A stretch of 48,357 nucleotides of DNA, from the NCBI GenBank assembly GCA_900617975.1, contig UZAE01012281.1:1-48357 (forward strand), given 5' to 3'. Every line of letters begins with the position of its first letter. Positions within the stretch are counted from its first letter, which is position 1. The DNA comes from Rodentolepis nana (lineage: Eukaryota; Platyhelminthes; Cestoda; Cyclophyllidea; Hymenolepididae). The position numbers were made by a program, and so were the translations under genes. A model generated the notes under the pieces. That model did not search any database, was not told the origin of the DNA, and saw nothing but the letters and a program-made list of their open reading frames with translations. Positions 1 through 48,357 of this stretch are shown one piece after another.

Positions 1-40
1 AACCATCAAAACGCCTGCCATTTGATATAAATAAATAATA
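1..40 (+). repeat. Retroposon copy A, 3' end only
   Basis: This matches the last 40 bases or so of the retroposon family described at 13985-14313: the ATCAAAACGCCTGCCATTTG block followed by an ATAAATAAATAA tail. The body lies outside the window. It sits downstream of the minus-strand NRBP gene and is antisense to it. Confidence 0.85.
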
Positions 41-338
41 TCTGATATCCCCGTTCCTATTATCTAATGCGCTCTCAACCACTCAAGGTATTTACAAGGA
101 CGAGACACCACCACTTCGAATCCTCAGTAACTTCCATCAGCAATCATTTAACCACGTTAGCCTTCTCATATTCTCGAATCTAGATGACTCTCGTTAGAGA
201 TAAGACGAAATTTAGAAGCCAGCAGAAATAGACAAGACCATTCACGCGTAAATAGGAAGAGGGACTGTGCCAACGACTTAATAAAGGCAAAATTTCTTAC
301 TCTCTTACTGAAGGAGAGAAGAAAGCGAGATAACGCAC
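41..338 (-). other. 3' side of NRBP: terminal intron or 3' UTR
   Basis: Reading the minus strand past the last recognised NRBP exon, a good donor (GTGCGT, 333-338) is followed 31 nt later by a pyrimidine tract and CAG. The next three bases are TAA (305-307). Without splicing, the frame runs 13 codons further to a stop at 297-299. Either way the protein could end here, or the donor could join an exon outside the window. No AATAAA was found on the minus strand in this stretch. Confidence 0.4.
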
Positions 339-817
339 CTGCAAGTGAAGGTCAAAGAGATCTTCGGGGGATATTTTGGCCTCTCTGGCGAAGCTCTCTC
401 TGCAATGGTAGCAGGGAGAAGTGAGGTAGTTGGGAAGATCGGTTCGGTGGAGATAGTCGTGTCGATCACAAAGGGCACACGTGGCGTTCTCAGGGGCCAG
501 ACAACCGACATCCAGCATTTCCACAGAGCTTGCTCCCACATTGCCACCTGTTATACTCACAGAGGCACTGCGTTCACTAGCGAGACTCACACTATTAGTA
601 GCGTTGGTTGCCGTTGTGGACTTGAGGGGATTGGTGGGTACAACCGTCTGCATGGGGGGTGACGCGACGCTGGATCCGTAGGTAGGCATCATACCTGTGG
701 GAATGTCTGCACATGTCGTGGTGGATGGGGGTGCCACTGAGGATGAGGCCTGAGGAGGCATTACAATGTTTGATGAAGGATCTCCATTCATCTGAATCAT
801 CTGTGTGTTAATGAGAT
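339..817 (-). CDS. NRBP: NRBP exon 14 (C-terminal tail with Cys motif)
   Basis: Two bases plus 159 codons after a TTTTTTTAG acceptor. About 100 Ser/Thr/Pro-rich residues are followed by CALCDRHDYLHRTDLPNYL and CYHCRESF. The CX2C-X18-CX2C spacing could bind zinc, but no family was recognised. It ends at DLHLQ before GTGCGT. Confidence 0.75.
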
Positions 818-3800
818 CTAAAAAAAGGAACAGTAAATAAGTATACACCAAACACCCAGTATATGGCTGTTACAAAACACAAAGCATATAAAAGAGCTAA
901 TACACTTAGAAAATATTTAAATCCTGATTGCACAATCCATACAACCTGTCAATATTCAAAAATTTTCCAAAGCTATGTCGTCATTAATATAAACAACCTC
1001 ACCCATTGAAATAACCAGCTGCTTCAGCTCCTCGGGACTAAATAAAGAAGACTTGTAGCCGAAATAATTGCGTTAATTAGTTGATTCATGAGTTGAGTAT
1101 GACAGAAAGGTATGGTAGACAACAAATTAGTAAAAAGACAACGAGGTCCCAGCAGCAGAAAATTGTAAAAAAAACAATATCAAAGGTAAGAATTCTATGA
1201 AGAGCATTGAGAATGTTCAACTCTGCTCCATTAAGTAGATGAAATTAGACGATAGGAAGGGGAAGGAGAGTTTAAAATATGGAACTTAACGCTGATCATT
1301 CAGAAAATAGTCACTTGGGATAAACTACATAGATTTGTACGCTGTTTCTTTCATTTTAAATTTGATGGCATGTATTGTCATGCATTTTCATAAACATACA
1401 CACCCTTCCCCATCCTAACTAATAGAACCAAGTTGCGATTCCGGGAACATACTGGACGGAAACAAATATCGTAAAGCCTGGCTCAGTGGAAAATTCGCTA
1501 GAAAGATGATTAAACACAGACAAAGTTTTGTACATGTCCAGATTTGGCCGTTTGCCATTGTCTCGTGTTATAACAGCCCAATCTTACTCATAAACCACAG
1601 GTCAAGAATGCCGTAAGATTAAAGAAGACCACTATAAGTCGTATTTGAAATTATATTCAGTACAAACTCCATCTGTTTGTTGTTTTTCATCAAAGTGATT
1701 CAATGAAACAACTTAAAAAAGCCCACGCAGGGTTGGCGTGTTCGAATGACTCATAAGAGCATAGTTTCAGGTCAAGTGCATTTGATAGCAGTGAGAGCGA
1801 ATCAAACAGATGCAAAAAGCACGATTTGTGAACTCCAATCGATGCCGATTTCACCTATTCCAAATCCTCCCATTTCTACGAAGAGAGAAATACAATGAAT
1901 GCTACTGAAGATCAGTTCATCACCTCCCCAATCTCCCAATAAGATGTCAGCAAATTAGGCTTTAAAAACCGATCGTACTAAATTAACTGTTCTCCCTTAT
2001 GAGAAGCAAATATGTAAATAGAACAAAATCAGTTTGCACACTTGAGCTATTATATAAGAAATTGAGTAAATCACTATACCCATTTCTAAAAAGTAATACA
2101 AAAGTCATTTATCCATAGGAAGATCCCACAAATCACGCAAATGCGTACTTACAATCAGAGGGCTTAGGAAAATTGTTTCCAGTAGTCATCGATCTTTTTC
2201 TATAAAGAGCAGTTAGAAGACCAATCTGGGGATGAATAGATACTCATCAATATTATCGGAGCGGTTCAGAATTAACTTAGTGAGGCCTAGCTTATGCTTG
2301 ATAGTTAGACTAAGAAGTTAATTAAGGGCCACATGTTACTTAAGTCCAATAAATATTATCAGTAGGCTTATTCTGCTAAACTGCGTGAAAATCGTTTCAT
2401 TTATAGCAACACATTGGACTGTTAAAAAGAGCGCACTACGTAAATGAACGATAATCAATCAATCATCATCATCATCATCACCAGAGTCCAAATATATCAA
2501 ATATATTTGCAACTATGAATGGGGTGGGGATTCACAACGACCTCTATCGATAATTTCATAGAAATCAGCATTGGAACCACGCCCTTCAGTGCGTGAAAGT
2601 GCAAAAAAAGGCGAATTCAAGCGTCTTTCACAAAAATATAAATAAAACGCATAAGAAGACTCATGAAACGAACTTTAAAAGCGATCTTGATTACGTCAGA
2701 ATAAGCTTAGAGCGTGATAGGACGGAAATACTCCGAGGAATTCCTGGCTTTATGTCCTTCCCAGGCCACAGGAAATTGACTTATTTTTAAAGTTCTTAGA
2801 AGCAACCGCAAGATGGCAGTAATGAAATAATCACGGTGAGGTACAATTAGCATCAATTTGATATTGTGCGCAGACTACTTTTGCCTCCTCTCGTATTACA
2901 CGAAAGCACTATTTTAGGAATAAGCTTTAGTTATCAGCAGCAAACGAGCCACTTAAAAATGGCCCATGACTGGAAACCGCTGAGGCAATAAGCAACAAAA
3001 AACATTATCCAGATGGCAACATGTCAGTGTCAGTAGCCATTCCATATCGATATGCAAGACTATAGAAGCTAGGACCACATAGAAACGTAATTGACCGAGA
3101 GTAGTTAACACCATCTAGGGTGTGCAATAGACTTACCTCCACGTGGTGCACCCTGGGCAACGTATACTCATACGGCAAAAAAGTCTATTAACCGGCAGTT
3201 GACCTCTGACTTCAAACTACCATGGCCGACTGCTTGCCATATTCGACCCCTTTCACAGTACATATCTTACCTTTTTCTCTACCTTTGTGTCTGTCTGCCT
3301 TTTTTACATCTGTGAATCGCTCTTCTGTACCCCTCCTTCTCTCGACTTTCTTCCACTTTGATGAACCTTCCCTCTGTGAAGCCTGAAGTCAGCTAAAGGG
3401 CTAATGATAGCTATCAAAACGCCTGCCATTTGGAATAAATAAATAAATAAATAAATGATAAGGACTTAGCTCCAATATTGCGTTGAAAATTTAATTTTCA
3501 TCACGACTCATTCCAATGCTTTCACAACCACCATTAGATGCATGCAAATGATAGTGAAAATCAACTGATTCTAGGCTGCCGGATTTTCGTGCTATCTACT
3601 TCCTTAACAAAATACTCAAAATCCACAGATAATTTTCAAAGCAAGCCACAAGCCTGATATAAGAGAGACATTCCGGATTATGGGATGAGGGACACTATTG
3701 TGGAACATTCTGCTCTCCTTTCTTTAATAGCGTTAAACTGTAGGTTCCGGAGAAATCAGCACTAGCCATTTCTGCGCACGATCCTAGATGAACAACGCTG

Positions 3801-6800
3801 TGATTCATAAATTTATATAATCCCATGTCTAATTGAAGCACATCAATATTTCAACATTTAGTTTAAGTGCACCAAGGTAGACTTGGAACTAGAATTTCAT
3901 ATTCTTATGAATAAGAAACTCAGAAACAAATATTGAAATTCAAACTTTGAGAAAAAGCGTCCTACTGCCCAATTCGCATATTGGAATTATTAATGAAACT
4001 TGGAGGTTGAAACACTTACCTTCAAGTTCATGTGGGCGAGAATCGGGTGCAAGGCAGGAGGGTGAGAAGGAGGTGAGGCAGGCGTCGGAAGCTGCTGTCA
4101 TAGCACCAGAAGGAAGCAGAGTTGGCACCGCAGCTGCATCCAAGGTCATAGGGAGAGAGGGACCCGTTGAAGTATATACTGTCGACTGCCCCAGGGAAGT
4201 CAAGCCGTTGGTAGCAACGGAAGAAGGAAGATGGTGTGAAGTTAAGGGTGGCTAAAATACAAAAGATAGAATGAGATTACATTATAATTTGCTTCTACTT
4301 AAATGTTTTCTTTTAATCAGGAGGTAAACTGAAGGATTTAATATGTCCTTTTCGATGAACCATCCCTTTCAGCACTTGGATTTTAATAATAATAATCAAA
4401 CACCTTCAAGTAAATGTATGTACTCTAAAGGTAGACTGGAAATTTGCAATTTCCTTTGGAAACGCTTGTATTAAAAATTGGTAATTAATCTCTGAAAGCG
4501 TCGAAATTCAAAAACGCCCATGCACAACAGAGATAGTGTTGGCTATGAACATTGTAAAGCTAGAATTTCCCTTCGCTGCACAGCAGAAAGCATGCAATTA
4601 CAGCGAGACACGAGAACCAGAAGAAATCTTTAAAGCATTTAATAGGGGACTCAGAATAAAACATCATGAACCTGGTCTAACAATCTTGAAATTGCCACAA
4701 TTGATTACGTGATTGTTTATATGTCCACAATGAGTGATCCAGCGGTCGGCTATGTGTAATAAAGATCCATGGCCAAGATACAGCAGAGTGGAAGAGAGAC
4801 CTTGAATGATTGTGGATGACAGTGAGAACTAAAATTCAATCAAGGTGGTAAAAGATTACTGAAGCCGCCAGGTTCGTTCATTTATAGTGATTAAAATAAA
4901 TAGACCAGTAGCTCCATTGCAGTTCCCATAGATTCAAGATGAGCTTAGGTCATGCAAAATCAAATAAAAACACTTGGGAGGATTCGAAAATTAAAAATTT
5001 TAAAGTTGCAGATAGAGCTTGAACTACTAATAACACTACAGAATTTAATAAGATTGAGAATTAATATTTAACTCTATGACTCACAGAGTACAATATGTGA
5101 ACTAGTCTATGATTATTTGCAGTATCAGCACAAATCTCGCTCTTCTGAACACCAGCAAGAGCAGAAAGCACCGGGGAATTGATCAATCCACATGCAACAA
5201 TATATACAAATTTGGAGGAAATTACTCACAAATTCACATTTCTTTTTTTAGACTAAACTAACACCAAAAGATTAGTTCAGGGATAAAATGTCCCGAATGT
5301 ACGTGAAATTCTACCCACTATACAACAATTAAAAATCCTGACAGCTGGGAAATCGAAACGAAAGGGCATATGTCAACTTGAAAAAAAAACTGCACCAGGT
5401 GAATCAATATTGAAGATATGGCATATTCTTACCTCCTCGTGGTGCACTCTGGGCAACGTATACTCATATGGCAAAAAAGTCTACGCACCGGCAGTTGACA
5501 TCAAATTGCCATGACCCGACTGTATGTCATACTCGAACACCACCACAGTACTCACCTTACCATTTTCTCTACCCTTGTGTTTGTCTCTTTTACATCGGTG
5601 AATCACTCTTCTGTCCCCCCCCCCCCCCCCCCACGTCGTCGTATGTGTAATTTGCATAATATTCACACCGAGGAATGGCAAGTTTTACGTGGCTAACTTA
5701 AAAAGTCAACTAAAGAGGGGACTAAGATGTTAATAGGAGAGACGTCGTTTTTCCGACAGTTATAGGAAACATTTGCATATATGCTATTAATGTTGAACTT
5801 GTTCATTGTGGTCGATACTGACTCAAGGAGAATTGAAAGTACTTGGTGAAAATGTACTTAAAAAAAGACTAAAACGGGATTTTAAGACAAGCGAGAGCAT
5901 AGATCAATGCGCTACCTCAATGCCACCGCGTGTTGTGGAGGGAATGGCACCATGGGCATCCAACTGCTGACAAGCATGAGCCATGAGTTGCTGAGCCTGT
6001 TGATGGAAGTGTAGAGTCACCAATTTGGAGTAGAGCTCCTGTGCATAGATGCCTCCATTGCCCTCTGTCGAAAAGCTACACATAAGAGGAGAAGGAAGAG
6101 CTTACATATTAACATGGCAAGACAGCAGGTGGGAGAGATAAAGCGGAATGATCAAAAGGCAAGCAAAAGTTGACACTTGGATGGAAGTTTGAAATAGGGG
6201 AATGAAATATGCAGCGTACCAAGGGAAAAGCAGCTCTCCCTCAATCAGAGGAATATTGTGTCTTGCCATTGCAAGGAGTCGAACAAGGATGATTCGGTCG
6301 TTGCTGCTCAAGCACTTGGAGCCCTCGAAGAGATCCGCAATCCTATCGTAGTCGTGCCACTCATTTTCCAGCACTTGAAGGTATGCCTGAAATGGAAATA
6401 AAGTGGAATTCTAAATAAAGTATATTCAAGTGTAGTACCTTGGGAATTATTATTCGATTCAACCCAACTTGGCTCAATGCCAATTTCATAAAGCTTTTAT
6501 GAGCTAATAAGCATGAACTACAAAATTTGACTTCTCAATGCAACAAAAAATCCGAAATTTGTCGACAGATTTTAAATATCAGTGCAAGAAGTTTTACAAA
6601 CTATCAGTGAGTGGATATTGAGTCACCAGATCTTAGTAAAGTAGGTCTTGAAGCAATAATATTTTAGAGAAAGTTTTAACTATGAAGTTTACACGAAAAC
6701 GTCTAGTGAGGCTGCTGTACATAAGAAAGCACTAAGGTAAGATCATTAGGTCGAATAAGGACACATAAGAAGAGAGATCAGTTCGTTCTGATCACGGCCA

Positions 6801-9800
6801 TAGGAATTAAAGTTCTCGAAAATGAAGTGTGCTCAAAGTTAAAAGGAAATCAGGAGAATCCAATTTCATTTGAGGAAGTTAGAGCCCATCCAGACCTATC
6901 CTTCGTTTTCATTGTCTCACCTTGCAGAGAGAAAATCTGGGTTACAAGTCTTCAAACTATTTCGTAGCTACTCTTCCCCACTTAGACCATAAAATAACTA
7001 TCTACTGGACCAAGGCGTCTGCCCATTGGCAGATCATCTTTAAGGTTGTGTTGGCCGAATCCCAAGTGCCCTCCTGGCACATTTTATAAGCAAAAAAGCT
7101 CGATTTCATAAATTCAACTTTCGAACTTACTCTTGAAGAAGCCTATTTTAAGTTCGAAGACGCTAAATGTACGCAAATAGAAAATAAGAAGAAAATTTAT
7201 CCATTTTTCATGCGTATAAATTAAGAAAGATAGCAATTAATGCTATTAGATGACAAATTGCTGAATACAGGTCCTTTCACACATTAATCACGCAATGGTC
7301 AGGTGACAGAGAGAGGGTTTCCGTTTCTAATGAAAGGTATGACCATACGTATTGCTACCATGGTCAAAAAGGAAGAATCTGAATACATTAGAAGGAAATT
7401 AGTCTTGGATCGTGGCTTTTTGTGGTGAAATAATTTATGCAAGAAAGGTATCACTTGTGAAATATTAATTTGCAATTTCATTTCATGACTTACTGCGTCT
7501 CTCCATTTCTCAGTGATCACTCATTATCAGTGTCACTGATGGCATGTTATTTATGTCATAAAGTCGACACTTCCCAGCAATTCCACCAATTACTTTTAAG
7601 TAAAATTACATACTCTATCCATCGTTAGGTATGGCTGCTTAGTTATTTAGCAACCATAGGACCTCAAACTGACTAAGCAGAAATGTAAAAGTATAGTACT
7701 AGTAGTAGTAACGCACTTCTCGTTTAAGCCTTTCTTCAACGAACCACATTTGCACGTAGACTTGCCACCGGCCTGTTCCAATGTAAGCGTATTGACAGTG
7801 GGTGAAGAGAGCGGGCGTTGTGGGTGCCTGCGTGGGAGGAGCCACATGGACAACCTGTGGGACTCCAACAAAACACCTCTCGCCTCCCCCAGCCCCCTTT
7901 CCATCGTCATCCTCATTCTCATAATCGTCTGTATCCGAATCGTTTTGTCCGTCGTCTGTTGAAAGCTCAGCATCTGACAGGTCATCGTATTCGGCAATGT
8001 GGTCGGCAGTACTGTTGGTGGCTACCACTGCGGTGGCGATATTGCCGATCGCAGAGGCCAAGGAGATGGCTGCACCCTGAGTCAATGTGGAAACTATACT
8101 GGCATGGGGAGTGTGTGGCACATTCTGTGATGGTGAAGCACGGATAATACGGCCCTGAGAGAAGAAAGGAGACATTCAGGTCACTATTGATATGCCTTAA
8201 AACAAAGTCTGTCAATATATTGCATTAACGCTTTCATTACATGTACCACCAGGCCAATAATAGCGGTCCACTTGGCTTACTAATAAGAGACTAAGCAGCG
8301 AGATTATCAATGTCTCAAAGCAAATAATAATACTTTGAGCATTAATATTATTTGCCTTGAAACCTCCATTCAGTTGGCGGGCATAGCGGCAACCAATTGT
8401 GAAGCCTTAGCACGTAGTTCAAAATACTCCATTTGGCTTAAAGATCAATTGGGTTTCGGGAAAAGTTAAAGCAATTGCAGACCACTACTGTGCAAGTTAA
8501 TAAAAGTATTCAAACAAGCAAAAATCAAATATTTATTCGAAGGCCGATTCCAATTATGCAGTCTCAAGGGATTGATAAGTTCATAGCCTTGTCACAGATG
8601 TTGTATTGATAAATAAACATCACGACTAGAATGAGTGAATATGGCAACTTAGGCGTACAGTCGACAGAATTCTTCTAAAAATTCTTAAGAGAAAATGAGT
8701 AGAAAAGAATAATAAAATAAGTAAGACATAAATTGGGATACATTGCGAATTAAAGAAGGAGGGCTAAATAGACTCAACAGAGCTTGTGAGTTCTACGAAG
8801 ACTAGAGAGATAGCGAATAGAGCACTAACATCTTGCCAACACGAAAACGTACTTACTGACTCCTAACCTGTCCTAAAAGTCACATAATAAATTTGTATTA
8901 CGAATTATTCACAGGATGCGAAAAAGTAGACTTTACGCCAGTTACTACAATTCGACTTCCAAGCCACGTCCCAGCTTACCTAACCTAATTCCTCGCGAAA
9001 GCCGAACTTGTGATTTTGGAAATCCTCTCAGGCCGTGTAAGGAGATTGGTCGTAGGCTATAACATTGTACCTACCTTCTAACAAAGGAGTCTACTCCTCC
9101 AAATTGAATATATTGGAAGAAATATATGCAAGAAGATGCGACGTATTGCGACAGACAAGTAAACAATTAACAGTTAAAGTCAAATGAGCAAAGCCGATAC
9201 CGGTTGGCCAAGGTAAATTTGACTGTCTCACCAAAAGAACGAAAAAGAGGCTATAAAAGCCTCAAAGCACAACGTTTTCAAAGTGTCTTACAAAAGTAGC
9301 CAAAATCACCGTCTGTTACAGCCCCAATCCACTTCCCTGCGGCGTGACAAAGGGACGAATTCTGTTACTTAAAACGCAACCTATTAGTGACAATTCGAGT
9401 TATCCAAGTCCTAACTACAGTGAACAGGAAATCTCAAGCAAACATCAAACTTTAGATTAAGGTCGTCTTTAAAAATGCAATGGCAAAAAAATCGCCAGTG
9501 GGAGCAACTTCAGCGTCCACGACTTGAGGAGTGTACTTTGGACTGTATCGCTTAATCGACGCGCTACGCATATTTTTTCATCGGAAACGAATCAAGCAGT
9601 TTGTGCAGCAACGCGACGTTGCACCTCGTTCAGAGGTTTCTTCATCACTTTCTGGATATTTTCGTAACCCTTTACTGAGGAAAATTGACCTCTATAAAGC
9701 GTACGTAGGCCCGTCGTAGTGAAACCCTAAGATGAGTACAGGATTTATGGAAGATGCTAAAGCATTCAAGTAAACGTGGCGAAAAAGCCCGAATTTCGAG

Positions 9801-12800
9801 GAAATCCGATTGTGAGATCAGATTGTCTGTCAGGTTACTTCCTTCTAATCACATCAACCTAACAGTCTCCGTTGTAATTCACTCGTATATGACGGATTCC
9901 TTTCGCAGTTATTCCAGAACCATATTCATCGCTGTTCTGCAATAACTTCGAGTTGTTCTCTGCATTATCGAACACTAAACTGTTACTGTTTGCGTCAACT
10001 CTTTACATATGAACAAGTTTAAATTGGCATTCAAATTAATGACTTGTTAAGAGAAAGATACTGCAATTTAACCACTAAATGAGGTGGGAGACTTACTTGA
10101 AACGTGGGCAGCTTGGGAACGGCAGCGATTCCTAAAGAATAAAAACATAGTGAAATATTTCTGTGATAAAAATAGAAAGTTCACACCAAGGAAATGGGGA
10201 TTTAAAGCCATACGGCACAAAATCCAAACTCATGGGTCTTTTCAAAGTAACATCGGTATTCAAACACGAGGATTATGCATAAGTAAATAAAACTCGGCAG
10301 ATGCGAATTCGGTCACCTACTGAATGATAAAACGCAACAAGGCATAGCATAACGCAAGAGTACGCAGTTCTCCGGATTGGCAAATGACTCATCGTAGTTA
10401 ATGAAAAAAGACAGCGTCCAAAGTAAGTGGTCTTAATCACAAAAAGCCAGGGGCTGAGAGGATAACACACAAGTCCCTTAAAGTGTGTGATGGGTGAGAG
10501 GGGGGGGGTCATAAAAGAGGATAATGTCGCTATGGCACATCACACAGTCGCCTTTAGTTGAAATCGGGAGAACTGAGTTATCAATATCTTCAAAAGGGGC
10601 CGAATTCACACTGTGACTTTGTAAAGATCAAATTTCATCATCTGACTCCCAGGTTCATGAATGAGATTGAATACACTGTGTTTATGAAAGTATCTTCCTG
10701 ATAGACCAAACAGATTGCTAACATTCTAATCAATAAATCGTACTATGGATAGACAAACGCATTTAAGAAAATAAAAATCGTCTACGCTGCAATAGGTCCT
10801 CCTACTAAGATAAAAATCACTGGTAGAAGATAAGGGGTTAGTTTGGAAAAACAAAACCTTCCAAGGAGATTACGGAGTGTTAGAAACATCAGATTTGGGT
10901 GGAGAGTAAATGGGGAAGAGAAATAATCTAATGCAATAATAAAAGGGCATTGTATGAACCCCCATTGACGAGAATTATTACGTTGGGCCATCTATATTAA
11001 TGGAAGTGTGCAATTAAATAGATCGACCAATCAATTGACGTCCACATTTGGAAGATTAGCTGTTGATTGTCAGTTGCAAAGAGCATCTTTCAAGTGTATT
11101 GAACACCCAAACATAATGGGAAGGATAAGGACGGGAATAAAGGGAAGTAAAATTTTCTATAGTAAATTAAGGTACTCCTGGGTCCACTTTTTGATAGTTT
11201 ATTGACAAAGTGAACGAAACACCAAATGCCGAATGGTCTCAGTATATTCAAGCAGTATGAAAAAAATCACTTAAACAGGGACTCTTGAGTCACTGATTGG
11301 AATGTGGCCTCTGTTTCAGCAATTTCCAGTGGCCGAGACCAAAATGTCCTACACTGATAAATTAATTAATACTTCTATGTAGAAATGCAAGAACACATTT
11401 AACAAACAAAAAACAAGAACAGACATTTCTCGCTTAGCCTCTTTTACTGTTGCCTGTTGAAAAAGTCACCACTGTATCAAACTGCCAAATCTATTCTCCC
11501 CATTTTTGCATTGAATGCGGGAATATTTAAGCAGCGGTGAATTTAATTACTACTCCGTAAACGACAATGAGTCCAGACGTCTAGTGAATGAAAGCTTCAA
11601 ACCCTAATAAACTTTCAAAGACATTAGAAGGGAACTACAAAGCTGGAACTGTGTAGCAGAATGCGGTACCTCAAAAACAACAATAGGTCATACTGATAGT
11701 ATAGCTGGGAATCGGTCAATATGTATTTCTACTAAGTCAGGCCACTCGATCGATTCCCATAGGGGCACAACCAGTAGTGTAAGCGATCCATCACCGTGGT
11801 TTGATCTCATCAATAGGAAGGGAAAGAGAATGCGGTTTTCTCAAAGAAGAGACTTTGGGATACCGCTCTCTCTACGAAGTTGTGTTTGCCAAATTTTCTT
11901 GGCTAAATGAAAAAAAGTAAAATAACATACGAATCAACTGCTTTGTCAAGACAAATCTGCCTAAAAGAGAACGCAACTGCATACTTTTGGGGTATAGGGA
12001 TAACCTGGATTTAATGAATAAGGAAACTCAAAATAAAACGTATGTGTTAAGGGTGTTAACACATTTCAAAGATCTCAACACTATCAAAATCTGAAATAAC
12101 ATGGCACATTTCTTCACAAACAAGCTCCCTAATTAAAAACACGTCAAATTTATAAAAGACGTACCCGAAAAGTCCTTGTCAGGAGGATGGAGACAAGCGG
12201 ATTGCTGTCGTACTCTTTTCTCCCTGGCATTAGTGGCAGTCTGTTGCATCACAGGGTAGGACACCTTGGTCAGTTCACAAGGTTTATTATTTGCAGCACA
12301 AATCCCCATCGTGGAACCCGTATCTCTGGAAGTTGTCACTACCCCATTCAGCATACTCTTCACGCAGTCCTTCAACTGATTTGTAGAGATGACACAGTCA
12401 TTGAAGGAGTTAGGTAGCGACCTGCGTCTCATTTCACTATCACCATCCATAGAGTTAGCTTGGAGGTTGTTAGAAGACGTGGGGATGAGTTTAGTAGTAG
12501 CCATGAAAGGAAATCTAGACGCGGGTTTCAATTGAAAGGAATTGACGAGGGAATTAACGGTAGCAGCTGCTGCCGCACAGGCAGTAGTAATCGCGAGATC
12601 ATTCAGCTGATTGACAGACACAGGGATAACTTGATGGGGATCGGGAATTTCATGAATGGTGGTAGAAAGATGGCGATTTGGAGGAGTGTCGATATTGGAG
12701 AGGACGCTGTTAGAGTGCTTTCGTGAGGTGCTGGTGGAAGCCGCGGAGGAGACTGTGGTGATATGAGGTTGTCCGGTGGCATTATCGATTACGATAGCAT

Positions 12801-15800
12801 TAACTGGAACCTCATCTTCCTCCTCTTGATCTGCGGCTGATCCACCGAAACGATATCCCAGAAAGGGATAGAAACCACTTCTATTGAGTATAAATAGGGA
12901 TATATTTTAGATACTGATTTATAACATCCATTCCAGAAATCAGGAGACTACTAGAACGATCAGAAAAGTTCTGTGAGCATACTCTTTTCATAAAAGAACA
13001 AACTATACCCTCATTTTTTATTGGCGGCCTGTTTCGAAGCCAGGCGACCGATCATTCGAATTGTACGAAATATATATGCTGTTGATAGTAAGCCAACCAA
13101 TCACCATAGTGTAATTGTGAATCAATGAAACGGGTGTAGAATGGGCCTCGTTCAAGTTGTTCGTAACGAATGTCAAGAATTTTAAAATGGTAGTAACTTA
13201 TCAAATAGAACCTTAGCTATACTAAACGAATGAAAAAAATCCCTATAGGTAACGCTAAAATCACCATAAGAACTTGAAGGTTTTTCGCTTTTTGTTTAAA
13301 TTAGAAGGTGACCGTGTTCTGTCTTGCATGAAGTTCGTGATAAGGATATGAATCCAAAACAAAACCAAAAAAACGGCAGTAAGGCATCTGTTGAATCTTC
13401 TATTATTCACTGTAACAGTATAGTTCCAAAAATATAAATTTTTATCATTCAATCATTAGAATACGGCAATATTTGTCGAAAAATTGTTTAAAACTCATTC
13501 GTTTGATCTGATTTCCATCAACTTCATTAAAACGTATGCAATAGTCAAGTGTTAAAATCTCTAAGAGAAGAACAGCTTCGGATGGAACTGGATTCTAAAG
13601 CCTACTGAATGAGTTCTCCTCCAAATCGTGAATGACGAAACTGCGAGTCGGAACTGGCAGTGTAGATTGTGATTTCTTTCCCCAATTCGAAACAATCGCT
13701 GTCCAGCCACATATATTGGCAATGGCATACACAAATACATGAAGGAATTGATAGCGGTGGTTGTACAATTGTTCGCTTCATAATACCAGCGATTGCATGA
13801 AGATAGGTTGAAAACAGAAGACAAGGTGTATCGAGAGAGTTAGTGCAATTAGGGAGAGAAGTTAATTCAACAGCCACAATGATTAACAATTGCTATCTGT
13901 TCGCCAAAAGTAGTTGTTGTAACGTATCACTCGTTACCCTCTTTCCTCATATTACATTAATCAAGTTTTTACTTTTATGTCAAAGGGGTGTGCAATAGAC
14001 TTACCTCCACGTGGTGCACCCTGGGCAAAGTATACTCATACGCCAAAAAAGTCTATTAACCGGCAGTTGACTTCTGACCTCAAACTACCATAACCCCACT
14101 GTATGTCATTTTCGATCACTTCCACAGCTCCAAACTTCACTTTTCTCTGCCTTTGCGTCTGTCCGACTCTTTTGTAACGGTGAATCACTCTTCTATCCCC
14201 CCCCCCTCTCGAATTCTTCTCACTTTGATGTTCCTCTTTCCCTCTGTGAAGCCCGAAGTCAACTAAAAGGCTAAATGATAACTATCAAAACGCCTACCAT
14301 TTGATACAAATAAACTTTTATGTCAAAAAACTTCCATCAAATCACGACTCATCTCAATTACAAATTTGTATTTTGGAAACTGCCGACATGATCAAAAGCA
14401 CTTTTCAAGCAGTACTTCTCTACTCACCAATTTCAACTTTGAAACGTATGGTATTACATACATAAACGAAACAGTTTAGTTTTTACTTTTGATGAAGTGC
14501 AGAAAAAATGCATTTAAAGTGAAAATTTGTTCTTTATTTTGATAGGTGAGGTCAAAAGCTATTGTCAAATCAGCTTCAAAATGGAAAACGGTTTCACGAA
14601 GCAAGATAGAAAATAATTGCATATGGGAGTCTATACTTCTTTCTGATGGTCTCTATTTCTGCCGACCCAACCGGCCTCCCAATTATAAGGAATTCGAGCA
14701 CAGCATAGTATTTGGCGAGGGATGCGCGATTGACTTATTGCCAAATGGTGCACCCAGGGCAAATGTGTACTCTTACGGAAAAAAGTCTATAAACCAGCAG
14801 TTGGCTTTAAACTAGCATGACCCGACTGTATGCCATATTCCACCACTTCCATAGACTCACCTTGCCTTTTTTCGTCTGCCTCGTTTACATCTGTGAATCA
14901 CCCTTCTCTTTCCTCCCTTCACTCCACTTTCTGTGACTTTGATGTTCCTCTTCCTTTCTGTGAAGCCCTAAGTCAACTGAAGGGCTAATGATAACTATCA
15001 TAAAATATGCCATTTGATATAAATATTTTTGGCATAGATGACTTGCTTGACTTCGAAAATGGGCGAAAATCATTTAGCTGACTTCAGTAGTCACACTTCA
15101 AGTAATACATGCCGAAAGAGACCAGGTGACTAAGAGTAGTGATGGTGCAAATGATTTCCAACTGCATTTGAAGAGGAAAGAAGGGGGGAGGGGTCGATGG
15201 AGATGAAGAGGTTTTTAGAGAGCCTTTTTGATGGAATCAAGTGGAATAAAGACATAAATCACAAAATCTCTAAAGCTGACAAAATATCACAAGTTCTAGC
15301 ACCTGCAGTGTAAATTTTAATCCGATTAAACTTATATGCGTACAAAGAAAAAACAATAAATAAACGCACAATTTACATTACTTATGATCAAATTTGACGC
15401 TGAGTTCTGGCCAAAACAACAAAGAACCACGATTTGGTTGAGAAGTGATTTTTATGAAATTCCCTAGATTTAATTAAGTGACACTTCCTTTTTCCTTTGA
15501 AAAAAATCCTCGCGTGCATGTCATTCATTCAACCTTAATGCAATAAAAAATGTAATATCTAGAAAAATACTAATAAAAGGATCAGCAAATATCATTGAAA
15601 GAGACCTTATTTAGTTCGTTAATGAAAGGCAAAAAAGGCAGAGATATAGAATAAACAAACACGCAATTCAATAACTTGTGAAATTAACACTAGATAATGA
15701 AGCCTAGAATTTGGAGCACTGGAGGGTGATGCAACAGAAGTTGGGGCTTCTGCTCCCTGTGATTAGAAGTGGCATTTGGCCAATTAGGAGAAAATTTTCT

Positions 15801-18800
15801 TTCCATGTAACAGGCAAATGCCACATCTTGCAAGTGAAATAGCTAAGGTCATATAAATCACGAACTTAGAACACAGAGGAGATAAAATAAACGAAAGTCA
15901 AGGTCGTAACGATGTGAACTAAAATAGACACCTCCAGATACCACAAAAGACGAACAGGGAAAATGAGGAGGAGCAGGCCCTGGGTGATGAAATAGCCCTC
16001 TATGCATAAACGTTCCACACGTTATCAACTGGAGAAATATAATTTAAAGAAAAAGTGAGGAGAAAGGAGGGCGCTTGGAGTCCAATTGGTAGTGAACCGC
16101 GGATACATAGCTACTAGGCACAGAGTACAAAGGTGATACTTCATATGCTAATGCACTTGGAGTTCATATAAAGAGCGGATAACTAATTTCCGGTTTCCTA
16201 AGAGGTTCGAAGATACTAGGGAATCTACAGGACAATTCGCGCCAATGAATATCTCATATAATAAAGACAATGCAAGGAAGAGGCTTTCAGAAAAATAAAA
16301 ATTTTTGAAATCAAAACTTCATAAAGACGACATGAAGAGAGCGCTGAATCAGGTTCATCAATTCAGTTTCATATTGAACCCATCAATCACTAAACTTTCT
16401 TATTAGAAATAGTGAGAAAAAAGTTATCATAAATAGCATTCGTTTTCAACAAGAACGTTTTTAGCCAACGTTTCAGTTGAATGAAATGATCTTCTGCAAG
16501 GAACTCTAAAGTAGATTTAAAGAGCAGGGAACTGAACACATCGGATAAATGAATAGGTCAATAATTTATACCACTTAATTGAATTGTGTAAATTCATTGA
16601 AGGAATGCTCCAAGCTAATCGAAACTAATAGAGAAAATAGGGAGGGGAAGGGGAGGTTAAGGTCAAGAGTCAGTGTTTTCAACCACTTGATAAGGGAAAG
16701 GCTAACAAACGAGTACAACAAAGAATGGAAAGCAGTTCAGTGATTCGACGACCCACGTGCAATAATACTCCCAAAACCCAGTCACTAACATTAATGCGAC
16801 TTGTTTACTTTCATGGCCACTCTTTCAGGCAGTAAGAAGTTAAAACTCCTCTAAAGTGCTTGCAAAGGATGGAATATGTTTGCGTAAGCATTATTAATTG
16901 GCATATTGAAAAAAGATTTCAACTCATAATTCGATAATTGAAACAAGACACTGCTCATTAAGTGTTACAAAAGGCTTGGAAATTATGAATTATAAGATAG
17001 GTTAATAGACCTGATTTAAAAGACTTCAAATTGAAAACCCAGATCCAGCGTAGTAGTTGCTGTGAAAAACTCATTACTCCAAAAGTTATGCAAGTCTACA
17101 TGAAAAGATTGCAAGTACTAGATTCAATCATATTGGAAGATTAAATTAATCGATAACGCTGAGTTGAGTGATGTGGCGGAGTGCATAACTGACAGATATG
17201 AAAGACCACAGGTCTGACACCGATATGTCCAGTTGAATGAATGTTTAACTGGACTGATGTAGCAGAGTATGAAGTTCACATCACAAGTATAGGAAGTGAT
17301 GCTAATATACAAGAGCAAGGATGGATAAATACTTGCTCTTTCTAGACTTATTCAGTTCCAAATCATCGGGTTGCCGAGAAAGCTCACATCCAGATTGCCT
17401 AAATTCGATACGAATTCGGAAATTGCCGGTACAAATATTTAAGTGCAATAACTAGAAGTAAACTTATTATCGAGATCAATTGAGTGATGTTGATTTCATA
17501 TGATAAATGACAGAAAAGAGAGCGAATATATATATTTAAAAAGCCAAATCAAAGATCCGGCATATTTCCACATATCAAATGGGTCATGATGACTGCAGCA
17601 AAAAATTTGGCATTTAACTTTTTCCCTCGGGAATCTATTCCCACTATAACAACTGGAATGCACAAATTGATTTACATGAAGGATGATTTACCGAGAAATT
17701 AGCAGTATGGCAAAAATTATTTAAGTTTTTTGCTAAATGGGCGTTTATCAGGAAACATAATCAATAACAGCGTGAACAACATAAAGCGAATTTCGTGAGT
17801 AGCCAAAACCATATTGACAAATTCGTTTCTACGCCAAAATTGAGCGTTTTAATTGGCGAACGGCATGTACATATCGTAATAACTTCAGTACCACCACATT
17901 GAATGGTATATCAGATTCAAATTGGTACAATAACGCGTGAAAAAACAGGAATATAAACGTTAATTAGTGGAGCGGTCTGATTTCAATGCCTCTACTATCA
18001 CTCAGGCAATTTGTATGACGAATAGGAACCAAAAAATGATGCGAGAAGAAAAACATACTACCGATAACCCAATTCAAGAAGTTGGATTCACAATATTGCT
18101 TCTTCAAAGTGGATCTAGTTAACATTGAAAAAAGTGTGTAAAAATACTATTCAAAAGGTTGCGGAAAATGAACTTTCGAATATTAGTCTGCATTTGGAGT
18201 ATGGAAACAACCTTTGGACGGGAATTCCTTAAGAAATAGCCCCACAAGAGAAGAATCTATAAGTGTCATACAATTCACTTTATTGGAAAACAGCATTTAA
18301 ATTGATTGACGAATTGATAACTTATGTATTGTCCTTTAATTGTAACGCTAACTTTTTGGCAATGATTATGAAAACGCAATGGAACCATTACTTTGACCTT
18401 AGTGCAAAGTATGACCATTCACACCACCGTGTGGCAGACATAAATACTCTATTAAGGGTAGGCGAATGGAGAAACTTGTAAGAGACCAGTTGTACTGTAA
18501 ATGTAATCGTATTTTTGGTGAAATTGTCGACCTCAGGAAAGTAAGTGAGGGGAGGTTTAGGGTTAGTTGATTAAAAAATAACGCACTCAAGTGCTGAACA
18601 TCACCCAATTAGTGGAAAAATGCCCATAAATTGGAGACAATAAGGAGCATATAAGTAAGACAGAATTTAAAGATTTCCAATTTAATTGAATTCTGGAAAC
18701 ATCTCGTAGGAAACACAATTGATCCTGTAATATCTAAATTTATCGAAACTCAATATTCAAGACCTGATTCCTGGATCTAAGAGAAAGGTTAATATCCACG

Positions 18801-18870
18801 ATATTAAGATTTTGTTTATTAGGTTGGGTGGTAAAGTGCCTTGCATTCAAGAGTGAACAGTTTGAGAAGT

Positions 18871-18952
<82 letters not shown>

Positions 18953-21900
18953 CTGTAAAAACCGCATTTACTAAAAAGATGCAAGTAAAAAGAGCTAAAT
19001 GTTTTATATCGCAGCGTTAGCTTCAAAACAAATTAAGGAGTTAGACTATCTCAAGTCGGGATTGCTACTTGGAGCAAACACGAAGATACTTATCTGAACC
19101 CCATTTATGAGGAATAAGGAGTAAAAAATGACGCAGAGTTGTTGGGACTGCGTAAAATAATTAACTTTTTTCCCGACGTCAAACTCTGGCAGAGGCAACT
19201 CAATAACACCGATCAACAAGCAGTGAACATCGCGTGGAGAATTATTTGCTGCATGACGCTGCTCCCTATTTCTTTTTGGATCCTCCTCTCCTCTTTATCA
19301 TCCGTTGGATTTGATCTTGCTCGATTTCAATTAATTAAACACAAAATCACTATTTCCTGTTTCATTCCAAATTTTTGCTGAAATAACGACTGACACTAAA
19401 ATTGTTTATGTGAATCTATACTATTTACAATACACTAAACATAGTTCGTGTTTAAAATGGCCAAGTTTTAGCTACAAAAAAAGAGCACTTACGTTTTCGC
19501 TCGTGTTAGCTATAATATCACCTTGAAGATCGTAAGACTTTCCCACAAATAGAAAGAAACTGTTAATATATTTTCCAGTAATGCGGAATAACAGTAATAA
19601 TAGAATTTTAAACGCCTTATTAATAAGGTTATGGGTTCGTTTTCCGCGGAAGGAGATACAACAAAGTGGGAGAGCAAAGTAACAAAGATGGGGTGGGAAA
19701 TGGGGACACACCACAAGGAGGTGACGAAGAAGTTGCTGTTAAAAGTGGAGAAAAAGTTAAATCTTTATGGTATTCTCTAACCCCAAAGTTGTCAAACTTA
19801 CGAATGTAATTGTTTCTGCATAGATAATTATAACCAGTTTAAACAAAATAAGGACTTTCAAACAAAATGAACACCCTTCTAACGTCAAGTGAAAGATTAT
19901 TCAAAGTGACGCATTATAGTGCTATGAGGGTCAAAACGACGAAAAATGTACCAAGAAATAAGGCAGAGCGTAAATGGCATTCAGCGTTTAAAAGAAAGAC
20001 ATTGAAGCAATTATATTCTTCCAAAACATTAGTCACCCAACTCTAGAAAGAGTTAGGCAGATTCTGAAGGTAAATAAACAATTAACGTAATGAAAATGGC
20101 GGTTAATTTGGTATGCATAAGAATCTATTCGTTGATTTTTATCAATTCGAGTCATTTACCATACAAATGTAAACTTTCCCAAATAACTAGAGGAAAGTTG
20201 TCATAAAAAGACAGAAAGAGGACAAGAATGAGAAATCCTTGAAATCCGAAGTCACTTCAACTTTTCTTTTATCTACTAAAGGGTCAAGATTCTTGTAAAT
20301 TCAAATGGTTGAAACCGGTCTAAAATAAAGTAGAGAGAGGAAACACACACGAATAAGGAAATGATCCTTTATCCAATAAAAGTAGTAATGGCTTCCCTGA
20401 AATCCAGACAAACTCACTTTTTGTCAATTTGTGGGATTGGTTAAAATGACTTAATTCTGCTTTTTATCTGTTTTCACTACCATATGATCAGTGGAGATAT
20501 AATCTCAGGGGAAACACGGCACCCGTAAGTAATGACTGTCACCTGATACAAGTAGACAGGAAATATGACACAATAGCATGTTTCCAAGGCGAAAATATCA
20601 GTCCTAACGCCCCCCCCCCCTCCCCCCACCCCAAGCATCATTCGCATTTTATGTTGCATAATCAGCATAGAACTGAATTAATTGCACTGCTGCAAAGGTG
20701 AAAAAAAACATCTTAGAAAATATCGTATTATAAGCCAATAAGTGTGATGAGCTGTTAAGTTAGGCGACTCTTGCAGGAGCTTCAAAAAATGAAGCGAAAA
20801 AGAGACACAAAAATCACGTGTTCTGGATTTTCCATACGAGAAATATGACGACAAAAAATCAGACCAAAAACAGTTGACCTGACTAGGTCCCAGCTCAGGT
20901 GAAGTAGGAACGTCCTGATTTTTGACTAACAGTCCAACTATCTCTAAAAGCCTCTTCTTATATGCTTGAATCCCTATAACAAAGATTAAAAGTTGTAAAA
21001 TTTTCCCCTCTTGCCTTGAGGAATTTACATTCAAATACAGACAATTAAATACCGGAATATGCCCCACCCAAATTAGCCCAAACAAAAAATCAAATAAGAG
21101 AAGGCCTAGTTCTTCCCCCCATTGGATAAATTGCTGTGCTCCTCTGGGATGTGAAATTTGTATTTATCCTCGAAATAGGCATAAAGACCTATTTTTCGAT
21201 ATAACTAAACTCAATGAAGTATATTGAATAAATCAACCAAATAGCACTTACTTGACATCATCGAGGTATTTGGGGATGGAGCTAAACATGGTCCGAAAAT
21301 CCTTCCAGACGCGAACTTTAGTGACCTGTTCTGCGGGAATAACGATTTCCACGATAGCTGTGTCATCCTCCAAGTGACCCACAAAGTCATCCATTAACTG
21401 GACAAAAACGCTTAGGTTCTCGGTCTTGCCTGATGCGGTAATAGTGTTGGCAGCACCTTCAGTTGCATTGGCACTGGTATTTGTTGCGGGCTCTTCCTGA
21501 GGTGGCTGAGGTTTCACTGCAAGAGAAAATTGGATGAAAAATTAATCTAACCTGTTGACTAAAGAACAAATATTCTACTAGAGCTTTTCCACAGAAGTAT
21601 ATCAACTGAGAGGATTTTACCATTCAGATGTCTATAAACCGGCAGTTGACTTCTGACTTCAAACTATCATGACCCATCAGTATGTCATATTCCATCATTT
21701 CACAGTACTCACCTCACCTTTTTCGCCAAATTCGTGTCTGTCTGCCTCTAACATCTGTAAAACACTCTTCTGTTCCCCCCTCTCGAATTTTTCCCACTTT
21801 GTTGTTCCTCTCCTCTATGAAGCCCGAAGTCAACTAAAGGGCTAATGATAACTATCATAATGCCTGCAATTTGACATAAATAAATTAATGTTTAAAAAAT

Positions 21901-24284
21901 TCTATAGACATCGGTTAGGAGGAATTTTGTACTAGAAATAACTGAAAGGCTTCACCACTATATAATAAAGGGTGGTTAATAAAAGTCGAATTGAAAGCCT
22001 ACCATACTTCAGCTAACCCTCCACAGTACTTTTAGCGCCTGAAACACCCATTTAACGTTATCGTCAGGACAAAAGGGGAGCTCTACTGGACAGCCTTATA
22101 GCTCTTTGACAAAAGCACTGATAAGACTGTCTGGAAGCATGTATATCAACAAACAAAAGTCAGAAGGTTACCCAAATGAAACAGTAATATGGAAATGTTA
22201 ATTTCTTAAAAATGGCAAATTTGGGCTCCAAAATAGTCCTGGATTAGTCCCAATAGCGCACCGCCACCACTCTAATGGATTATTATCAATCATTCTAGAA
22301 GTATGTCGCGTTAACCTTCCATTGGCACTGTTACTTATCAAACGAAGGTCTAATTCCATTGCATTTACCTGGATAAAACGCCTTCATTATTATTATTATA
22401 AAAGTTCTGTCTCTGCAGCTCATTTCACACAACTCGAAATGGTAAAAAAGTATGTACGAAAGGCAAATTGACCAACATCAATCAAAGTTGAAAATTAAAT
22501 TTATTTCGTGACTCTTACTTCCCATCCGTAAGCAAGGCTGCATATAATACAAGCGCCAAGTAACTTAGATTCATCAAGTTACCAACAAAAAGCACTATTC
22601 TCCGCTCGCTTACATAATTCAAAAAGTGAAAGCATTGTCGTACAAGTGACATCTGCCCTGTCCTGTGTCAGGAAGATCGTAAAACTGTCCTGTAACGTTT
22701 ATTTTGTGACGCAGAGAGTAAATTCAGTGTCTACAAACAGGCACACGAAATAGGATTCCAATTACCGGACGTTAATTTAATTTGAGCGAACAGATAAACT
22801 TATAACACCAAAGATGGGAATGAAGCTACCTTTTAAAATTAACTAATTCTGAGCATACTCCTTCTATCATTTAACTGGTTCATGAAATCATTGTGTCTTG
22901 GTGCAAATGAGCCAAATTAATAGACCATAGGACTTACGGGATGAGACGACGACTTTGGCAGAAAGGAGTCTGAGTGAGGGTACCTCGGTAACTGCGGGGT
23001 GATTGAGGAGGGCTTTTATCTTGGGCCGATTGGTGGGATTTGGATCAATGCAAGCCTCGATGAAACTGCGCTGTTGGGGATCAGTCAATTGTGAGAGCAT
23101 CAACTTCACCTTCTCCTCCTCTGTACTCGCCTGACTGTCTATGGCTAGGGTCCACACCGCAATCTATACAAATGAATGAACGAGGATCGAAATGTACCAC
23201 AAGTTCAAGGAAACCGTATTAAACTATAATATTAACATGAATAATAATCTAGCGAAATTGAGGGATAACATTATTAGAATGCATATTAAGAATTATATAA
23301 ATGAGAAAATCATAGATATGTCACTGTAAAAACTCCGCTTTTAGCTGTACTTGAAAAATGAAGTTCCATTACATACATTTCAGGACAGTTCCGTTTGTAA
23401 CACGAGTAAGATTTAACATAGATTTACCAAAAAATGTGTTCCACAAAAAAATCAAGACATTTAAAAGAAGTGTGCTTGAAAGTAATTTTAGGATGAAAGA
23501 CTGTAAACTTACTTCAAGAGCCAAAATACCAAATGCATAGATATCAGAGGGGTGAGTTTTTTGACCGAAGAAAGTATCAAGCATGACTAAAAAAGAAATA
23601 AACAATTACTGCATCGATAGTCTTTAACATACATGGTCCGACTTTGAGAATTCCTGAGCTTTGATAGTATATATCCTCTTTTTTCAGATTTCCATGTGTA
23701 ATACCAAGACGATGGAGATAATTAAGAACAGAAAGCAACTGACCAACATGCCGACGCCAAATCTAATACGACAGAGAGAATAAAATCAGCGCAATCAAAC
23801 ATGCCTGTTTTGACCTTGAAGTAGAATTGCAGAGAAATTGCTTTAGAGTCCCATCATCCAACCTTTCATTTAGGAAAATGAGCTTCCTCTGACCTGTTTC
23901 GATTTTTATCCAAGCATCAAGAAAGCGGACAAGAAAAGGATGTGACTGCCTCTTAAGCTTTTTGGCAATTGTAAGAAAGCGGCCTTCACGCTCATTTTTA
24001 TTTTCTGATAATATTCGTTCATGCCATAAAATCTCCTTTCCCGATTTTGGCTCAATGGCAATAAAGGTATTGTCGACACCACTAATTTGGGTCGGTAAAC
24101 GCTTATTTCGTTTAATGAATCGATTGTTATGGGACTTTTCGACAATCATATTTTCCTCCTTTTCTTCATCCTCCTCCTCGTCGTCTTTTTCATCTGTCGA
24201 AGTCGTTTCCATTACGGAAACATCAACATTTGAATTAAAATCAACGCGAGCTTCAAGCTTTTTAGATTCCCTTAATTGTTCCAT
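339..24284 (-). CDS. NRBP: NRBP-family pseudokinase (whole gene, 14 exons)
   Basis: Joined exons give 1156 codons with every intron phase matching. Residues about 70-290 form a kinase-like fold close to human NRBP1/2. Examples are GVDNTFIAIE, THGNL at the catalytic loop, SDIYAFGILALE and VPSLRLLSAK. It should be catalytically dead: the VAIK lysine is His88, HRD is HGN (183-185) and DFG is VGP (201-203). Residues 386-400 (YLDDVKSGFYPFLGY) match the NRBP segment LEDVRNGIYPLTAF. Residues about 755-830 resemble the NRBP C-terminal domain. The tail beyond that is absent from the roughly 535-residue human protein and includes a CX2C-X18-CX2C motif (1110-1135). NRBPs are scaffold proteins linked to TSC22D partners and cullin-RING ligases; that role is assigned by family, not seen. 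The first introns are 42 and 46 bp, later ones kilobases. Family assignment is firm; exons 12 and 13 and the 3' end are less sure. Confidence 0.9.
1003..1037 (-). CDS. NRBP: NRBP exon 13, 35-nt microexon
   Basis: Bounded by CTTTATTTAG and GTGAGG. It encodes PEELKQLVISM, a plausible helix, in the only open frame whose exit phase matches exon 14. Confidence 0.65.
1038..2481 (-). other. NRBP intron 12, 1.4 kb
   Basis: An (ATC)n microsatellite at about 2462-2480 forms its 5' edge. Nothing else recognised. Confidence 0.45.
2482..2512 (-). CDS. NRBP: NRBP exon 12, tentative 31-nt microexon
   Basis: Phase requires an exon entering in phase 1 and leaving in phase 2 between exons 11 and 13. This segment, bounded by CATTCATAG and GTGATG, does that without a stop and encodes (V)ANIFDIFGL(C). 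The donor lies inside an (ATC)n microsatellite. The match may be coincidence. Confidence 0.4.
3118..3189 (+). ncRNA. HDV-like self-cleaving ribozyme (copy B, intact)
   Basis: Numbering from the first G: P1 1-6 pairs with 31-36 (GGGUGU/GCACCC, last pair G-U). P2 9-17 pairs with 64-72 (AAUAGACUU/AAGUCUAUU, nine perfect pairs). P3 18-20 pairs with 28-30 (ACC/GGU) around loop UCCACGU. P1.1 is CC (22-23) with GG (38-40). The joining strand is UGGGCAAC. P4 45-48 pairs with 53-56 (GUAU/AUAC). GGCAAA (57-62) supplies the catalytic C59. This reproduces the order and the conserved strands of HDV-family ribozymes. Cleavage would fall just before G1, which is also the element's 5' end. Confidence 0.85.
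3118..3456 (+). repeat. Retroposon copy B, full length
   Basis: Starts GGGTGTGCAATAGAC and ends in four to five ATAA units. No open frame of note. The middle is pyrimidine-rich and contains a C-rich CTTCTGT..CCC block shared by the family. It has the best-preserved 5' ribozyme. No target-site duplication was recognised. Confidence 0.92.
4020..4251 (-). CDS. NRBP: NRBP exon 11 (low-complexity tail)
   Basis: 77 codons plus one base, starting PPLTSHHLPSS after GTATTTTAG and ending HELE before GTAAGT. Rich in Ser/Thr/Pro/Ala with no recognised domain. Both splice sites are good. Confidence 0.75.
4252..5915 (-). other. NRBP intron 10, 1.7 kb
   Basis: Contains the degraded retroposon copy C with an 18-base C run. 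No other feature recognised. Confidence 0.65.
5415..5632 (+). repeat. Retroposon copy C, degraded
   Basis: Aligns with the family from CTTACCTCC (5428) to the internal C-rich block, here expanded to C18 (5615-5632), after which similarity is lost. The ribozyme half that remains keeps UCCUCGU as loop 3, UGGGCAAC, P4 (GUAU/AUAU) and GGCAAA. The 5' P1/P2 strands are diverged, and the 3' P2 strand reads AAGTCTAC. Confidence 0.85.
5916..6075 (-). CDS. NRBP: NRBP exon 10 (helical, Gln/His-rich)
   Basis: One base plus 53 codons. It encodes GGIYAQELYSKLVTLHFHQQ then AQQLMAHACQQL, probably helical. It lies past the end of human NRBP1 similarity. Acceptor TGTGTAG, donor GTAGCG (weak), phase 0 out. Confidence 0.72.
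6220..6386 (-). CDS. NRBP: NRBP exon 9 (C-terminal domain)
   Basis: 55 codons plus 2 bases. With exon 8 it gives EERLKREAYLQVLENEWHDY, then IADLFEGSKCLSSNDRIILV. This parallels human EDKLNRHLSCDLMP..ELAAELVQLGFISEADQSRL. The similarity is weak but collinear, and matches the CCT-like C-terminal domain of NRBPs. The donor is GTACGC, phase 2. Confidence 0.8.
6387..7716 (-). other. NRBP intron 8, 1.3 kb
   Basis: GTGCGT donor and ATTTCAG acceptor. Nothing recognised inside. Confidence 0.7.
7717..8154 (-). CDS. NRBP: NRBP exon 8 (acidic linker, start of C-terminal domain)
   Basis: 146 codons, phase 0 to phase 0. A Ser/Ala-rich start leads into an acidic stretch (EYDDLSDAELSTDDG and following). 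It ends with CQYAYIGTGRWQVYVQMWFVE, which I align with the NRBP C-terminal domain around [21 protein letters not shown]. The upstream acceptor is CTTCTCTCAG and the donor is GTGCGT. Confidence 0.85.
8155..10096 (-). other. NRBP intron 7, 1.9 kb
   Basis: No gene or repeat recognised. Short open frames on the plus strand look like chance. Confidence 0.6.
10097..10131 (-). CDS. NRBP: NRBP exon 7, 35-nt microexon
   Basis: Bounded by ATTCTTTAG and GTAAGT. It enters in phase 1 and leaves in phase 0, exactly what is needed to connect exon 6 to exon 8, whose phases otherwise clash. It encodes (G)IAAVPKLPTFQ. Confidence 0.75.
10132..12164 (-). other. NRBP intron 6, 2.0 kb
   Basis: A G9 run lies at 10500-10508. 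No gene or repeat family copy was recognised. Confidence 0.65.
12165..12880 (-). CDS. NRBP: NRBP exon 6 (conserved segment plus low-complexity linker)
   Basis: 238 codons plus one base at each end. The reading frame opens well above the first ATG because the exon starts at SGFYPFLGYRFGG, which completes the NRBP signature from exon 5. It then becomes Ser/Thr/Asn-rich and probably disordered, with a short Ala run (ACAAAAATV). The donor is GTACGT, phase 1. Confidence 0.88.
13971..13984 (+). repeat. Target-site duplication, left copy (copy D)
   Basis: ACTTTTATGTCAAA, perfectly repeated at 14314-14327 right after the ATAA tail of copy D. Confidence 0.92.
13985..14313 (+). repeat. Retroposon copy D, full length with target-site duplication
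   Basis: The reference copy: 329 bp from GGGGTGTGCAATAG to GATACAAATAA, flanked by the 14-bp duplication. The duplication and the A-rich tail show insertion by target-primed reverse transcription. With no coding capacity it is a non-autonomous (SINE-like) element. The tetranucleotide tail suggests mobilisation by an RTE-type LINE, which is inference. Confidence 0.95.
13986..14057 (+). ncRNA. HDV-like ribozyme (copy D, slightly mutated)
   Basis: Same fold as copy B with P1, P2, P3 and P4 intact. Two changes fall in conserved strands: UGGGCAAC reads UGGGCAAA and GGCAAA reads GCCAAA. Activity is probably reduced. Confidence 0.75.
14314..14327 (+). repeat. Target-site duplication, right copy (copy D)
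   Basis: Identical to 13971-13984. Confidence 0.92.
14719..14790 (+). ncRNA. HDV-like ribozyme relic (copy E)
   Basis: P1 can pair GGG(A)TGC with GCACCC using only Watson-Crick pairs. Loop 3 and P2 are eroded, and the J4/2 strand reads GGAAAA, so the catalytic C is gone. It should be inactive. Confidence 0.6.
14719..15027 (+). repeat. Retroposon copy E, full length, diverged
   Basis: Starts GGGATGCGCGATTGAC and ends CCATTTGATATAAAT. It lies only about 400 bp after copy D and in the same orientation, but is more diverged, so it is an independent older insertion. A weak TATTTGGC/TATTTTTGGC similarity at the two flanks could be a decayed duplication. Confidence 0.88.
18872..18950. repeat. (CA)39 microsatellite
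   Basis: Uninterrupted CA dinucleotides inside NRBP intron 5. The Cys-Val open frame it creates on the minus strand is an artefact of the repeat. Confidence 0.98.
21252..21516 (-). CDS. NRBP: NRBP exon 5 (linker)
   Basis: Starts after CTTGCAG with a Pro/Gln/Ala/Thr-rich stretch. It then has a compact segment (LSVFVQLMDDFVGHLEDD through IPKYLDDVK) of unknown fold. The final YLDDVK continues into exon 6 as SGFYPFLGY, the NRBP FLEDVRNGIYPL signature. Phase 1 in, phase 2 out, GTAAGT donor. Confidence 0.85.
21517..22937 (-). other. NRBP intron 4, 1.4 kb
   Basis: Carries retroposon copy F (21628-21887) antisense to the gene. No exon-like segment was found in the rest. Confidence 0.75.
21628..21887 (+). 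repeat. Retroposon copy F, 5'-truncated
   Basis: Begins inside the 3' strand of P2 (GTCTATAAACCGGCAG) and continues to the ATAAATAAAT tail. The ribozyme is missing, as expected of a 5'-truncated reverse transcript. Confidence 0.9.
22938..23163 (-). CDS. NRBP: NRBP exon 4 (end of kinase-like fold)
   Basis: 75 codons plus 1 base. IAVWTLAI follows ALE as MAVLEI does in human NRBP. DPQQRSFIEACIDPNPTNRP matches DPLQREFIQKCLQSEPARRP, and HPAVTEVPSLRLLSAK matches HPALFEVPSLKLLAAH. This is the most diagnostic exon for the family. GTAAGT donor, phase 1. Confidence 0.93.
23164..23512 (-). other. NRBP intron 3, 349 bp
   Basis: GTAAGT donor and TGTATAG acceptor. Nothing else was recognised inside. Confidence 0.8.
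23513..23586 (-). CDS. NRBP: NRBP exon 3 (kinase C-lobe start)
   Basis: 24 codons plus 2 bases. SDIYAFGILALE aligns with NRBP VDIYSFGMCALE, the helix F region with its conserved Asp. The segment before it (FMLDTFFGQKTHP) aligns only with the part of human NRBP after HFF. The APE motif is not recognisable. GTAAGT donor, phase 0. Confidence 0.88.
23587..23632 (-). other. NRBP intron 2, 46 bp
   Basis: GTATGT donor and TTTTTTTAG acceptor, phase 1. It is too short to hide the roughly 24-residue activation segment that is missing between exons 2 and 3. Confidence 0.85.
23633..23762 (-). CDS. NRBP: NRBP exon 2 (catalytic-loop region)
   Basis: Residues 161-203 plus one base. LLSVLNYLHRLGITHGNL matches NRBP ILSALSYLHSC..IIHGNL. 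The HGN replaces the HRD of active kinases, as in all NRBPs. ILKVGP corresponds to LIKIGS, where DFG would be. The donor is GTATGT. Confidence 0.9.
23763..23804 (-). other. NRBP intron 1, 42 bp, GC-AG type
   Basis: It begins GCATGT after CAG and ends in GTATTAG. It is the only phase-0 junction found that joins SRSKQ to IWRRHVGQLL. The nearby GT (GTCAAA, 23809-23814) would shift the downstream frame. Confidence 0.7.
23805..24284 (-). CDS. NRBP: NRBP exon 1 (start codon, acidic N-terminus, kinase N-lobe)
   Basis: The exon has 160 codons and starts at the first ATG. Residues 31-45 are a strongly acidic run. GVDNTFIAIEPKSGKEILWH (69-88) aligns with the human NRBP segment GIDSAYLAMDTEEGVEVVWN, and places His88 where active kinases have the ATP-binding lysine. 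SHPFLVRFLDAW and LKQFL continue the N-lobe. To stay in phase with exon 2, the exon must end at AAACAG followed by GCATGT, a GC donor. Confidence 0.88.
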
Positions 24285-27200
24285 TTAATGGGGCTAAAAT
24301 TTTCAATCAGAGTTATTTAATAATCCGTCCATATGGTTGTATAAATTTTATTTTAAAGTTTCAAAAGTTAAAATAAGCATATGCAAAATTGTTAGACACC
24401 GTTGACGAATTTCAATCGAAGCAAAATAATGAATATAACTTGGTCACAAACGTAAAATCCGAAATTCGTAAAAATTACCACACTGAAAGCTTCTACATGC
24501 CTACTGGCAGTAACCTTACCCTGTTGCTTTTCAAAAGTCCACATGGTTTGTATCCAATTAAAACTACTAGTAACACTAGCGTTCATTTTTGCTAAAATAA
24601 CTTGACTTTTTAGTTATTCTGCCTCATTTCGAAAGGATACATTCATTGATTTTTATTAAAAGCAAAATTTGCCCTATTTTTTTAATTCAAAATAAGTCTA
24701 TGTTTCTATTATTCAGTTAAACATACTCCATCGTTTCCCAATGACTGTGCTCACTAATGACAATTATTGGTGTGTCATGCTTTCATGAATTTGATTTCGG
24801 TCTTATATGTGGTTTAATAAGATTATCTATTAATAAACTTCGGATTCAACTAATTGATCGTACGAAAGTTGGAATCTTTTAGCTATTTAGGAGACCTTCC
24901 ATATAAAGGCTACTGCAACGAGATTGCTTCGATCTCTCATAATGACTCTTATCTATTTTAATATGAAATATAAAGCAAATAAATAGAGTGAGGATAATGA
25001 CAAAATAATGTCTCCATCAAAGCAATAGTGAGCATATTTCAAGTCATGTATATTTAGCAATTCCTTTCAAAAGCCAGCCATTGTTAATTATTATACGACG
25101 TTTATAATATTAAAACTCGAAAGCTTGGGCAAAAAATCATCCAACCTGGTCTACAGATTATTAATGTTTCTAAATTAACAATTGCATCTTTAGAATTGTT
25201 CTCATACTATTTGATTATTTTACAATAATATTCCTCATATTAAAAGAATGAATTAGACACTGGATTAAACCAAATTTCTCTGTTATGTCATATTTATGTC
25301 CAAGAAAGATAGACAATCCATTATAGAAATTTTAAATAAATGATAACAAAATAAAGGAATGTTTGTTCATTATTGTCTTTCATGTTAGATCCAAGTTGTA
25401 TCTCTTCACGGGTTTCCTGAGAAGTGGCAAATGAAGGTTTATTTACTGTTGAGTTTGATTTCCAGAATTGATATTAATGAAGATCTGTTTCTAGTATTGA
25501 TGAATTAATTGGTTACCGTTGTGCGGAAATTGTTCGATGTCGAACTCTAGTTAGGCCACTGGAATCTACTTTATTTAGCACCCATGCGCTTATGTGTCTC
25601 TGGAACGATGATCAAGCACGTAAACTACTGTGATGTTAAGAAGTGTCTTTAGAGGTAAGGGGATATAGATGAACTAGAAATGGTTAAGAAATATGGTAAA
25701 GTGAAAGGATAGGATTTTGTGCAATACTGGGTTCATTTAAAATGAATTCATCGTCATTTAATACTTAAAAGAGACACGTCGGTAGTTACTCACAGCTTCC
25801 ACTCCAGAGGTGGCTTCTAAAATATCGTCTTCGAATTGATAATGTATCGGTGGTCAATTGGTTATTACTGATTTGGATAAAGACATAATTGGGTGATATT
25901 ATGACTGCCGAAAATTTGTATAATCAGGGTAGGAGATGATTGAGTGATGTTATCAAATACAGTTATCTTGAATAGTCCACAAGGTAAAAATATATCAAGC
26001 AGCATATTAGTTGGGGAAAATTTCAATGGAATTGAGGTCATTACTATGACAAGATAGTTATCATTAGCCCTTTAGTTGAATTCGGTCTTCACAGAGTGAG
26101 AGACATCAAGTTCACAAAAGGTAGAGGTTGAAGGGACAGACGAGTGATTCACAGATTTGAAAGAGACAGACAGACAGGCGGACACAAAGGCCAAGAGTAG
26201 GGTACGGTGAGTATTGTGGATATAGTCGAATTTTGCATACAAATGGGTCATGGTAGTTTGAAGTCAACTACCGGTTTAAATATTTCTTTCGTTCCATGCT
26301 CAAACCATTTAACATATATATTGCAGTAAGTTTTAATATTACAATCTGAATAATAAAACCGATTTCCCATTTTAACTTAATGTGCAATAATTTACCAGCT
26401 ACGTTGGGAAAAATCAATGAGCATCTTTATCCCTTATATTATTTCTGATATTTTCAACCATCTTTCACTTGCTGAAGTGAAATCAAGCAATAAGCGTCTT
26501 ATTAATATTTTGAGGATTCAAATTCTGAAGAACCCGATCCTAGAATATCAATTTAAAATAAGAAGAAAAAAGGACATTAAATCACTCAAGTTACGCGTTA
26601 TACTAAAAATTAAAGTTGGCTTTGGTATTGGTTATGCACAAAATATTTATGTAATTGAAATTTCAAAAAATGACATTAGCACTAACGAGATTAGCTTTAA
26701 AAAAGGATTAGTTTAAACTTGAACAGAAAAGGAAATTCAAATAAAAATCGCAGTACGCTTAACATCAGATCTTGGTTTCAAAGCATAACTTGATTAAAAG
26801 GAATTTTATAATGTTACTTAATTGAAATACCTTTATGACACAAATAATCATTGCTAAAAGTTATTTTTGTGGTGAGCGAATTCTTCTAACTACTCGTTTT
26901 TATATTGCTGAGTGCTTTAACGATGAACAAATTAATATTTTCATTAATGTACGCTAGTGTTGCAAAAGTTGATTTAAAAATTATATATAATAAAGCGGAC
27001 AAAATTTGAGTCTTTTTCGCCTTCAGTTAGTTCTGAATAAATAGTTATTGTAAAATAAATTAAATTCGGTTCCTGAAATTAAAGCCTCCAATCGAAGAAA
27101 TTTTTATTGGTAACTAAAGTAGGCTATAAAAAATAATAATTTAAACTACAGAAGCGCAAAATATAACTGGTTGAGATTTGTTTTAATTAGCAAAATGTAA

Positions 27201-27305
27201 TGTGACAAGTTGAATATCATAAAATGATTTATCCTGTAGTTTGCGTTCTCGTGATTGGGTTTGCCTTCGCTCTCGAGTCTGTTTGCTGATACATTTTACA
27301 CGGTT
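24285..27305. promoter_or_regulatory. Intergenic region between divergent NRBP and STOX genes
   Basis: About 3 kb separate the two start codons. Base skew changes here from A-rich to T-rich on the plus strand, consistent with transcription leaving in both directions. It carries retroposon copy G and an isolated 99-codon open frame at 26417-26716. No TATA box or initiator could be assigned, and 5' UTR exons of either gene could lie here unseen. Confidence 0.55.
26053..26278 (-). repeat. Retroposon copy G, truncated at both ends
   Basis: The reverse complement matches the family from AACCGGTAGTTGACTTC to GGGCTAATGATAACTATC. The ribozyme and most of the 3' tail are missing. Confidence 0.88.
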
Positions 27306-27603
27306 ATGAATTTGGGAATTCTATCTTCTACACGCTGTATAGCCATCGCTTTCAAGCAGGAATTTGCGTTAGGTGTTCGTCCCTTCAATATTTACGACGT
27401 TTATAAATCATTTCTCAATGTTAATGTTGCAAATACTATAAACCCATATCTGAGTCAAGCACTTAAAAAGTGTCTTCTTCTTGGTCATATTGAACCCTTT
27501 GTAATTCTAATTGGTGGGGACCAAGCCTCTCTCCGTACCCTCAAGAGCTGTTGGATGCGCGCTCAGTTGCAACCTCCCCCCGGTTTTCGTATCGAATCAA
27601 TTG
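27306..27603 (+). CDS. STOX: STOX exon 1 (N-terminal domain)
   Basis: ATG at 27306; the frame upstream is closed by TGA at 27252-27254 and no other ATG intervenes. DVYKSFLNVNVANTINPYLS parallels human VFRAFRRANARCFWNARLA, and the PGFRIESIG end is highly diagnostic. It must end after the first G of the Gly codon to match exon 2, which makes the donor GCAAGT. An upstream exon splicing into 27255-27305 cannot be excluded. Confidence 0.87.
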
Positions 27604-29743
27604 GCAAGTTTTGAGATTTTTAAACATCGTTTTCAGTTCTTATTATAAGTTTTAAAATAGTTTATTTTACTCAATGTGATACTTTCATTAGCTCTCTCAA
27701 TTATTCCATTAAGTTGCGTACTCTTTATTTCATGTTTTCTGTTTTTATGATTCTGATAATTTTCAGCAAATTAGCGTTTCCTGAACTTTTCCCTTATTTC
27801 TTATGTTACCAAATTTGGAATTCATTGGTCCAATTTCATTCATTCACTGTTATAAATTGGTTCAATAGTAATAAAGTTTAGATTTCTTAAAGGTTGTTTT
27901 AATCATTTTTGTCACCATTTTTTTATTTAAACGTAGTTTTCTTTTTATCAAAAAAGTAAACTGTCGGACTACTATGATATTTTATAATCTTTTTGTTGAT
28001 ACATGGATCATTAATCTGTTAATTCTTTTTTGTTCACGATAATTGTTGAATAATTTCTAACAATCTATGAAAAATCTAAGGTTCCTTTAGTGCCTCATCA
28101 TAAAAAATTTTTTTTGAGAAGCTCGAGGTCAGTCATGACTTGACTAGTGCGCTTGACCATTTCTGTCACAAGATGCACTTCGATGAACGTTACTTCTCAT
28201 TTCTCTGACTTGCACATTAATTACTGCGGCATCCGTTGATATTAATAGTGCTTATATAATATTTATTCAATTAATAAATGCGGTGTAATTAGGTTACTAA
28301 CTATTGGGTACTTGGATTCATGCTTTTTAGAAATATCAGATATCTACAATCTTAGTATTTTTTTTTCTGAAACCTGTTTGGCAAGTGGGTTTTTTCTTCA
28401 TGTAGTTCTACTTTGGTAGGAAACATAAAAATGATTTGGTAGACACTGTGTTTCAGTAAAATTTTGCTAGTCTCTTCTATTCTCCCTTAGGCGACTGAAA
28501 ATTCAAGTAAATTGAAGTGGCTTTATCAATGAACTTTCGACCAACAAACCTTCGTTAGCGTGGACATTATCTTAGCCATGATTCTATGGGCAAATTTAAG
28601 ATTGAGTATTAGGATATCACTCCATGAACACTTAGTCTTATGAGATTATGGACAATTCGATGTCTGTTTTCTTCTGATCCCTCCTCCTGTTTCATCCCTT
28701 ACCGAACCCTTTTTTCAGTGGTTACAAACTCTTCAAGTTCTTGCGCTTTCAGAGGCAATGATAGAAGCATGTACATTATAAAAATAGATCTCTTTGTCTT
28801 TAAGACCTTTTTTGAATTATTAACTGTCGTTAGTTTTGTAATAATTTTTTAATTTTTATTTTTATTGCAGCTTTGACTTATATAACATTATTCGTATTTC
28901 AAGCCTTGAAAATTGTTAAAGGCATAAGCTTTTTGCTGTTGTTTTATTCGGGGACGCTTTCCTGACACACGTATTCTCATGGTTGAGGTAATGTCCAGTT
29001 CTAACTCGCTTAGGAGCAAAATGGTGTGTCCTGTTTTTTAATTGGTTCCTCATCTCACTGAAGCGGTAATGCGCTTCATTTCTGGTTGATTGAATTTGGT
29101 GGTCGGTCATACCCCGCCTCGATATACTTTTATATCCTCAAATATATTTATGCATTGTTCAATTGAGAATATCTTACCAGACTTGCTGTGCGTTTAGTCT
29201 TTTGCAGTTTTCTTTCTTTCTGTATTTTGGTGTTATGTTTACAATTCACGAACCTTTTTTGATGGACGATCAAACGTACTTTTCTTTCGTACTTTCTTTT
29301 TTGCCTTATACACAGAAAGTTGTTGGCCTAGCCGATCCAATAAAAATAGTGCATCAACCACCTTTAAATAGTGTAAATAGCGTTTAATCAGCCGTGGTAT
29401 ATGGCATTATTCACTTAAATTGATTACAATCTTTAAGTGGAAGGAGTTTGATAATGCAGTGAATTTTTCATAAGTGTTGTTTCTATGGCCTTCTTCTACT
29501 GTCATCAATCATGCTGGACTCTGTCAAATTGTGAAAATGAGAGCCAACCAACCATCTGCTGAAAATTTGTTTTTGTCCGGAACTAACCGAGACACGGACA
29601 CAGTGTTAGCATTGTGCTGCTGCTGGTGACTGTGGTCGTAAAATAAGTGCGATAGCTATATAATACGAAAATGGCATTTATAGAGCCAGTGACTCATTCG
29701 GTCTCAATTCTATAATTACCGCAGGATATATGGGAAGTGGGGT

Positions 29744-29782
<39 letters not shown>

Positions 29783-32700
29783 NGGGGGGGGAGGGAGGGA
29801 GGGAGGGAGGGAGAGGAGTTCATTGACATTCGTGCATATGCAAATCGCCTGTTCGGTGCTCTGATGCATCCTAATTGGCATTAGGGTTGCTCTTTGGTAT
29901 AATTTGGCTGATAAGCAATTAGATTTTTGTTTTAACTGGTGTATCGCCAAGTGGGTGCGTTCTTTAATTGCAGCAATGAGGTTTTCAATAAGATATATCT
30001 GTATGGTTTTAAAGTGGTCATTTTATTAATAGAATAAACATATTATTTCCCTTAATTTCCTGGATTTTCAAGCTTTGATTTGGAAAATCTGCTTTCACTA
30101 AATTTTTCTACTTTGGCTAATCACAAAGATGACGTCCGAATACTTTAAAAATTCAACGTAATTTTTTATTAATAAAAATAGTCTTTATTTTGTTTAAGGC
30201 ATTATTTAAAGCTGCTCAAGTAATATTTATTTCCTGAGTTTTATTGTCCCAAAATATCGAGTACCCTGACAAGACTTGCCTTTATATATCAAATAACAAT
30301 AAGCACTTTATTCAACCAGCCATCCAGCTGAGAATCACCCTAGATTTAGCCCATTCAACTTGGCCAAAATCACAGTTAACATGTTGAATGTAGCTTTTAT
30401 GAAGAGTGAGTAAACAAATTGTGTAATGTCAGCAACCATTTAATTAGTATCACTTAATTTTGCTCTTAGCCTAAGTGGAACCAATGGTGATGGTTTTGGT
30501 GGTATCGGGAGGAGGCTACAGAGACGTATTGAACATATTTCAAACGGCAATACAGCCTTCTATTACGCGTCTAGTACCAATTAAGCTTACTTCAAAAGAG
30601 GACCGTATAGTGCTACATGGCGTTAAAGGGTTAGCTATTCTGAGATTGCCTGTTTTTATGCCAATCTACATAACTGTAACAAAAATGTAGTGAGATGTGA
30701 TTTAGATAAAGTGTTTTTTTTATGGGGTCCTCTATGTCTTTTCTGCAAGTTTCATCGTATGCTAAAGTTGACGGTTTGTTTTTGATGGGAATTAACACTT
30801 TTAGACTGCTTCATATTTGTTGCCCACTTGTCACAATTAAATAAGTCGTTGATCATTGACTCGAGAAGCTCTTCATCTTTTGAAAACTGAATCGTTTTGG
30901 CCTAAGAAATAAAGGAGTTCATTTTAACGTAAATTTCACCTAGAATTTTGATTTTATTCCCCAAAAATGTCTTTCGCGAACATTTAATGCACTGCGCTGC
31001 AATAAGGAGTAGTCATTAAACTGTTCATTAAATTTGCCTTTTTTGGGATGTGTTCGACTGTAGGGTCGTTGCCTTGATCGTGTTTGAACGTCTCCAATTT
31101 AAAATAAATCGAAAAAATCGCATTGTCAGGGTAAAAATAATTCGGAAGCCATATATAATATTTGAGCAAAATCGCCATGCATCTTCACTCCAGCACTTTC
31201 TTACTTATCTTGTGGGCTTTATAGCAATGTCTCGTGCGTTATTGGATAGGCAGTTTGCAGCCATCTTCTTACAGACCCAAATCTATATTAGCCAATGTAC
31301 TTTCCTAAAGAAGGTGAATGCAACTACCATTCGAAACGCAGATTTTCCTCTATCGGTAGTGATTAATTTCGAGCATCTGTTGGTTAGATCCTGCTTAAAG
31401 CTTTCCAAATCCATGTTTTGCAACGTTTATCTTGAGTAGCGAGCGATGTCTTGGAGTCTCCATAATGAGAGCCTCGAATTCTATCACTCACTAGAATTAG
31501 CCAAAGCAGCTGTCCATTCCGATAACGATGTATGTGACGACGAGAATCAAATCCATGATCTCTAACTTTGCAGTCGTGCATTTCAGTTACCAAAGCTCAA
31601 CCGAAAACAATTTTCTGTTACGTGTAATCGCATAGAAAACCTAACTACACTAGATATAGCTGTTGGCAATAGCTTGTTAATCAACTCTACATTTACTTCG
31701 GATAAACGCATTTTCCTGACTTATCTTTCCTTTTGTCCTCAGTCCATATTAATTGCTCATTTAAGGATATTATTGATCCCATTGGGAATCCTACCACACG
31801 AATACTTGTGCCTTTTGCCCTACTGGTTCTTGTGGTGTCAAATTGGGAATAATGGGGGGGGGGGGGGGGGGAGGGGTATTTTGCACGGGAATTGTGTTAA
31901 CTTGTGTGTGCTTTTATTGAACATTTTCGGTTTGGCTAAACCATGTTTTTGACCTGATGTGTCCTTTTTGTGAACTTTTTGGGTACACGTATCGACTTGA
32001 AATGGGTACAACATCTACTAGAGTTCACAAATTTCAAAAATTATCTTCGCATTTATCTCATTTCTGCTCTAAGATGACGGTTCATTCCCATTCAATGTGT
32101 TGACCACGAAATGCATGGTCATAAAGGAATCAGAATTAATGTTACTTTTGTTTCACAATGGTTGCCTTAGTTACTTAATATGTAATTTATGCAACATATC
32201 TGACTTTATTATTAATTAAATCAGGCAGATATCTCAATCACTTTATCCTTTGATATTTTAATTAATAATGATAAGAATAGATATAGAATGAAAGTTTTTT
32301 TCTTTTAAATGAGTTTTTGAATCATTTATATAGGTTACTGATGGGAACCGATATTGATTTTAAAGCAGTTCTAGATTTATTTAAGGCTTTAATGCAGGTG
32401 GATAACGATCGAGTGCTCAGTCACTTATTGTCTACCAGGTCCGAGATGAGTTCAGGACCATAATGTCGTCTTACCTCAATATAACTATCTGAGGTAATTT
32501 CCTTAAACAGTCTTAGTAAATATTAAAATCTAGTTTTCCCCTATTTCATCGTTATCATTTATATGGTTATGGCGGTTAATGTTATAAAATCCTTAAATTT
32601 TCTATCGCGTGAATGGAACATTTCTTTATTAATACACTCTTATTATCCCTGTAAGGACTTCATTGATACATGTAAATGGTTTTTGTCCTCGTTTTGCCAA

Positions 32701-35700
32701 GGCTGATGCTTGTAGTTTTAGGGCCTTTTACTTTTGTTCAAATTAATTGCTTCATCCAATCATTTCTACTTTTGGTCATTGGCTCAGCCCCAAGGAGCTA
32801 TTCGCTTTCAGCGACTTTTTTGTCTTCTCCCCGATCTTCTTACTGAGTTGTATCCAGAAGTCTTAAGCTCCTTCTGCATAAACTGTAACATCACCATGAC
32901 GATTAGTTTCGACTACATTTTGGGGTTCGCGTGTGATCTATTTCCTCAATTTCTCCCACTTTATCGATGTCACATATTTTGTTAGTGCCTTCATTCATCT
33001 TTTTCTTGTTACGTTTATTTTTAGTAATAAATTTATAAGCTGTTTGAAGTTGATTCAAGACGTGTGTCGAAAAATGATGCGGAGTGTGTGAGCAGTAAAG
33101 TGAAAATTTCAGGCAAATGTCAAATGTACCCTTGGCAAATGCTGTTTCCCTGACTTTAATCTCACTCTCACCGAGTTCTCTGTCCTGATATTTAATCGGA
33201 GGTTAGGGCAGTGTGTGGGTTTTCCGATGGGAATTCATTTGCTCTTTTTATTTCCCTTTGGATATCTTAGAGGCGTCATCATTTGCCTTTTCAGGTAGTG
33301 GAAGAAATAAAAACTGAAATGAAGTGGGATGATTGAACAACAACAGTCAATAGCTATATATTGGTCACTTTTAATTAATCACAACACTGTGAGATGCTTG
33401 GCAATATTGGATCAATAAGTAGCCAAATGGATCTGAAAAGATTAATTGTAAAATGTCATCTTATATTTGCTTGTGCAGATTTCTTTCACCCCGTTTTTAT
33501 CAGGTTTGATTTGCCTCAATCAAGCAGTATTTAGGAAAAGAAAAGGAGGCAAAAATAGACCCAAGATGCCATTTTCAATTATATCATGTTTCTCTCCTCT
33601 TTCCCTTGTGCTTCTATCCACACTTACATTAAGCTGACACTTAAAATTGAAAAATGGCAGATCTTTCATGTATAATATTTATTATGGATCAATTTTCCAT
33701 TGTTGACAGTTATAACAGTCCTGTTAGTAACGAAGGAAAGAGAAATGTCAAGAATATGGTCAAATTGTGGGAAGACTTCCTGCACTTGACACTTGGATTT
33801 TGGTCGCTTCGCCTTTCAAAATTGGAACTTCATTATTATTCCCTTGTTCTCGTTCATGGTACCCAGTATCACTACTTTAATTTGGTTTTTTATAGCAAAC
33901 GCCAATGGAACTCGAATTCACGCTATTTTACAATTGTTAGTGTAAACTACCATCTAGACGTATTAATTTACGAACGTAGCTTTCAGCACATTTTGAATAT
34001 ACAATGACTCACTGAATCTGATAATGAATAACAGACGGAACCTGTTTTTGGTACTGATACTAAGTCTACAAAAGCAGGGTGGGAAATCGTTCTGTTAAGG
34101 TATCAAGGAACCCCGAACTGAGCAGTTCTATTTCTTTCTATTTGTTTGAAAAAAAGATGGGACTATTGCCTTGCATCCAGCTTCATGAATTAAAACTAAT
34201 TGTCGATCAGGAATTAATGACATTCCATATTCCAGTTTTTCAGAGCCAGTGTTTATTCTTACCTTGGTTTCGGCTCTTTTTTGCTACTCAACCTTAATTA
34301 TTTGTGCTATTTTCAGTGTGTACCAAATATGGAGCTTTTTAAATCTTTTGAAAGTAACGAGGAATGCCATTTAATTTCTGACTCATGTTTGTCAGCTAGT
34401 TTTTCAAATTATCCCTTTCTATGAAACTTTAAAATAACCACCTATTTCTCTCTGTATGAACCTACAAATTGTGGACTTTTTTCACTTTCGGTTCATTTAA
34501 TTTGCACCTATGGCTTTGTTTCAAGAACATTTACAACTAAGTCCAATGCAAGGTCTTTTCACTCACTAGAACTATTTAAAAATACTTTCCCCCTTTCCGG
34601 TTCCAAAAATCATTTCACTAAATCACTTTCAAATTGTGCATGAACCTTAAGTCCCAAGAGGCAAAGTATTTCAACACATAGTAGTAGCAGCTGTTTCCTT
34701 GCTGTCAAAATTGGCAGTTTTGCGATCATAGCGGGGTATGTATGTATTCATCCAGCATCATTTTTATGCCTTGAGCCTACTTTTATTTTCGCTCTAATAA
34801 AACACGGCTGTTCTTGTTGCGCACGAAATCGATAACTCGTTATCTCGGCTGTTTTTAGGTGATGCTGGGGGTCTAATATTGAACAGCGTTCCGCAGTATG
34901 CGTCAATGCGGTTGGAGGAGGTGATTTTCCAGGTCATTTGCCAGGTCAGCATGGTGGAACCAACGTGTTCTGAATCTCGGCTCTATGGTCATCTGGCGAA
35001 CATCTATGCGGAAATGCAGTCCCATCTTCCACCTCGCCAATCCATTTATGCTGCTATCTCCTCCCTAATCAAATCGGGTCTTATCTACTACTGCGGTAAA
35101 TCCTGCATTTTAGTAATGATTTAAAAAAATTGTAAAATTCCTGGGGTAAACTGATGTTCTGATAAGGCGATTTCTAGGTTCTAGGGTAGAAATGTGATAA
35201 TTTGAATTCCCGCTATTTTCGCTACAAGTAGAGTTTGATACTTTGACTAGTTTGGTCTCAAGAAAGTTACCGATTTTCAGTTTATAAAGAAGTGTGCATT
35301 TTTAAAGGACAAGGTGACTCTAGGAGTGCTAGAATTTTAGCTAAAATTGAATGAGATGTCAGTGAAAACTTGATTAGTAGTGAAGCGTTGGGTCTTTCAT
35401 TTATTAATTAGGGCTATCTGTTTATTATATCTGTGGCAATCAAGAAATTGTGCACTTAATATGATTATCTGTAATTCGTCTCTTAATGAACACCTTTTAG
35501 GTATTTCCATGTTGTTTTGAAGTCGAAAAAGAGGTTTGAACGAGTGCATTGTCTTCTTCATGAATATATTATGCATGCAATCTGACCAAATATAGTCAGG
35601 CAGAAATCGGATTCTACAGGGCCCATGCCTTTGATCACAAAGTGGAAGTCTGCTAGGTTTTAGAAACGAACGCCACTTATAGCTTTAAAGGCGGAGGTGG

Positions 35701-38700
35701 TGTCATCGTTCAATCTTGATTTTCCCTTATTTCATCATCTTTAACAAATGCATTCGATTTGTTAATGCTGGGTGATATTAAATACAAATCATTACAAGCC
35801 TTCACTCCTAAAAAGCAACGCTTTACTTTTTACCCAATGGCCTCGAAACCCAAATTCTATTTGGACGCTCTCAAATGTCAAGAAATGGAGTCTTTGAGGG
35901 CAATGGTCTCTAATCACAATTGAAAATCTGTAAAATCTTAGTTTCAAGGCCAAAATATTTTTCAATTTACTCTTCTTGGTAAATATTGTATCGAAAGTGT
36001 AAGAGCCCGGCAAATCAAAGCCCATAGCTTCTGTATTGTTGGTATGTCTTAACATAAGCAATTCCAACAGGATAATTTCACTAATACTGTTTATTTAAAG
36101 AATGCTTGTTCAAGTTGTCTTTGGCAGCTTCTTTACCCAAAATAGAATGTGAGATAGAGAACTCAATGTGCGCCTCACTATGCCTCCGGCTGTCATTACG
36201 TCTACACCCTTTGTCAACCATAAAAAGGGTTCTTAATATATTTATTTTCACTAATGTGAAATTGTTTCAGCGCGTGTCTGTCAGTGAATTAGCTCAACCC
36301 TATTAAATCCCTACTAAAGTACCTCCGGCATTTTCTTGCTTTTCATTTTAGCTCTTGTACCTGTCGCTAATAAGTTGTTTGAATGCCGTGTTTATCTGTG
36401 GAAAATTTTCTGATTTTAGTTGATCATGCCCTTACCAATTGAACGACTAACCGACAAGTCAGACAGGCAATTCTTATGCGAATGTCAAAGCAATTTTTAT
36501 TTTCTCGTCCTCTAATTTACTTCTCACCAGTCTTTAGGCTTTTGACCTGACTTTGTTAGTGTCCAATGCGTTTATCTATTCGCTAAGTCCATCACTGCAA
36601 CGATTTTTGGCTAATCTTAGTGTCCATAGTATTAGTAAACCTTGTTTGCAACATCCTCTTTTGTTAGCAGTAGATCAATATTATTTCTAATCGCGATGTC
36701 TAGTTTCAATTCAGTGTCCTCTGTCACGGAAAAATCAATTAATACGGTCAGTGTTCAAGCCTCCCATAGGATTTAAATTATAAAGGATAATTTAGGCTCA
36801 GCAAATTTGATCATGTAGTAAGTAAACGTGTATTTTCCAGAAAACGGCATCTCATTTTATTCGTTTCGCTGTAAAAGTAAGAAACGAAGTTTCAAATCTA
36901 GGCTTGGGAAATTTATAAGTTAATTCAGATAAAATGGTACTTTATGTATGAAAATTAGGTGGCCTTAACACGAAAACTCCATCGCAGCTGGCTTTGGTTC
37001 TCGTAGTATCATTTTCGCTGAGAGTCGAACACCTCAATGGCCCATTTCATGTTTCATATTTCCTTTTTAATAACATGGAAAGAATGTGAATGACCTGAAT
37101 TAAAATGTCGCATTTTTGTTAGTTTCCTTCTACTTAATTCCATGCTCATTGACTTCTTAATTCTTCGTTTTAAATGTGCCAGGGATTGAGAATTCGAAAT
37201 GCCATATACCAGTTTCACAAAGAAAGCTATTACATTAACGCCACTGTAGTGATGTCATTTGTTGATTGATTTTAACATGCATTTGCCCATCTGAATGTTG
37301 TTCGTATTCATGTCGCATTTTCCACCGGTTTGAAACTCTTCTATCATATGAACCCTAGAGGTCCTATTAGCTTACTCTTGCATGTATTTTATCCTTATAC
37401 CCATGGGTTTGTTCTGTATCTCTTTGTATTGCTTCTATAGTGACTTTTACCCTTATTCCAAAATTTAATTGATTTAGAACCCTAAAGTAGCCAACTGGCC
37501 TTATTGTTATTCATTTCGTTACTGACAACGGTAAACACGTAGATCGTCCCAAATTACTGTTTTCCATTCTTGCTAGGTTATTGCTACTTGTTAGGCCTAG
37601 AAATATCAATAATTCTAAAAGTGGATGTATGTTCCTATTTGATCTGGTTCCTAAAATAGCTTTTTGGGATCAGAACTACATCCTATCGAGTATTTCACTC
37701 CTGGTATTTTGTTTCTTTTTATCCACTTTTCAAAATGCTATGAATATCTCACATAGAAATGTGTTGTTTTTTCGTGCTTATCGTTACTATATTTTCGAAT
37801 GAACTTCTGGATCTGACATTTATTTCTTCTACCTCTCTTGTTTGCGGAAAAAAATGAGTGGACGTATCCAATCTGCAACCACAGAGAATCACAATTAAAA
37901 ACAGTCTGTATGAGGGGCAAGAAATTGTATTCGAGCAAATTCAAATGAAAGTGTGGCTTAGTCTTATTACGTGTCACTGGGTGTAAAGGTCCTTATTGTG
38001 AAATGTCAGCCCAGATGCAGCCAAGTTGCAAGTTCCCTCGCACTTGCTACACCGTCATTGTTTATTCTCTCCCACCACTTCCCCCCTTCTTGCATGAAAT
38101 ATATTTTTTTTTCATGAAACAAAACTAAGCAGCTTGTTGTGCTTCATCCTTATCTTTGGTGACATAAATTTTTTTTCTCTTCCGGGTTGTTGGGTGTGCA
38201 AATAATAGAATAGGTGCGGTTGCATCTTGTTCTCTTTTTTTTATTAGCATCAAGATAGGAGTGATGGGTTTACGTGTTTTGATTCCCCCCCCCCCCACTT
38301 CAGTTATACGAATTGGGCAAAAGGCGAATAAATTTCGTTTCTTCTATGTTGGTTTTCTTAATTCCTAATTCGCTTTCCGTTTGCTACAATGGCTAGAAAT
38401 AGCTTGGACTGAAGATCATATTACCAATTGCCTTTCTTTTCAAATCAGTCTTTGTTTTAATAAGTCAATTTGTAAGAAGTTAATTGTACTTAAACCTAGA
38501 ATCGTCAGTATCTTGAGTCTAATTGCAACGAGGAATAGCTTTATTTAATAGCCATCCGTTCATGGAAGCCTTCAAATAGGCTTATTTTGCCCTTTTTTTT
38601 ATCGATTTTTACTTCAGGGCCAGATTATATAGTCTCGCTATCATTTGAGCTACTTTGTGTTAATTTGTTTTAGTTTCTTCCAAAAAGGTCAATAATTGGA

Positions 38701-41700
38701 CGCTAGCAATGTGTAATGCTTCTTTATGGAGCCCTACCATATTTATTCAAACTTGCAACTTATTCGAATCATCTGCTTAAACTGAGAAAGGGGTAAATTT
38801 ATTCTTGGTTGGGTACTCGAGAAAGTATTTTCTAACACCAATTACAGGTCTTTTATGATCAATCCCAGTTCCTTCATTTACCAGATATGTTAGAAATTCT
38901 ACGCACTGGATATGGACCAAGGTGAATCGATGTTGTGGCGTTTGCGGTTTCTCAGTCCACTCGGTACTATGATCTTGCGTTGTTTTTGACAATTTATAGG
39001 GGTGTTTTCTGTCGGTCTTAGCTTGTACTTCATCACTTCCGGGCTTTGCTTTCTGAACTGTTCCAGCAACTTAGTACGTTCCTATCTCACTGGCGATCTT
39101 TGTGAGGAGTTATTTTTCAATCACCTTACCAGACATTCTTAGCCGATTCCAACTCCGGCTCTTTTGATATCTTTTCACTTTATCACCTATGACACCGTTT
39201 CATATTTTTGTGGTGTCACCACAGCTATCTTCAACGTTAAGTAACCAATTAACTAAATTCAATATCCTTTTCTAAAATATTACTTAATTTGAACGTTCAT
39301 GAACCCTGATTATTTACATTTATTTTAGACAATTAAGTGATATTAACTTAGAAAACGGTTAAATGTTGTTTCCAGGGGGGGGGGGGTATGTAGGCTGTAT
39401 TTTCAGAAAAAATTAACAGGATCTTCTACATTATTTAAAGTGCATCAGCGTGGCACACTTAGCAATTTCATCTCCCCGGTACATAACTTTTCCTATCACA
39501 AGCTTGTTTAATTTCACTTTACTGATATTCTTTCGTTTATTTGCTGTTTGCTTTTTCAATGCGTCAGGAAGTTGATCATACGTTGGCCAATGATTGCTAA
39601 AAGTGTGTAAAGTCAAGACGTAAGAAAATTTAAGAGGTTTTTTTTGTAAATTAATGCTCTTTCTGCAGCCAAAGACTCGTAAATGAGGCAGAAGTGTAGT
39701 TATGCCTAAGACACTGTTAACTAAGTTTCCATGTGAAATAAACTTTCTCATACTATGCTTATTTAAAGGACAAGGCTACAACTTAATGACCTCCGACAAG
39801 ATGTATGTGGCCAATTGGTTGCGCAGCCTTCCGGCCAGTGGTTCCTTGAGTACCGACTACCGACCTCCAAGTCGACTTGAAGTGAGCAAAGCGTCTTTAG
39901 TTCTCAATATGCCTTCATCCTCCTCCGCTTCCCAACAACAAGACTCATCAAGCCAAGTCCGTCAGCAGCAGAAACAACAGACAATCACTTCCCAATTACC
40001 CCTTCCAAGACTTCTTAATTCAGTTTCCTCAACTGGCCGAGGAGGCGTCGAAGATACTAGCGAGGAGGAGCCGCCAAGTTTCAGGTCTTCTGAGGATCAG
40101 ATGCTCTTCCCTTCCTCCTCCTTATCGCCTGTCCCCACTCCTTCCAACCATAATCAACTCAATACTCCTGGCAACAACCTAGTTAATCGGGTAAGTATTA
40201 TTTGACCATTGAGAACTACCTGCAAACGGCTCAGAAGATCTCAGGTTTAGCAGTTTCGATAGCCAAACTTAGCACACTTGTTAATAATATTAAGTCAGTC
40301 ATGTTCAAGTCGCCGTTGCGGACACTGAACGTTCGAGTGCTACGTAAATTAAACTTTATTTGGTGCCATTAAATGTTTGTAGCAATTACCGTATTTAAAG
40401 CAAATTTTTTTTCTTATTGAATTTTATTACTCCATTATGTAACTACATCTTGGACTGAATCACTGGAAGAGTAAGTAGTGGACTTTATCTTCCGTCTTTC
40501 ATGCCCCAATTACGCATTCACCGCAGCACATACTAAAGGGGAGAGTTGGATCAAGAAGACGTTGTCATAGCGTAAGGCTAAAATTCGAATGCTATTTCCA
40601 TAAATCTAGTCGTCAGTAACTACATCAATTTATAGTCTTCTAGGAGTTATACAAAATGCGACTCTATTTTGCAATATTTAACGTACACTTTTGTAAATTA
40701 AGCCCAAAACATATTGACCTACCTCGGCTTAAGCAACCAACTTTGGCGTTTTCTTTCTCCCAATTTATAAGAATGTGTTCATGGGCAGTTAAGTTCAAAC
40801 TATCCAATCATAAGGATTCCTTTTTATCGAAAGGTTTTTGATTTCCTAATCATAATAATCAGCGGTGACTTGAAATGCTCTATTTGTGTCTTTCTTATTA
40901 TAAATTTCATCCTCAAATCTGGCTCAGGTGTTTGCCTTCAAATGACTTGAGGGATGCATGAAATCTGTTTTACCCCATGGATATTGCCAATTCGTTGAAA
41001 TGTAATAAATCGGATTGATTATTAGTAAATTGAAATTCCAACTTTCTCCACACCCAATCTCCTTAAATTTTCCAAATAATAGTCTTTCAAATCGATTACG
41101 AATAGCGTTTGTTATATTTAAATGGCTATTTAAACGTTTGAAAAGGGTTTGACGAATGTAATGCGTTTTGAATTGTACTGGCTGTTTCTGTGAATTCTTA
41201 TGGGATTCTGCTTTCTGGTGATAAATTGATTCATTTAGGTTGGTTTGGTCTACTTTTAGCTCTTTAGCAGGTGACCGATTTTCTAAAAGGCCACTTGTGG
41301 GTCGTCGTTGGATACGCATTTAGTCAATGCATATGTATGTGTGCGCGTGTGTTAAGTGCGATAATTTGTGCATTGTTACATAGAAATCCCACTAAACAAA
41401 GTATAATTGTACGTTCATCGACAATTATCGAAATATCTGTAGCACTCCTAACTCTGAATATTAAGATATTCGTTATATGTTTAAGTTATTAGGCTGGCCT
41501 CGTACTGGTAATTGCGGTTCCACATGTTCTCCGCTTTTTGCCCTATGTGTGCTTTTGAAATATCCCAATATTCAATTAACTGGTTTAGTCCTCGTTTTGC
41601 TTGCGAAGCTTACCACTCGCATAATTGTGCTTGTCAATTTGTGCTGCAGTTTGAGTCGAATATTTCCTCGCTTATTGATCTATTAGGAAGGAGCTGCCGC

Positions 41701-44700
41701 TTTTGACTAACGTTTTGTGAGAATTTTAGAAATTAAGAATGACTAGACTAAAAATGCAAGAATAAGTTTAAAAGATGGATCGAGAAGTAAAACAATGGTA
41801 CAAATTTTAGAGAAGGCAACCATTTGGACTTGTAGCTAGCTAGGGCATCCCATTGGTCCATGTACTCCCTTATCGGTCTGCATGGTGTACAGAGCTTCCG
41901 TGCGGATTATTGAATCTGCCAGCTTAATGCACTGGGTAAAATGCCTTTATTAGAACGTTCAAATCATGCACATTGCGTTTTTGACCTTTGAAAGCTAAAG
42001 TAAATTGTAATCTTAAAACTGAGCTTTCTATTTATGCAGTCAACCACTTGCTCAGTCACTTAAGGCCTAATCGATTTTTAATCTGTAGCAGTGAACGGTT
42101 ATTTTTACAACGGAGATAACTGGAAATATGCTTTGGCCTTGGAAATAGTAATTGAAAAATGTAGGTGTTCTACTATGCAAAGAAAGTAGATAATTCTGTC
42201 AAGAACTGAGCAATGATTAAAAACAGAAGGAAGGAAGCAGAAAATTGGTCGAGTCCATAAACAAAATACGATGCTAGTCAAACTTGGGTAATATATTGCT
42301 GTTTTTAAAGACTTATCAAAGCCGCTTTTTGACAGCTAAGGAAAGCAAATATTTAAAGGAAAAAGTTAATCATTTTGGCGGTAATTTATAGTTCTGCGAA
42401 ACATTTTGGGTTGGACTATGTTATAGTAGTTCAAATAAAAAGTTATTTGGGTGTAATTTACACCGCCTTTTTAACTCTCCAATGTTCCGTTTTTTCATAT
42501 ATATTTTTAATTAGCCTCCCTTCATTATGGGCTTTTTGAAAACGATTAGGCTGCGAATCTAGTGATTTACGCGCTGAAATTTAATAAATATTATAAATTT
42601 TAATGCGCATTTCGCTCAGTGCTATTTCAGTTGTCATGTCAAAAAATATATTAATTGGGGTAATGGGCACTGAATCATGTTTTGGGAAGATTTAATTTTA
42701 TTTAGACTTTTCCCCTGATTCTTCTGTGATTCGGTATATAAAAAGCCTTGTTTTGCAATCCGAATCGGTCATCATTTGGAATGTTGAAGTCCGACGGTGG
42801 AAGCTAGCATAGGGCGTAAAACGCTCAATATTATAACTACTAAAGAGGGGACAAAAGAGAAATTTGTAGTTTTAAGCTTTTATGTTATGACAATTTAAGG
42901 CGTCATCTATTTCATTTCCCACATTTAGGTAAGCCACTTAAGTATTCCAACCATTCATACAACTTGAGTGAATGCGACGTGTCTCACAAAGTACTTTCTG
43001 ATTGTAATATTGCTCAATTGACTGCAAGTCTCCCATAATCGCTAACTCTCCTTATGACGCTACAAATCACACTGGCTAGTTTTAATCCTGAAAAGCGCTG
43101 GTTTATGGCAAGATACAAGGTAATCCTAAATTACTACCAACCAGCACAATAAAGGGGAAAACTCGGATGATACTAGCTTAACGTAGTAAAACACAAACGC
43201 CTTTCCGGCCGAAAGGCGAATTACAGATCATTGTCTTGAAAATTGGATTAAATGGAAGTTTATTGGTCGTAGTAAGGATAGTGAGTGCTTACCACTGTTC
43301 TATAAATTTATCTATTTCAAATCGCAAGCGTTTTGATAGTTATCATTAGCCCTTTAGTTGACTTCGTGGCTTCACGGAGAGGAGGATGAACATCAAAGTG
43401 ACAAAAAGTCGAGAGGGGGAGGGGAACAGAAGAGTGTTTTAAAGATGACACAAAAGCAGAGGAAATGTAAGATGGGCACTGTGAAAGGGGTCGAATATGC
43501 AAATAGTTGGGTCATAGTAGTTTTAAGTCAGAAATCAACTGCCGATTAATAGACTTTTTGCCGTAAAAATATACGTTGCCCAGGGTGAACCACGTGGTGG
43601 TAAGTCTATTGCGCACCCTTGTTTAATAGATAAATTTAATTAAAATTGTTATAATCTTATAAACCTCGAAATTCGTTCAAAATTTTGTTACGCATTTATC
43701 AATGTCGGGTAATAAATTACGCTTTTATTCTTTAATTATTCGAATTAAAAATTTGTATTTTAAACGATATTTTGATTTTATTTCTACTGAATAGAATGCT
43801 TACTGGAATGTGAGATTGTAAACATTAAACTCGAAGCAGAAATTGAAATGGTGCTTCTGTGGGTAGTCTTCAAAGAGGTGTCTTAGGGTTGTACTTGAGC
43901 ATGTTATTTCGTTTGTCAACTTTAAAATGTGTTTGTGTTTGATGCTATTTCCGTCGACTAAATTTTATTTTAATATAAGTTTTTAAGTAGCTGAATTGAA
44001 GTTTCTGATATTCTAGATAGGTCATGGGTACCAGCTAGATATCTATCAGTGTTAATTTTCAGCTTTTTAAAATTCCATTATTTGCATCTTAACTTTGATG
44101 TCTAATCTTTGATGAAACGTGGATACGAGCTATTATTAATTTGTTATCTGTCGCTCAATGGCTTTTTTTACAACTTGAATTCTGTTGCGTTCATTCTGTG
44201 TTCATTCAGTTGGAACTATGAAATTATATATGCTTTGAATTCTAGCTAGTGTGTAAACTTCTCATTGTTTTCAGTCTAATTAATGAATTTATCTCACCTG
44301 AATTTAAATACTTCTTTTGGCCGAGAATTAATCTGCGAATCGAGAAAAAACACCTCCTCTTAACATTTGTGGACACATTGTTGGGTCCCACATGACATAT
44401 CTTCGAGGGAGGGAGGACTCGCGTTCTTAACTTCGGCCTCCTTTTTTGATATTTGGTTCATTTTTTTCGCGTCAAAGGAATCATATTCTCGAACGCTTCG
44501 TTTTTTTCGAAAAATGAACTTTGAATTAAGTTGATTTTGATACTTTGTTTCAAATACATTAAGTGGTCCAGTCAAGTGTGATGGCTGTGTATTAAGGTAC
44601 ATAGTAAATATCGATCGCTATTTTCAGGAATTTCAATTACTATCTATCTCTTGCTTGTATCTATATAACTCGCATGCTCTTTAAATAGTGTACATCAGCT

Positions 44701-47607
44701 ACCTCACAGTTGGGGGGGGGGGGGGGTATCACGGAGCCCTCCTTGTTCCCTCGTATTAGACAGGCTTAATCAGCGCAGTCAGTCGTTCTACTCACCTAGT
44801 GCTAACAAATGTCTATCGATTTCGTAACTTGTGGCCTTTATCGATATTCTATTCTTATTACTTATCTACACGCACCAAACAATTATAACAAACAATCCTT
44901 CAATTATTTTAGCACAAAAGTCACTTTCTCATTTAGATTCTTTTATTTTATTAACTCTCTTCTTTCAAGTTAATTAGAATTGAGTGATAAATTGACTCGG
45001 TTCTGCGTAAAATTTAACCATTTTTTCATACTATTAAACTTACTGCACCATTTCGGTGCGAAAGGAGTTCTGTTGAAGCATGTTTTGGTGTTTTTCAACT
45101 TTTCCCTTAGAAATGTAAAATTGATCAATTTGTTTGCTTTCCGTTAGCTTTTTTTGCATTTTTTGTTACAAAAAGGATGAATTAAAATTCGAAATCGCAC
45201 GATACTTCTTAGGGAAGAATGCATTAAGTCCACAGCAACATTTAAGCGGATGCAATGCCTCTCTGTCCCCTGACTAACTACCTGACCGGGCCTTCTCTCC
45301 TTCCTTTTGAAGAGATTTAAAGTATTTCCGTCTTATTATTAGGGGTTTTCTACATGCAACAAACGAACAAACTTGACCCTCTCTTGAATTGAACAGGGCT
45401 GAGAAGAAATTAATTAAAATGCTATTTCATTTGTCTATTACCTGAACGCGCAACACGAGATCATCTCAGCTGTAAACAATTTTAGATTAACTTGTCATTG
45501 GATTACCTTAGCTAATCTAGTCATAAATATGACGTTATGGTAACCGGGGGGGGGGGGGGATTCAGAAATTCGTTAAGTTCAGGGGAAGTGAATTTCAAGG
45601 TTGCGGAGGGTGTAACAGATTTGAGACAAGCAGAAAACCGATAAAGGAAATGACTGCTTTGGTTAAATGTGTGTTATCAATACATTAACAACTCTAAACA
45701 AGATAAAAATATATGCTAACAAACGTTGAAGTACATATAAAAAATTTAATTACGAAAGATTTTAAATTTCTTGCATATCTCAATGGTAAGAGTACTCCCT
45801 TAGTTCCAATTACGAGTTTCCACTTTTTTCCCATGTTTCTTTGCACTATTTCGTATCTACTTGCATTGTGAAGACGCGGCTAAGTGCTATTTCTGTGTGG
45901 GAAGTAGGAGGAGAACCTCTCATAGTAGTTCTCTCCAGTTCCCTCTTGCTGGAACAAATGCGTTGTTTCCCGACGCAACCAAACACTGCTGGAGGGAACC
46001 AATGGCGGGGAACGATCTGTCGTTCCTCCGCGTCTTGATTCTTGTGTAAATAAAGTGCCTTTAAGAATTCTCCCTTGTTATTGGACTATTAATTACATTT
46101 TATGAGTGCCGCCCTCCCCTCTATAGGTGTATTAACGAGGTGAAACTGATGCCATTTCTGCAAGTATGTGCTCTATTGTGAAGCTGTTTTTCACCAACTT
46201 AGTATCTGCAGAAACTTCTATGGGGTCTCACAAATTTACGATATCTCAAAAGCCTTTGAAAATTCGTGTTTAATGAGGGCGAATTTGGCGTTTTAATGTG
46301 AAGAGGTAACTTTTCTTCTTGCCCTGTTCATAAGAATGCAATTGCGCGACAATTCTCTCTATTTCTGGTGCTATCCGCTAATTAATTGATTTGCTCAATC
46401 TCTAAAGCCCATACGCGGTAATGATACGTATCTTAACGCTTTCAGGTTGGTGACGAATCTAAGTCAATTACTTTCTTAAACCCTAATCTTTTGGAAGAAT
46501 ATGTCTATTTTCCCATATTTAATACGTTGGTTAAAACTGCTACCTCTGAACAGTAGATCAACCGGTCTTTACGACAGATGAGTGCAATCGATACACAAGA
46601 TATCATTCCAATCGGATACCTGTTATCCAACAATTAGGCTTCCAGCCGCAACAATTTTTACTGAAAACTAATCAAGAACTTACCTTTTTCACTGTTCTCA
46701 TGGGTCTTTATTTGATTTCCTATTTAAATCTACTCAAATATATTTATTCAAACTTTTGTTGCCACAAATGTGCCTTAATAAAAATAATGAGCTTACAGCT
46801 AAGTGATAGAGAAAAAATTGCGTGAAAACCTATTTCCCCTGGTAATAAATTCAAATATTCATCCAAAATTTAATGTAATGTGTGAATTGGTTTGTTTCAT
46901 CTACTTAAAACCCCTAGCCGTTTTACTTCCAAGTGTTTAAAAGCTCATGATTAGTTATAATAAATTTTGGCAATGCAAACATTAATTATGTGGGGATATT
47001 AATTTAGTGCTATTGCCTGTTCAATTTTTGTAATCATTAATGGGTGGGGCTAAAACCCATTCAAGTCGCAAGACTAACCTCCCCCCGCCCTATCAAAAAC
47101 GTAGTAGAAATCCCTCATATCTATTCATTGGTGGGAATTTACGAACTTCAATCGGCTTTCTCACAATAAGATAATTGCAAAAAATGCAGTACGGTTGAAC
47201 GGCGTATTAGCTTTGTGCTGACTATCGCTGAATTATGAAAAGTAGTATAATCGTTTCTGCATGCACAAACAAAGCCAAAGGCTTAAGACAGTTTTTTATT
47301 AATTCTAGCTCTCTTCTCAGCAAATTACACCGACAAAACGTGAGGCCTCTTCCTCGAGTCGTCTTAAGGCTTTCAATCGACGTCGATTGTTTGGCAGTGG
47401 TGGTTCTCCCACCCCTCCTATCCGTTCTCCTGCCTATCCTTCTATGGGAACTTCCTCTCTTTTCCCTCACTACCATCATCACCCCTCCACCACTGCAGGC
47501 GAGGAACGTGGGATTTCCACGTCGACCAGCTTCAACAACTCCCTTCAAGAACAATCACAGCAACAACAGAACTCGGCACTTTCAAGAAACGGAACACGGG
47601 ATTTCAA
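27306..47607 (+). CDS. STOX: Storkhead-box winged-helix transcription factor (4 exons, 3' partial)
   Basis: Four exons join in phase to give 414 codons plus 2 bases, continuing past the window. Exon 1 matches the N-terminal domain of human STOX1: WMRAQLQPPPGFRIESIG against WRRRALRPPRGFRIRAVG. Residues about 113-195 match the Storkhead winged helix: LEEVIFQVICQVSMVEPT against LGEVLCCAISDMN, and SLIKSGLIYYCGQGYNLMTS against [20 protein letters not shown]. A Ser/Gln/Pro-rich region and a basic RLKAFNRRRLFG segment, possibly a nuclear signal, follow. Relatives include Drosophila knockout and C. elegans HAM-1, which act in neuronal specification and asymmetric division. By homology it should bind DNA in the nucleus. 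Introns are 7.3, 4.7 and 7.1 kb; the first is GC-AG. Confidence 0.9.
29744..29813 (+). repeat. Poly-G tract with N, followed by (GGGA)n
   Basis: 48 bases of G with one N at 29783, then about six GGGA units. The length is probably wrong in the assembly. It can form G-quadruplexes. Confidence 0.95.
31854..31871 (+). repeat. Poly-G run, 18 bases
   Basis: Uninterrupted G, followed by AGGGG. Confidence 0.95.
34859..35095 (+). CDS. STOX: STOX exon 2 (first part of winged helix)
   Basis: Two bases, 78 codons, one base. It starts (G)DAGGLILNSVPQYASMRLEE, collinear with human (G)DVFPVQMNPI..FVPLGEV, and ends IYYCG in the wing region. Acceptor TTTTTAG, donor GTAAAT. Confidence 0.92.
35096..39768 (+). 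other. STOX intron 2, 4.7 kb
   Basis: Holds a C12 run (38285-38296) and a G12 run (39375-39386). A 106-codon open frame on the opposite strand (39431-39751) just before exon 3 was not identified. No retroposon copy found. Confidence 0.7.
39769..40190 (+). CDS. STOX: STOX exon 3 (end of winged helix, disordered linker)
   Basis: Completes the wing with (G)QGYNLMTSDKMYVANWL, then runs into a Ser/Gln/Pro-rich stretch including QQQKQQ and SSSSASQQQDSSS, probably disordered. Acceptor TTTAAAG is weak in pyrimidines, but phase and homology fix it. GTAAGT donor, phase 0. Confidence 0.9.
43310..43618 (-). repeat. Retroposon copy H, full length
   Basis: The reverse complement starts GGGTGCGCAATAGAC and ends with a short, mutated AT-rich tail. 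The flanks share TAAATTTAT, which may be a decayed target-site duplication. It lies antisense to STOX. Confidence 0.9.
43548..43618 (-). ncRNA. HDV-like ribozyme (copy H)
   Basis: 71 nt. P1 GGGUG/CACCC, P2 AAUAGACUU/AAGUCUAUU (perfect), P3 ACC/GGU, loop ACCACGU, UGGGCAAC and GGCAAA with the catalytic C are all present. P4 is shortened to GUA/UAC. Next to copy B this is the best-preserved ribozyme. Confidence 0.78.
44712..44726 (+). repeat. Poly-G run, 15 bases
   Basis: Uninterrupted G in STOX intron 3. Confidence 0.95.
45546..45559 (+). repeat. Poly-G run, 14 bases
   Basis: Uninterrupted G in STOX intron 3. Confidence 0.95.
47321..47607 (+). CDS. STOX: STOX exon 4 (basic segment and Ser-rich region)
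   Basis: Starts QITPTKREASSSSRLK after CTCTTCTCAG in phase 0, matching exon 3. A basic RLKAFNRRRLFG is followed by GSGGSPTPPIRSP, with SP/TP sites that could be phosphorylated. It ends SRNGTRDF before GTGAGT, phase 2. No further STOX-specific block was recognised. The frame continues into an exon beyond the window. Confidence 0.82.
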
Positions 47608-48357
47608 GTGAGTCAATCGTACTCATTTTATTTTTCTTGAATCGTGCAGCTCGTTTCATGTAATTTTCGACCTTAGTTCTTAGATAGCTCTATTTTTGTA
47701 TTTTCCATAGCAGGGTTCAGATAATGTTCACAACCACTTTTACCTTATATTCTTTGTGTTTCCCTCAATGCTAATAGTATTATAATAGTAATACAACAAA
47801 GCCTCAAAGTATTTTAACACCCCCCCCCCATCCCCCAATTGCATAACAAAAGCCTACGAGTTTTTGCCATTGTTGAAAATCTTAATAGGAGAAAACAAAT
47901 GAGTTTAATTAGGTTTGTAACCATGGTAGTATTAAAATCATGACACATTGGGCCTTCCTTTATTTAGTTTGTTAGGCATCGATTTGTCTGTTGTACTTAA
48001 GTTTCGTCGTTTGACCCCCATTTATCACAAATCTCCGCTAACTCAATAATTTTATTCACTTCATCTCTGCTATGTTAGAACTAGGCTGTTGAATTGCATA
48101 TATTATCATTTGGCCTTAATCGTTGTCAGGAAAAATGTGAAGTTAAGTGGCGAGACCGGCCAAGGTGATTGAAATCCGGTCGTTTTAATTGCTGAACATC
48201 CTAAACCCCATCTGCTTCAGGGGACGGATCATGGGATTGAATTTTAAAACGTTAGCTGGCCTGTTCAGCAAATACTTAACAATCTGAATTCTAATGAAGT
48301 AACACTCTTGGATAAGTTGAATTTGCTCTAAGAGTCCGGTCGTTCCCCCCCCCCCCC
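47608..48357 (+). other. STOX intron 4 (5' part) to window end
   Basis: Begins GTGAGT. Contains a C10 run at 47820-47829, and the window stops inside a C13 run (48345-48357), which looks like a contig end. No exon seen. Confidence 0.7.

Follow-up and report, generated by a model that had tools for sequence, protein, structure and literature searches.

In R2 and further non-LTR elements, HDV-like ribozymes were reportedly described by Webb in 2009 and by Ruminski in 2011. Located at the 5' ends of these elements, they are thought to release the element RNA from a co-transcript, according to the account in PMC3774820. As described in PMC3414825, R2Dwi_SIDE, an element of 529 bp, has an R2 ribozyme with cleavage activity in vitro, followed by a 197-bp centre whose origin is not known and by the 3' end of R2. 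The trypanosomatid NARTc, RIME and SIDERs are likewise described as carrying the ribozyme of the L1Tc/ingi LINEs (PMC4035085). An initial annotation of the DNA studied here knew of no HDV-like ribozyme in a short non-autonomous element of this kind; the 5' ribozymes of the R2 SIDEs (PMC3414825) and of NARTc, RIME and the SIDERs (PMC4035085) contradict that statement. Retrozymes are retroposons with hammerhead ribozymes and are expressed as small RNA circles, as summarized in PMC7761336. Regarding tapeworm repeats, the genome report for Hymenolepis microstoma puts LINEs at 1% and unclassified repeats at 14.8% (PMC7653826).

Here we analyzed the whole 48,357-nt contig UZAE01012281.1 of the tapeworm Rodentolepis nana (hereafter, the window), one of the 4701 contigs in the 107 Mb of genome searched. 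The window holds copies of a SINE of ~333 nt with an (AAAT)n tail, which is dispersed in the R. nana genome. The agreement of fold, covariance-model score and insertion boundaries supports the assignment of its 5' end as an HDV-like ribozyme with predicted catalysis, as the initial annotation had read it. Our analysis also found a probable partner LINE with the same ribozyme, which that annotation did not contain.

Ribozyme fold and insertion boundary

The fold was analyzed in copy A, a full-length element with an (AAAT)n tail at 3117–3456 of the forward strand, where a clear target-site duplication was not found. Its predicted ribozyme covers 3117–3189 (+). P1 pairs 3117–3123 with 3148–3154 (7/7), and cleavage is predicted just ahead of 3117; P2 pairs 3126–3134 with 3181–3189 (9/9). 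P3 and its loop occupy 3135–3147, with 3135–3137 paired to 3145–3147 (3/3) and L3 (UCCACGU) at 3138–3144, from which the CC at 3139–3140 pairs with the GG at 3155–3156 to give P1.1 (2/2). The P4 hairpin lies at 3161–3174, 3161–3165 pairing with 3170–3174 (5/5). Thus, all 26 of the 26 pairs of the nested double pseudoknot of P1, P1.1, P2, P3 and P4 form in this copy. The nine-pair P2, three-pair P3 with its loop and two-pair P1.1 were already given in the initial annotation; its P4 is also present, with five pairs possible instead of the four proposed, and its six-pair P1 starting at 3118 is replaced by a seven-pair helix whose first base is 3117. The putative catalytic C, which it had numbered C59 within GGCAAA, is window position 3176 by alignment to RF02682 and RF00094.

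When the whole window was scanned with cmscan, RF02682 matched 3119–3188 (+) at 44.6 bits (E 4.1e-5), barely above its curated cut-off of 44, and RF00094 scored copy A at 36.8 bits, below its cut-off of 50. A covariance model built from 21 SINE and LINE sequences of the family, part of them picked by Rfam score, gave copy A 109.9 bits and detects five copies in the window. The remaining window copies are under the RF02682 cut-off: 32.9 bits at 13985–14056, 27.9 at 5416–5484 and 26.5 at 43617–43549 (−). The initial annotation had pointed to 3118–3189 and 43548–43618 for such a search; the first of these passes (44.6 against 44) and the second does not (26.5). A descriptor of the pairings only was unspecific, with 4 matches in the window versus a mean of 1.87 in 60 dinucleotide shuffles. 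Requiring CC/GG in P1.1 left only 3117 in the window and 6 matches across 500 shuffles, and adding the catalytic GC..AA left 0 matches in 500 shuffles. The descriptor was written once the sequence had been seen, which leaves the Rfam score as the independent test. We reject a chance fold on the RF02682 score together with the 0/500 shuffles of the strict descriptor.

The family begins with GGGG, its first base corresponding to 3117, which is A in copy A and still pairs. There are 105 copies with the 5' region, and in the 82 of these that align from the query's first base (SINE and some LINE copies), the base ahead of GGG is mostly G (68 copies), otherwise A (7), T (4) or C (3). This G1 adds the seventh pair of P1 as a G·U; the P1 of HDV likewise opens with a G·U. 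Candidate target-site duplications (score 8 or more), ending at or ≤4 bases from the start, were present in 44/55 full copies. This is a raw count in which many loci (L001–L038) had been fetched by ribozyme sequence or score, which may favor intact 5' ends. Between the candidate duplication and GGG there is one G in 23 copies, nothing in 7 and another stretch of 1–4 bases in 14. From these gaps and the G before GGG, the insertion boundary and the predicted cleavage site agree well. The SINE duplications are 8–20 bp long, and both flanks and duplications vary between copies. The candidate duplications and the tail are consistent with insertion by target-primed reverse transcription. We also considered whether the G before GGG was added without a template, from the cap, and set this reading aside since the G would complete P1 as a G·U pair.

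The SINE family and its probable partner LINE

Copy A can be divided into three parts. The first, 3117–3215 (+), contains the ribozyme and ~23 nt more (its end is approximate) and is common to the LINE 5' end, SINE positions 1–96/98 matching LINE 5' ends at 83–85%. The second, 3216–3369 (+), is a pyrimidine-rich body with T runs, found in the LINE only as nested SINE copies, and the third, 3370–3454 (+), is common to the LINE 3' end by sequence match and includes the AAAT tail. Besides this element, the window has seven more copies or pieces, one of them in two parts and one just 34 nt long. Copy B (13985–14314, +) is full length with a 14-bp duplication; its ribozyme (13985–14057, +) has lost one P4 pair and has GCC in place of GGC ahead of the A run. 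Copy C (43306–43619, −) is also full length, and its ribozyme at 43619–43548 forms 6/7 P1 pairs. The others are a partial copy with decayed P1 (5413–5619, +), a diverged copy (14719–15025, +), a copy without the ribozyme whose match starts at element position 66 (21630–21889, +), a two-piece fragment also without it (26053–26266, −) and the 34-nt piece of the common 3' end, from either SINE or LINE (5–38, +). Four reading frames of the window had no Pfam match. Elsewhere in the window, an AT-rich hairpin at 8310–8365 (−) weakly matches mir-2059 (26.5 bits against a cut-off of 90), probably by chance.

The first 72 nt of the SINE have at least 40 scored genome matches at 99–100% (from 904 first-look candidates). 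SINE matches occurred in 4/6 arbitrary 3-kb genome stretches, one match being only 46 nt, and six SINE copies were counted in these 18 kb. Extrapolation from the 18 kb and the window gives a copy number on the order of 10^4, which is a rough estimate and not a count. Mean agreement with the majority sequence, taken over 35 full copies whose loci had not been fetched by Rfam score, is 0.94 for the ribozyme, 0.87 for the middle part and 0.93 for the 3' end; this third value is inflated because many loci were fetched via the 3' end. By blastn, the family was absent from phage records, and exact 30- and 24-nt family patterns had no match in viral contigs or in bacterial and archaeal genomes. At L047:2372–3051, two SINE copies are inverted relative to each other and face each other with their tails, which are TA-rich in place of AAAT. 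Tandem arrays made from SINE 5' pieces, with units of ~39–41 nt, were seen at L010:2652–2941, L054:1080–1248 and L056:3–1222; ribozyme-core units number ~7 in L010 and ~4 in L054, and L056 has ~30 units of the stretch just 3' of the ribozyme. These arrays perhaps arose from reverse-transcriptase slippage.

The probable partner of the SINE is a LINE with endonuclease, reverse transcriptase (RT) and RNase H. SINE positions 1 to ~98 and ~253–337 match this LINE, and the SINE middle matches LINE loci only at nested SINE copies. The SINE 3' end was found downstream of the RT in 5/5 RT-bearing stretches. An alignment of 6 SINE and 8 LINE 3' ends shows them to be alike; a 3' hairpin common to both has 7 pairs, none changed on both sides. 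On the 5' side, an HDV-like match stands immediately ahead of the endonuclease start in L073. A search with the L073 5' UTR gave 573 candidates, of which 40 were scored and the first 12, including the query's own copy, were fetched; the family ribozyme model matches the LINE 5' end in all 12. RF02682 scores at LINE 5' ends are 26–40 bits, below cut-off. The sequence 5' of GGGG varies from one LINE copy to another. The distance from G1 to the start codon of the endonuclease frame, measured in six LINE copies, is 103–104 nt; soon after this codon, one of these copies has a stop and another a frameshift. A partly duplicated ribozyme is present at another LINE 5' end (L084:1701–1863, −).

PF14529 was found in four LINE loci (L075, L078, L085 and L086), RVT_1 in pieces taken from L070 and L072, and RNase_H in a piece from L072. 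LINE reading frames are often interrupted by stops, and a single uninterrupted full frame was not seen at the loci examined. Among 76 protein matches to the LINE RT, an R. nana protein (58% over 91% of the query) is one of the best named, H. microstoma proteins match at 69% and 71% over 52%, and the named matches are mostly from tapeworms, with two spider proteins ranking lower; these relatives fit a hymenolepidid tapeworm as the host. As judged by domain content, the LINE has the features of the L1Tc/ingi clade, combining a 5' ribozyme with domains for endonuclease, RT and RNase H. We rejected an R2-type site-specific element, as flanks and duplications differ between copies instead of marking one 28S rDNA site, and as the endonuclease is PF14529.

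Conservation of the ribozyme and proposed life cycle

Genome-wide, 37 of 61 scored RF02682 matches pass the cut-off (from 25,212 first-look candidates), versus 0 of 14 control genomes; the 61 are a lower bound because the window copy is missing among them. All 30 of the 30 RF02682 loci fetched sit at SINE copies. Conservation was examined with the family model at loci that had been fetched by neither Rfam score nor ribozyme sequence (the window, L040–L068 without L054, and L074–L086). Of its matches, we kept the 49 whose E value was 1e-13 or lower and dropped weaker ones, there being 74 at 0.001 with L054 included. The putative catalytic C is kept in 32/37 SINE and 11/12 LINE rows, and by a rule-of-thumb criterion the ribozyme core is intact in 22/37 SINE and 7/12 LINE rows. 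In the 49 matches, 93.3% of 1240 cells are paired, compared with 34–46% for slid partners and 93.2% for within-column shuffles. One pair is altered on both sides in these matches, and 340/500 shuffles reach as much. These statistics fit young copies and give no sign of selection on the fold. Helix differences between SINE and LINE mostly retain pairing, as U·G or C-G at columns 7–32, G·U, A-U or G-C at columns 10–74, and U-A or U·G at columns 49–54, with 4, 6 and 9 unpaired rows, respectively.

Based on these findings, we think it likely that the SINE is a SIDE-type non-autonomous retroposon, composed of the LINE 5' ~98 nt with the ribozyme, an unrelated pyrimidine-rich body and the LINE 3' ~85 nt, which is released by its ribozyme and moved by the LINE. 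What is seen in the DNA is an HDV-like fold, both ends common to the LINE, candidate duplications in most full copies and a start at G1, the predicted cleavage site. In the proposed cycle, SINE copies would be transcribed inside host RNAs that read through them, and the ribozyme would cut just ahead of G1, freeing an RNA with an exact 5' end. The LINE protein may then recognize the common 3' end and reverse-transcribe the SINE RNA in trans at a nicked target; we infer this mobilization because the 3' end is common to SINE and LINE. Every new copy would bring its own ribozyme, so that no promoter would be needed to restore its 5' end. Against this proposal stand the missing compensatory signal, the LINE ribozymes under the cut-off and the broken cores. 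A stronger version, in which a promoterless SINE of order 10^4 copies lives wholly on read-through and ribozyme release, while its sense copies in genes cut host pre-mRNAs genome-wide and so shape which insertions survive, is speculative and in our view rather unlikely.

The transcription route could also be that of an ordinary Pol III SINE whose RNA-gene head resembles an HDV ribozyme by accident. Size, abundance and the AAAT tail are SINE-like, but the 5' end is common to the LINE, there is no tRNA in the window, and no further Rfam family reaches gathering score in 2900–3600. A and B boxes are missing from the SINE majority sequence, with a B-box match in 2/35 full copies, and internal TTTT runs occur in 35/35 full copies (TTTTT in 31/35). 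We therefore rejected a tRNA, 5S or 7SL head, and give this reading next to no credence. Without Pol III boxes and with internal TTTT, read-through transcription followed by ribozyme release is the likeliest route. An improbable, though more serious, competitor is that the 5' ~75 nt chiefly serve as an internal promoter starting at G1, as the Pr77 DNA does in L1Tc, with the fold secondary or a protein signal. Pr77 combines both roles in trypanosomatids as described in PMC4035085, a Pol II promoter may lie within the ribozyme in the same manner, and a start site at G1 would account for the constant 5' end too. However, a promoter alone leaves unexplained the complete HDV fold with its catalytic C and P1.1, as well as the SINE/LINE helix differences that mostly preserve pairing.

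The family might alternatively be dead, its ribozyme a decayed relic that is nonfunctional in most copies. The core is indeed broken in 15/37 SINE and 5/12 LINE rows, many full SINE copies are only 77–90% like copy A, and the LINE frames contain stops. On the other hand, 12/40 scored matches to the first 72 nt, the window copy counted, are identical, L042 and L054 match the window copy at 98% over the whole element, and the SINE majority sequence retains the full ribozyme core. We regard such a relic as very improbable, and SIDE-type retroposition with ribozyme release as the preferred explanation.

Comparison with known systems

The arrangement is known from fruit flies and trypanosomes, and the tapeworm family is a well-supported new animal example, in high copy and dispersed. 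In the literature searched, no paper joins Hymenolepis and ribozyme, and among the titles listed none names an animal SINE with an HDV-like ribozyme besides the R2 SIDEs; since this search did not extend to the repeat databases or to most subscription literature, we do not claim the family as undescribed. An animal SINE would here generate its 5' end by a ribozyme instead of relying on a Pol III promoter, in a genome that also has a LINE with the same ribozyme. This supports the idea from the R2 SIDEs that a 5' ribozyme and a LINE 3' end suffice for a successful LINE parasite, and extends it to much higher copy number and beyond rDNA. How thousands of self-cleaving RNAs in host transcripts would affect a compact genome also becomes a testable question.

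Like the Drosophila R2 SIDE and R2/R1 SIDE described in PMC3414825, the tapeworm SINE has a 5' HDV-like ribozyme, a LINE 3' end and a probable autonomous partner, and its centre, like that of R2Dwi_SIDE, is unrelated to the LINE. The R2 SIDEs of that paper are located in 28S rDNA and exploit R2 or R1, whereas the tapeworm SINE is dispersed with 8–20 bp duplications and far more numerous, with a partner LINE that combines endonuclease, RT and RNase H. R2-type carriers of the ribozyme are autonomous in the account of PMC3774820, whereas the main carrier by number here appears to be the SINE. As with the retrozymes of PMC7761336, for which the animal members are proposed to be a SINE kind, we have a short non-autonomous retroposon with a predicted self-cleaving RNA, although HDV-like ribozymes are another class. 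A further parallel comes from the trypanosomatid elements of PMC4035085: in L1Tc/NARTc, ingi/RIME and the SIDERs, LINE and short element share a ~75-nt 5' HDV-like ribozyme, the LINE having AP endonuclease, RT and RNase H as in the tapeworm. The tandem arrays of SINE 5' pieces seen here may be compared with Leishmania SIDER2, for which the same paper gives two tandem ribozyme signatures. NARTc and RIME are described there as truncated versions of their own LINEs, whereas the middle of the tapeworm SINE is foreign, and Pr77 has promoter activity besides its ribozyme. The host, too, differs: L1Tc/NARTc and ingi/RIME belong to trypanosomatids, and the family described here belongs to an animal.
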